Assembly (NCBI GenBank): GCA_021234155.1
Contig: JAJEKV010000156.1
Span: 434,001-498,000, forward strand
Direction: 5' to 3'
Origin: Isoetes taiwanensis
Taxonomy: Eukaryota; Streptophyta; Lycopodiopsida; Isoetales; Isoetaceae
Length of the DNA stretch: 64,000 nt
The notes beneath the pieces were generated by a model, which did no database searches, was not told the DNA's origin, and saw only the letters and a list, made by a program, of their open reading frames with translations. Below, piece after piece: positions 1 to 64,000 of this stretch (within the stretch, counting starts at the first letter, position 1; each line of letters begins with the position of its first letter). Both the position numbers and the translations under genes were made by a program.

Positions 1-1916
1 TTATTAATGTTAAGCTGAATACCTGAGGCAGCTGAAAATTGATTTAGGATTTTGAGAAAGAATTCAATATTAGCCATATCTGCATCAAGGAAAAAGAAAG
101 TGTCATCATCATATTGAAGAATAGTGAGACACTCATCAGAATCAGGTAGATTTAACCCCTTGATTTGACCCATATTCTGATAATGGATAATGGCCTTAGT
201 AAGCAACTCAGCTGCCACAAGAAAAAGATAAGGGGCTAGAGGACATCCATGTCTGATACCACATGACAGGGGAAAGAAGCCTGAAGGAACACCATTTACA
301 AGAACAGCCGAGTTTGATCTGGAATTCAGGGCAAAGATAAGATTTATCAATTTAGAAGGAAAGCCAAATTTAGACATAGCAAAGTCCAAGAAGTCCCATC
401 TGACTGAGTCAAAGACACATTTGAAATCCAGTTAGAAGAATACAATTTTGATTTGAGATATTGTTCCAATGTAACCCTTCCATAGCAGCAACATAATTAT
501 CAAGGATATACCTACTTGGCAGAAAGGCAGACTGATTTTGACTGATATTCCTTTGCAGAAAGCCATTAATTTTCGAAGCAATGATTTTGGCACAAAGCTT
601 ATAAGTAGTGTTTGTGAGAGATATAGGTCTCCAATCTTGGAATTTGGAAGGGTGATCAATTTTTGGAATCAAGGAGATAAAACCACTGGAAATGGAAGGA
701 TGAAGATGTTCAGCATTCCAGAAAGCATGCACAAGGGAAGTAAGATCATTTTTAAGAATATCCTAGAATTTAATAGAGAACTCAGCAGGAAGACCATCAG
801 GACCAGGAGACTTCCCCTGTGAAAAAGATCCATATAACTACCTTTGAAGAAGTTGGCAATCTCAGAATGAGAAGTGTAATTGTTACCATTGTCATCCTTA
901 ACTTCAGTAATAGAGTTACTCAACACCCTGCTTTTAGCAACTATAAAGAAAAATTTTGTGCTACCAGAATCCATGTCATTAGTATATTTAATTTTACATC
1001 TGATAGCAGAACTTTTTGTCTCCATCTCTTCAATGTTCTTATCTCCTCATCTATCTGAAGATTGGAGTTTGTAGGATCATTTTGAAGAAGAGATCTGATT
1101 TCTTTCATATACATCAGGAGTGAGTTTTCTCTCTACAGCAATCCTCATACTTAGTTCTAGACCAATTCGTGATCCAACCCTTAATTGTCTTGACTTTAGA
1201 ATAGAAATGCTTCATGGAATGTGAATATCTGTCAGAAATATCATTCTCATTTAAGTTTCCAGAGAGCTCCTCATAGAAGGTCCTAAATTGGGAACAAGAC
1301 TTCTCATTGTCAAGAAGAGAAGTATTAAACTTGTAAGGAGTACATCCTTCCCTTTGGATCTTAGTAATATGAGAAGTATGTAAAAATTGAGGTTGATGGT
1401 CAGAGATAGAAGTTCCCTCATCACTAGTGACATAGTTGTTATCCCAAAAGGCTGTAGAAGGATTTGAAACATAAAATCTATCTAGAGTGCAGTAAACTCT
1501 TGCATTGTCCTTTTGCTTGTTAGACCAGGTATAAGTAGCAGTAGATGAGGGAATATGGATCAAGCCATTTTCTGAAACGAGAGAGTCCCAATTAGCCTTT
1601 TCAGCCCTAGTCATATTTATTTTATTTCCCAATTTTAGATCCCAAGAAAGAGTATTATTAAAATCCCCATCAACAATCCAGTTGTCAGTGCTTTGAGTAG
1701 TCAACCAATATTTTATTTCCAACCATATGGGTTCTCTCTCTTTGGGAGTAGTAGGAGCATAAACATTAATAATACCAAAGTTAGAATTGGATACAGAGCA
1801 GTCTTTGAGGGACTATTATAGAAGAGATTATGGTTAACCTCTCTCTTCCAAATGATGGCTAAACCACTATTGAACCACAAGTGGTTCAACATTTTTTTTT
1901 TAGACCATTTGAGCAT
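1..1916 (-). pseudogene. Degenerate plant L1-type LINE ORF2 (endonuclease to reverse transcriptase)
   Basis: Read on the minus strand this is a plant L1 ORF2: an apurinic endonuclease part followed by reverse transcriptase, which would nick target DNA and copy the element RNA in place. The endonuclease shows GDFNN (about 1660) and SDHQPQF (about 1395). The RT shows the block ISLIPK followed by DWRPISLTN (about 600-660), then QSAFLP, and near 120 the catalytic motif, which reads YDDD rather than the usual YADD. The frame is broken several times; one break is near 430, where the residues expected before LDF are shifted. The start of the endonuclease and all of ORF1 are missing on the 1916 side, and the RT runs off the window edge at 1. 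It belongs to the same subfamily as the L1 at 27640-29471, sharing HIPSSTA, TWSNKQ and LDRFYV blocks. Non-functional. Confidence 0.85.
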
Positions 1917-2643
1917 ATTTGGGGCATATAATAATGGTTAGGTTTTTTAAGGGCTTGGATTAAGTGGTGGAAGTGGATGGTTAAGATGAAGAGGTTGAAA
2001 ACAATGGTGGGGATTAACAGTGTAAAGCATAAAGGAGATACTTTCTCCTCCTCTTCCCTTCACGTTCTTCATTGGAGCATGGTGGCAATGCTCAAGGAGG
2101 GGTGTGGCAGCCCCCTCCATATTTGAACTGAAGGAATGATTTGTATTTGATTTCTGTTAATTGAAGATGAAATTTTAGTGCAAGCTTTTATTTCTGGCTA
2201 TGGTATTCAATTCAATTTATATGGATGTTGGCCTGGTTTGGGAACCAGGTTCAACAACCACCACTAGCATGTGACGTCCCCTACTTCCTCTACGATGCTC
2301 CCATTGTATCAGAAGGCGGAGTTCATCCCCCTGACAGCCAAACTGGCAGGGGCCATCCACCTGACGCCAATCCCAAGAATTGGGTCAGTGAGGAAAAGTG
2401 GATGGGTCATTTGCCCTGTCTTCCTTTGGGATCGACCTAGCTGCGGAAGCGCGAATAAACATGAGCACATGACATCAATACATCAATAAAGTCACCTCGA
2501 AGGGTGAATACTTCATAACATAAAATAAGCTTCCCAGCAACATATGGGATCATCATCAATCATATGTGAGAACTGAAATGCATTTCAGAAGATCAAAAGA
2601 GGCTCATTAATTGGAAAGAGTCATCCATGCAAAACAAACTCAA
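1917..2643. other. Intergenic, no gene recognised
   Basis: No supported gene. A less AT-rich patch at about 2225-2490 carries short open frames of about 70 codons with no recognisable motif. It may be a remnant of a repeat terminus, but no matching partner is visible in the window. Confidence 0.4.
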
Positions 2644-2949
2644 CTTTCAATGGTAGGGGTGACTCCTTCATTCATGCAACGTAAAGAGTCTTAAATAAAG
2701 TTATTTTCATCTATGCGACTTAAGAGCATTAAATAAAGTTATTTCAAAATCCATTTTTCACATAGCATTAAGTAACAAGTCCACTAGAATATCCATCTTT
2801 CAATGGCAGGGATGGCTCCTACGTTCATGCAACTTAAAGAGCCTTAAATAAAGTTATTTTCATCCATGCAACTTAAGAGCCTTAAATAAAGGTATTTCAA
2901 GGTCCATTTTTCACATAGCATTAAGTAACAAATCCACTAGAATATCCAT
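2644..2949. repeat. Tandem duplication of a 153-bp unit
   Basis: Two head-to-tail copies of the same unit, 2644-2796 and 2797-2949. Each starts with CTTTCAATGG and ends with CCACTAGAATATCCAT. They differ by scattered substitutions, for example GGTAGGGGTGACTCC against GGCAGGGATGGCTCC. Inside each copy the phrase CTTAA(A)GAGC..TTAAATAAAG occurs twice, so the unit itself contains a shorter internal repeat of about 40 bp. No coding potential is seen. Confidence 0.85.
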
Positions 2950-5322
2950 GTTGTGCATTTGTCGAAATGATAAAATTCTACGTAACTACCTCAATCTCTC
3001 AAAACGTGAGATGAGAACATATCACTTAACCACAACAATTTGTCAAATGCTAAATGTACAGAGATAGAGACTTTAACCATGTACGTGCATTTACATTTGG
3101 GAGTTATGTACGTGCATTCGCTTGTTAATAGTTATGACATTTCAGAAGTTCCATCTCGTTGGCAACATTAGAATGTTTTTTATTATTTTAGGCCGTAATT
3201 ACCCTTGCTCCACTACTCATAGCAAGAGTGGTTCTTTGTTTATCACCATGGAAACATTTATTCTAGATTGATAAAGATTTGATCAAATGTAATGTACCTA
3301 GCACAAGCTTCAAAATGGTTACATAATGACTCAGGCCTATCATAATATCCTCTTTTACAATCATTAGCATTGAGGTCATGAAAATGCTCTCCACAACTCA
3401 CTCTGTAGTCAATGACAAATCCACCCCGGTGGCGAACGCCACTGCGATAAAGTACTTGTAAAGGTAATCGTAATTCATGGCTAGTCAAGCAAACTATCTA
3501 CTAGCTAAAAAAGAATTATAGAATAGGAGGAGGTGCATAATAGGTATGAATTGATAGTATAAAAGATGTCTTAACATTTCCAACATATACGTTTCACAAA
3601 GGTTCTACCCAATACCTTCAGAATATATCTAATGTTTAGGCAATCACTATCGTCCTTAAATCCAAAAGCTCAAGCTACACTTTAGGCAGGCGACGTACAT
3701 GACTATATGACAATGCGACAATATTGCTAGTCAAAGTTAAATAGACAACCAGAAATAGGGCAATGTTCAACTAGAGGTAGGATAAGACAAATGAAGTCCG
3801 ACCAAATGGTGCATATGAAAAAGTAAAAGGCATGATCATCCAATGCAAATCAAGAGCTTTCCAGCTTCCAATATTGAATACACTATTAATCACAAGTGCT
3901 CAAATATAAAATTATTTAAGATCGATTCAAAACACAAACCATTATCCTACTTACCATTTCAACTTGTTATAAATGGATGAAAACAACGTAAAAATGCTAG
4001 AAAGAGATACAAGAGACTGTGCAGACGAGATATTAACTGCTATAACCTCCTAAGCTCACCATACCAAATAAAAGGTTGTTAGGATTCACATTTTTCGAGG
4101 AAAGCTAGATAAAGGGAAAGCAAGTCAAAGAGGTATCTATCTAAGGGTGTATTCCCATTAGCCAGCACCAGCAATTTTATGTACCAATTTCACGGTCCCA
4201 GTTGTCGGTTTCTGAAGACCACGATTCCTATTGCACCTGTGATGCGTTTTGGCCAGTTCTGAGGAAGAAGACAAACGAAATTAGAAAGAGGACAAAAGAA
4301 ATCTTGCTAGAAGACAAACTCAGTCCTGATTTAAGGTATTTAGAAGCTTTCAAATCCATCTGATTGGAGTTCCAGACCTGTGCCATATCAACAAAATCAA
4401 AGTCCAGTTGTAGAATGGGAATGCTCCTCCGGTGCCTGTAACTTGCAAGGTGTCACAGGTACCGGCGATTTTTTAGCATAATGGGGATGCACCCTAATTA
4501 TAAAGTACAAACATCGTGCTCAAATAATTCAGCCTATTCTCTTGCCGCAAGTGTAAGCCAAGCTAAAGAGGAGCTAGAAATACTGACACAAGGTAAAGAA
4601 TTGACAATAGAAAAGACGTTAATACAAAGACTCCAAGGCATAAAGTTAACAAAGGTTGCAAAAAATGAAGTGTATAAGACATTCCTTTGAGAACAGCCTA
4701 GTGAAGTAAAATGAGGTCTCCATGGACGATTGCATGTACAATTGCTAATTACAAATAGTTGTGCTCAAAAACTTGAGAAACTCTTCAATATACTTCAACT
4801 ATAAGAACTAGGATAGCAACAAGAGCAAGGGAATAATACACTACTTCGAACAAAGCATAAGGAAATTGATATTTGCCAAAAAAACATACAAAAGAAAAAC
4901 TCTAAGGCATTGTTTTGAAATAAAGCTAGCAAAGGATGTAGGAAAATGAGTTCTATAAGGCATTCCTTTGAAGACGGCCTACATAGGTTGATCAAATCCC
5001 AATCAATTCATAATGCTTTCAAGATAAATTGCCAAGCACCTTTCTCAAATTCTCAAATCCTAGAGGTTGCAGTCAAGGCTCCATGGAATATCTCAAAATC
5101 CAGCATTTAAACATTCCCTTTAAAATGCTTATAACATACAAGACTCCTTTATGAAGTTTCCAGCCACATTTAAGCAAACCCATGTCGCCACCACATTGTT
5201 GAGATGTTGATGCTTCCTGCATCTAAAAAACTGATTCCGCAGTATCGAAAATCAAGGAAAGCTACCATCAATCTTGAAAACTGTCCAAGCTTCTATTGTA
5301 TCTCTGAACCTGAACTTGAACA
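2950..5322. other. Intergenic, AT-rich, nothing identified
   Basis: No supported gene or RNA. An open minus-strand frame of 76 codons at 3258-3488 has no recognised domain or clear splice context. A plus frame at 4481-4690 (69 codons) is also unremarkable. The imperfectly repeated phrase around AAGGCATTGT/AAGGCATTCCTTTGA at about 4670-4690, 4905-4920 and 4950-4975 suggests old local duplication. Confidence 0.35.
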
Positions 5323-5950
5323 CTACTTTGCGATTATGATGTAGAGCTGTGTCTTTTCCTCATTGTTGCCCTTGCTTGGATGAACCTCAAACCTGGACAT
5401 AGCTTTAAATGCATGCCTTACTGGAGATGTCTTTGGAACTGCTTCTTCAATTGCAGACTTCATATTCTTCTTTCTGTTGCTTATTATTTGTACAGTTTTG
5501 TGAAAGCTCTTTGCCTTTGAAGTCGAAGGTGAGCTTAGTTCAGCACTAGAATAAAGTATAATGTCATTGGAATCAATTTTTGGACCATGTTCTGCTAGTC
5601 TAAGAAGCAAAGGCTTTATGGTACCCTGCTTCTGAAATGTATTTCACATAGAAAAGTTGCTGCCATGATAGATATACACTTGGCCAGCATCGTTTCTCAA
5701 GCATGTCCTATAAAAAAGAAACCATGCAAAGATGCTTAATTGGAGAAGGTTAGTCTGAGGGATCGCATAAGAATTTGCCACAGAGTATAAGGGACTGCTT
5801 CCAAAACACTGAATTTGCTAAGAGCAGGTTTGCAATGTAAAAAAAAACGTTGCATCGGCTTGTCCTGATAAAAGCTTGAACATCCCCAATCACATCGTCA
5901 TCCTGTATTCCCAATATGATGTACAAATCCAGCACGCAGGACCACATTGT
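5323..5950 (-). pseudogene. Possible two-exon fragment of an unidentified host gene
   Basis: I do not recognise this gene. On the minus strand an open frame of 95 codons (5610 to 5323) begins next to a plausible splice acceptor (a TTTCAGAAGCAG stretch at about 5620-5640). It encodes a hydrophilic tail beginning LLLRLAEHGPKIDSNDIIL and rich in Ser, Lys and Arg. Upstream on the same strand (5947 to 5750) a 65-codon open frame contains GIQDDDVIGDVQAF and then a run of nine T residues, after which the frame looks disturbed. The amino-acid composition resembles real protein more than random translation. The sequence does not show whether this is a live gene end, a duplicated fragment or chance. 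Confidence 0.3.
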
Positions 5951-6460
5951 AGAAAATCAGAGATCTACAGCAGAAGAATGGAATGAATAGATAGAATGGG
6001 TGGTTGGAACAGCCCCAACCGTAGCACATATATATGCCTCAGAGAGGCGTGACTGTGCCAAGAGGCACGACTGTAGGACTGGACGTGGACATGCAGAGGC
6101 CTATTTTCAACACACATCAGAGACAACTTCAAAATGATCGTGTTGCCCAAGTGCTACAGGCATGTGTTGAAATAATAAGCGCTTACAATGGCGGAACTGG
6201 CCCTTTCGGCCCTTTGTTGCAGATTCAACTCAGAACCTTCAAAAAGAGACTGATCTGCCTGAGCTTTGGTAACATGATGCGCCAACAGACTCAAAAATCG
6301 AAACCCTAGATGACAGGACAACAAAAGTACGCAGGGCAAAACGGAAGAAAGAGCAACATGTGAAACAAAGGGTAAACACGATAAGTGACGGGTCAAAGAA
6401 CGCAAAACAAGAGGGATGTTCAAAGAGATGCAAGTGAGCTCTCAAAAATTATGTATAAGG

Positions 6461-6579
6461 GAATGGCCCGTTGGGCTTGATTCCAGCGCAGGAAAACTGG
6501 CCGACGCCGAAGGCGGAGGCCGGTTTGACTGGGCGGAGGCCGGTTTGACTGCGCTGGAATCAAGCCCAGCGGGCCATTC
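6461..6579. repeat. Foldback element with 30-bp inverted arms
   Basis: The arms 6461-6490 and 6550-6579 are reverse complements with one mismatch (CCCGTTGGG against CCCGCTGGG). The loop contains a perfect 20-bp tandem pair, 6512-6531 and 6532-6551, each starting GGCGGAGGCCGG. The arms are much more GC-rich than the surroundings. This is the shape of a small non-autonomous foldback or MITE-like element. A clear target duplication is not visible. Confidence 0.75.
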
Positions 6580-6590
6580 GATTAACGTGA

Positions 6591-6810
6591 AGGTCGGTTG
6601 GGCTGCATTTCAGCCGTTGATCGCTGCCACGTGGACGGCACAGATATTCTTTGTACAGAATGTGGAGCAACAGCGGAACAAAATTCAGAATGTCGACCAT
6701 CAATCACAGAATGTAGACCAGCAACGCGCCAGGAGAAATCCACAAAAAGAAAATGTGACACGTGGCGACGTCACATTGGCGGATAAGGCTGAATGCAGCC
6801 CAACCGTCCT
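6591..6810. mobile_element. MITE-like element with imperfect terminal inverted repeats
   Basis: The left end (6591-6635) and right end (6758-6810) are inverted copies of one another. Both carry GGTTGGGCTGCATT or its complement, and CCACGTGG/ACACGTGG further inside. The right arm has a short extra segment. No transposase is encoded, so it would be mobilised in trans if at all. A third, more diverged copy of the right arm lies inverted at about 6975-7020 (GTCC, CCAC and CACGTG landmarks), so the copies form a nested palindromic array with the hairpin at 6821-6967. Confidence 0.6.
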
Positions 6811-6820
6811 TTACGTATTA

Positions 6821-6967
6821 GGTAATCTTTGGATGGGGGGCCTTTACGCCCCATAAAAATTTGAGGCGGCCCCACCAGACGAGGCGGCGGAGCCGCGAGT
6901 GCGTCGCCGAGTCTGGCGGCGCCGCCGAGAATTTTTGAGGGGCGTAAACCCCCATCCAAAGATTACC
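6821..6967. mobile_element. 147-bp near-perfect hairpin element (MITE-like)
   Basis: The ends are inverted repeats of nearly 40 bp: GGTAATCTTTGGATGGGGG at 6821 and its complement ending at 6967, followed inward on both sides by TTTACGCCCC and AAAAATT. The core is also largely self-complementary (GAGGCGGCG, CCAGAC...GTCTGG), so almost the whole element can fold into one hairpin. It is strikingly GC-rich for this window. No coding capacity. Confidence 0.75.
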
Positions 6968-7537
6968 GGACGTTTGGTTCAAATTTCCACCACTGTCAAT
7001 GATGCCACGTGTACATTATGTATGTTTCGACATTTTGGCCGCTGAAAACTCTGCTATGAAGAATGAAGAGAGATTTTCTGCAAAAGGATACAGATTCTGC
7101 TATGGTGATGCTTGATTCTAAAAAGGGGGTAAGCTTAATGTATTGGAAGAAGAGCAGCTGCATGTGCATAGAAATACAACCCAGATAAGAAATCATTGTG
7201 TTTGCTCCATTGCATTCGATATCTGCTCTATGAAAACCAGGCACAGACCTATAGTATTTCATGGATGGAGGAGTAGTCCAAGTCGCTCTTTATTTCTCTT
7301 TATAGCAGACGAAAACACAGGCACTGTTTAAAATACAATAGAGATCATTGCTGCCGGCTTTTTCAAGGATCAGGACCATAAATCTAGACTCTTCTCAGCA
7401 GGGAAATGAGAACAAACCTGGATTTTCTCCTATTTCTTGCATGTAATACTTGCAACATCGGTAACAAAACAGTCCACATTCTCGCTGCATAATATTTTTT
7501 CTTGAATCTAGGGCACTTCAATGCCATCGCTTTTGTT
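6968..7537. other. Intergenic, no gene recognised
   Basis: Apart from the diverged inverted arm at about 6975-7020, nothing is supported. Short open frames on both strands look like chance. Confidence 0.35.
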
Positions 7538-7820
7538 GATTCAAAACAGAGGCATGGATTCGTCACATTGATTCGAAACAGCGGAATGGATTCGTCGCTT
7601 TGCTTGAGAAGGATTGATTCGAAACAGAGGAATAGAGAAACAGCGGAATAAAGAAACAGACGAATAGAGAAACAGCGGAATGGATTCGTCGCTTTGGTTG
7701 AGATTTGTCGCCTTGGTTGAAATAGAGGAATATGAAGAACAGGGAAACAGAGAAATAGAAAAACAGGGAATAGAGAAACAGGGAAAAGGAAACAGAGGAA
7801 TAATGAAACAGGGGAAAGGG
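7538..7820. repeat. Purine-rich minisatellite
   Basis: A strand-asymmetric block in which GAAACAG(A/C)GGAATA-type units of about 14 bp recur many times, interspersed with GGATTCGTCGCTTTG phrases. Read on the minus strand it gives low-complexity Phe/Ser/Leu/Pro frames (7541-7978), which I treat as artefacts of the repeat and not as protein. Unit order is irregular, as expected from slippage. Confidence 0.75.
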
Positions 7821-7960
7821 CCCAGTGGCGGCGCCGCTACGCAAAAGTCGGAGTGTGATTCCACGTGATAATTTTGATGAAATAATGCTATAATTTGAAC
7901 CAAAAGTTCATTACAGAATGGATATGCGCACAGAAGAGCTGATGTAGGAAACCTATGTGC

Positions 7961-8534
7961 TGTTGAGAATATCATCATATAATGTCTTAGGGTATCTGCA
8001 ACTGAACAAACATGCTGGAGCAGTATATCTTTGAAGAGACCTACATCATTTTATTGTTCATAGATCATATGGTCATTAGGGCATGGTGAAGGTTATTTTA
8101 TAAACCAATGGTCGAAAGTTGATATATTAAGATGATGAAGTGTCGAAATGTAATATGCATATTTTTGGAGCGAAAAGTTCATATGAACTTAGTAACTGGC
8201 CTAGGCGGCCTGATTCGATGGCTAAACCGTCGAAGGCCTGCCGATTTAAAGATAAGATGTACATCTCTGTATATAGTACCGATTGCACACGTTAAGGAGG
8301 AATAGATCGATCTAACACATCAGTTAGATTCATTCTCAAAAGCAGTTTCGAGCTACAGTAACCATTTCGATCCCATATGAACAGTGATTTTGTTATATAA
8401 TGGTTCAATGGTGGTTATGAATAGTGTAGCAATGGTTCAAAGGTTTATTTGAGTTTGTTGTACTAGAAGTGCAAATTCAAATAATCACAATTTCAATTTG
8501 AACTTGTTATTGAATTTGACTCTAATATCCAACA
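7961..8534 (+). repeat. Copia 5' LTR
   Basis: A 574-bp LTR starting TGTTGAG and ending CCAACA, with the usual TG...CA borders. It should contain promoter, transcript start and poly(A) signals. An AT-rich TATATAG stretch near 8270 is a candidate TATA region. It aligns almost without gaps to 15033-15603; the clearest indel is an extra AGA at about 8037. Confidence 0.95.
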
Positions 8535-8536
8535 TT

Positions 8537-8549
8537 TGGTATCAGAGCC
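8537..8549 (+). promoter_or_regulatory. Copia primer-binding site (initiator Met tRNA)
   Basis: TGGTATCAGAGCC lies two bases after the 5' LTR. It is the standard plant site where the 3' end of initiator methionine tRNA primes minus-strand synthesis. The gag ATG follows immediately at 8550. Confidence 0.95.
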
Positions 8550-10283
8550 ATGTCCAGCAGGTTTGGAGCTGGGTTACTTAGTACTCTTGATGTTTATAAA
8601 GGTGGTTCAGGTTTCCAGGTCTGGAAAGATGCTATCAAGCATGTTTTAGAAGTTGAAGAACTCTGGGATCTTGTTGATCCTTTGAAGGGAATTGGCACAC
8701 AGAATATTAATGAAATCAATGTGCCAGCTAGCTCTAGTACTGGTACTCAAAACACTAACACTACTATTGCAGAAATCAGTTCAGGAGATACCAAGACTGG
8801 AGCTACCTCTGAAGTCATCATAACAGGGGCTGTGACTGGAAAAAGCTTGTTTGCAAAGCAAAAGCAGGCTCAAGGGATCATAACTTCTAAAGTTAGTCCT
8901 ACTATCAGATTGAAACTTAGAAATATGACAGCTAGGGATATGTGGATTTTTCTGCTGAAACACTATGAAGAAAAGACTTCATCCCAAATAGATCTTTTGG
9001 AAAAGGAACTAAGGAATCTTAAACTTAGAGATGAAGATGATGTCTCTGAATACTTTAATACATTTGACAATATTATAGCAGACTTAAGTGGGGCTGGAGT
9101 TATTCTGACTGAAACATACCAAGTGCTGGCCATAACTAGATCTATAGTAGACAATGATCAGCTATCCCTATTTATCAGAAATATAGCTAAGTCTAGAGAA
9201 GAAGCTGAAAGCATTTTGAGAACTGAAGTAGAACAAAAAAGGGTGATGAGAGATGAAGAAGAAAAATCAGCTGAAATTTTGTATGCTGGAAGAAGGGGAA
9301 AAGGAAAAATTGAGAAAGGAACTTGCTATTACTGCCATGAACAGGGTCATTTCAAGAATAATTGCCCAAAGCTAAATAAGGATTTTAATTGCTACAATTG
9401 TGGAGGCAAAGGACACTTAGCTGCTAAATGCCCATCACCTAAGGATCTCACAAAAGAAAAGGGCAAAGTTGATAATAGAAGAGGAGGAAGATTCTCAGCT
9501 CCAAGAGGACGAGGAGGCAGATCCACTGGAGCATTTATTGCAAGGGAACAAAAATCAAATGAAAAGGAAGAAGATGAAGATGAAGAAGAGGTACAACAAG
9601 TTCTTGCTCATTGTGATATTTTGCAATCTAACAAAAAATCTCGTGCTCTTGTAGTTGATAGTGGAGCTGAAAGATCAGTAGTCCACTCAACTGATCTTCT
9701 CAAACAAATTAATCAAGCTCATGGGAGAAGTGTTCAAGTTGGAGATGGAGCCTTGCAAATGGTTGAAGGAAGAGGTTTATTGCAGCTGATAGATCTAAAT
9801 GGAAAAATTGTAGACATTGAGAGTGTACTTTGTGTACCTACTCTTGTCAAAAATTTGATCTTTGTAAGCCAACTTGTTGATCTAGGCTACAGAGTTGTGT
9901 TTGATTCTGATGCATGTAGAATCTATTTTGGAAATGAAGTTAAGTTTTTGGCAAAAAGGGTTGGAAATCTTTTTCAAATGGATAATGTTTCTTATGACAA
10001 CATTAATTCTGTGACAGAAAATGATTTTGCTTTATGGCACAACAGGCTTGCTCATACTCACTGCAATAACTTAAGAAGTTTAGATAAGAAGGGATGCATT
10101 AATTGCAAAGAAGTAAAAGCAAACAAATTTTTGTGTGAGGGGTGTATGCTTGGCAAAATTACTAGACTGCCTTTCACAAAGGCAAAGCACAGAGCAAATG
10201 AAGTACTTGAACTTGTTCATACCGACCTGTGTGGCCCCTTAAATGTCATAAGACAAATAAGAGATATTTTATATCATTTATAG
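8550..10283 (+). pseudogene. Copia gag, protease and start of integrase (frameshifted)
   Basis: An open frame of 577 codons from the ATG directly after the primer site. It encodes the capsid-type gag (residues about 1-240), two CCHC zinc knuckles (CYYCHEQGHFKNNC at about 260 and CYNCGGKGHLAAKC at about 282), a retroviral-type aspartic protease with LVVDSGAERS (about 366), and the GAG-pre-integrase zinc region with LWHNRLAHTH and a CEGCMLGK-type pair (about 493-545). The integrase core begins with ELVHTDLCGPL (about 560), where the frame is lost near 10240; the next frame continues as HKTNKRYFISFIDDYSRK. Gag would package element RNA, the protease would cut the polyprotein and the integrase would insert the cDNA. 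Being broken, this copy could at most supply gag and protease. Confidence 0.9.
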
Positions 10284-10920
10284 ATGATTATAGTAGAAAA
10301 TGTAAATGCTATTGTCTATCAAAGAAATCAGATGCTTTGACTGCTTTTAAACAATATATGCTTGAAATGGAAAGACAAACTGGCAGGAAATTAAAATGCA
10401 TCCGATCTGGCAGAGGAGAGTATTTGTCCAAAAAAATCAAACATTTTTGTGTCTCAAATGAAATAAAAAGGCAAATAACATGCAGATAGCCCACAACAGA
10501 ATGGTGTGGCACAGTCATGAATGCTATTAGGTCAATGATTAAAGGAAGTGGATTACCAAACTATCTTTGGGAAGAAGCACTTAAGGCAGCTGTGTTTATT
10601 CAAAATAAATTGCCATCATCAAGCTTGAAAGGTAATATACCAGATCTTGTATGGTCAAACAGTAATAATGATATAAATTATGATGTATTCAAATGCTATG
10701 GTTGCCTTGTATATTTTCATATACCAGATGAATTGAGGAGGAAACTAGATAACAAAGGTGAAGTTGGTTAACTAGTTGGGTATGACGAAGAGTCTAAAGG
10801 TTATAGAATTTATGTTCCCAAGAATAATGAAATTATTATCAGCAGGGATGTTGTTTTTGATGAAGGGGTCTTATACAAAGACAGATGCAAAAGAAATAAG
10901 GCAGATGAGGAGATAGCAAG
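10229..10920 (+). pseudogene. Copia integrase remainder
   Basis: After the frameshift near 10240 the integrase core continues with FISFIDDYSRK and ends near 10489. A second shift near 10480 moves into the frame of MNAIRSMIKGSGLPNYLWEEA (10517). A TAA stop at about 10769 follows DNKGEVG, but the same frame continues LVGYDEESKGYRIYVP, which is the normal C-terminal integrase motif of copia. The catalytic glutamate region around 10480-10500 falls at a break. This part is inactive. Confidence 0.85.
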
Positions 10921-11279
10921 AAAAGAAAATTCTGAAAACAAAATCAGCAATGTGGAACAGCATCAAGTCGATCTTGAGTCAATCAATGGAGATGAATATC
11001 AGAGCAATGATGAGAATGAAAAAATCAGAGACAAACATTAGCAGAAATGACAACCTTGATTTGACTCCAGAGGAAAACAGACTGGACACAGGTTGCAAAA
11101 AGAGAAAAACTCAAGTTGAAAGGTTAACTGATGAGGCAAGAATAAATACTGAAAATTATGGAAGGACTGATGGTGGCAGAAGTATGAGAATAGAGAAATT
11201 AGGTAAAAATATTGATCAAGAGGACATTGATCAAATACTGGCATTTTTAGATGATGGACAAATACCAAAAACGTATGAA

Positions 11280-12460
11280 GAAGCATTAATGTCAACTGAT
11301 AAGATACAATGGCTGGAAGCTATAGCACACGCATACATATAACACTGTGGCAGAACCTACAGGACAAAATATTATAGGCAGCAAGTGGATATTCAGGATA
11401 AAAGATTGTGCAGATGGAAAGAAAAAGTACAAGGCCAGATTGGACGCTCAGGGTTATACACAAAAGAAAGGAAAGGACTATGATGAGACATATTCACCAA
11501 TAGTCAAATTAACTAGCATCAGATTGCTTTTAAGCATTGCAAATGCTCAGAATTTTGACTTGCATCACATGGATGTCAAGACTGCTTTTTTGAATGCAAA
11601 AATTGAAGGGGATATTTACATGAGACTAGCTCCTGGATATGAAGGAAAAGATCAAATGGTATGGAAACTGAACAAGGCTGTTTATGGCCTTAAGCAAGCA
11701 CCTCGAGAATGGTACATGTGTATAGATAAATTCTTGAGAGAACAGAACTTTGACAAGCTACAAAATGATGAAAACATTTATAGGTTCCAAGATGGAGAAC
11801 AATTTTGTATTCTAGTTCTCTATGTAGATGATTGCATGATGATTGCAAACAATATTGAATGTCTAAAGCATTGCAAAATAGGTTCCAAATGACTGATCTA
11901 GAAGAATTGAGACAATTTCTTGGTATAGAAGTGATCAGGGACAGGAAAAATAAAATGCGAAAGTTGAAGCAAAGCAAGCATATAGACAATATGCTAAGAA
12001 GATTTAACCTGACATGGGCAAATCCAGCTGCAACACCAATTGTTTCTGGCCACAAACTAACTGCTGAAAAGCATATTACAGAGGAGGAAGCACAAGATAT
12101 GGAAAATGTCCCATACAGGACCTTGATTGGCTGCTTACTGTATTTGTCCAACAATACTAGACCAGATAAATCCTATGTGGTGAATGTTTTAAGCAGAAAC
12201 TGTCACAACCCTACCAAAGAACACTGGTCAGCTAGAAAAAGGGTGTTGAGGTATCTAAAGAAAACTCAAGAACATGGCATTGTATATAATTCAGGAGATT
12301 TAGTTTTGCAAGCATTCAGTGATGATGACTGGGGTGGAGACTTAGGTTGCAGAAAATCCACTTCAGGATATGCTATCTTCTTAGGTGGAGGTGTTATAAC
12401 TTGGAGAAGTAAAAGACAAAGTGCTATTGCAATGTCAACAGCAGAGGTAAACCATGCAAT
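11280..12460 (+). pseudogene. Copia reverse transcriptase and first part of RNase H
   Basis: Open from 11347 to 11892 and, after a frameshift near 11870, from 11859 to the LINE insertion. Copia RT landmarks are all visible: GSKWIFRIK, YKARL.AQGYTQ, DVKTAFLNA, YGLKQAPREWY, and the catalytic LYVDDCMMIA (about 11820). After the shift come FQMTDLEELRQFLGIE and YRTLIGCLLYL. RNase H then starts with FSDDDWGGD, KSTSGY and SAIAMSTAEV (about 12430), where coding is cut by the LINE. Before 11347 the linker QWLEAI..A is also shifted. It would copy genomic RNA to cDNA within virus-like particles; this copy cannot make a full-length product. Confidence 0.92.
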
Positions 12461-12472
12461 TCGTGGTGGGAC

Positions 12473-14599
12473 ATGGAATGCCAAGAGGCCAGGAATAGCT
12501 TACAACAGAATTGTATCTGTAAACCCAAGTGGTACAGAAGTCTCATTAGGAACAAAAAGCGGGCCTTTTATGCTCAAAGACAATCAGAACTATCGGAACT
12601 GCTAAGTAAGCATCCCAAAAGCTTCTGGAATACCTTAAAAGGTAACTCACCTCAACCAGTATTGGAAAATGAGGCACTTATTGATCTAGTCAGATCCATC
12701 TATGAAATAGAAGGTGCAAATAGCATGCCAAAACTGGCTCCAACTGAAGATCTTTTCACTCTAGCAGAGGTGCAAGAATGCCTAGCAAAAACGACAAACA
12801 ACAAAGCCCATGATACAGATGGCCTGTGTGTAGAGCTCTTTAAGTGGAGTGGAGACATTACTTTGAAAATTCTGACAGATCTCTTAAATAAGAGTATCAT
12901 TCAAGGGCTGCCAACCAGTTGGAGGATCAACCGGGTACATCCCATTCATAAGGGAGGAGACAAGACACAGGCAAGCAATTACAGAACCATTCTTATAGGG
13001 AGTGTGTTCTCTAAAATACTAGGCAGCCTTCTTGAAAGTAAATTGAGCTCATGGGCTGAAAATGAGAAGGTTCGCTCACCATATCAGGCTGGTTTCAGAA
13101 ATCAGCATAGTACTTTAGACCATGTACTCACGCTGAGAGTACTGATAGAAAAGGCAAAGGCTCCCAATGCTTCGCTGTTTTTAGCATTCATTGATTTCAC
13201 AAAGGCATTTGATACAGTCCAACGAAATGAGCTTGGAGATAGGCTGGCCCGAATTGGCGTCCCACAGGAACTAAGAGGGGCGGTCTCACAGCTATATGCA
13301 GAGGTACTGATCAGAGTATCATGGGATGTGGATACAGAGATAAGAAGCACAATTGGGGTTCGCCAAGGCTGTCCTCTATCTCCAACCTTGTTTGGAATCT
13401 TTATAGACGAGCTTGATGACTGGTTGAGAGCCAGATCACTCGTAGGAACCAAGCTGGGCACTTATGTAGTGCAACTTCTCTTATATGCGGACGATGTGGT
13501 CTTGACTGCAAACAAGAGAACCACACTACAGGAACATCTAAACAATCTGGAGCTATTTTGTAAGGACAAAAAGATGAAGGTAAATCTTTCAAAGTCCAAA
13601 ATTATGGTATTTGGCACCCGAGATAGACCAGTATTCACATATATGGGACAGATTTTAGAGACCGTTGAGTCCTATAAATATCTGGGTATTGACATCATGT
13701 CTAACTACAGCTGGAAGAATTGCATAAACAGGAGAACCTCGGGAGGAAAAACCGCATTATACAGCATGTTGGCGAAGTGTAACAAAGCTTCCCTTACTGA
13801 TTGGAGCTTGAGGAAAATTCTATTCAAAACTTTGGTCCAAACTATAGTGCTGTATGGTGTCCCCATCTGGGGAGGAGGTATGTCATCTAGGATGTGGAGA
13901 CAAATCGAAACAGTACAGAAGCTATTCCTGAAAGAAGAATTAGGAATCAAATCACAGATCCCATATGCTATAATGCTGGCAGAAGTAGGAATGTTTCCAC
14001 TTGAACTGGAAGGATTGTACCAGGCAATCAATTTCTATAATAGGGTCCAGGCGCAAGACACTATGCGGCTATCACATCAAGCAATGGTAACTTCAGATTG
14101 GTGTAGAAGCTTGCAGGCATGGGCAACCAGATGGGGCATTGGCAGTACATGGCCGCTTGAAAAACAAGAGGTCCGGGTCATGCTCGAAAAGGCAGCAGTG
14201 GATAAGCTCTGGGCTAATCCGGGAAAAAGGATGTTGGAATATCGGTTAAATGTTAACCATATGATCACGTATGAGAGCCAATTATATCTGAAGGCAAATA
14301 TATCTAAGATACAAAGGAGACTTATTGCCAGGTACAGGACAGGGTCACACAGGCTAGAAATTGAAATTGGCAGATGGGCAAAAATTCCAGTGGAAAATCG
14401 GACATGTAAATTGTGCAGAACAGGACAGGTTGAGGATGAGCGACATGTTTTCTTAGTATGCTCGGAATATGCATATATTAGACAACACTTTGGGATACAG
14501 GCACTAGACGTTTATTCTTTGTTAATGCTACCGCCAATGGCATTAGGTCCCTATATAAGGGCGGTGGATGCACACCGTGCCTTGATGCTGAGATTGTAA
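12473..14599 (+). CDS. Non-L1 LINE reverse transcriptase (ORF2 fragment)
   Basis: An uninterrupted frame of 708 codons, remarkable in a window where other transposon genes are broken. The listed ATG is simply the first in frame; the protein really starts mid-ORF2, since residues 1-60 read as an endonuclease-RT linker (ECQEAR, then KRAFYAQRQ, then FWNTLKG). RT motifs in order: THDTDGL-like block (about 120, here AHDTDGL), INRVHPIHKGGD (about 162), YRTILIGSVFSKI, PYQAGFR, AFIDFTKAFD (about 240), GVRQGCPLSP (about 300), and catalytic YADD at 13484-13495. A thumb region follows. The C-terminal CKLC...H....C motif (14405-14461) is of the zinc-knuckle type seen in several animal and algal LINEs. 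It would perform target-primed reverse transcription but lacks its own nuclease here. Confidence 0.85.
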   Translation: MECQEARNSLQQNCICKPKWYRSLIRNKKRAFYAQRQSELSELLSKHPKSFWNTLKGNSPQPVLENEALIDLVRSIYEIEGANSMPKLAPTEDLFTLAEVQECLAKTTNNKAHDTDGLCVELFKWSGDITLKILTDLLNKSIIQGLPTSWRINRVHPIHKGGDKTQASNYRTILIGSVFSKILGSLLESKLSSWAENEKVRSPYQAGFRNQHSTLDHVLTLRVLIEKAKAPNASLFLAFIDFTKAFDTVQRNELGDRLARIGVPQELRGAVSQLYAEVLIRVSWDVDTEIRSTIGVRQGCPLSPTLFGIFIDELDDWLRARSLVGTKLGTYVVQLLLYADDVVLTANKRTTLQEHLNNLELFCKDKKMKVNLSKSKIMVFGTRDRPVFTYMGQILETVESYKYLGIDIMSNYSWKNCINRRTSGGKTALYSMLAKCNKASLTDWSLRKILFKTLVQTIVLYGVPIWGGGMSSRMWRQIETVQKLFLKEELGIKSQIPYAIMLAEVGMFPLELEGLYQAINFYNRVQAQDTMRLSHQAMVTSDWCRSLQAWATRWGIGSTWPLEKQEVRVMLEKAAVDKLWANPGKRMLEYRLNVNHMITYESQLYLKANISKIQRRLIARYRTGSHRLEIEIGRWAKIPVENRTCKLCRTGQVEDERHVFLVCSEYAYIRQHFGIQALDVYSLLMLPPMALGPYIRAVDAHRALMLRL

Positions 14600-14650
14600 A
14601 CGTTTGTTCATGTGCTCCATGGCCTCTCGAGGCCCAAGTGAGCAATAGAC

Positions 14651-14700
<50 letters not shown>
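14651..14700 (+). repeat. (TAA)n tail of the nested LINE
   Basis: A pure ATA/TAA trinucleotide run of about 50 bp between the LINE 3' UTR and the resumed copia coding sequence. It marks the 3' end of the LINE. Trinucleotide tails are typical of some non-L1 LINE clades, in contrast to the poly(A) tails of L1. Confidence 0.9.
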
Positions 14701-14701
<1 letters not shown>

Positions 14702-15010
14702 TGCTGCCTCATCTTTAGTTGCAAAGGAAGTAGCATGGCGAGAAGATTATTAGAAGAATTAAATTGTCCACAAGTTGAGCCAACCAAAATTTGGACAGAT
14801 AATCAAAGCTGCATTGTAATTGTCAAGAATCCAGTGGACCATGAAAGGACAAAGCATATAGAATTGAATATTCATTTTATCAGGGATTTGGCCAGTAAAA
14901 ATTACATTCAAATGGCTTATGTGAATACTGCCAAACAAGTTGCAGACGTTTTTACAAAAGCTCTCACTGAAAGTAAGTTTATTCAACACAGAGAAAGTCT
15001 GAACATTTTT
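14701..15010 (+). pseudogene. Copia RNase H, 3' part after the LINE
   Basis: Coding resumes with YAASSLVAKEVAW (one break near 14735), then LLEELN, KIWTDNQSCI, KNPVDHERTKHIELNIHFIRD and VADVFTKAL. This is the conserved end of copia RNase H and joins logically to the part ending at 12450. RNase H removes the RNA template during cDNA synthesis. The open frame from 14735 continues past the RNase H into the LTR and should not be read as protein beyond about 15010. Confidence 0.92.
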
Positions 15011-15020
15011 TTATTATATG

Positions 15021-15032
15021 ATGAAGGAGGAA
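15021..15032 (+). promoter_or_regulatory. Copia polypurine tract
   Basis: ATGAAGGAGGAA immediately precedes the 3' LTR. It is the RNase H-resistant primer for plus-strand synthesis, in its canonical position. Confidence 0.9.
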
Positions 15033-15603
15033 TGTTGAGAATATCATCATATAATGTGTTAGGGTATCTGCAACTGAACAAACATGCTGGAGCAATATAT
15101 CTTTGAAGCCTACATCATTTTATTGTTCATAGATCATATGGTCATTAGGGCATGGTGAAGGTTATTTTATAAGCCAATGGTCGAAAGTTGATATATTAAG
15201 ATGATGAAGTGTCGAAATGTAATATGCATATTTTTGGAGCGAAAAGTTCATATGAACTTAGTAACTGGCCTAAGCGGCCTGATTTGATGGCTAAACTGTC
15301 GAAGACCTGCCAATTTAAAGATAAAATGTACATTTCTGTATATAGTACTGATTGCACACGTTAAGGAGGAATAGATCGATCTAACACATCAGTTAGATTC
15401 ATTCTCAGAAGCAGTTTCGAGCTACAGTAACCATTTCAATCCCATATGAACAGTGATTTTGTTATATAATGGTTCAATGGTGGTTATAAATAGTGTAGCA
15501 ATGGTTCAAAGGTTTATTTGAGTTTGTTGTACTAGATGTGCAATGTCAAATAATCACATTTTCAATTTGAACTTGTTATTGAATTTGACTCTAATATCCA
15601 ACA
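15033..15603 (+). repeat. Copia 3' LTR
   Basis: A 571-bp LTR, TGTTGAG to CCAACA, matching 7961-8534. Most visible differences are transitions in which the 3' copy carries T or A where the 5' copy has C or G, many at CpG. See the finding on LTR decay. Confidence 0.95.
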
Positions 15604-16473
15604 TCTACCAAACTACAAATAGACGAGAGTCTGGTAGTTGCTAACTGCTCGTGACACTTGTCACTTAGTTCTAGAAGGCCATTTACCTTCTATTCGTTGA
15701 AAACGAAGGTAAATATTGGAAACGAAGGTAAATGTGACTTCTCTCGTATAATCATCTGTGAATGTTATGAAATATTTATTGCCAATAGATGCTCGGCCAG
15801 GTGATTAGCATATGCCAGTCCTTCAAACCACAGTGGATTGGCTGCCAATCCAATGTAGTGCTATGCTTGATGGATCGACATGTTCCGTAGATCACATGGC
15901 ATGATGAGAACACATGATGATCGATTAATAAATCAAGTTAATCCCACAATGGATTGGCATAAGCCAATCCACTTACAGGAGCAAACCACAAGTGTCGCGA
16001 GACCCAAAAAGCGCCATGCTTGGTGGCCTTGAGCCCCAAAATATAATCCATGCTTAAATTGGATTGGCTTATGCCAATCCACAATGATTCTATTTTAGTT
16101 CTGAACTAGAACTGTACTTTAGATGCTGCAACGAATTCTCAAGAGCAAATTCTAAAGAGCAAAGTGGTCATCTCACAAAGCCAATCTTGATAAGAATCAT
16201 TTCCAATTTTTTTCTATGTGCTTCAATTTCTTTGGTATGTTTTGTCTTTTAAATCTTCATGCCTTTGATTTGCCCTGTTTCTGCTATCCCTGTTTAAAAT
16301 CCACACCTGAATATGCCAATCCAGGCCTTGCCAGCTCGCCCACAAGCTGGAAATGGATGCATGCACCAAGTTTTGGCAAATCCAGAATGCGGCCGCTTGC
16401 CTTTTGGTTCATGCAACCTCTTGTTGTTGAAATTTCTTGAAACAGACTAGTTTATTAAGAATCTTAATTTAAG
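15604..16473. other. Intergenic, no gene recognised
   Basis: Flanking DNA between the copia and gypsy elements. The only structure seen is the inverted pair at 15950-16081 and a short repeated GAAACGAAGGTAAAT phrase near 15700-15735. Confidence 0.4.
15950..16081. repeat. Pair of 22-bp palindromes forming a small foldback
   Basis: TGGATTGGCATAAGCCAATC (continuing CA) at 15950-15971 is self-complementary except at its centre. A nearly identical palindrome, with CTTATG at its centre, sits at 16060-16081. Bases beyond the palindromes (CACAA on the left, its complement on the right) extend the inverted symmetry, as in a tiny MITE with palindromic ends. A half copy (GGATTGGCTGCCAATCC) lies near 15836-15855. 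Confidence 0.7.
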
Positions 16474-16478
16474 ATGAT

Positions 16479-17054
16479 TGTTAGTCCTGTGCCTCCTGGT
16501 ACAGGACTATTCATGCATACGTCAGACCAGGTCAAGCTCAAAGATCCTCAGTCAACCACGGGTCAGACATCCAAGCCTCCACAGAAGACTAAGCAGGCCA
16601 CTTGATCAAAGCCTTTGGCTCCCGTCAGAAGGCCGCTCAGACAAGTGGCGGCCCGTCACCGCCAGCGTCGGCGTCCGGCGTGATTCTAGGCACTTCAAGA
16701 GGCACCGCCAACATTCTCGCAGAATCAGGCCTCCTTCCGTGAGTCGGCACCGAGATCAGTCAGAGTGTCTATATTGGGCCCAAGGCCATTGTACTATATA
16801 TATGAGTAGAGTTAGCTCATAAGTTTTTAGATGAGTTTTGAGTCTTGTCTCATTTCAGTTTTCTCTCTATTGCGAGAGCTCATGTATTTTCATCATTGAT
16901 ATCAAGGAAGCTTATCATCTTTCTTCCATTTGTTCTGTTCTCTTCTTTTTCTTCTCTTTCGGCCAAATCCGTGACATAGTCCCCGGACTCTCTGTTAGAT
17001 CAAGGGTCCTCCACAGAGGGCTGTCTTCCAGAGTTCGAACCCGGACCCCAAACA
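16479..17054 (+). repeat. Gypsy 1 5' LTR
   Basis: 576 bp, TGTTAG to CCAAACA. It contains a TATATATA box at about 16795-16802, shared with the 3' LTR, followed by a likely transcript start region and a pyrimidine-rich stretch. No standard primer-binding site (TGG...) is seen directly after 17054, where the sequence reads CATGCGCCC. That implies loss or an unusual primer. Confidence 0.95.
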
Positions 17055-17227
17055 CATGCGCCCATTTGCGGGTCGATTTTCTCCTACTTTCTTACGTGCG
17101 CCATATGCGTCCGCAATTTCGCGCGGAAGAACTCCTTTCTCGAAGCGGCATCTGGCTTGGGCGCCATCGGCGTCGGAAAAACTGTTCGCGACATGTATGG
17201 ATCTGCTTATGACATAGGGAGGCCATC

Positions 17228-18620
17228 TTGGTCGAGGGCTCGATCCGCGCCACCCACCCCTCGTGTCGATCTCGTCCCGGTTCCCGCCCCCAAGCGTGCA
17301 AACATTGCTCACAACCTCAGTCCCCTCATCATTGCTCCGGGGAGCCTTATCGGCTCAACCTTCTCAACCCGTACTTTCATACCCACGACCATGCCTACAT
17401 CCATCATTCTTCCAGGCCATACGCCCACTTCCTTCACAACCATCATCTCCCCGGGTGGGCCGCGGCTATCCACATGTCTCCTTTGCTTTTTGCCGGGAAT
17501 ATCCTTTCCCCTCGTTTCCCACTTTGCTCTTCACATTTTACAACCTTACGGATCTCAAAACCAATGCTCCGGCTGCCCGGTTTCTCAACCGCCGTCACCC
17601 CTTCATCGAGGTCCGCCGGGCACAATGCCAAATCCACCTCAACCTCAATATTCTCACTATCTGTTCGATCCAGCCCCAAACACTTTCCCATCTACCTTTC
17701 GGACTCGAAACTGACTTATCCCACCTTTGGCAACACGAAAGGCAAACCGTTAGACCAAAGTGCTCGGCCCACATGGAAGAATTTGAGGCTCTAGTCGTCC
17801 CTAAATGGGCACGCGCAACCTCAACTGAAATTTCACATCTTTTTCCACCACCTTTGCGTGCTCTCTCCTCATCAATGGCTCATGTCCAACAAAACCATTG
17901 GAAACAAGATCGTCGAAATGCGCTTGCTTTGCGTCTCATATTCTGGGACCACGGATGATGATCAACTTCATCTCAAGCAACTCAATGAACTTCAACAAGA
18001 GCCCACTCTGGAGTTCCGGGATTTTCGCGGATCGACTTCACATTCGCTCGGTAAGCTCAAGGAGTACCCTACGCGAGAGGATTTTTGGTCCGTTTCTCCA
18101 AGGACTTCCTCCCGCTATTCGACTCATGGATGAATACTGCGTCCAAAAACTTTGGAGCGGGCTATCGATCTTTGTCAATCACTCCGTCAATGTTTCCTCC
18201 CGAGGCGTGGCTCTTCAAGAGCTCCGTTCATTCCACCTGTCATGGTTCCACAAGCGGTACATTCGGCCTCAACACGCTTAATCCCACGCTAGCGGTCAAA
18301 TCTGGTGCCATATTTGCAAATATCAAGGCCATTTGGCCAATGAGTGCAACTCCACCAATGGCCCGCCTCATTGCAAGCGATGCAACATGTGCAATCATGC
18401 CACACGGAAGAGTGCACTTCGCACTCATCCCACACCGTTCAGAACAAAATGGTTTATCAAGTACAAACCACACCTCGGTCCCAAACGCGACTATCGTGAC
18501 CACCTCTTGAGGTGCAGACCCGCAACTCTATCGACAGCGGGGACCAACCACGAGGGGATCCAACCAACGTCTTCCTTTTGATCCTTCTAAAGCTCGGTGC
18601 TATCGCCAAGAATGGGGTCA
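17228..18620 (+). pseudogene. Gypsy 1 gag region
   Basis: Overlapping open frames in all three phases with Pro/Ser/His-rich translation suggest one long gag-like frame broken many times. The only firm motif is a zinc knuckle, CHICKYQGHLANEC, at 18306-18347, encoding nucleocapsid-type RNA binding. A second Cys/His cluster (CKRCNMCNH) follows directly. Around 18080-18120 the phrase ERIFGPFLQGLPPAIR resembles the end of a gypsy capsid domain. Not functional. Confidence 0.65.
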
Positions 18621-19191
18621 TACCACCGGCGTGCCCTCAACTTCCACAAGTTCAGTCCGGCTTCACGGCACAAATCAGACCACATCGGTCCGCCTCACGG
18701 CTTACCAACTACGGCTTGCTAATGGCAAACAAGGCCGGCGACCAGTTCTCAAGAAGCCCCAAGAGCCCGCCGGCAATCACGCTATCAACCAGCTCCAGCA
18801 AATCAACCTCGGTGGATCAACAAGCCCAAGAGGAAATTTTTCGTGCACTTAATCCTCCCGTTACAACCGTCAAATTGGGTTGGTCTAGTTTCACGCCCGG
18901 ACCAAGGCATCACGCCCCATGACTATTATTCGGAAGGACACGCAACCCTTTTGCGGTTGACACCCTTCCTCATGAGGACGAAAAAAAGGTTCACTTTGCA
19001 CGACTTAGAAAAGCTCATGCCAAATGTCATGCCCAAAGTTCGCCAAAGCATTTTGAATCTCATGCAAGCGGTGAAAGGCGCACATTGGCAAATGTTCATG
19101 CCACCACTTTCGAGCTCAACAAAGACACGATCCACCTTCAACATCTCAACCTCCACGCTCTCGAGACATATCCCAATATTGCAGCCCGAGG

Positions 19192-19545
19192 TTGACTTAC
19201 TCAAAAAGTTCTTTGCTTCCCCGCCACGCACTCCCGCACCGGTGGAAACCGGATCCTTTTTCTCATGTACCCTCGAACTCCAAGAGGAGCTTGCCAAGAT
19301 CAAAATTCCCTTTAAGCAGCAACCATTTTAAAACTCATCACGCTCTCAAGGACCGGTTACCACTCCCAACCTTTTTTAGTTGGGGCTGGGTTACCTCTAC
19401 ACCCACGGTCCATGCAGCGGTGGGAAATCAACAAGTCAACCATGTTCAAATCGATGGAGGTAGTGCGGTCAATCTCATCGCGGACAAACTCCGTAAACAA
19501 ATGGGCATCACACAACTCTTTCACAGGTGCCCCATATGACATCAA
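19192..19545 (+). pseudogene. Gypsy 1 aspartic protease
   Basis: The frame contains NHVQIDGGSAVNLIADKL (about 19440-19490), matching the D-S/G-G catalytic triplet and following hydrophobic strand of plant gypsy proteases. In this copy the triplet reads DGG. The frame stops soon after; the continuation PYDIKLANGH is in another phase at about 19535. Confidence 0.7.
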
Positions 19546-20379
19546 ATTGGCCAATGGCCATATCCACGAGACCTCAAAGCGTCACACCTATTCTACACAT
19601 CAACATTGGTGATCTCCGCTTTCCCATGGAATTTGGAGTTTGGAAAGCTGGTGAAGATCCGTGTGACTATGAAATCTTTGGTGGGAAGACCCTTTCTCCG
19701 CCAGAAAAGAGTATCCATTATTGGGCAGACGGACCAGTTAGTCATCACGATGGTCATCTCAATGCCACAATGGACTTGCAAACAGGCGGATCATTTCGTT
19801 GACAATGCGGAACCCCTCTCTCGCATTAATCGATTAGAAGGACGCCGAATATTTATCAAGTTCAGGCTACCCCGCGGCGATGCGCCTCTTGTCATCCTAC
19901 CCAATATCTTTGATCCTTGGGGAGAAATGACTCTTGATCGGGGACCGGGCTGTACGCTGCCTTGCTTGACCCTACGGCTCCTTGCAATCGAATCCAACGT
20001 TGATCACTTTTGAGATCACGGACACTCCAGCAACTCCTGGCGATGTACATGCCGCCATGAAGCAACCACCGCTAGATGACACCGGAGCAACCTCTCTTTT
20101 TTACCACAAAGTGCCGCGATCCGGTTATGCTCCAACCTCCGCACACATTGTCGGGATACTGAAGTCATACCCCATATTCGGACTCCACGAAGTCGAAATT
20201 GTGGATGTTGGCAACAATCAACTTCGTCCAGATTCTTTCGCAAACCTTAGGCTCCTTATCGCCAAGCTGGGGCCGTCCGCATTTGTTCAAAAATTCAAAC
20301 ACATTTTCACTGGAGTTACAAAGATCTTGAGGGAATCAACAAAAGCTTGGGGGAACTCACCATTCCTACCAAATCTGAT

Positions 20380-21380
20380 GCAAAGACCCTGTAGCAACGG
20401 CGATGATGGGCTCAACCCAAATTACGCGGATCGCGTCAAGGCGAAATTGACAAACTCCCTTGGCTGCGGTTTGATCTATGAGGTCAAACATTACGAATGG
20501 GTGAGCCCTATCGTCATTGCCCTTAAGCACAATGGTAAGATCCGGCGTCCTGCAGTAGACTATCGTAAAACTCAATCAGGCCACGGCATTGATCATTTTT
20601 CCACTTCCTTCACGGACCAAGTTCCGGAAGAAGTAAAATTTGGACATGAGATGTACTCCTTTATGGATGGTTTCTCCGGCTACAATCAGATCTCCATCAA
20701 AGAATCGATCAACTCAAGACCACTTTCACCACCCGTGGGGCAAGTCTCTTTTTTGCCTACAAGGTGGTTCCTTTTGATTATCCAACTCTCCTTCAACATT
20801 TCAACGATCATGCTCTCTGTTTTCATGATTTCATGAAGGAAAATCCCTTCTTGCAAATTTTTCAAGATGACTTCTCGCCCCTCGGTTCCATGGTGACCAT
20901 TTGGATAAATTGGAACTCGTCTTTTCAGAAATGTGATGAGTCGGGCATTAGTCTCAATCTCGAGAAATGCACCTTTGCGTCACGCCGGTGTTACGTTAGG
21001 CCATGTTGTCATAAAGCGGGGAATCACCACCGATCCTGCTTAAAATGGGTTGTGTGCTAAAAGCTCAAGCACCGGCCCAATATCAAAGAGACACGCTCTT
21101 TCCTAGGAAAGGTCAATTATTACTCCACCTTCATACCTGGTCGGGCAGCCATTGCAGATCCCATTCATAAACTCGCGGGTGGCGAATCCACAGGCTTGAA
21201 TTCCTGCGAACTCCGCTTGTTGAAGCTTTTGCTTACTCGTGCATGCCGGTACTTGTTCCTCCTCAATGGGACAAGCCCTTTCACGTTCATGTCGATGTCA
21301 CCGGCGTTTGCTATTGAGCTGTTCTTTCTCAAGAATATGATCGCGCACCGATAAACCAAATCGCTATGCCCCGGTAAAAC
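20380..21380 (+). pseudogene. Gypsy 1 reverse transcriptase and RNase H
   Basis: RT blocks: WVSPIVIALKHNGKIRR (about 20500), YSFMDGFSGYNQISI (about 20650-20690), then after frame loss FQDDFSPLG at about 20860 in place of the canonical Y-x-DD, and LNLEKCTFAS (about 20955). RNase H follows with a DKPFHVHVDVTG block (about 21270). The catalytic aspartates of the DD pair are kept but the frame is broken at least between 20750 and 20850. Confidence 0.8.
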
Positions 21381-21689
21381 TCAATTATTGGCGCAACTAT
21401 TCCCCGCCACGGGCGTGAAGCTTTGGGTCTCATTTTACGTGTCCAACGCTTCCGTCATTACCTTTTGGGCAGTCAAATCAAGTTCTTTGTGGACCACCGC
21501 GACTTCTCTATTTGATCAACAAATCCAGCCCGCGGGTCGCATTGTTCGTTGGGTCCTTCTTCTCAAGAATTTGCTCCTTTGGAAATCGTTCATAAGGTGG
21601 CAAATCTCATGTTGTTCGGATTATCTTTCACGGATCCACCGCGGATGATCCCGCCTTGAGTCTCGGGGCGACCTTCACGATGCTCAACT

Positions 21690-22910
21690 TTTTTGGTCAC
21701 GGCAACACCACATTGGTTCCATGATTTTCATGATACCTCCTCGCGGGTGCTCTTCCACCGGAAAGATGAGGCGGCTCTCTCTGCTTGGCGACAATCTCGC
21801 CGCCATCAATTTCTCCAGGAGAGGTCCGTGACTACACCATGGTTGCGGACATCTTTACAAAAAGGTAAGGACACCATCGCCGGCCTTTGTGTTCTCCCTC
21901 ATGAAGTTCCGGACATTGTTCGAGAAGCTCATCAAGGGCTCGGTGGTGGTCATTTTCATGGTGACACCTGACGCATAAAATTCTTCTTTGGGTATTATTG
22001 GCCACGCTCTTCAAAGATGCGCGCCCAAAAGCCGCCGCGTGTGGGCTTGCCCGGTAGGGTGGGGCATCACCGCCCGTGGCGGCTCTTCCCTTGGCGGCCG
22101 GCCGCCCGCGCCACTTCCCTTGACCAAATGGGAATGGACTTTGTGGGACCTATAGACCCTCCCGTGGCGGCACACTTCGTGCCCGATACATCTGGTTCTC
22201 ACTAACTCGCCACCAAATGGGCGGAAGCTTGTGCACTTCCGGACAACAACTGCTGCAAAACCGGCCGAGTCCTCTATCAACAAATCATCCGCGATTCGGT
22301 GCCCCGCGGGCTGGTGTGATCGTGGTGTTCATTTCATCAATCATACTATCAAAGCTGGCGGATTATCTCTTGATACATCATCACAAGAGCACACCTTACT
22401 ATCCTCAAGGCAATGGGTTGGCAGAAAGCACCAACAAAACTCTGGTCACCATTCTCAAGAAAATTTGTGGCGCTTCCACTTCGCAGATTGGCGGACAAAA
22501 AACTTCCCTCGATCCTTTGGGCCTACAATACTTGTTTCAAGATTACTCACGGGTCACACTCCTTTTAAATTGGTTTATGGTCGGGAAGCTCTCATGCCCT
22601 TTGAATTCATTCTTCCAACACTCGGTTTCAACAGCTCTTCGCTCATAATCCACCGGTTGCTCTCAAAAACGGGTCTATCAATTAGAAACGATTGGATGAA
22701 CTGAGGGATGCTTATATTCGTGTTCTTCATGGACAGCAGTTGCAAAAATCTTTACATGACAAAGCGTTTGAAGACAAAAACATTCAAACAAGGAGATTTG
22801 GTTCTTCTTTATGATTCGGTACAAAATTTTAAAGGGTAAACTCAAGTTTCGATTGGTTTGGCCCCCTTATCAAATTGTTCAAGTGGTTCGACCAAGTGTT
22901 TTCCAACTTC
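21690..22910 (+). pseudogene. Gypsy 1 integrase
   Basis: An HHCC-type start (REAHQGLGGGHFHGD at about 21925-21960) is followed by MGMDFVGPIDPP (about 22130-22165), carrying the first catalytic Asp, and later STPYYPQGNGLAESTNKTL (about 22390-22445), carrying the catalytic Glu. The middle Asp falls in frameshifted sequence. The C-terminal part decays by about 22910. Integrase would insert cDNA and create the 5-bp target duplication seen at the borders. Confidence 0.8.
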
Positions 22911-25900
22911 GCTGAATTAGATGGCACTCCATTACCTACATTAGTTAATGGTTTTCGCCTCAAAACATTTCAAACTTTTTGAAAGTGAACATCCCAACAG
23001 AGGCAGTTCGAGAATCAAACACCCGAAAGTGACTAGAAAGGCGGTAGATTATATTATAGTGGAGAATTTTTTACAAAATGTGGGCGCAGCCCGGCTATTT
23101 CGCTATGGGCACCCCTATATACAAAAGCGGGCTCGAGCCCTATCTACTAAGTCTAAGAGGAAAAACCCTCTACTCGGTTCGGGCCGGTGATGCGGAGGAG
23201 ATGGTAGAGGTTACGCTCAGGATCCATGAGAAGGTCGCGGAACCACCTCCATCCGTTGGTCTTCGAGTGGGGATGTTGACCATCCGGCACACCCATCCAT
23301 CTGGCGAATACCACGGTTGTGGCGGCGCCCGAGATCAAACGGTTCATCTTCAGGTGATCCACTCGGCGGTTAAATTCGGCATGGTGCAATCGCCGTTCAA
23401 ACCAGGCGGCCATGCGGCGCCATCGGATGCCTTCGTTTCTCGGTTCGTCTTATATAGCCAGCGAGGACCTCCTTGTCGGCGTGGACCAATCCCGCACAAA
23501 TCGCCAGCGTGGATTTTGCAATGCAAAAATACATTTCTAAAAGGAGAATCGTTCTTAGCGCATATCTAGCCATGGTACCTTTGACACATTCCTTTTAATG
23601 ATATCCCACTTGATTTGCGACATTGAATGCCATTCCTTCTTTTCGCGCCCGTCGAACATTAATGGGTGTCCTTTGCCATCTGTCACATCGATCTTTCTTT
23701 CCGTCTCATCCTCATAGTCCATTGCTTCTCCCTTACGTTTTGGGGACTTAGCCAAATTTTGCCTCTCAATCCCCTTCTTCGCATCTCTTGCCACTGGCAT
23801 CATCAACGGTTCTGTTCGCCTCTTCATACCTCTTCACCTCGGTTTAATAAGCCCTAAAACAAACCTTTTCGTTCCTCTGCGCCTTCATCCTCCAGGTGCT
23901 TTTCGACTTTCGTCTTCCGCCTTTGGCATCTCTCTTCGTTACGCAAATCATTCTCATGGCTGCCCCAAGATTTTCTACACTTCAAGCTCTTTGCTCCCAA
24001 GGATCCGGGCCTTTTTGCCTCATTATCCTTCTTGGCCAACTTTCATGAAAGCCCTTGTTGGCCCCAATAAAAGATGTCGCTGAACGACACCAGCTTTTAC
24101 GAATTTTCTCAAATGGAACTTCCGGCTCCAAATCCCTGCTTTCTGTAGCGGTTCATCGCCAATATTGTTAACAGCCCGCAGGGGTACACCATTGTGGTCG
24201 ATGGCACCACTATTTCATTGACTCAACACTTGATTTCAGAGGTATTTCATATTCCCTTGCACACTCCTTTGTATATCACGGTGCGCTATACGGGATATTG
24301 ATGTCCACGAGTTTGTGCACACGCTTATCGCGCCAATGTCCATCGTCGACCAATATCGACCAAGCCTCATGAGACCTTTGTAAAAATTTTTGTGGCGAAA
24401 TTCCTTGGGTATTCTATCAAGAACACCCATATCAATAAGCCTTTCTATAACCTGGTCCTTCTTGCTACACACTCCAAGCACCACATAGATTGGCCCCAAA
24501 TGATGTTCTATCGTCTTCTCCAAGAAATGGGCCTTAGGGTACCACTTCCATCTCGAAGTTTACGTGGGAGGGCACTTTCAAGCCCTCATCCGTCATTACT
24601 TCCCTCCCACACCACCAAATTTCTCATACTTCCCTTTCGGTAGCTCCCTTCGGTCCAATCACCAAGTTGGCACATCAGCCCATCTTCCCTGGTCATAACC
24701 ACAGTCACACTCATGTCTTTGTCTCTTCCTCCGCTACACCATCCACTTCACACCATTTTTCACAAACCTCCCAAACCAGGCAAATGACCAATTCCCACCA
24801 CCACAACACCCTCGTCGGTTGTTGTATCAGTATCGCCGGGATGCTCAAAGGCTGCTTTGCACCAAGTTCTGAGGAATCCCAAGGCGGCTCTTATGAGCGG
24901 GTTCAATGAGGCACTAGAGGCCTCGATGCGGTCCACCAAGACCTTCAAAACACCGAATCGCCCAAGTTGCAACTTTGGAGGCCAAACTTCAAGACAAGCA
25001 TGAAGCTCTCTTACGAGGCTCATCACGGATCTCAAATAGGCTACAAGCTCAAGTCACCAACTCGCGGTCAGATGAGGCTCGGCTCGATCACGAAATTCGG
25101 ACTCTATTGGAGCACAACAAGTCCAAAGGCTGCTCTCACGAGTACCAAGGATGAAGATATTGCTAAACTCAATGCCTTGTACTTTAGGCGCGTGAAAACT
25201 TCCGCACTCAAGTTCAAAATCTTTTCGCCCGAGATGCTCAAGTTGCCTCCTTGGCGACTCAGCTTTCTACAAAGACCTCTCGGATCACCTCTCTTCAAGA
25301 TCGACTACACTAGAGGTGCGTAAATGAGAAAATACTCGATGTGCGGAGATTCCGGGTGCCGTCTCAATACACCGTGGGAAATCTTCCTCCCAGGTCAATC
25401 CTTCTCGAAGCCGAGTCGTCGTGACGATCCGCGCCTCCTACTTGAAAAAGGACAATAGGATCCGTGATCTCGAACAACACCTGCAGCAAGCTATTGATCT
25501 GGCGATGAGGCTCAAACCAAACTTGGCCTTGACTTCAATTCTTCCGCGAGAATGCCGGTGGACTTCCCGGCTCCCTCCCGCTATCATGATTATGTGGTTG
25601 CTCGACGCCACCTCTTCCTTTCAAAAGTGGCACGCGGTGATGGCCTAATGGATATCCCACTGAAGCGGTGCTGATTTTTCTCGGATTTGGCGGAACTCTC
25701 CATTGAAGACAAAGGGGTTGTGTTGTGCCCTTTGTTGTCTTTGATCTCATACATCTTTGATCCCCGACTTTCTCACTTTCCGGTGTGGTTCAGCCCATGG
25801 CTTATATCTTTCATGATTTCTATCCGGGTGATACGGGGAAAATTTTGGCAATGGGCCACGCCGGTTGTTTCAGTGGTGATCCCAACTGCGCAATGGGTGC

Positions 25901-26913
25901 CGGGATAACAATCCATATCTTGGATCCCCGCCGGACCAAAACTTTTCATCGTGAGTACATGCCCGAGCTTGCCACTCATTTATCTCTCCAAGTTTTAAGC
26001 CCTTTGCAACAAATAAGGAAGTATCTAGGACATCCCAGAAGATCTTCCCTATGCACAAGTCTATATGCAAAGCACTCGCCGGTTACAATTTGCCATGTGC
26101 TCGTTGGATAGCAAGATCGGTCCCGCATGGGGATGGGATAGCCCTCTGTCAGCTCTCAACTCTGCTTCTCTTTGGGATGGTGTCGGCGCTTGATCCGGAT
26201 CTTGTCGATCAATTCGAGGGAGATCTTTCAAGAACCCACGCCCACGGGCATGGTTCCTTCTCCCTATGCTTCCCCAGGTGTACCTCCACCCGGGTTCACG
26301 ACTTCGATTGGCCTTTCTTTTTTGGACCAAGGTCATGGATGGTCATGCAGGCTGGACACCACCTCCCAGATCTCACGGATCTCCGGTGGGATCCACGCTT
26401 TTGTTCGCCCGATCACATTGGGAAGAAGGTGCTACTCGACAACACCACAAATTGGATCTACATTGCTAATGAGCGTGGTTGGCAACAGGCTCGCGGATCG
26501 CTTCATGGTCTCAACACCTTCTTGCGAGCGCCTCCACCTCACCATCCTTCGTCCATCTTCAAAGCGCAGATTTTGCTGCCCTCAAATGCATTTTGCTCAG
26601 CTCCTTAAATGCGGCGTCCCATTTTTCTTTACCAATCCAAATGCCGTCAGTGCTTTTGGCCTTGAACTGTCTCCTCATGGAGGTCGATTACATTTCTTGA
26701 GACGCCCATGGCGCGAAGACATGGTACGCTCGTTTTCTTATTGATGTTGATCCTGCCCTTGGCCAAGACACACCTCAAGCTCTTCAATCACGCCAAGATC
26801 TCATCGGCCGATTACCATAATGGGCGAATCCTCACTCCGTGAGGATCACTTTCGAACTGATGGCTTCGCCCTCAAAGCGCTTCCTCCTTTTTTCTTCACT
26901 CGAGTGTCGTTTT
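22911..26913 (+). other. Unassigned 3' region of gypsy 1 (possible extra ORF)
   Basis: About 4 kb between integrase and the 3' LTR, clearly part of the element by composition and borders. Many open frames of 60-190 codons in several phases. The longest plus frames are 26172-26744 (190 codons) and 26051-26608 (185). A frame at 24392 contains KFLGYSIKNTHINKPFYNLV followed by a W-rich phrase, and one at 25421 reads as a short coiled-coil-like helix (RDLEQHLQQAIDLAMRL). Athila- and Tat-type elements carry extra ORFs here, so a decayed additional ORF is plausible, but no domain is firmly recognised. Confidence 0.4.
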
Positions 26914-26922
26914 GGTGGGGAG
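26914..26922 (+). promoter_or_regulatory. Gypsy 1 polypurine tract
   Basis: GGTGGGGAG lies directly before the 3' LTR, which here starts TATTAG instead of TGTTAG. Position and composition fit the plus-strand primer. Confidence 0.75.
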
Positions 26923-27504
26923 TATTAGTCAATGCCTCCTGATGCGGGACTATTCATGCATCTGTCGAGACAGGTCAAGCTCAAAGATCCTCGATCAACC
27001 ACGGGTCGGACATCAAGCCTCCTGAAGACTAAGCAGCCACCATGATCAAAGCCTTTGGCTCCGGAGTCAAGAGGCGCCCTTTCGTGTGGCAATGACCCGT
27101 CACCGCCTGGCGTGGGCGTCCGGCGTGATTCTAGGCACTTCAAGAGGCACCGCCAACATTCCTGCAGAACTGGGCCTCCTTCCGTGAGTCGGCACGAGAT
27201 CGATCGAGTGTCTATATTTGGGCCCAAGGCCATTGTACTATATATATGAGTAGAGTTAGCTCATAAGTTTTAGATGAGTTTTGAGTCTTGTCTCATTTCA
27301 GTTTTCTCTCTATTGCGAGAGCTCATGTATTTTCATCATTGATATCAAGGAAGCTTATCATCTTTCTTCCATTTGTTCTGTTCTCTTCTTTTTCTTCTCT
27401 TTCAGCAAATCCCGCGTGACATAGTCCCCCGGACTCTCCTGTTAGATCCAAGGGTCCTCACAGAGGGCTGTCTTCCAGGAGTTCCCGAACCCAGACCCCA
27501 AACA
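26923..27504 (+). repeat. Gypsy 1 3' LTR
   Basis: 582 bp matching 16479-17054, with TATATATAT at about 27239-27247 and the same CCAAACA end. The outer TG is mutated to TA. Differences from the 5' LTR include many one- or two-base length changes, for example GTCCCCGG against GTCCCCCGG. Confidence 0.95.
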
Positions 27505-27639
27505 ATGATCTTTCATAATAATTCAATAAACATATTGATAGAGATTAAGGCTATTGTCTTTGGTGGTCAAGACGGGGGTTCAAGTCCTCGACTTGCCAAA
27601 ATAAAGTTTTGTTGCATTTTATTTTCTTTTTTCTACTTT

Positions 27640-29471
27640 TTGTTTTTGGCAATGGTAAGGTGTAGGGCTAGTACTAATAACTGGTTAAATGATCAGAATA
27701 TTACATCTTGGATCCTTGCTGGAGATTTTAACAACACTCCCTAATGGGACCTCAAAATTGGTAAGCATATTAATATGTCTGCTAAAGAAAAAGAATGTTG
27801 GTCTACCCTTTTGGATAATCATCTCTTTCACCACATTCCTTCTTCTACTGCCAAATTTACTTGGTCAAACAAGCAAAATGGCAATAAAAGAGTATTCTGT
27901 GCTTTAGACAGATTTTACGTCACCAATTTAAATAATCCTATTTGGGATAATTGCTTGGTATCCAGTGATGAAAGCACATCTATATCGGATCATCAGCCAC
28001 AATTTCTCTCTACTAGGTTTGAAATTTCACAAAAAAGGCAGGGTAATATTCCTTATAAGTTTAACACCTCCCTCCTGGAATTTCTACTCTAGTCTTCCAA
28101 AGGTTAAAAGCAATGATAATCACTCCATGAGATTTTTTATGCCAATATCAAAACCGCAAAATCTTGGATTAAGGGCTGGTCTAAAACAAATCATGCTCTA
28201 AAAAAGAGAGAAAGCTATCTTTGCTTCAGAAATTAAACAAGTCAAATCAGCCTTCAACATGATCCCAAGAACCTTGATCTTCACTTCTGTGGAGGGCAAC
28301 CTTGAGAATGCCATCAAAATTATAGAGGAGTCCAAGCTAAAAGGTGCTACCATTAGGTACAAGCTCAAATATCATTCCAATATGGATAATGGCAATTCTA
28401 AATCTTTCTTTCGAGTTGCCAAAAATAGGCTCTTGAAATCTAGCATTTCATAGTAACTCCATTATTGATAATTATGATGACATCTCTTCTTTCTTTAATG
28501 GAAAATATAGAGCCTTATTCTCTGATACACAGAAAGATTCTCAAGGTAATTCTAAGCCCAATTCTAAGGTCGATGAATTTTTCAAATGGTTGACTCTTTT
28601 GCCTCATATGTCCAATTTTTCTCGTAATTTTTACATGGATGACAATGGAAAGCAATCTCCCAAACAGTGATGAGATCTTTGCCACTCTCAAATCTTTTCA
28701 TAAAGGTAAGAGCCTGGGTCCTGATGGTTTTCCCCCTGAATTTTACATTGCCTTTTGGGACACTATCAAATCTGATTTTGTGCACATGATACATGGTTTC
28801 TGGAACTCAAATCACCTTCACCCTGCCATCTTTGCAGGATTGATATCTCTCATTCCCAAAACTGATGATCCCAAACATTTCTCGGACTGGAGACCTATAT
28901 CTTTAACTAATTATTCTTACAAAGTCTGTGCTAAGATCATTGCAAATAGAATTAAAGGTCATCTGCAAGATGTGATTAGTCCTTGCCAATCTGCATTTCT
29001 TCCAAACAGATACATTTTTGATAATTATATTGCTGCCATGGAAGGCCTCCATTGGAATAAGCACACTAATCAGGATTGTATTCTCCTCAAACTTGATTTC
29101 TGGCAAAGGCCTTTGACTCTGTGCATTGGGAATTCATTAATTTCGCTCTAAGGAAAATTGGCTTTTCAAATAAAATTATCCAGCTCATTCTTGGCCTTAA
29201 TTCCAGATCTCAGTCGTCTGTTCTTATTAATGGTTCTCCAGGTGCATTCTTTCCTTTGGCCAGAGGAGTGAGGCAAGGCTGTCCCTTAGCTCCCTACATC
29301 TTCATTGTTGTTACTGAAATTTTAACTAGAGTCATTAAATCACCAACAGCAAATTGGCAATATTAAGGGCTTAATTCTACCTGATAATACCTCCAATATG
29401 AATGTTTTGCAATATGCTGATGATTCATTCAGTTTCCTAAAAAATGATCTTCAAAATATTGGGTGATAAGG
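27640..29471 (+). pseudogene. L1-type LINE ORF2, cut by gypsy 2
   Basis: Endonuclease motif LAGDFNNTP (about 27715-27740) is followed at once by a TAA stop, then WDLKIGKHINM, TWSNKQ, LDRFYV and SDHQPQFLST (about 27990). RT shows KSLGPDGFPPEFY (about 28710), ISLIPKTDD, DWRPISLTNYSYK, QSAFLPNRYI, GVRQGCPLAPYIF (about 29270) and an intact YADD (about 29415). Frames change several times (for instance near 28090, 28450 and 29100). The RT ends abruptly at 29471, where the gypsy 2 LTR begins; the rest is not seen elsewhere in the window. Same subfamily as the minus-strand L1 at 1-1916. Confidence 0.88.
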
Positions 29472-30275
29472 TGTTAGACCAAGACATCAAAAATACATCA
29501 TTAATGCATTTAATATACACTAACACAAAGGAGGACAAAGACAACGTAAGATTATGGCAATCATTTTAAGAAACGTCAAGAAATATAAAATGTCCCATTA
29601 AACAATAGTAATGACCATAGTTTGACCATGGAATAATAAATAAACCTTACTCAATAACGACCATGGGTTGACCATGGAACAATTTTATATATAAAACCAT
29701 GTTAGTGTTATTTGCATTAGATATCAAATAAATACATAAGATATAAAAGTCTTTCAAGAGTGAGAGATGTAGATCTAATAAGACAATCCAATGGTGGAGA
29801 GAGGACACCTCTTGGCTACGTTGAAAAGGAGGAAGGAACGGTTTTTGGGAGGACGGAGAAGAGCGGAGAGGAAGCGATCTGGAGCAGATATGTACCGCTT
29901 TCTATGGCAATCATCATAATGTCCAGCACTGGTTATGAAGAGGGATTTGCTTCAGGAACGAAGACCTAAATACTTACAATCCTTCTTCAAAGGGCAAGTT
30001 TTGCCCTTTCCTTACATTCTCTTACATTGTTGATTTCTCTGTAATGATATACTCTTTCCAAAAACATTTCATGGAAACTCTGGATGTATCTTTAGCATCA
30101 ATGGAGAGTTCTGATTTAGACTTTACTAAATTAATGGCTATGATGAATGAGCTGGTATGTAAGTTTTCTCAACTAGTAATTTAATTGATGCTTAAGCCCT
30201 GGATATGTATGTGAAGTTTGATCACGTTGTATGATGAATGTTAAGGAAGGTGACAATAGATAGATTCCTTTAACA
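29472..30275 (+). repeat. Gypsy 2 5' LTR
   Basis: About 804 bp, starting TGTTAGACC and ending TTTAACA, so the ends form the inverted pair TGTTA/TAACA. The start is set by the border of the L1 coding sequence and the TG; the end by the primer site three bases later. Internally a TTGACCATGGAA-type phrase is repeated (about 29618-29635 and 29660-29680). Confidence 0.8.
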
Positions 30276-30278
30276 TTT

Positions 30279-30298
30279 TGGCGCCGTGTCGTGGAAAG
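30279..30298 (+). promoter_or_regulatory. Gypsy 2 primer-binding site
   Basis: TGGCGCCGTGTCGTGG begins three bases after the LTR. The TGGCGCCG start is the common plant gypsy primer site; the exact tRNA is not determined from the sequence. Confidence 0.85.
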
Positions 30299-30382
30299 CA
30301 TCAATCAAAAATTAAAGATCGCTGAGATCCACTTAATTGGCCATTAAATTATCTCTAGTTCAACAATTTCTGTCTCAGCAAG

Positions 30383-30717
30383 ATTAGTGTATATCAGACC
30401 TGAAAATGACCAAGCTATCCTTCGATTTGGAGCCAAAAGTTTGCTGCAACATACTTCTTATCAATGTTCTACCAAGATACCAAATTTCAAAGCCAAATTC
30501 CAAGTCTAACTAGCTTTGGGTATATTGTGACTAGTTGCTGTCCAGAAAATGTATGCGATATTAGTGTATATCAGACCTGAAAATGACCAAGCTATCCTTC
30601 AGATTTGGAGCCAAAATTTTGCTGTAACATACTTTATCAATGTTCTATCAAGATACCAAATTTCAAAGCCAAATTCCAAGTCTTACTAGTTTTGATATAT
30701 GGTGACTAGTTGTTTAT
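30383..30717 (+). repeat. 177-bp tandem duplication in the gypsy 2 leader
   Basis: Copies start at 30383 and 30560 with ATTAGTGTATATCAGACC and run through CAAATTTCAAAGCCAAATTC. They lie between the primer site and gag, so the untranslated leader of this element was duplicated. Differences are a few substitutions and small indels. Confidence 0.9.
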
Positions 30718-31089
30718 GTAACATTTCATGCGTACGTAACTAAGATCCAAAGAGGGTTATTTGGTATTTCCTTAAACAAAGCGCCGCGATAATTGCTCAA
30801 GTAATGGTTTGGGCTATGAATGAGAGGATATAAAGAAATTCAAGAGCAAAGAAGGAAACAAGAGGCTTAAAAGGAAAAGCAAGAAGAAGAGAGAACTCAT
30901 AGACACATAAAAGAGAAGAAAATAAACTTAAAACAGAAAGGTCTTGAGATTCTTCCAGAGATACAAAGATATATTCACAATGAGCACATCCAAAATACCA
31001 TACCCTAAGTATGGTGCAGGTAAAGCAGCCCAAACTCAGGCTGATACTCATGTGAAGCAATTCGAGCTCATAAGCTCTTCAAACAATAA

Positions 31090-31880
31090 GAGAACTTGAC
31101 AGGAGATTAAAGAGATCTTTCTGAAAGCCTATCATTTTGCCCCTACATACAAACAGATCAAAGATGAATTAAAGGCTTTGCAAATTAAGCCTGGAGAAGC
31201 TCCATTGACTTTTGCAACTCCAATTACAGATTTAGCAAGTCAATTAGATCCCAAACCACATGAGACAGATATTGTATCATGGTTTGTGGATGGGTTTCAA
31301 GGAAGGATAAAACAACAATTACAGATGGATGATCCAAACACTTTGGAGGAAGCAATAAAGAGAGCTGCAATATTAAATGGGATTCTAGGTGCTGACAAGC
31401 ATGGAAAACCAGAATTAGAAAGCTTGGTTCACAAAAGGGTGAACAAAGAAATTGGGGATATGCAAGGCAGATTGCAACAAAATATGGAAGAGAAGTTAAA
31501 ACTAATTGTTCAGAGTGAACAAAAAAACGGTTACATTTGGTGTCCTGTGTTCCAAACTCCGGTATTATTCAAATGAATGTAGAACAAGACTAAAAACAAG
31601 ATATTGTCACATTTGTGAAAGGAATAACCATTTATACAAAAAGATTGCTACTCAACAATAAGGCAAAAGAGAAAAGCATCGGCTTATGCTGCGGAGCATG
31701 GTGGAACTATCTAGTGGTAAGGACCAAAAAGGGAATTGAATGTCGGAAATGTGGAGAGAAAGGCCATGTCTCTCGAGATTGCAAAAATAAAATGAATCAG
31801 GGAAAAAGCCCAATAATCCCTACAAAAAATCAAACTAAAGACAAAGGAAGATGCGAGAATCGCTTCGCTGGATAAGGGAG
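31090..31880 (+). pseudogene. Gypsy 2 gag
   Basis: A capsid-type frame 31178-31576 (132 codons; ITDLASQLDPKPHETDIVSW, then NTLEEAIKRAAIL), followed after frame loss by a nucleocapsid zinc knuckle CRKCGEKGHVSRDC at about 31742-31784 and a basic tail. Upstream, AYHFAPTYKQIKDELKAL (about 31120-31175) is likely the capsid start, behind an in-frame break. Gag would form the particle and bind element RNA. Confidence 0.8.
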
Positions 31881-33279
31881 ATATGATAGGTGTTAATGTT
31901 GTTACGCCAACGAAAGCACTAAAAGAGGGGATTGAGATTTTTGAGATGCCTAAACAGACATCCAAAAGAAAAACTTAATCCTTATCCCGATATTGAAGAT
32001 GAAGTTGAAACATATGCCAACACCACATCAAATCAAAGAAAAATGCAAGAAACTAATCTCACTTTTCCGCTGGAAATACCGGGTCGATATCAAAGATATT
32101 GAAAATCAATTGTAAAGATTACAAGTCCATGTGTCTCTTTAGACTTGTAGCTAAACATTTTCCGTGACTTTAAGGCGCTTCGCCAATAGATCCAAATGAA
32201 GGAGAAGAACTAGAGGCACTAGGAAAACAAATTGTGATACTAGGATTGATATTCCTTTATAATGCTCATTAAATACATGTCGTCTTGCATACCAAAGGAA
32301 CTTGTTGCCAAAAAGATGTAATGTCTATGCTAAAACTGAAGCATTGGACAAGCAAAATCCAATTGTTTTAGTTCAAATTAAAGGAAAAGACATTCAACGA
32401 AAGTGCCTATCGATGGAGGTGCCGTATGAATATAATGACAAAATGCATCATGGAAGGCTTGAAATTAGATAAAATGGTAAAATCACCATTCGACATTAAA
32501 GTGGCCGATCATCATAAAGTGGAGCCATTGGGACTCGTTAGGAGCAAGAAATTTCATAGTGGGAGACCTTGAGTTCCAACAAGATTTTGTTATCTTGATA
32601 CTCAAAGTCGATTCAAGACTATGAACTCCTATTCAAGTGCCTTGGTTACGCGGAAGCAAGGGCAATGCATGATTGGTCCAATAACACTCTCCAATTAACA
32701 AAGCAAGGAAAAACTTCCAAGATTGACTTGCCTACCTGCATTACAAACCACTATAGATAATGAGATTATTTTCTCGATGGTGAGGATGATGAAGACATTT
32801 ACAAGAATATGAGGATGATGAGATTTTTACAATGTTAATGTGTATTCAGAGATCAAGGTGAATCATGTTATATGGTTGAAGTTATCTCAGATTTTCCGAC
32901 ATCATTTACAAAACCAACATGGGGCAAACTGAAATTAAACCATTACAAGCCCATACCTTACAACATGGAAATCTTTTGTCCATATCTTAACACACCGACC
33001 TAAGAGCTTAATTTGGGCACGAGATAATCCACAAAATGTGCATCCGGGAAAAAACTTGCCCTTACATATTCATTTAAAAGCTACTCACCTTCTACATGAG
33101 TATAAAGACATATTTGTATGGTCATACAAGGATTTATGCAGGCATTAATCCCTAATTTGTCAAATGAAAATTCCTTATTGCCAAACGTTACGCCAAGCTG
33201 TATCAACGAAAGCATACCGATTAAATCCAAACTATGCTATGAATGTCAAAGAGGAATTAGAAAAGTTGCTTCCAAGTCG

Positions 33280-34140
33280 ATTTTATTTTTGAAGTTGAGA
33301 TTTAGTGATTGGGTTTCACCCATCGTTATTGTTAAAGAAAATGGAAAACTACGCTATTTGCATAGATTTCACAGAGATTAAATTACGCGGACCGAAAAGA
33401 GACCATTTTTGCCTTTACAGATCAAATTTTAGAAAACGTTGTGTCACCAATGCTACTCATTTATGGACGGCTTTTCGTGTTACAATCAAATTAAAATCCA
33501 CCCCGATGACCAATTAAAACGACTTTATCACGCACTTGGTACTTATGCCTATAAAGTTATGCCCTTTGGGCTAACTAATGCTCCATCCCTTTTCCAACGA
33601 GTAATGCTTCAAGTCTTTAAAAGTTTCATTGGAGATTTTATGGAGATCTTCTTAGACGATTTTACGCTTTCAAGCATTCATGGATGACCACGTGCCATAA
33701 ATTAGAATGGTGCTCAAACGATGTCGCATAATATGGAGTATCTTTAAACCTCGAGAAGTGTGTCTTCCTCGTCACACATGGCATGCTTTTAGGTCATGTA
33801 GTTTTGTAAAGATGGCTTATCGACGGATCCAAGTAAAATTGAAGTGATACTAGACATGCCTCCACCCAAAACATCACACATTTGAGAAGATTTTGGGAAA
33901 ATAAATTACTATAAGAAGTTCTGCAAAGATTTCAGAAGTGGCGACACTTAACTTCATTGAGCTCACAAGTCCTCAAAAGAAATACATTTGGACGATCATC
34001 GTGTCAAAAGGCTTTGAGGCGTTAAAGCACATTCTCGCTTCTCGGGCCTCTATACTTATATCACCCTGGGATCGTGAATTCTATGTTCATACAGATGCTT
34101 CCCAAACCGCTTTTTAGAGTTGTGTTAGCACAAATAAAAG
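33280..34140 (+). pseudogene. Gypsy 2 reverse transcriptase and RNase H start
   Basis: RT blocks DWVSPIVIVKENGKLR (about 33310), SFMDGFSCYNQIKIHPDDQ (about 33455), YKVMPFGLTNAPSLFQR (about 33550) and catalytic FLDDFTLSS (about 33650). After more frame breaks an RNase H block (REFYVHTDASQTAF at about 34075-34115) is visible. The upstream protease cannot be firmly placed; degenerate sequence at 32000-33100 would have held it. Confidence 0.82.
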
Positions 34141-34769
34141 ATCTGGTGATCAAGGATCAACCGATTTACTATGCAAGCAAACAGCTAAAATGAGTAATAA
34201 AGAAACTATACAACCATCGAACGAAGGTTTAGCAATGGTTTTGTCGTTCAAAAAGTTCCGCCCATTATCTTCTGAATTACTTTATTTTCTATGTAGATCA
34301 CCGTGCCTTGTGATCTAATAAATAAAACCTTGTACCACAGTGCCGGATTACACCGGTTGCTCATTCTACAAGAGTTTAATTTAAAGTGGTTGTTAAACCC
34401 GAACTTCACATACAAGACTCATCATCTATCAAGATTAACTAACTGTTGAACCTCCCACCTAATATATGATGATCTACACCGATGTTAACTTGTTTAGAGT
34501 AAATGCCATCCCCACTTTGGTATGTAGTATGCGTATCGCAGAATATTTGACTCGAACTCTTCTCCACTAGATGTCTCCCAAAAGAAAGAGTTCATTCTAA
34601 AAGAAGCAACTATACTCGCCCCATAGCTAGTCAGCATTATATAAAAAGGGAAAAGATCATATTCTCCGGTCGATGTGTGCTTCCACACGAAACTCAAGAC
34701 TACTAAACAAGCACATGAAGGTCCCGCGTGGCACTTTGTCGGGTGAATTAATGGCAAGAAAGATATTGT

Positions 34770-35740
34770 AAGCCGATTTTGTGGCCAACCCTTTTACAGA
34801 TGCTGCTTCTAAAGAGGCCTCACTTTGTGATATTTGTCAACGACCGTAAAACCACAAGAAAGACATCATATGCCCTACAACCTATAATCGTCAAGGCCCC
34901 CTTTGAAAATGGGGTATTGACTTCGGTCCCCGTGGATCCCCCAAACAAGAAAACAAGGGCTCATTATATTCGGGTAATCACTGGATTATCATACCAAATG
35001 GGCCGAGGCCAAGGCCCTTTTAAAGACAATACAAAGCTGTTAGTGTTGCAAAGGTCATGTACCATCAAAATCACACCGCTTTGATGCCCCATTGAACTTG
35101 TCAACGATCGCTGTGTACATTTCCATAAATCACTAGAGATTTCTTAATTTTCACAAGAAGTCCAATGCATACTACCCACTAATTGACAGCCGAAATACCC
35201 TCAATAAAATATCATTAACATTTTAAAGAAAGTATGTGAAATCAAGGAAAGATTGGGAGCCAAGTTACCCATTGCTTTTGCGCCATGTAATCCATATATA
35301 AAAACTATTACAAATCATATTCCCTTCCAACATATGGAATAGAAGCCATCCTACCATTTGAGTTCATTATTCCAAGTTTAAGGGTGGCCATTCACCATAG
35401 AATGAGGACGGCCTTCACTTCAAAAATAGATTATATCAACTGGAATGACATCAATCAAGATGGGCTCAATGGCATCCAAGGATAGGGCGCAAGCGTGGTT
35501 AGATCGAAAATTAAAATCATTTCCATTTTAAAGATAATGACAAGGTCTTATTATTACAAACAACATCCGTGAAAAATTAAAAATTGCTGGCTTGGACCAT
35601 TCCAAATTCATAAAGTATATCAAAAATGGTTCCCGTCTAACTACAAGATTTGATGGAAACCTTTTGCCTACCCGCTGAATGGGTGTCGAAATGACTCAAA
35701 CCCTACAAAGAAGTCAAACCTCGTGATGGTAAAACCAAGA
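34770..35740 (+). pseudogene. Gypsy 2 integrase
   Basis: LCDICQRP (about 34808) is the CC half of the HHCC zinc site. Then come a GIDF block with the first catalytic Asp (about 34915), KTRAHYIRVIT (about 34950) and KWAEAKA (about 35000), ELVNDRCVHFHKSLEIS (about 35095-35145, second Asp), and KYPQ-type remains of the Glu region near 35190. The pol reading decays after GNLLPTR (about 35655). Not functional. Confidence 0.75.
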
Positions 35741-38700
35741 CCAAAGTTTTGCACTCACTCAAAATTTTCTCACTTCTTAAAATGTCTTTAAATATTTCCA
35801 AAATGGGATAAACCAACAACATTCTACAAGACTTTGCTCCAAATTGATAGACTTAAGATTCAAGGTGGACTCTTTCAACTAGCTCATGGTTCCCTTTCCT
35901 ACAAACTTTTAGCGCATAATTGGTGGAATGATCCCTGGATTCCCGAGTGTTTCCCATACTATCTTCATGGAAGCGTGTATTATATTGGTTTCGCCACCCA
36001 ACAACCATTTGTTTTGCTTTGACTGGCAAGATAATTCGTAGGTACAAACACCTCTTAGCAAAACTTAAACTTCAAAGCCGGGCAACCTACCAACAATGGA
36101 GCAACCCACAATGGAAATGCAACATACCAGCCATCAGTATTCAGCCAAACTATAAAGTTCCCCGATAAGTTTCAAAATCTTGTATCCTAATATATCTTTT
36201 GATGATTTTCCACCTTTGGATGCTTTGGCTCAAACATATCCGAAACGCAAAAGTTACTTTCATTTGTAGAAGTATTACCATTTCCAAAATTGAACCCGAC
36301 ATGGTTAACTAAATATATAGATAATTATGAAGTTGTCACCGTAACCGGGCCTTTTTACTTACACTAACGGGCACATAAATATTCAACGAATCGGGCTTAT
36401 GGCAGCCTTACAACTCATCCTAAAATATAATATATCTATCTTCGCGGAATTTGGGATCCTTTCACCAAAAGAGAACATGTTGAAAAAGCTTTTCATCTCT
36501 ATCCTATAATCTTTACTTATCTTAAAAGGAAACTTGCACCTCGCTAATCTACATAAATATACATGAGCGATAAGTTGTACATGTCATGGCCAACTGTGGC
36601 ATTGAAATCCCTTTGGGCCTCCCTAGTCACCTAACAATTACATAAACAAACACGCAATATCAAAAGAAACAATGCACAAGAACTTCCATTTGCCATGCAT
36701 CTACAAATGTTATTGAATTACTTTTGTCCTTTTGTAGGAACGTCCACCGCAAGAACAAGTTCTTAACCGACGCTGAGATGTTCTCACAAATTCCCCGAAC
36801 CGTCTCCTATGTTTTCACCAATGACCTTTAATATTAAGTGAAGAATAATCTCAACAAGGTTCATGCTAATGTCCAAGATCTACCAACAAAGAATAATATG
36901 GTAATGTGTCCGAGCATCCAGCCTTCATCAGAACCCACGCTTTACAAGCTCAATTCATTTAAAAGACCAAGCATATCGAAAGATGAAGAATGATATCGCT
37001 GCCCAACACGTGGCAAAGACTAAGATTGTACCCCATGTGATATAGTCAATCTAAGTGAGTTGAGGCTTGTCGCTGAGATCTAACCTCGATGATGTAGATG
37101 CAGGCGTTGCTTCTGATTGGGCCCGAGGTTGGTCACTTCCCTAACGCAAAGAAGAACCGGGTCGACCAGCCTCTGGTATGAATAAGGGCACTTACTTAAG
37201 AGGAAAGTCTCCATGAGCCTACACCCTCCTTCACGGGGCCTCTAGGGCAATACCCCCTCATTGGTTAGGCACTGCGGTGAAATGGAGGAGGAGAACTTGC
37301 AAAAGATATAGATTATTTCCGCACACAATATCCATAGGAAGAGCGAGAGTATGGCACGTGAGAGAGAGAGCGATTACTTTGACAACTTGGCTCCAATACC
37401 GGGTCACCACAAATGGCCTTCGACATGAATATCTTTAGGTAAGTTCCATGTTGTGTTATTTCTAGATTGCAACATCGCGGGCACCAGAATACACCGCTTT
37501 TATTTCGTGGCAACCTTCTATCTCTTCTCTTCACCGAGCAAGCTAAGACTTCATAGGATGGGGTATGCAAGTTTACGCACTCGGCAGCCATGACCCATTC
37601 AGTAGACAACAAAACACATGTGGCGCAATAACACATGTCGGATTTGGGGTCCCTTTGCTCTTTTGTGAAGTCCCATACCGAAATGGCCAGATTCCAACAC
37701 TTGGGCGCTTGTACTTTCATCAACAACCGATGCACGAGCATAGACCCCTCCGTGATTGGTGAAGGGATCATGACTGTATGCTCAGATTGCCATAGATGTG
37801 TGCAATCGGTCGAGCACCGGTGATCCCCTTTGCAAGCCACCCGGGCTTGCAAATGGAACAAGCATCCTTCTACGCATTTGATCTCCCAATTTGCATGTCC
37901 GGTCCGGACTCTTCGCGGCTCCGGCCTTCCAACGACATACATGCATATTCAATTCACTATTTTCCCAGCTTGGCTTCCCCCCATACGATGGTGTATGGAT
38001 GGATGATCGAACATGATAAATTGAAGCTCGCTGACTCATTATCTAGGCCTTGCACATTTATTTCCCAAGTAACCAAAGTCATGCTCTTTCATAAACATGT
38101 TGTTTGGCGCATGTGCAAACTTCCATACACCCATAATGTAGCCCTCGTGGCACACCATGTCTTGAGTTCATCTCCCATCTCTCGCGCTATAGTCGGTAAT
38201 GTTTTGGCAATGGATAGATGAGTACTTCCATCAAATGTACAAAGCAACTAGTCGGGTTCCACAACTCCAATGAAGGTATCAAACTTATGGGGCCCAAAGG
38301 ATCCCATTTATAGACCTAATGGTTTGAATCCTCGCCACAAGTGAGTTCGGCTTGCATTAGGGGCGATTTGGGGTCTCAAAATGGACCATATCTCGATGCC
38401 GCAATCTATCGCCATGTTTCACACCAATGATGTTTGGCGCATTTTTTCCGTAAAGTCAAGATAGCTGGCAAAGTAGAAAGAGGAGCAGTTTACTTGGCAT
38501 CCACATGGCTTAAATTTCATAGGACATGTTTGTGCATTCATTGCAACCACATTAATGGCCCGCATTTTTCGAAAAAATCGTGATCGCTGGACCAAAAATA
38601 ATGGCTACTTTTCCTCGCTTCACTGCATTACGCCCACATGCACCAACCACCTTTATCAAATTTTGGGCACCAAGATTTGTATTGTTCACATTAGCACCGG

Positions 38701-39899
38701 GCTAGGTGCATCCCTTCCGCTTCGCCTTCATTTGAATCCAAGTCTCCAATAGTGTCCGTGGTTTTTATATGTATAGAGTTAAGCAACAAACGGCGAAGTA
38801 TGGACAAGCAAACGTGACAAGCATGCCATGTTTTTACTACCCAAATTTTCATTCTGCAGTTTTCCTACTTTTCAGCTCTTCTTCCCATTCATCGTGACAA
38901 TTGCTCCCCCGCCATTCATTCTACAATTCAACGACTCCATCGATTCCCGGATGGAAGGATATCTATCCATAGGCTCGTGGGTGAGAATGCTATCCTTAAC
39001 GGCGGTGACTATGGGAGTTACATCGCCGGAGCTTACATTCATACGCTAAATGAATAGGTAGAACTATAGGTTCAAAATAAATGCTATGGATAGTATATTG
39101 CAAAAAGGGAAGGGAGGGGGGAAGGGATTTGAAGAGGAGGATATTTGCAAATTTGCACCCTCAATGAATACACATGGATCACACCATGCTTAAAATGGAT
39201 ATGCACTTTGTAAATGTGTGTAGTGAGATTTCCGCCATGTGATCCTTTGCTTCTTTTCTTCCCTCTTCTTGATTTATATTCACTCACCTAATCAAATATT
39301 TTTCTTTGGGCTATATTTATCGATGTCATGATTTGAGACCTGTGTTCAACATATGGACATAAGAGACATGTTTTTCCAAGATATACATTCGGCAATGGGC
39401 ATCTAGTTTTATTTGTAAAGCCAGGGAGCCGAGCTTGGAGTCATTCCCATGACCCTTTGGTTTAATCGTGCAAGCCTTATGAGAATGGCGGTCCTGCAAT
39501 GAAGAAATGTTTGATAAGATCGCATCCGTGGTTGTTGAAAAAATGAGTTACAAAATATTTGTTCCATTAGAGGTGTTTACTTTACTTTCACCTACACAAA
39601 AGTCCAAAGATATATTGTATAAAAATGTCGCTTTATGAGCCTTTTTGACTGCTTAACTCAAAAGTGTCACATATGGAAACATTGTTAGGTTTGATAAAAT
39701 AACATAAAAATCTTATTTAATAAAGCTTTGGTTGTTGCAAGTGTTGGCTTGTTGATTAAGTGTTTGTATTTTTTGCTTTGGGACCCTCTTTGAAAAAAGT
39801 TTAGTTCATAAAACATAATATAACTTGAATGATACATATTTTATATGCAAATGGGAGATTATTGGATTTAGGACTCGTGTTATTATTCATTGAACAACA
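35741..39899. other. Highly decayed DNA downstream of gypsy 2
   Basis: No gene can be named. The phrase PFTKREHVEKAFHLYP (about 36460-36505, plus) looks like protein, perhaps gypsy 2-derived. A GC-richer block at about 37000-38250 has open frames on both strands, including 209 codons on the minus strand (37313-37942), but none shows a recognisable domain and they overlap each other. Possibly a further retrotransposon remnant. Repeated GGATCACACCA.GCTTAA phrases begin at about 39176. Confidence 0.35.
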
Positions 39900-40600
39900 A
39901 CAGTTTGGATCACACCACGCTTAATTTAGTATATTCCAATCTTTTAGCTTATACAAAATTCGGCTTAAAAGCGATCTTTTGGAAAAAGATGACTTCTATA
40001 GTAAAATTATTTTGATTATCTTTAACAAAAGAAATATATATGTCTTATTTGAAGTTAAGTGTGGATATGTGATGCGGCTCATTTATTGATAAAGTGTTGT
40101 TTTTTGAAAAAGGCTAATAACTTTATGTAATTACTAGAGTTGGTAAAGTATTTTAGATGCAAATAGGATGCTTGATGCGATCCTTCTTAAAAAAAGATAT
40201 GCTATTTGAAAAGGACTAATAACTTTATGCACTTAGGGTGGTAAAGCATTAAAATGAGAAGGGGGTACTCTTGTGTTTAATTTTAATTTTGACAACAATG
40301 AGAAAGTGGATCACATGATGCTAATTTAGTAAAAGTTCCATTTTTGTTGCATATGTACTATTCGCTGGTGTGATCCTTCTTGGAAAAATAATATGCTCTT
40401 TGAAAAGGGATAATGACTTATGTACTTAAGAGTGGTAAAGCATTTTAGATATAAAATAGGAATGAGTAATTGCGGTTTAATTTTAATTTGACAACATTGA
40501 AAGAAAGTGGATCACACCCACGCTTAATTTTTAGTGTGTCCCTTTTTTGTATATGTATTATTCAGCCAGGTGATCCATCTTGAAAAACAAAATAGCTTTC
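39900..40600. repeat. Degenerate tandem repeat array, units of about 200 bp
   Basis: Recurring landmarks in order: GGATCACACCACGCTTAATTT (39910, 40310 and 40508, varying), TGATCCTTCTT..AAAA (about 40170, 40370 and 40575), and TTTGAAAAGG.TAATAACTTATG..GGTAAAGCATT (about 40095, 40205 and 40395). The copies are diverged with indels. No coding potential. Single echoes at 39176 and 40785 suggest the array was once longer. Confidence 0.7.
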
Positions 40601-43600
40601 AAGTAAAAGGAAAGAAAAGAAATATCATATTTAAAGTGTAAAGTGTTAGTATGTAAAGTGTTGGTTTATTAAAATACTATTTGTTTACGCTATTTGTGTT
40701 TCTATTTACTTTTTTACGCAAGGATCACCAACCTTAATTTCTTTATATGCAATTATTTCCTCGCTAAGCATGAAGATTTCTCGAGATCATATGATCCTCT
40801 TTAAACAAGGATGGCTTTGACCTTCAATGTTCATAAATTTTATGAATGTTTGCATATAAGAATGTCACATATCATATTTTCTTAAAAATGGTCATCAAAT
40901 GGAAGTTCTTTCTCTACTACTTAAAGAGTTTCAAGACCTCGCTTTTGCTATAATTTAAATAGCAAAGTAGTCAAAGACTTCTTGTATTAGAGGTATCTAA
41001 ACACAAACACCATAACCTTGTACTTCAAGGATTATATAAAACCCCAGATTGCAAAGTATAATGTCATTTATTAGCATCTTCACTGACATTTCCCCTTCCT
41101 ATCGGCGCAGTTCATCTCAAGGGAACCGTATTCGATTCCTCAATGCCTTCATCCTCTCTGCTCTTCAATCTCTCACAATATCCTGTGAGCCCGTGAGTTA
41201 CCGCTTTCACCACAAAATCGACTAAACTTGGAAACGCCTCGAAATGATGTTGCTGCCACTCAACGGATCCAATGGATATAAACCGCCATCCGCCTAAATG
41301 TACATCTTTTTTGAGCCCTTCGAAGACGCAACACGCCGAGGTCTAAGTTCTTATTTTTGGACCTCTTTTTTACATTGAAGACTGGAGCATATTTCGTGAG
41401 TCGCTGGATCCCATCCACACATCATTGGAGCTTCCATATCGCTGCGGATCGTGACGGGCTAAATGAAGGTGTGTACAAATTTGTATGCCCCAGCATAACC
41501 CGCCTCAGGTGAGCCTAACGTCCGCATATCAACCTCTCATTTTTGAAATTTGCAACGCGTATATGGAAATCGAAAAGTCCATTCTCCTACAATCCATGCT
41601 TTTATACATTAAGCAAATTCAAATTTCAATTTGTGGGGGTGGAGGCCCGTATTGGGATGAAGTAAAGATCCCTTAACGCCGGGTTCACATGGGACGAACA
41701 TGGTTACCGGGCTTAAAAACCGGAACTTGGGTCAGGCAAAAAATCTGCTTTTGGTTTTGAAAAATCAGCCCCGCGCAAGATCCAACTTCATAGTCGATGG
41801 CGCAGCTTGAATTTTTATTCAAGGTCACCCCGCTTAGAAATCCCACTGAGGGGCCTAAACTTCTCCATGTGAATCCACCCATAAGCGAAATGGCAGCTTC
41901 GAATGAAAGTTCGGATACAAAGCTTCAACCTGGCACATTCAAATTTTGAAATGTGGAAGGCGGAAGCTTGTATGGCCATGGCCTCTAAATGAAATACGCA
42001 AGAATCTAAGCGACGCATTTGGTATCCGACAAACCAAGAGACACGTTACATCACCAGATGATTAAACAAAATAATTAAATACATATGGCCATGAATGCAC
42101 GATCCCCTTATTCCGGAGAATATTCCGGCAACTGTAGAATGATGAGATTTTGTATCCTAGGTGGCATGGGAAAAAGGAGCTTTAAATATGACGCGGGAAT
42201 GGTCGACAGGAGGCCACCGCCTCTAATGATAGAGTTCCATCTTTGCATCGACGGATGCCTCTCCACGGGGCTCCCCCTTTGGCGCAGGTAGGGGAAGTGT
42301 GATCAGCACAACTCTCGATGGTATGGCACACGCTAATGAACCAAGATGCTTTATCACCGATAAGTATCTAGATTGAAGGCATATCCTACCTCGAGTGGCA
42401 TTAAACCATTATAATGATCTCGATCCCTAATGCAACCACACAATGTCAACCGACAAACGCGGGCTTTAACATAAGGATCGGGATGACTTCGTGAGCCATG
42501 CTAACCATATCCCCTCAACTCTTCACTGCACCTCTTGAACCTTCTATTTCCAAATTTGAAAACCGGGTGATCACCTTTAAACACACATCAATAGCACTAA
42601 GTCAGATGCTCCAAGTCTACTAGCATTTTAAATATCCCCTCCTCGATACCAAATGTTGTATAGACTATACAATTTCATTTTCAAGCTTAATGCAAAAAAT
42701 AATAACAAGTAAAATTCAAGAGGATTGAACCAACTCAAAGTTCTTTAAGACTATGAATTTCACCCTAGCAAAAACTTTGACCAAACCATCGCGGGCAATT
42801 TGTTTTTTTTCCTCATTTGCGTAATCAATCCCAACCGATAATCCATTCACACACTTATGTCTATTTATACAAAGCAGCTCCAACAATTTTGCAATCGAAG
42901 CCGATGGATCGGTTAAGTTGTCGCCAAGGTTCAATATTAGAACTTTGACTAAAATGATTCGCCAAGAATGCAAATCCTAAAAAGTAATATACATCTTCTA
43001 AATATATAATAAACTTAGGGTACCATTGAATTTTGACACCATTGGAATGAAATTGTTAGAGATCATTAGCTTTTTCCTGGAGAATAAAAAATGATTAGAC
43101 TAATTCCAATACAAACTTCAATTGGACGAAGTTCCTTAATCTTAGAGCACATCCTACTTGTCCAAATTGATATATTTTATGGCATATGCTTTAGCACAAA
43201 AAATATCACATTCAATTATTATGTAATACTATAAATTTCTAAGGGCAATTAAAGGGAACCCTCTGTCCACGTTAGCACCTTGTTATGATTCTCGTGGCCG
43301 AAATGCAATTCTTTTGGTGTCTAGAGTAAATAGTTTATCCCTTGCCATAAAAACATCAATGCTCATTAAACTCCTAGAAGCTTGGGGTGCTTTCCCTTTT
43401 AGGCATGATTATCCGATAAGCTTTCCAAACTAGCAAAAAATTGGGACCTTTTACATGCCCATTGGGCTAAGCATTTTCCATTTTACAAGACATCCAAGGC
43501 AAGAAAAAAGTAACTAGTAACCGCCTCGCGGTAATTCAAGGTACCTACCAAAGAACTAATTTCTGCGATACGGATACAAATTGTTGAGAATCAATTTGTA

Positions 43601-43890
43601 ATGACCGTGCCCCTTAAGCCTGCCATCTCTAGGAAGCAAAGGACATAGTTGCCAAAAGAACTTCTTCCCATTGAAAAGAACAGAGCCAAAAATACAACAC
43701 CCCTTCGTTGAGTTATGATACTTAGTATGGAGTGGTTATTTGCAAACAAGGCCATAATCGATTGCTTCAAGAGGACAATATCAGTGGTCATAAAGTTCGT
43801 ATAGAAGCAATTATAGCCTATTATAGGCCCAGATTATTTGCAATAACTTTTGTGATGTCCTCCTTCTATATATTCAAGATCTTGCCAAGT
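40601..43890. other. Intergenic, no gene recognised
   Basis: AT-rich sequence with a less AT-rich stretch at about 41100-42330. Open frames of up to about 85 codons on both strands show no motif. No repeat borders, LTR ends or tRNA-like folds were recognised. Confidence 0.35.
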
Positions 43891-44160
43891 GGCCACCTTC
43901 CCCCAATCTGATGGCTCCCTAATTGCTTCTAACCTTTTTCTTTCTTATCTCTTAGACCTTGGATATCTGACATGCGGCCACCTTCCCCCAATCTGATGGC
44001 TCTAACTGCTTCTGCACTTTTTCTTTCTTATCTCTTAGATCTTGACATGGCCACCTTCCCCCAATCTCTAAGGGATGTCCTTCTTCCTATTTGCCATGTG
44101 GCCCTGTTCCCCCAATTTAAATGGCTACTGTCCCCCCATCTAACGATTCTCTAAGGCCCA
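43891..44160. repeat. Tandem repeat built on GGCCACCTTCCCCCAATCTG
   Basis: Copies start at 43891, 43976, 44049 and 44100, so the unit shortens from 85 to 73 to 51 bp. The first two share the spacer with TCTTTCTTATCTCTTAGA. The last copy is diverged (GGCCCTGTTCCCCC). Non-coding. Confidence 0.8.
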
Positions 44161-45084
44161 GATCTCCAGGCTGGCAAATTGCAACCTTGTTTGCAACAAA
44201 TACCAGCTTGGCGGAATCAAAGTGCCGAAATCAAAGATTCCACAGAAGCCTCGCGGTTTGCTAGATTGAAGTTTTGGAAATTTGCTTATTTGTTGCCCAT
44301 CGATTTGTCCTCACAAAGAATCACGGGCGCTGGAATCTGGGCCTAATTGTTTCTAACCTAACTTTATGTGGAAAAGATACCCCAGTAGGCACCTTTATCA
44401 CTAAAAGGGCAAAGAGCTAGTCGACATCTTAGGTAGAGTTCTAATTGTCTAATACCCTTTTCAGTTCGGAAATAGGGAAGGCTTCCCTAGAGAAACAACT
44501 ATGCATGAGTGATATTCAGTAACTTCATCATGCAACCACGTAATGCTGCCATTAGTGAAACTTAACTTCAGATAAACAATTTTTTCATCCTGCCTTGCAA
44601 TAACATTATTTAAGATGCTCTGACTTGGATACAATTCCAACCACTAGATATGGCCTCACCTTACGCCATCGCCTTTGCTATGATTTTGTAGGAACATAAG
44701 AGAGTTAATAGCCTCCATTACATAGTAGTTTTGACATAAAAGCATGAGACCATCTGCCATGAAATCCATTCCACATTAAGGGATCCCTTTGTTCGCAAAA
44801 GCCAAAGCAGCACATAACCAAAGTTGAACGTGTTCTTGTTTTTAATCGTACATAGTTTGAGCAAGCAGAGGATGAATACCATCAGACCAGGACAGTAGAA
44901 GTAGGGGAATGAGAAATGACAAAGAATACAAAGAATCAACCCCTTTCAATGAACTTTCTTAATCTCACACTTGGTTAGCCTTTGTGATTGCATTTGTGCT
45001 CGTGCACGCTTTGTAAGACATCCTCCTATGTAAGGTTTTCATTTTCATCATCGCCCTATTCAAAAGTCTGCATTCGTATTTTTT

Positions 45085-48000
45085 CTACTGGCCCGTTCAT
45101 CCAAAAAAACATCTTCATCACCTTCACTATCGCCATTATCCTCGCCTTTCTGCATCCCTGCCATCACCGCTTCTTCTGCATTGTTTACATCATCTTCTAG
45201 ATCTCCTGTCCCTTGTCGCTTTCATCCTCAGGATCAAAGAGGTTCTTTTCAGACAGGTACACATTCTTTAAATTTGTTTGGATGCAGTAACACCAGATAA
45301 TGGTGTTGCACTTTCATCTCGGGTCCCTTCTTATCCTCCTGCAATGTGGATGGTTTTGCAGGATTCATCAACTTATCCAGATTGGTAGGGGCAAAAAAAC
45401 GAATCCTTCCTTCTGCCAATCGCGGAAGCACCATTTTGCAGAAGTTGTAAAGATCTGGTTCTCCACCCTGTAAAGAAAACCAGGTTTGGTAATGATCAAT
45501 AAAACCATAAACGTAAACCAGAGGGATAATTTCCTACCCCTAACAGCTTTCCAGTCTGCTGGCATAGCTGAGTTAAGAAATTCATCATCTTGCCTGCGAA
45601 GTATGGAAACAGAGAAGTTCATTAATCTTGCCTTTCAGATGCTAAATATAAAAGAAGATGCTCAGAATAAGTTCAAATACATTACCAGTCTTGCACCCTT
45701 TGTATGCCCTCAAGCAGATATTCCTTCTGACACGCCGGAGAACCCTCTCCAATATGTTCTGCTGTATCTTGCAGATTCCCAATCTGCACTGATATAAGCA
45801 CAAATGCACGCATATAAAACATCTAATCTTATCTGCTAAGGTAAAGGCCATCACCCTCATGCTCGCAATACATCTTGGGAAGTCATGCAACAACACAGAC
45901 AAGCACCAAACAGCATGCATCTCATGACACAAGATTAATGCAAAAAGAGGACGATAACACCCTTCAGCACAATGTCCGGGTCTTCAGAGTCCTGATTTTG
46001 GTAAACGACTCCAGGACAGTCGACAAGTAATATATACGCTTTGTAAGAGTAATGTATTGCCAGACTTTTGTTTCTCGCCCGGAATAGGTGCAACCTTTGC
46101 AGACCAAATGTTCAAAAATATATATGTTTATAACTAAACATCATCACAATGAAGAAACTGCAGATTTGCATCATCGATACATTTTTGTCCCAAGGTATTT
46201 ATAACCGATGATTTTTACCAACATTTGGGTAGCCAATGAATCCAACCGAGATAGTTTGTTTATCACTTTTCAGCCTGCAAACTGCCTTAAAAGTGAAAGA
46301 AAAAGAACCCTGTGGAAGATAAGATAAGATAAGATGAGACCAAATGATGCAAACCCAAAGAGACATTGCTAGTAGTAACAATATTACCTGCTAAAGGTTC
46401 AACACTAGCATGAAATGCAAGTGTCGGATATTCCCTGGACAGAACATGGAGCCAGCCTTGGTCGCCTATGATGGTACCAGGTCACACTACACAAATGAAC
46501 GAAACAGAATAAGGGTTTCATTTAAGGACAAAACTCTTGAGATCAACTCACCTTGTTCAATAAGAATATAAGATGTTTGTGCTTGTAATTTTCTCGTAGA
46601 ATGCTTTTCAAGGTGGAAGCATCGAAAGTACCTTGAGGGTCGGGCAAGCGCATCTAACACCTGCATAGTTCCAACTTGCACTTAAGCCATGCACAACCAA
46701 ACATAGCATGCTAGGATTAAATTTAGCTGAAAGTAAATCTAATTGCTTTCAAAAATGCTATCTTGATTTCGGAGGATATGGACTCATAAAAAAATTTGGG
46801 TCTTATGTTATAGGAGTTCAGGCATGTTTTCACCTTTATTTGCTGTTATATCAATTGAGCTTTTACACAACAACCCCAGTCTGGCACATGTTCCTGGTAT
46901 GTTATAGAATGTTATTAGTTTGTGTTGTGCAGTATATTTGCTTGGTTATGGTTTGATTAAGTTGTGGACAGCTCCAAACTAAATATGGCCATCGAATTAT
47001 GCTCCATTTGCTTTCGTCAACCCTACAGTTCTCCATCAGCCTTCATGGCAAACTCAACATTGCCAAGGCCAAACTCAAACATTGTTTGTCCCTATATCAT
47101 TACCATCTAAATTGCTTGAGCTTTTCTAGCTTTCAAGCTTCTAGCAACATCACCAGAATCATCCTGCTTTAATTCATTCAGAGTTGTAGAACCAGCACAT
47201 ACAGCTATGTGCTTTCCATTGCCGGGCATTCTTCAGGTACAAGAATATCATGAGTTTTCCCAAATACAGAAGTTGCAGCTTCAGGTTCCATAGCTAACGC
47301 CCATGCTCAAGGCTGCCATTTATAGGGCATAACATCAGTTGCAGTACTAATGCTTGCATCTATATGATCCCATTGCCGGGTATTGTTCTTCTTGTAAAGC
47401 ATCATGGATCTGTCCATTCATTGCTACACCGCTGTAATTTTAATGTTTCAGGCTCATGCCACCATTTATAGGACGGGGTTTTAATCGTTATTCACCAAGT
47501 CTTCAGGGAATAAAGCCTGCACCCATATCAGAGGGTCTCTATATGGCCATGGTAGCTCCATTACATCAGGTACCCAGCATCATAATCCAGCCTGCCTAAT
47601 GCTACACCATCTGGTTTTTTCATCATCAACTACATTGTTGATCAAACCGGAGACAAAGCTTTAACTTTGGTCTTCAGGGATACAAACACTATGGATCCAC
47701 CAGATCCAATGCTGTGTTTGCTTCTATTTATCAACTGCATTGCTGACCAAAAGCAGAGACAAAACTTTTATCTTGCCCCAAAGCAACAGGTTGATCGAGC
47801 TTAAATCAGATGCAAAATCATTTCTTTGTAACCTGGTACCTTCAGCTGAATCACTGAAAGTTCCTAAACCAACATCTTCAGAACCCATTGATGTAAAAAT
47901 ATTACAGGATTCTACAGGTTGCTCCATCTTTAGGAAGACCTAATGGAAAGATCCTGTTGAGCTTTATATACATCATCAAACTGCACCAATTAGCTCGTAA

Positions 48001-49980
48001 AGCATTAGCATGCTGCACTAACTCAGAAGTTACACCTTTGTTTCAATCCTTAAGAACACCTTACGAAAGATCTCTGAAGAAGAACTTTGTATGAATCATC
48101 AAACTTTGACCAATTCATTTGGTAAAGCATTATCGCGCTGCACTAATTCAGAAGCTGCATCCTCATTCATTCTCTAGCAATTCATCTAGTAAAACATCAT
48201 CATGCTGCACTAATTCAGAAGCTACATACTTTTTAGTTAATTTTCTACCATCTGCTCCATTCTTTTTAGAATCATATCCATCTGCCTCCAAAGTAAGAGG
48301 TCAGAATTCATGCCTACAGCCTTGGCCTTCGCTGAGCCTAAAATTCAATGTCTAATATTCAAACCCACAGTCAACGTAAGGACCATTCCTAAATTTGATA
48401 CAAGGGGCTACAACCATTGGCCTCATCTCTCACACCTTCAGGTATAAAAATCAGATAACCCAAGCTGCCTCCCATCAGGATTCACAAATTCATGATATAC
48501 TGATCGCCCAAATTCATCAGCTAAAGCATCATAGATATTAAAAAAATGTCAAGCTTTTTCAACGGAAGGCTGAATCATGGCCTAAAGCATCATCACTCTT
48601 CAGTGGCTCAGGAAGACCTTATAATATTCGGCCCAGCCGCCACCATGGATTCCTCTGATCTAGAGACAAGACTTGAAGAACGGTGTTATCATGCCTATGC
48701 CATTCTCCTTGGCCAGGTTTTAGGTGCTATCTCTTGCAAAGTCACGGACTACATGATATGCTATATGTCTAGAGATAGAAGCACTAAGCATGTCCATTAA
48801 TAAGTCTGTTTTAGCACGAAATGGCAGTCCAGCTACTATCCAAATGCATTATTTACCCAGTGCTCAACATTTGAACCTTGAGGTGCATCTCTTTCCCTTG
48901 CTATCATTTACTAAATTGCTTACATAGTAAAGCTTAAGAGGAAACTTCAAACGAAACCTGGACAACAACAATCTGATGAATCGGATCACTTTATAAAGCT
49001 TTCCCCATATTCTTCTTACTTTGGCCTTTGTCAAACATTGTATGCCCCACCTGAGTCTTGTAAACCTTCATCATTTTCTAATTGTTTCCCCCCGCTGATT
49101 AAAAGCTTTTCGATGCACGTCATCAAACTGATTAGGGGAACCATGGAATATGCCAATTTTAAAATCAAAGTTACCTTGAACATGTTGGATTTCACCAACA
49201 TTGACTCATAGTCATCAATAGTAAGTTTGGGACGCTATACTATGTTTTAACAAGCCCAAATGTGTCTTCAAACTCTTTCTGTATCCAAAAGATGGACCCT
49301 GTTTGCTGCAAATGTCAAAAATACTTTCAAGAGCCCAGATATACAATTTTAGGCTTCTAAATAGTATAGGGAGTTCACTCTCCGATCTAATCAATTCATT
49401 TCAAATACACATCACACTTGTGAAAGCATATGATAGTTTCATGTTTGATGTGTCATCTATACAGTTGTTCTAGTGGTAAAATGGCCGTCTAATTGATGAA
49501 CCATGACATACATGTATTATACCTTCTGATGATCTTTCATTAAGGAAATTGGCAACTTCCTCCTTTTAATATAACAGTATATATGCATCCGAAACTCTGG
49601 TCTGCATTTCTCACGAAAAGCTCCAATTCCTTCTGACCAATGACTCTTGGTGTTTCCTACAGTCATAATAGTCTCAATTCCTCACCGGATTAAATCAACA
49701 AGTGAGCGACCAAACTTTACCAAACCATCGGCGATCTGGCTGAATGCGGGTAGATGGAAGTTTTAGATTGAAGCTCATGGTGAAGGATGCGGCCCTTACT
49801 ATTCCGAACTGGGCGAGTATTGTACATTTGCAAACGCCGGACGGTGGCGGAGCTCCGCGTACCTTTCCTTTGGAAGCGCCATCACGACGACGATCATCGA
49901 GGGAATGCTTGGGATTTCCGTGTCGAGGAAGGGAAGAGCCCTTGCTCGAACTGCCCTTCTGTTGCCCTTGGCTGCCATAG
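45085..49980 (-). pseudogene. NUG2: NUG2/NOG2-like nucleolar GTPase, intron-bearing relic
   Basis: NUG2 is a circularly permuted GTPase (G4 before G1 and G3) needed for pre-60S ribosome maturation. On the minus strand successive blocks match the family in order: NPKHSLDD..RDG (about 49900), LPSTRIQPDRRWFG (49760-49719), the NTRVIGQKELE region with KLPISLMKDHQK (49656-49523), RVHLLDTE..RPKLTIDDYES (49305-49175), VLDA.DPQGTF to HLIFLLNK (46660-46552), CDLVP to REYPTLAFHASV (46486-46388), LKSDKQTISVGFIGYPNVGK (from 46309), PIPGE and DCPGVVYQNQD (about 46085-45965), AEHIGE..VLRRVR (45788-45686), QLCQQTGKLLG (45593-45538), GGEPDLY (from 45467), and an acidic tail (45230-45085). Most blocks are bordered by GT and AG, so introns survive and it is not a retrocopy. 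Damage: Trp to TAG just after CDLVPS, two extra A in the GYPNVGK P-loop codons, two extra A after PGE, and several single-base shifts. The exon before VLDA is missing or unrecognisable. Confidence 0.85.
46660..49174 (-). other. Unidentified degenerate repeat sequence within the NUG2 relic
   Basis: Where a NUG2 exon and intron should be, about 2.5 kb reads on the minus strand as decayed protein-like repeats. ASELVQHDDVLLDELLE (about 48210-48165) recurs as ASELVQRDNALPNELVKFDD (about 48155-48100) and again, worn, near 48025-47965. NIYDALADEFGRSVYHEF with VNPDGRQLG lies at about 48540-48465. At the DNA level, GCTGCACTAA(T/C)TCAGAAG occurs at about 48013, 48138 and 48205, and a GACAAA(G/A)CTTT phrase at 47650 and 47758. 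I do not recognise the family. It may be an inserted gene or a long repeat-coding exon. Confidence 0.5.
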
Positions 49981-50880
49981 CCAGCGAACTAAAACCCTAG
50001 ACCTATACAGTGCACAATTCCAACTTTAGGGTTGGATTTGGAAAATGAAGGCTGCAGGCGAGACTATAAAAATAAAGGGAAAAATTGTAAAATTGCCCCT
50101 GTATTTTCCTCTAATTGTAAAATGCCCCATATTTAGCGCGTAATTGTCAGAATACCCCTTTGTGCGCTTTTCACGACAGTTCCTATCTTTTCTCCCTTTT
50201 ATCTTTCTTCTTCTCGACATTATATGCGCTGGTAATTTTTTTCCGGTTCCGTCGGATTTAACCACCTCTAACTCGAAGTTCCTTCCGGGTTCTGCCGGAT
50301 CAATCACCCGGTAATCACCGCAAGTAAGCCAAAGACCCCTTTTCAAATCAACGCACTACCACTTTTTGTTTAGCCGCCCCGCACTTGCCAGCCGGGCATT
50401 GCAGCCGCACTACTTTCATGACCATTTTATGCTGTTAAGGACATCATCAGAGCCGACCCCAGCTTCTCGCCTCCCCTAAATGCATTTTTCCTTCCGTTGA
50501 ATCCATACTTTCTAGAAGGGTGATCTTTTGCGTCCAATTCTTTGTCCCCTGGGTCACCTTTTCCCCAAGCATGATCACACAAAAGCCCCATCAAATTTTG
50601 CCTCTATTTGGCCGAATCATGGATTTTTTCCCCAAAACCTCGTGAAGAATGTAAGCAAAAACATGTGTATGCATAAAAGTACAAGAATTAAGGGCATTGT
50701 GATAAAATATATAAAATACAAGGGTATTTTTTGGCCAATTATTAAAAAAAATATAGGGCATTTTGGCTAATCCTACCCTAAAATAAACAAGGTGGACTTT
50801 TTTTACCATGCAAGTATGTTTTGCAAGTCGCTATTTCCAATAAATAAAGTATGCCGGATGATTACATTCTTATGATTATG
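49981..50880. other. Region upstream of the NUG2 relic
   Basis: This would hold the promoter of the minus-strand gene; no convincing TATA box is identified. Short A/T-rich repeats (ATTGTAAAATGCCCC-like at about 50085 and 50115) look like repeat remnants. A 106-codon minus frame (50026-50346) has no recognisable domain. Confidence 0.35.
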
Positions 50881-51004
50881 TCAGTCTTAGCATTATGTCA
50901 GTCTTAGACTGTTCTTTGGGGCAAAGTTCTCCTTCCTCCTCACTTGCTTTGTAACATTACTATTCTTTTAATATATTGATGACACAGTTCTTCAAAAAAA
51001 AAAA
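50881..51004 (+). mobile_element. Probable L1 3' end with short poly(A)
   Basis: A pyrimidine-rich stretch ending CTTTTAATATATTGATGACA, then CAGTTCTTC and 11 A residues (50994-51004). The TTCTTC-poly(A) ending is shared with the L1 3' end at 62044. Only the tail is recognisable. A short tandem TATGTCAGTCTTAG at about 50877-50909 precedes it. Confidence 0.5.
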
Positions 51005-51461
51005 GGTCTTATAATCAGCAATAAGAGCCAAGGTCTTATGCGCTATATATAATTGTAGATCGGACCGCTGAGTGTTGCTTATAATCTGGCTTTTAGAAGC
51101 ACAACAGATTCTCACTCTTGCTTCGAAGTCTATACAAGATCATTAACAAAAGTTCTAGACAAGAGCACATCCATATGTAAATGTTCAAAAGTGCAAGATG
51201 CTGCTCTTTTCTAGAAAAAGGGTGAGCTTTATTACACTATACCAACCGATTGTGAACAACACCGCTATACCACTAACAATCCCACCCCTCGAAGCTTTTG
51301 AGCTTTTAATCGCTAATGTATTCCCAATAACCTGAAAATGCATCCTACGCAGTAAGCCATCGCCTACCTTCTTGGCCAATCGGTGCATTTTTACACACTA
51401 TGTTTTATTTTCAACAATGTATATATATTTTGCCAAGCAAGAGGATCAACAATACTTAGAT
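51005..51461. other. Intergenic, nothing identified
   Basis: No supported feature. A 67-codon minus frame at 51185-51388 has no recognised motif. Confidence 0.35.
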
Positions 51462-51575
51462 TTTGGTTGCTCCTAAGGGCAAACCCTTGTTGTTGGGGTT
51501 TGTGGCATATTCTAGGTATATGCTAGTATATTCCTAATATGCCAATAATTTGCCCAAACCCATTATTACCCCGTA
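51462..51575. repeat. Dispersed repeat, copy 1 of 3
   Basis: Begins around TTGGTTGCTCCTAAGGGCAA and contains GTTTGTGGCATATTCTAGG, TATTCCTAATATGCCAATAA and CCCAAACCCATTA. The same ordered landmarks occur at 58080-58196 and, more diverged, at 58739-58841, in the same orientation. The GC-richer sequence after it (about 51580-51660) also has a counterpart after copy 2. Confidence 0.7.
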
Positions 51576-52529
51576 ACCGCTGGCCATTGTCATTTCGGGC
51601 AACACCTGAAACCGCCAACCGTAGATGGTGGTGGGCGATGGTGTACCGCGGGCGATGGCCTCCTCAGATTTTTTTTTTACCTTGCCCCAATCAAAGTCTC
51701 ACCAAAAAGTAAAGGTCTAATTTTAGTCCTTCATGGACCCATTGAGAAAAGTTCACCCACTTCAAGCTTGGGAGTTAGAATCCCAGCAATGCCATAGTGG
51801 TGGAATCCTTTTGTGGATCCATGGGCTCGGTTCCTTCTTAGATTCGCAGAGTGTGGCTTCCTGCGACTCTTTGTCGCTTTGTTTTCTTACTTGGGATTCT
51901 TGTATCATCTCATGAATTGAACCGCCTCCAAAGCTCACATTATTTTGGCCCTATATTTTGCTTTTGCTTTTTGTGGGAGCTTACAAGTAAGTATCTTCGT
52001 AATTTCTCGCATATTGTCTCCGCTTTTTATTTGTTGCTTAAATGCAAACCAAAAACTTTTGTGTTAAATCTCTCTAAAAGGATAAACTCTACTAGCTCAT
52101 GTAAACAAGATATTACATTTGCATATCATGCTCTATAGTTTATGCATCCGATCGTTAAGTTCATTGACTTTTCCTCATATGGCATCCGGGTGATATCATG
52201 CTCTATAATTTATGCATCCGAAGGTTGGATTTCCATTTTTCGATCGATGGCATAAGTTGCACATTTATTACCTAGAATAGTCAAGTTGTCAACTTTACAT
52301 CAGGCTAGCTTTAACAATTTCGAAGCTTGAAGTCATGATCATTTCATGATTACATCTGTGATCCATTCCCCGCCGCTTGGACAATGGTAAACAATGAGTT
52401 CTAAATCAGATCCGGATGGTCCGCTTGATTGCATAGAAAGAGGTAAGGAAGGAAGGAAGCAAAGCAATATGCAAATTTTCACCGAAAGGAATTTGGACCC
52501 AAAGGATAAGAGTCATAGACTAGGGTTAG
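51576..52529. other. Intergenic with a short tandem duplication
   Basis: ATATCATGCTCTATA(G/A)TTTATGCATCCGA appears at about 52123 and 52192, a duplication with a period of about 70 bp. Open frames at 51733-52138 (plus) show no domain. Nothing else is supported. Confidence 0.4.
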
Positions 52530-52622
52530 GGCCGAACGAGATCGGCCACTTTTACGTGCATCCCGTAAAAAGGCGAGGATAAATGTCACTTTGTGCCATT
52601 TCTACCTATTTTTGTAGTAGTG
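52530..52622 (-). mobile_element. CACTA-type terminus, solitary
   Basis: Read on the minus strand from 52622 the sequence begins CACTACTACAAAAATAGG, which is the terminal inverted repeat form of plant CACTA (En/Spm) transposons, followed by GC-richer subterminal sequence. The matching opposite end and a transposase are not seen, so only one end is claimed and the inner limit is arbitrary. Confidence 0.5.
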
Positions 52623-55592
52623 GTATGAAGATGGCATTGAAGCTCTTATGTTGCACTCTGCCTAGGTATCTTGGGCTACATAACAAATAGGTGATTGCCG
52701 TGCATTAGTTTTGGTGGTGTGATGATGGAATGGTGGCATTTGCATCCATACCAAATATGGTTGCCAAAGTTTTTGGTCTCTAGTCTAATAGAACTTTAAA
52801 TCTCCACAGTTAATGAGATGCCCGTGGTAGTCAACACTCTTCAATTATACACTTCACTAATAGTAATGATGATAGAAAGTTATTTCATTGGGGATTCACA
52901 CACTTTTCTCTAGATAGCCATATGTTTGCATCTTGCATTTTTGTTGTTGCTTATGCCAGAATGCACATCAGAATATGACTAATTTTTGCTACTAGAACTA
53001 TGTTATTGAGGAAAACAACTGATATGGAGAGAGTGAGCCTTGTTCTTGGATTGATCATTCAATTTATGTGGCGGATATCGTCAGTCCAATCTTGTATCAA
53101 AATGGATGGGCTTAGAGTGAGAAATTGGTTGCAAACCTCAGCTAAATGGCCCGTGAAAGTGCACGGCCAATTATATTCATTGATTATATAGATTCTTTAT
53201 GTGGCCAGCGTGGCGAAGGCAATGAAAATGAAGCTTCTCGTCGAGATAAAGACTGAGCCACTGGTTCAAATGCAGTGTCTAAAAATTTAGTTAATATATA
53301 TGATTTAATTTGAATGTTTTACTTAATCACGCCAGTTTAGACCCTCAGGTCCGTGTGCGAGAACCGTGAATAAAGATTTACATATGACAATAGCCATGAG
53401 GCTTTTTATGCTATCTATAAAATTGTTCAATACACAAAGTTTCTATCTCCATTTCTACCAAGTATCCGTAAAAGTCGCCAAGTTGCTTTCTTTGAGATTT
53501 CCACCAACTCGATATAGATCTAGCAAGTGATCCCATACTATATCCTTTAGATGTGATGCTTTCAGGACTATCCCATTTTATGCCATTGAAACCATACGAT
53601 AATTTTGTGATTATACTTTGTAGAGGTTTATATTTCTCGAAGGATTGTGGTCATGACATTTTATTGGTCCCAATGACCGCTTGGAATTGCTTTATTCTAG
53701 CTGCGCTTTGTTAATAAGTCGCTTTGTTTTTAAGAGGGTGTAGGGGAACAATGACCGAAAGTTCTTGTATTAGCCACAAATACAACATACTCTTTTGGAC
53801 CATGTATGTGTCTCCGGCCGATTCTTAACTTGGTATTGGTATCGCTTATCCTTCCAAAGCATGCATGTTGTTAGAAGACGTTTTGACAAACGATATATAT
53901 TCCACTACCAGACTTGAAGGCAAGGCATCATATGTTCAAAGCAAAACATGATAGTTCCTTTTACTTTTGTATCGCATCACGCTTCCACCAATCAAGCATT
54001 TTAGGTTCATTTGGGAGATACACCAAATAGTCTCATTTAACCGGATTTTGAAGACTTGGCAAGGGAAATTGAAGGCTTTTCTCGGTTCTCGAATTGCGCA
54101 GCCAGTAAGATGTCTATTACTCATGCAAACCCAATTTTGGGCGTTTGGTTAATGATCAAAATATTAGTTTTATTATCGCCCCGTGCGGATTGTTGCAGTC
54201 AAAGATGTGCTTTTCCAGCCTTGTAACATGAAAACACAAGATGCAATGCCCCCTTCAAAAAGGTCAATAATTTAAAGAAGGTGAAATGTGGGTTCCATGT
54301 GGTCATCGGACCAAGGTGCCTTCAGAATTACTATGCAAGAACTTGCTACATCGACAAAGCCTCAAAGGTATGAATTGGTTAATTGTGATTGTATAACTTG
54401 TTTAGTTTGGGTATTGATGGTTCTTGACCACCCGATTTTGCCACCACCCATTGTAAAGTCAGACTTGGTAAGGTCTTATCAAGGCAAAGACCAACTGCTT
54501 CAAAGGATGACTTGGAAATTTATGAAAGATTTTACAAAGGAATTTGGCTTAGGAAGGTCGATTGATTTTTTGGTCATCTATACTCCTACAGCTTCATATT
54601 TTGGAGCCACATACACATCTCAGATAGAGATACCAAGCAATTGACAGTTGATTTGTATAAGGTTATCAAAGTATTGTCTAGTAATCTATTATGGTGAATA
54701 AATATCCTTGTTCAATTGAAGATGCTGAATTTAAAAATATAGGTTGTGAAAAAAAAATCAGTTATATGTCTTAGAGGAAAGCGGGCTAAACTTTGGCCAA
54801 AGGTCATTTTGAGAAGTCCCTTTCTAACACTTTCTGTTATTGTATGTTATGGAGAACTGCATGGTAAAGCTTATGCCCCTAGAAGGAGCATACGATTATA
54901 GCTTTGAAGATGGCTGACTTAAAATTATTCCAAATGGGGACACACAATTTGTTTTCCGTACGTAACTTGAATCATGTTATATTTACTTAAAGCAATAAAA
55001 TTGTTAGCCACCCAAGGTCAATGCCATGCCAAGCAATAGCAGATGTGATACCTTCCACCCTTAAATTACACAATTTGTTATCCAGATTTGCAATCGTGAA
55101 TTGTTAGACCTGGGACATTCGACATGCACAAAGTGTATATGTCTAAATAAGTAAACCGACGGTGGTTTTTGCTGCAGCATAGGTCGAAAAAAGCATAGCT
55201 AGTAAGGAGGTGGTCACTACTGGAATAGTTTTAAATAAGTTGACAGTTGTGATTGTGCTTCAAAACATGTTGTAGAGTGTAAAAGTGCATAGCTAGCAAG
55301 ATTGAAGCAGCTCCTTGAAAAATGTCCATAAAGTAAGTACATAATTTTTCAATTTGAATATGAAGGATGCTTGCATGCACATTTTGAATCTAATATCTAG
55401 CACAATAACGTGGGGTTACTTTTAGATTTTATAACGCTTTTTTCACATAGTTTTTTCTATGATTTCATTGTTGTATTCGTGGAGATGTACAAAATACTAT
55501 TTTAGAGTGCACCTTTATGGGTCGCTTGATTTTGCTGACCTAAAACAACTGAGGGTTGTTGTCTTCTTCGCGGAAGACTCACGCGACGCGCG
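52623..55592. other. AT-rich intergenic, no gene recognised
   Basis: The longest open frame (54288-54644, plus, 118 codons) has no recognisable motif. CACTACTGGAATAG at 55217 resembles a CACTA end but has no partner. GCATAGCTAG(T/C)AAG occurs at about 55192 and 55291. Confidence 0.35.
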
Positions 55593-55731
55593 ATGCATAT
55601 GCATGTGCGCCTGCATGCATGTGCATGCATGTATATGTGCATGTATTGTGCATGACAATGTGCATGTGCATGTGAGCATGTGTGTGTGCATGTACATGCA
55701 TGCATGTGCATGTGTACATGTGCATGTGTAC
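55593..55731. repeat. CATGCA/TGTGCATG-rich simple repeat
   Basis: An almost strictly alternating purine-pyrimidine tract of 139 bp made of GTGCATGCATGT-like units. Such tracts can adopt Z-DNA and are slippage-prone. CATGCA is also the core of the plant RY seed element, but here it is most simply a microsatellite. It produces Cys/Met/His-rich frames on both strands that are not genes. Confidence 0.85.
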
Positions 55732-57341
55732 TTGCCCTTGGATTCTTGCTGCCGGAGTGGATTTTGCCGACGGAAGGTTATCAATGAGGGTGGATTTTGC
55801 TCACACACACTTACAAAGGTATTTGTTTTTTAATGTTTCTTTTAGTTAGCATAATGGTTTTTACAAGGCATTACCAGAAAACCTGCCGCTTTTGTTTCCT
55901 TCACTTTGTCTCGTTTTTAAGATTTGTCACAGATTCAAAAAAGAGTTTAGAGTTTAGCCCTATGTTTTCTTCCAACTTTGATATTCCCTCGCCACCGATT
56001 GTTTGTAGCAGCCAGCTTTCAGCCCTTCAATCAACAAACGGATTCTTTTCAGGCACACAATGTAGCGGTTATTCCACGCTTTTCGAAGTCAGCGTAATTC
56101 AATCAAACAAAGGCTACAAGAATGCATTTATATTGTAGGTTTGGAACTTTAATCGAACGTAAGGTGAATCAATGCGATTATTTTAAGCTAGAGATGGAGC
56201 ATCCAAAATCATATGGATTGATAAACAATGGTTTCATTGTGAAAGAGAAATAGTTGCAAATGAAGTAACAACATACTTGAAGCAAGCTTGCTTCAAAAAC
56301 CTCTACCCTTGATCTCGCCACCGGATCGCTACAAGAAAACCTACTCCACATCACCAAACTGGCCGATTCTTTCTACCCTAAAACCAAAGCCAGAAACCCA
56401 TGAGAAAGTGACTGGTTCTTATGAACCTCACCAATTGTTACAGCAGAATAATGTTGACGCTATCTTCCACGCAATGGTTCGCGGAATAAACATTATTGTC
56501 GAGCATATCAATGTCAAAGCTTTTATTTGATTCAATTTTATTTTTCTACTAAAGGTTTGAATAAAAAACACATTGTAGAGCATATAATGCTGTAAAGTTT
56601 TTATTTGATTCAATTTTATTTCATTAGTAAAATTCTATTTTCTAAATTATATCAATCTAACCAATTTCTTTCCTTTCATATTCATGCAGACTATAGAAGT
56701 TCCCAATCCATCAATTCCACGTATTCTCGATGCCCCGAAGTCAACGCGATATTGATTCAAACATTATTATTGTACTGAGAACCCTATAAATGAAGATCAA
56801 GTTCAATTAGTCCTGCCACCATTAGAGCAACCACCTCCCGCATACGGCAAAGATAAAGTATTGATGTGTTGTCATTATGGTTAGTTGGATACACGCCTTT
56901 CTTCATCCATCTCTACACCATCCCCAAGGCCCCGGGGGCCAAAAATTTGTTAGTTAATGCAAAACTATTACACCCAACATTTTAAATTAAATTTCCTAAA
57001 CCCCTTTTGGTTTGGGTATATTCACACGGGTGATGTAGAGCGAAGAAGAGCCCCTTTTATATTCCCTAAAACAAGATAATACATGCATGAAATCAACACC
57101 ATTGAGTACATTGCTCAAACCCTATAGTATTCCGCGAACTCTCATTATACAAGTAAAAAACTTTGTACAAGCATACCCCACAAAATCCAGGATCGCCATC
57201 TATAGTCCAAACAAAGAATAAGTCATGAATATGCCCATCCAACACCTGCTGTCTCGAGTCACCTGCAGGAATGAAAGATGCACGAGCTCATAAGGTGGAC
57301 TATGAGCCTCTAGAGTTTAGGGATGTATGAGTTTCGCTAAC
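55732..57341. other. AT-rich intergenic, no gene recognised
   Basis: Phrases such as TTTTATTTGATTCAATTTTATTT occur twice (about 56519-56541 and 56597-56619), a local duplication of about 78 bp period that includes the TAGAGCATAT phrase. No supported gene. Confidence 0.4.
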
Positions 57342-57523
57342 AAGACCTATGAACCATGCTACATGCCAAATTTGTCCAAGATATGCCGACCACCAAAGTA
57401 AAATTTTAAGATATATGGAGTTTTGCTTAAATAAGACCTATATGAACCACGCCATGATGTCAAATAAATCCAACATATACGACTACCAAAGTAAAGTATC
57501 CACTTTGTAGGTATCCGGTGCAC
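57342..57523. repeat. 91-bp tandem duplication
   Basis: Units at 57342 and 57433 share AAGACCTAT, GAACCA.GC.A, and GACNACCAAAGTAAA in order, with diverged spacers. A third partial CACCAAAGTAAAGTATTAACT lies near 57551. Confidence 0.7.
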
Positions 57524-58079
57524 AAGCATATGTTCCCCAGGTGAAATAGCACCAAAGTAAAGTATTAACTCTTCATAGACATCTTGGTGTACTAGCATCA
57601 TGTTGTAGAAGTTGGTCGAGCCGCACAACTATAAAGGCGAGACATACTGACATTTCAAGAATTTTATCATTATCGTTTCTCTTTAAAAGCCCTTCGCACA
57701 TAATAATAGTAAGCTTAACCGGTTTATTTATTAGATGGTCTTCAGAACAATAAGATTGTATTGGATTCCTATACATTATTTGTAGTTATTTCTCTATTTT
57801 GTACTCAAGATCTCATGCCCGCCGAGGTATTAAACAACTCAAACACAACAATATGATTTTCCTTAATGCTAGAATAGATATGGGGCAAATAAATTGACCT
57901 CATTCCATACATATTTATCTTCATAGTTGTCTCACGGACGATAAAATCATTCATTCATTCTTTTCTTTCTTTATTTCATCGAAATTCCAATTTGTGATAA
58001 CCAATTGATTTTTGTTCCAACATATAAATGTGAAAATTAATATAAAATATCAACATAAAATGAATTGATATTGCATTTC
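57524..58079. other. AT-rich intergenic, nothing identified
   Basis: No supported feature beyond the partial repeat copy near 57551. Confidence 0.35.
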
Positions 58080-58196
58080 CTTTTGCTGCTCCCTAAGGCA
58101 AACCTCGTCCATTGGCTTCGTGGCATATCTCGTGCATATGCTGCGATATTCGTAATATGCCCTTAATATGCCAATAACCGCCTCCAAACCCATTAA
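58080..58196. repeat. Dispersed repeat, copy 2 of 3
   Basis: Contains TGCTGCTCCCTAAGGCAAAC, GGCTTCGTGGCATAT, CTTAATATGCCAATAA and CCAAACCCATTAA, in the same order and orientation as copy 1 at 51462. Confidence 0.7.
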
Positions 58197-58738
58197 GTTG
58201 GCTGTAAATCAAAGTCACCAAGGGTCAGCAGTCGTTCTTGTCTACCCGGGTGGATGGTGGCCGTGATGGTGACGAAGCTACCCCAAGTTCCAGACATTAT
58301 AACTTCTATCTTTGATCCAACAACAGAACGGTCAGCTCGTGATAAATTGCAAGCCTCATGATTTACAAACTCATAGCTCGCGATGTTCATGGACTCGTGG
58401 ATTTATGGATCATGTCATGTCTTATAAGAATTAATTTGTTATATGAACCAAATTGACTTGATTGAATTGCAAACACAAAGAATTTAAACAACATAACCAA
58501 ATTGCATTATGCTTACAACTTCATTGAAGCTTAAAATTCCGTGCCTCAGAATGACACACTTAACCTCGCTAGGAACTACACTTTAACTTGTTAGGGAACT
58601 AAGTCCCAACTATAAGAGTAGGGCAGTAAATAAATATAGTTGTAGGTTATTAATCTTTTTCTATAAGAAAAATGTATATTCCTTTTGTTGCTCTCTTTGA
58701 ACAAATTAGAGAAGCCGATGCCTTTTAATAGTCAAAAG

Positions 58739-58841
58739 TTTTAGCTGCCCCAGGGAGATAAACCTTCTACCATGGGCTTCTGCATATTCTAAATATATAT
58801 TTGAAATATACCTTTGATATACTGAAACTGCCCAACTCGTA
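58739..58841. repeat. Dispersed repeat, copy 3 of 3 (diverged)
   Basis: AGCTGCCCCAGGGAGATAAA, ATGGGCTTCTGCATATTCTA and GATATACTGAAACTGCCCAA correspond to successive landmarks of copies 1 and 2. It lies only about 540 bp after copy 2. Confidence 0.5.
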
Positions 58842-60789
58842 TTTCTTTGAAACTGGCGGTCACTCATGCTATGGGTCGCTAGGTTTGAAACTCTACTAAC
58901 CAACAGACATACCGAGACGGCTATGGCTACCCTATGAGGCAAGCTCCTCTTAAGTCCCAAGTAGAGTCACAGAGGCAATAAAAGAGCATTGTAAAAGCCT
59001 CATAGACTTGTCCAGACTAGTCTCGGGCTTTTGGAGTAGGAAGTGTGCTTTATTAAAACCACTTCAAATGCTACAGGAGTTGGAATCAAGCAAGCTCGCT
59101 TTTTTATAGAAAGTAAGTAAACACACTCATTATCATATGCGACAAAACACGCCTTTATATAGAAATTTTCTAATGCTAGCTAGAAAATTACTTAGGCAAG
59201 GAGAAGGTGCTAACTTCCAACAACGTTAGAGACCGGCCATACCCATCCATACAGAGGACTTGATAATTCAATGAAGCACTCCTTTGTTAGTCAAAATTTG
59301 ATCCTTTCTGTTTAAGTGTATTGTCCTATTACTATATGTTTATGCATATGTAGCAACAAGTGTGGATTACCACTGTGATAGTAAGCATTTCTGGCGTGCA
59401 CCATATCTCGTGATATCCTAACATATCATGGGGAGGCACATTTTGACGGAACTGCCCATCACAGCAATTATAATCTATACTTTCAAAGCAGTTATAAATT
59501 CCATTTTTCCAAACATAAATTGCCGTTTTAGATGCAAGACATGGGGATTTTGTTAAAATACCATAATTTGCATTATTTTGTTATGTGATAGCGGAATGCT
59601 CTGTTGATTTGGGTTTTAAAACGTGAAAACATATCCTTTGGATCAAGAAGACGAGGGAAGTTAATGTGATTTAAGTTTAACTCCGCTGATCTAGGGTTTA
59701 TAATAGTAATGTCATTTAGTCTAATCTTTAGCAGCATGGCTAATATCTCTCGGCACATCTCTACCGGGCGATCCCCGACTCTCATAGATCTAAGTTTCAA
59801 ATTAGCTATATGTCTTTACTTCCGCTTTTAATTCAATCCTATCTTATAAGGCCGCTTTAGGGCAATCTTCCGCGTGACGCCCGACAAATACTACATAGCA
59901 TGTAGTAGATATTGTGGTGGGCTTGTATTTTTCAAGGCAATACCATTGATCTCTACATATCTTAGTCAAGTTATTGATATAAGCAAGGGATGTTTTCTCT
60001 CGTATCTTTGAAATGACCTGATGTATTTTAAGAATGACATTTTTTGAGCTTGATGGCTGCAAGCTTGTTAACCTATCATGGACCTCTTCGAAGCCCTTTG
60101 CTATTTGTAAAGGCTACGAATTTGATTAAAATGTATTCAAGATCCTTAAACCAGATCCCCAGGATTTTGAAGCGTAAGATAGTTATAATATTATGACATA
60201 CTCCTCATAATGTGATTCCCATTAGCACCGTAGCCTCCACAGCGATATATGATGGCTTCGACGATTTTATTCCTAGTTTTATTACATGGACATTGATCTT
60301 TAAAAGTTTCTTGCCAGATTTTAGCTCTACTGAAGCATTGAACGCCATATCTAGTCTCCATTGTCTTCAAGGTTTACAGATTTGGTCCCCGATTGCATAC
60401 CTTTATGTATTTTGGATATTTTAGTTAATAAGCAAGGTTCAATGAGCATTGTAAATGCCATGTACTTGTTTAACTCTGAGTCCGTGGAATAAGGGCATAC
60501 ATCGCTCAAGTGTGCCTAAAGAGTGTGGTGGTAGGCAACTAAACTTACTCGCCAATGATGCAGGCTTCCTATGCCATTGGTGTTCCCCGGAAGTCACCGT
60601 GTTTCAGGATACCTCTATGGAACGTGATAAGATCCCCACGCACAAACGCTTTTGCGCACTTTCCATAAATGGAATACCGCTATCCCGCCTTAAATAACCA
60701 ATACTATTTTCACAAAAGTTGCCTTTATAGCATTGAAAAAGCAAAACCCTTTTGCTATATATAAAAAATTCATAAAACAAAGAAAAGAA
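58842..60789. other. AT-rich intergenic, no gene recognised
   Basis: Open frames up to 80 codons, none with a recognised motif. A plus phrase at about 60480-60550 (WNKGIHRSSVPKECGGRQLN) resembles the conserved segment after L1 RT (compare GGLGMLDL at 60930), so a worn L1 piece may also lie here. Confidence 0.35.
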
Positions 60790-62106
60790 AACAACACAAA
60801 ACAAAACCCCATTCAAACCATTAATAAGCCCTGACATTACGAAGATTGTAAGAGATTTTGTCCGTAAAATCAATTAAGGAGGCACTGTAGTTGGGTATGG
60901 AAGAAATGTATGTTGTTTTAAACAACAAGGAGGACTTGGTATGTTGGATCTTTCTTTACAGGATAAGGTCTTAGCTTCTGCTATTGTTCATTTTGTTGAA
61001 AGATGATTGTGCATCACCGTGCATGAAGTTACTAAACAATCGCAAAGAAGTGTATGGTTTTTCATACGGTGTGAGAATTATTGAGCCCCGGCATTGTTAT
61101 ATCCATTGAAAGTTTCTTCACATGCCTCCAGCATCGAAGGTTTTGCTTCGGCCCCGGAAGGTAGTCCAAATAGGTGATTACATTTGATCGAAGTTTGTTC
61201 CGTGCATCTTCCCCCTTCTCGCGGGTTGCCTTTGTATACTCATGGGACAACTACAAATCTACCAGAATTTATGCATGATTCCCAAGCCAGGTGGAGAGAG
61301 CAGCATGCTCTCATTTCGAACAATGGTATTTGCATTGACATTGCCCTTGGCAATGGTTTCCGTGGAGACATATGGGTTGTTGGATAAAGATATCGATATG
61401 GGCTATGTAGCAAGTGCTCTCCTTTAATTAAGAAGGTGGGTAACAAGAGATGCCGAACTTTGTCTGCTGTATTAAAGAAGCCGCAAGAAGCTTGCAAGTT
61501 CCATGCTACTGCATTGCTTACCCTCAAATACTTTATCACCTTCAAAATGGTATAATCTCTACGCACTTTGCCTCTCAATGCTAACCCAACTGGAGCCTCT
61601 GTTTGGTCTAAATATAATTCCTCCGGCGGTAAATGTTCTACTTTTATGTGTATTCATATCGCTTTGAGTTATCGAGAAAAGCGCTGACTATCTTTGATAG
61701 CCGCACTTTCTTTGGGTATTTATCCAAACCGCTGGACCGGCTTCTAAAAGGATTGCATTTCATGGCAAAAGTCTTGGCTAATATGGAGTGTATGGAAGCC
61801 CGGCAGGAAAGGTCTTTTTATGATGTTTATTTCTTCCTCGTGGTGCTTCAAGAAATTAAGAAGTTGTATAATTGCTTTCGATCTCCAATTGCCCCATCGT
61901 ATTAAATTTCCAATATGGAGGATCATTTAAAGCGATTGATGCTTCGTGGACATTTTCTTTACCGGGAAGTACTTTGTAATATTTTGAGCGTATAATATGA
62001 AGTAAACACGTTTCTTCAAAAAAAAAAAAAAAAAAAAAAAAAAACAAGAACAAACATGAAAACAAAACAAAACCCCATTAAAATCATTAATAAGCCCCGA
62101 CACATT
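60790..62106. repeat. Imperfect direct repeats flanking an L1 3' fragment
   Basis: Segment 60790-60839 (CACAAAACAAAACCCCATTC, then CATTAATAAGCCCTGACAT) recurs at about 62056-62105 with few changes. The two copies sit just outside an L1 3' end. At about 50 bp they are long for an ordinary L1 target duplication, so an older duplication or recombination is possible. Confidence 0.6.
60880..62044 (+). mobile_element. L1-type LINE 3' fragment with poly(A)
   Basis: The plus-strand phrase QQGGLGMLDLSLQDKVLASA (about 60920-60980) is the conserved post-RT segment of plant L1 ORF2. Later open frames to about 61900 are its degenerate C-terminal part. The element ends TAATATGAAG..CACGTTTCTTC followed by 27 A residues (62018-62044). 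The RT proper, endonuclease and ORF1 are absent, so this is a typical 5'-truncated insertion. Frame breaks are frequent. Confidence 0.7.
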
Positions 62107-62490
62107 AAATGACCCAACAAGAACCATGAAATTAAAATAACAACAAGAAATATAAAAACACACTCGGCCATCAAGGGTAACCTCCCGTATGCTAAAGACC
62201 TTGTTTTTCTTTTGTGTCTCTAATTGCTGTGGACTTATTCTCCTCGATTATAGATACGCATATAGAAAAAGCTTATTATGCCTCGTAGTCTATTTAATAA
62301 AGGCAAATGGTAGCCAATAAAGCTTCATTATTTCCGCCATAATGATACCTCTGATCTAGAATTTTGAAGAATTGTATTAACCGCCATTGATTGCAATTAT
62401 TGCATCGTGATGTTTAGCATTTCAATGATGAGTATGCGGATACTCTATAGGGTTCGGATATTATTTCATTGTATTGGTTTATTTGGTAAT
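62107..62490. other. Intergenic, nothing identified
   Basis: No supported feature. Confidence 0.35.
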
Positions 62491-62918
62491 GTAACACAAT
62501 GAGGCACATTAACGATGTCCTTCACGCTGGTAAACACCGGCCGCATGTTACGCTGTAAACAATGTCTCATATCCGCCGCGATACTTTAAGAGCAACAACA
62601 TAACAATGTAGCATTGACGATTAAGCATGTTGCACCAACATCCCGGCGCTGTAAACATGTTGCACGCTACGCCAGAAATGACATATTTTGCGGAAAGCAA
62701 TGAGAAAACAACGTAATAATCGACGTGATTAAGAACATTACACCCATATTATGGACGCCGAAATGACATTTCACCGCTACGCGACGGACGATCGCGACCG
62801 CCATGAACTTTGTGGCGACATCATTTTGCAAACGTCTGCGGCAACATTTTCAAGACGCTTATATGCGATGTTAAACGTCACGTTGATTTTACGTCACTAA
62901 CCACCCCTTGTAGTAGTG
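62491..62918 (-). mobile_element. CACTA-type transposon end with subterminal region
   Basis: From 62918 on the minus strand the sequence starts CACTACTACAAGGGGTGG, a plant CACTA terminal repeat. The following 400 bp is rich in short motifs of the type TGTTGC/CAACATG, GCGAC and ACGT on both strands, as expected for the transposase-binding subterminal zone. Composition differs sharply from the flanks. No opposite end or transposase is found, so this is an incomplete or rearranged copy. Confidence 0.6.
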
Positions 62919-64000
62919 TAATAATCCTCCTATCCTCTCATTGCCTTCTAATGGCTATGAGTTGATTGGGAAACTTCAAAACCCATGATTCTAGGTAATG
63001 CATGACCTAATGAGCCTTGTGCTATGCCTCCATCCCAACATTGGTCCTTGTTTTGAATGGGGATATTCTTGTGGCTAAAACCCACCGCATATATTGTGAG
63101 TCCGTTCATGCATAATTACAACTTTTAAAATCTTCAACTTCCCTCAATGCCTTCATAAGCCTTTTTGTACTCCTCACCATTATCATTGTTAATTGAGGAC
63201 TCTTAGTTCCTAATACATACATTTCCTACCCGAAGAACTCTTCATTCTTAAGATACTACCTTTCACTCTAATGGTATTCTGACTACTCATTATGGATAGG
63301 TGAATATCACAAAAAATGGTTTGTTGCATAAAACGAATATTTGTCGCCACATTGCAAATGGTTTCCATTACAGGCATATATTTAGTTTGCAGATATATGA
63401 ATAACGTGCTTTGTATATGCATAAGTATGACTATGATTTTATAGGTATGTATTTCTACAGTGTAATAACGCAAGGCATTTTGTTCACTTCTTGATGTCCA
63501 CTTATACATGCATGCCCCCAAAGCCATATTTTTAGGCCCAACGAGCTCCCTTGACTTGTTTCCGTGATGACGGCATTGGAGTTGGTTTCGCTGGCTGAAC
63601 GCGCCGATCCCCATATGTATGACCGCTTTTGATGCTACACTTGAATGGGGACAAAATCTCCCTTTGTAAAATGAGATGGATTTGTAGGTCTAATTGAAAT
63701 GAGGATTTATAAGGAAGAGAGCCCATGAACTCCTCGGCAAAGGATGTGGCATTTTGTTAGAAAATTGAAACCCCGGAGATTCGCTTGATTTTTCAATGCT
63801 AAGATTCATGATGGCCGTGTACTCGCGCATCATTGCCCGTGGAGAAATCTAGACTGGCTAATGAAAACTCCGGGATCCATTTGTGCATTCAGTTTGATTC
63901 TTTAAGGTTTGTGACCCTTTCATTAAATGTATGAAGTTCCAATTGTCCAACCTCTCTTCATTGAATGTATCCAAATTTCACCATTCAAATTTCCTACCGT
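62919..64000. other. AT-rich intergenic to window end
   Basis: The largest open frame is 134 codons on the minus strand (63210-63614). It has phrases such as GPKNMALGACMYKWTSRSEQ on its upstream side that resemble the end of a copia RNase H (tail around MALGACMYKW), but I see no confirming RT or LTR in the window. Confidence 0.3.

Follow-up and report, generated by a model that had tools for sequence, protein, structure and literature searches.

A LINE family of Isoetes taiwanensis with a conserved UAG between ORF1 and ORF2 and a covarying helix that joins the post-UAG site to the 3'UTR

The stretch of DNA analysed here (the window; 64,000 nucleotides of Isoetes taiwanensis contig JAJEKV010000156.1) carries a LINE nested in a Copia element (Table 1). 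An earlier note on this DNA, made from its letters alone, had described an open reverse transcriptase (RT) frame ending in a TAA repeat and splitting the Copia RNase H, and every part of that description was confirmed, the split by two Copia relatives with an empty site (L206 and L207). Comparison with these sites showed that the RNase H frame was interrupted with loss of about 3 nt of target and that the 5' junction of the LINE carries an AGAGG microhomology; the 405 nt from position 14698 onward were 89% identical to L207. No target-site duplication was found by the same comparison, which also ruled out an ATGC repeat present at both LINE ends that had been taken for one. The start of the LINE, placed by the earlier note at 12451, was moved to 12446, where the tblastn match with a full-length relative begins.

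The insertion contains ORF2 from about residue 333 onward, followed by the 3'UTR and the tail. Since the two complete ORF2s that were read measure 1058 and 1060 codons, the 708-codon frame of the window is a truncated ORF2, and its open RT does not make the copy functional. We regard the window copy, with good confidence in the reading as a whole, as a dead, 5'-truncated member of an Isoetes LINE family that encodes two proteins. Because it does not include the ORF1–ORF2 junction, the junction feature described below is invisible in the window. The 3'UTR hairpin was folded in 6 of the 67 aligned copies, among them L035, a near full-length copy read at both ends (its 3' end in L014/L115), whose hairpin sequence is identical to that of the window copy.

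Table 1. Features of the nested LINE and its Copia host (window positions).
Feature	Position	Strand	Basis
Host Copia, 5' part: gag, Pol_BBD, gag_pre-integrs, broken RT pieces	8550..12445	+	ORFs and Pfam
5'-truncated LINE insertion in Copia element	12446..14701	+	tblastn with L010 ORF2 (match 12446-14596) and empty sites L206, L207
Open frame of truncated ORF2, 708 codons	12473..14599	+	ORF reading
RT domain RVT_1	12956..13693	+	Pfam, E 1.8e-36, residues 162-407 of the 708-codon frame
YADD within RT domain	13484-13495	+	
C-terminal CCHC motif, CKLC...H...C (C-x2-C)	14405..14461	+	direct reading of translation
3'UTR hairpin TGCTC...GAGCA, inner stem GGCC/GGCC	14613..14644	+	alignment of 67 copies
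Distal pairing element CTCTCGAGGCCC in 3'UTR	14624..14635	+	partner: 12 nt starting 7 nt after ORF1 UAG (full-length copies)
Tail (TAA)17, perfect array	14651..14701	+	repeat reading
Remainder of Copia RNase H region, 3' of LINE	14702..15106	+	comparison with L207

Relatives of the window LINE were detected throughout a search of the genome, with at least 64 matches of 57-100% identity (63 candidates scored of 60,718 first-look candidates), and the 3'UTR motif of one subfamily gave 172 exact matches (88 + 84) and its reversed control 0. With so many further copies, contamination or an assembly chimera behind the LINE is very unlikely. Full-length copies with endonuclease and ORF1, for which the earlier note had proposed to search, were found, and the family is abundant in I. 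taiwanensis. The literature may bear out the same note's "rarely described", but the element is common in its host; the note's "possibly recent" was a fair judgement, as DNA identity to near copies is 95.6-98.8% (the highest value over 1,133 nt only). A search of IMG/VR viral contigs confirmed no relative.

The RT of the window ORF matched chains of solved structures of L1 type (E 6.5e-19 to 2.6e-18) and of R2 (E 1.9e-18 to 3.3e-17) about equally well, and a profile search with ORF2 gave R2 first (1.6e-21), with 8c8j, an entry named only "RNA-directed DNA polymerase" which we take to be L1 ORF2p, at 1.1e-19. In contrast, a plant L1-like fragment at window positions 28801-29100 had five matches, four named LINE-1 ORF2 protein and the fifth 8c8j, with no R2 among them, a rough contrast given the shorter query (100 aa). 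No poly(A) tail of L1 kind was present in the window copy, which ends in (TAA)17, and most of the 3' ends examined carry TAA, TAAA or related microsatellite tails. Both the RT matches and the tail support the label "non-L1" given earlier, short of proving it. In the RTE clade ORF1 is absent or very short; here, 24 junction loci provided over 3 kb of DNA, and 13 of these have an ORF1 that opens with MPP and measures 228-265 codons. The I clade typically has an RNase H domain after the RT and a zinc-knuckle ORF1. Pfam found no RNase H after the RT in the complete ORF2s of L010 (E up to 1) and L009 (E up to 0.01), where it reported RVT_1, Exo_endo_phos and Exo_endo_phos_2 (in L010 also weak rows at chance level), and it found no zinc knuckle in ORF1. 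These results, together with an L1-like ORF1p, do not support the earlier placement as "I-like". As in APE-type LINEs, an endonuclease of the Exo_endo_phos kind precedes the RT (PF03372; 28.8 bits in L009 ORF2, cut-off 24.5, and 21.8 bits, under that cut-off, in L010); the endonuclease part, searched by sequence against solved structures, matched no endonuclease. The AlphaFold model of ORF2 had a mean pLDDT of 41, too low for structure-based clade assignment.

The model of ORF1p (pLDDT 71, pTM 0.41) shows a coiled coil, an RRM and a CTD, the architecture of L1 ORF1p (type II ORF1), and its best fold matches are human L1 ORF1p chains, 2ykp_B (Foldseek E 4.4e-6) and 2ykq_C (VIA Z 9.6; rmsd 4.8 over 119 residues), at 20-23% identity. 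ORF1p is predicted to be an L1-ORF1p-like RNA-binding protein. It differs from L1 ORF1p in that low identity and in having no Pfam match over cut-off, and the RT of the element is not L1-specific; ORF1p of the coiled coil-RRM-CTD type is not exclusive to L1.

In full-length copies, ORF1 and ORF2 lie in one frame with a single UAG between them, and the ORF2 start codon is not conserved. The stop was TAG at 89 of the 93 junctions read, 61 of 64 in a first set of loci and 28 of 29 in a second (30 loci, of which L167 has a broken junction), the others being TGA (2) and CAG (2). The base that follows TAG was G in 88 of 89 cases (61/61 and 27/28, with C in L163). Three whole-genome searches with junction proteins gave at least 3 of 151 (among the matches listed), 5 of 150 and 2 of 150 rows without any TAG, in overlapping lists whose rows record the stops present without their position. 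In 36 of 38 pairs synonymous sites were saturated or dS exceeded 1.2, with dN of 0.12-0.24 in those pairs, so that the invariant bases do not reflect recent ancestry. Among the 57 distinct first-set copies, codons 3-5 after UAG were constrained beyond their amino acids: NGG serves glycine, arginine and tryptophan, and TTG encodes the leucine of codon 5 in 50 of 57, whereas six different codons encode the leucine of codon 15. Among the 29 second-set junctions, codon 3 departed from NGG in 2 (GAG in L165, GCG in L173), and codon 4 could also be ACT or CCC.

The 11-12 nt that start 7 nt after the UAG are complementary to a hairpin of the short 3'UTR about 3.2 kb downstream. Over 67 copies, 761 of the 804 cells of the 12-bp helix were paired, against a shuffle mean of 705 and with none of 20,000 shuffles reaching 761, and the signal also appeared when the two main sequence groups, with 42 and 24 of the 67 copies, were analysed separately. 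When the 3,379 possible 12-bp diagonals were ranked by covariation, the ten best all corresponded to the helix register, and the best other register scored below zero. The 8-bp core was paired in 353 of 360 cells in 45 first-set copies, where partner arms had been selected manually and not blind to the junction, and in 172 of 176 cells in 22 further divergent copies of the second set, fetched after the register was fixed and with arms chosen by a rule blind to the junction; with shuffled partners, no more than 1 try in 20,000 attained these values. Parsimony placed 8 double Watson-Crick changes in the core, and since related copies are not independent, the evidence counts as about 7 independent double changes and not as 67. 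Natural variants of the two arms include GGACC/GGTCC and GGGCC/GGCCC types. Mean duplex energy was -23.0 kcal/mol for matched and -18.65 kcal/mol for mismatched arms (0 of 20,000 shuffles). As a possible extension of the helix, the adjoining pair towards the stop (offset +9) formed in 22 of 67 copies only, with no covariation. Sequence comparison establishes, then, a covarying 11-12 bp helix between the post-UAG site and the 3'UTR hairpin.

Unusable loci, with the 3'UTR not at the expected place or a broken junction, numbered 19 of 64 in the first set (L016, L017, L018, L019, L022, L025, L026, L027, L028, L033, L034, L044, L047, L050, L052, L053, L060, L069 and L076) and 8 of 30 in the second (L167, broken junction; L148, L162, L164, L165, L171, L172 and L174, landmark missing), and as they were dropped, intact copies are over-represented. 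L165 pairs well by eye, yet fails the landmark rule and is uncounted. Some families (e.g. L090 and L094) were read at the 3' end only and their junctions lie outside the counts, and in L149, L151 and L153 both segments are near-palindromic, which makes pairing indistinguishable from plain sequence identity in those copies. A local stimulator in ORF2 was also sought within 650 nt downstream and set aside for the 3'UTR, as no position was common to all families; the commonest local partner (at about +435 in ORF2, 7-9 bp with part of the post-UAG segment) occurred in 13 of 64 loci.

From these features we infer that ORF2 is very probably reached by readthrough of the UAG, stimulated by a long-range interaction with the 3'UTR in the manner of tombusviruses. 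Termination followed by reinitiation at an AUG or a near-cognate codon (e.g. UUG at codon 5), with the helix keeping the ribosome near the restart site, seems unlikely. The prevalence of TTG at codon 5 would suit such a restart, and the accessible part of one source (PMC5972666) reports termination-reinitiation with downstream structure for the LINE SART1; there, SART1 and mammalian L1 are described as making ORF2 from bicistronic RNA by termination-reinitiation at the ORF2 start codon. The Isoetes LINE would likewise need an uncommon mechanism to obtain its second protein from a bicistronic RNA, but its frames are continuous and without a conserved AUG. The interval -20..+12 around the stop is free of AUG, whatever the frame, in 56 of 64 loci, and an in-frame Met within 24 codons past the stop occurs in 22 of 64 at no conserved position, the first one ranging from codon 2 to codon 145 (6 of 64 showed none). 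At codon 5, L149, L151 and L153 have CTA and L038 and L041 have TTA, all of which keep the 3'UTR pairing; L156 has CTC, which does not. Reinitiation would, moreover, need neither a shared frame nor UAG over UAA or UGA.

Less probable still is that the complementary segments serve replication or packaging, by joining the RNA ends or as a shared RT/ORF1p site, and that their adjacency to the UAG is incidental. In favour of such a role, the 3'UTR arm folds into a local hairpin as well, with a sequence type shared by the junction segment, and an RT could recognise such an element. However, the helix begins a constant 7 nt from the stop position across the compared copies, 63 of 67 with TAG-G there (the exceptions being CAG in L054, TGA in L037 and L168, and TAG-C in L163), and its first pair, G-C in 66 of 67, is not part of the local inner stem in any of the six folded copies; by eye, both sides of this pair differ together in L165. 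Removal of the UAG by splicing from some transcripts, with ORF2 translated from the spliced RNA, is the most improbable reading, since, although TAG followed by G suits a 3' splice site and such use would also hold TAG invariant, A-rich coding bases (NRKHK-like) and no pyrimidine tract precede it and the covarying helix would be left unexplained.

The RNA of a complete element encodes ORF1p, the UAG and, in the same frame, ORF2 with endonuclease and RT. Under UAG readthrough, the majority of ribosomes would terminate at the UAG and release ORF1p, and a minority, stalled or shielded from release factor by the long-range helix, would read through to yield an ORF1-ORF2 fusion. The 3' arm can pair locally within its hairpin or, alternatively, at the readthrough site, so that the 3'UTR could switch the RNA between ORF2 translation and use of its 3' end as template for reverse transcription. 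We put forward only tentatively, as a possibility open to doubt, that this LINE lineage has evolved a virus-like RNA switch, in which synthesis of the endonuclease-RT would depend on a 3'UTR, in cis, that is intact and correctly folded, and the ribosome, in passing, would then free the 3' end for reverse transcription.

According to the available parts of two papers (PMC3234231, PMC5893793), CIRV and TBSV (Tombusviridae; PRTE-DRTE) make their polymerase by UAG readthrough, a post-stop segment pairing with the 3'UTR about 3.5 kb away, and the 3' element adopts two exclusive folds that favour readthrough or replication. The LINE shares with them the in-frame UAG before the polymerase frame (89 of 93 junctions) and a post-stop site complementary to a 3'UTR element, which covaries in the LINE and has a putative role in readthrough. 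It differs in being a genomic retrotransposon and not a virus, and in a helix of 11-12 bp that starts 7 nt after the UAG, whereas the viral helix has about 6 bp; the viral proximal element is carried by a long stem-loop with a bulge. Moloney MLV gag-pol also has an in-frame UAG ahead of the polymerase and an RNA structure downstream (PMC5009743, as far as accessible), but there the structure is a local pseudoknot, and the LINE finds its partner in the 3'UTR, over 3 kb away. The accessible text of PMC5009743 treats TART and mammalian LINEs only as possible cases of bypassing, and that of the papers on Hebe (PMC2861651) and CR1 (PMC1925062) does not mention a programmed stop between the ORFs.

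Among the best-ranked matches in the open-access literature, judged mostly from titles and abstract openings, we found no LINE with in-frame UAG readthrough or with a 3'UTR-dependent version of it. To our knowledge, long-range recoding is known only from plus-strand RNA viruses; if true, our reading would extend it to a genomic retroelement. It addresses two questions, by what means the bicistronic RNA of a LINE yields a little ORF2p and what makes this protein act on its own RNA, and both can be tested with reporters, given a stop kept in 89 of 93 copies and a helix spanning about 3 kb kept in 67 through largely saturated synonymous change. The RNA switch, if true, would be a built-in mechanism of cis-preference, and would imply that readthrough under long-range control either emerged within plant RNA viruses and retrotransposons or passed between them.

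The window LINE was examined against its relatives in the Isoetes taiwanensis genome. ORF reading and a Pfam scan bore out the 708-codon frame claimed in the earlier note (RVT_1, E 1.8e-36), together with its YADD, its C-terminal CCHC motif and its pure TAA tail, a perfect (TAA)17 array; the LINE itself stood, with its start moved from 12451 to 12446. The 3'UTR is 51 nt long. The RNase H frame of the surrounding Copia element is indeed split by the LINE, as seen from the uninterrupted frame of two related Copia copies (L206 and L207). Compared with these copies, about 3 nt of target had been replaced and no target-site duplication was found at the window LINE, and the 5' junction carries an AGAGG microhomology to the upstream sequence of the LINE itself, as present in the copy L008. 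The copy is an ordinary 5'-truncated insertion: the 5'UTR, ORF1 and the first part of ORF2, endonuclease included, are missing. In DNA it is 96.1% identical to the near copy L003, 95.6% to L014, and 98.8% and 96.1% to two parts of L013. Since near copies are thus 95.6-98.8% identical, the burst was fairly recent, as the earlier note had thought possible.

Features located in the window and at one further genomic locus
Feature	Position	Strand	Details
LINE copy	12446-14701		nested in Copia element
708-codon frame	12473-14599
YADD motif	13484
(TAA)17 array	14651-14701
Plant L1-like LINE remnants, broken	27721-29440	+	protein-level search; AGDFNNTP, RT pieces and YADD across these and the 222-1722 remnants
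L1-like piece	28801-29100		matches LINE-1 ORF2 chains, no R2
Plant L1-like LINE remnants, broken	222-1722	-	protein-level search
Two-copy tandem repeat	2644-2949		unit 153 bp, copies 90% alike
Two-copy tandem repeat	30383-30712		unit 176 bp, copies 92% alike
Tandem array of LINE 3' part (L012)	G000:C1034:12890600-12900500		three truncated copies head to tail, period exactly 2448 bp

A protein search of the genome (1,658,258,908 bases, 1110 contigs) returned at least 64 LINE matches with 57-100% identity (63 scored among 60,718 first-look candidates), and an open frame of 1051-1062 residues was reported in 13 of the 64. The further full-length copies that were sought, with endonuclease and ORF1, were found. 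Two complete ORF2s (1058 and 1060 codons) encode RT and, at their start, an APE-type endonuclease, and a domain scan detected no RNase H in either. Against an Exo_endo_phos cut-off of 24.5 bits, L009 scored 28.8 and L010 fell below it at 21.8. By the lack of RNase H and the other features testable here, the family is not I-like, contrary to the proposed clade. To judge from sequence, its tail would set it apart from L1, and its RT appears to have no L1-specific affinity. ORF1 lies upstream of ORF2 and measures 228-265 codons in 13/24 loci; its AlphaFold model (pLDDT 71, pTM 0.41; 12 sequences) combines a long coiled coil with an RRM and a C-terminal domain. All seven Foldseek matches at E up to 0.001 were human L1 ORF1p; VIA-align gave Z 9.6 with 2ykq_C (rmsd 4.8 over 119 residues), tied with 2w7a_A (Z 9.2), and unrelated RRMs scored lower (Z 7.2 and less). 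The family can be described as an APE LINE that has two ORFs, the first of them of type II. The accessible part of the genome paper (PMC8566536) describes no LINE families. The genome has long rbcL frames at L006 and L007 that differ from each other, one in an 11.4-Mb scaffold and the other on a 34.6-kb contig.

In full-length copies a TAG closes ORF1, and the codon directly after it opens ORF2 without a change of frame. The endonuclease sequence (...LRVSLWNAHG...), whose WN.HG we take to be the first endonuclease motif, begins about 5 codons after UAG, so an internal AUG start would usually cut into it. The first in-frame AUG after the stop varies from codon 2 to 145, lies within 24 codons in 22/64 loci and was not found in 6/64; reinitiation at AUG or UUG is a weaker explanation than readthrough. 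Three genome searches with junction proteins from divergent families, whose match lists overlap, left 3 (151 reported), 5/150 and 2/150 of the matches listed without any internal TAG. Base-by-base reading of 93 junctions gave TAG in 89, TGA in 2 and CAG in 2, whereas termination alone should predict common TAA and TGA. The base after TAG was G in 88/89, though the codon varies among E, D, G and V; splicing at TAG|G is likewise weaker than readthrough. The sole exception, the divergent L163, has TAG CAG with the helix core intact. L037 and L168 have TGA then A and largely keep the long-range helix described below (one mismatch in L168), and are possibly a UGA-using lineage or in early decay. 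Intact copies showed dN of 0.12-0.24, and because dS was saturated or >1.2 in 36/38 pairs, junction conservation reflects selection rather than recent ancestry.

The bases following UAG were also constrained. In the first set (64 junction loci), codon 3 was NGG in 57/57 distinct copies, serving Gly, Arg or Trp, codon 4 was GCC, GCT, GTC or ACC, and codon 5 was TTG in 50/57, with Leu ten codons later using six different codons. In a second set of 30 divergent loci, drawn from two junction-protein search lists after the pairing register had been fixed, codon 3 deviated from NGG in 2/29 (L165, L173) and codon 4 was also ACT or CCC. No pairing partner common to all 64 loci occurred within 650 nt downstream of UAG; one at about +435, in ORF2, was common to 13/64 (e.g. 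L017, L021, L062). In some families this CUCAAGG-like segment could base-pair with the bases after UAG, possibly in competition with the 3'UTR arm.

That arm is the 3' side of a conserved 3'UTR hairpin; it reads CGAGGCCC in the window copy and is complementary to the GGGCCUUG found downstream of UAG. The 3' end could be read at 45/64 first-set loci; in these the 8 core pairs formed in 353/360 cells (313 Watson-Crick), and 0 of 20,000 partner shuffles matched the observed pairing. In the second set, where 22/30 loci had both ends (chosen by a rule blind to the junction), the core paired in 172/176 cells, and 1 in 50,000 shuffles of the 16 distinct combinations equalled it. Pairs include GGACCUUGAAGGU with ACCUUCAAGGUCC (L145), GGACCCUAAGGGU with ACCCUUAGGGUCC (L151), GGGUCUUGAGA with UCUCAAGACCC (L065) and, with one G-U, GGGCCCUGAA with UUUAGGGCCC (L040). 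In L149, L151 and L153 both segments are much alike and near-palindromic, as in GGACCCUAAGGGU, so kissing hairpins are possible. On the flanking-protein tree, the core underwent 8 double changes from one Watson-Crick pair to another, while 19 changes produced a G-U pair, 4 reverted from G-U and 9 gave a mismatch. The double change in L045 appears to be an artefact of the tree, so we claim about 7. Across 67 copies the helix measures 11-12 bp, with at least 10 contiguous pairs in 57/67 and 761/804 cells of the 12-bp version paired. As a control that keeps relatedness, every 12-bp antiparallel diagonal between junction region and 3'UTR was scored (3,379; 3,955 in the 8-bp version): the ten top diagonals of the 3,379 all lay in the helix register, and the best of other registers was negative. 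When the 42 G-type and the 24 A-type copies were analysed separately, 0 of 20,000 shuffles reached the observed pairing. That the pairing serves replication alone is again a weaker explanation than readthrough; neither it nor reinitiation or splicing accounts jointly for the shared frame, the conserved UAG-G, the covariation and the missing start codon.

Structure-stimulated readthrough is laid out as UAG-G, a spacer and a stable RNA helix, and all three parts occur in the LINE, where the spacer measures 7 nt and a stable helix is predicted. Each ingredient has precedents (LINEs, readthrough and also long-range readthrough); their combination was not among the open-access papers that the searches listed. 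Tombusviruses use such readthrough (PMC3234231, PMC5893793): their 3'UTR partner lies about 3.5 kb away, against about 3.2 kb in the LINE, and the 3' element alternates between readthrough-permitting and replication-permitting folds. The LINE 3' arm similarly has two alternative predicted pairings, local (mean MFE of the 3' element -13.0 kcal/mol) or long-range (mean -23.0 kcal/mol for matched partners, loop cost ignored). The long-range helix would stimulate readthrough of UAG, yielding an ORF1-ORF2 fusion product, and the 3' arm may act as a switch between local and long-range pairing.
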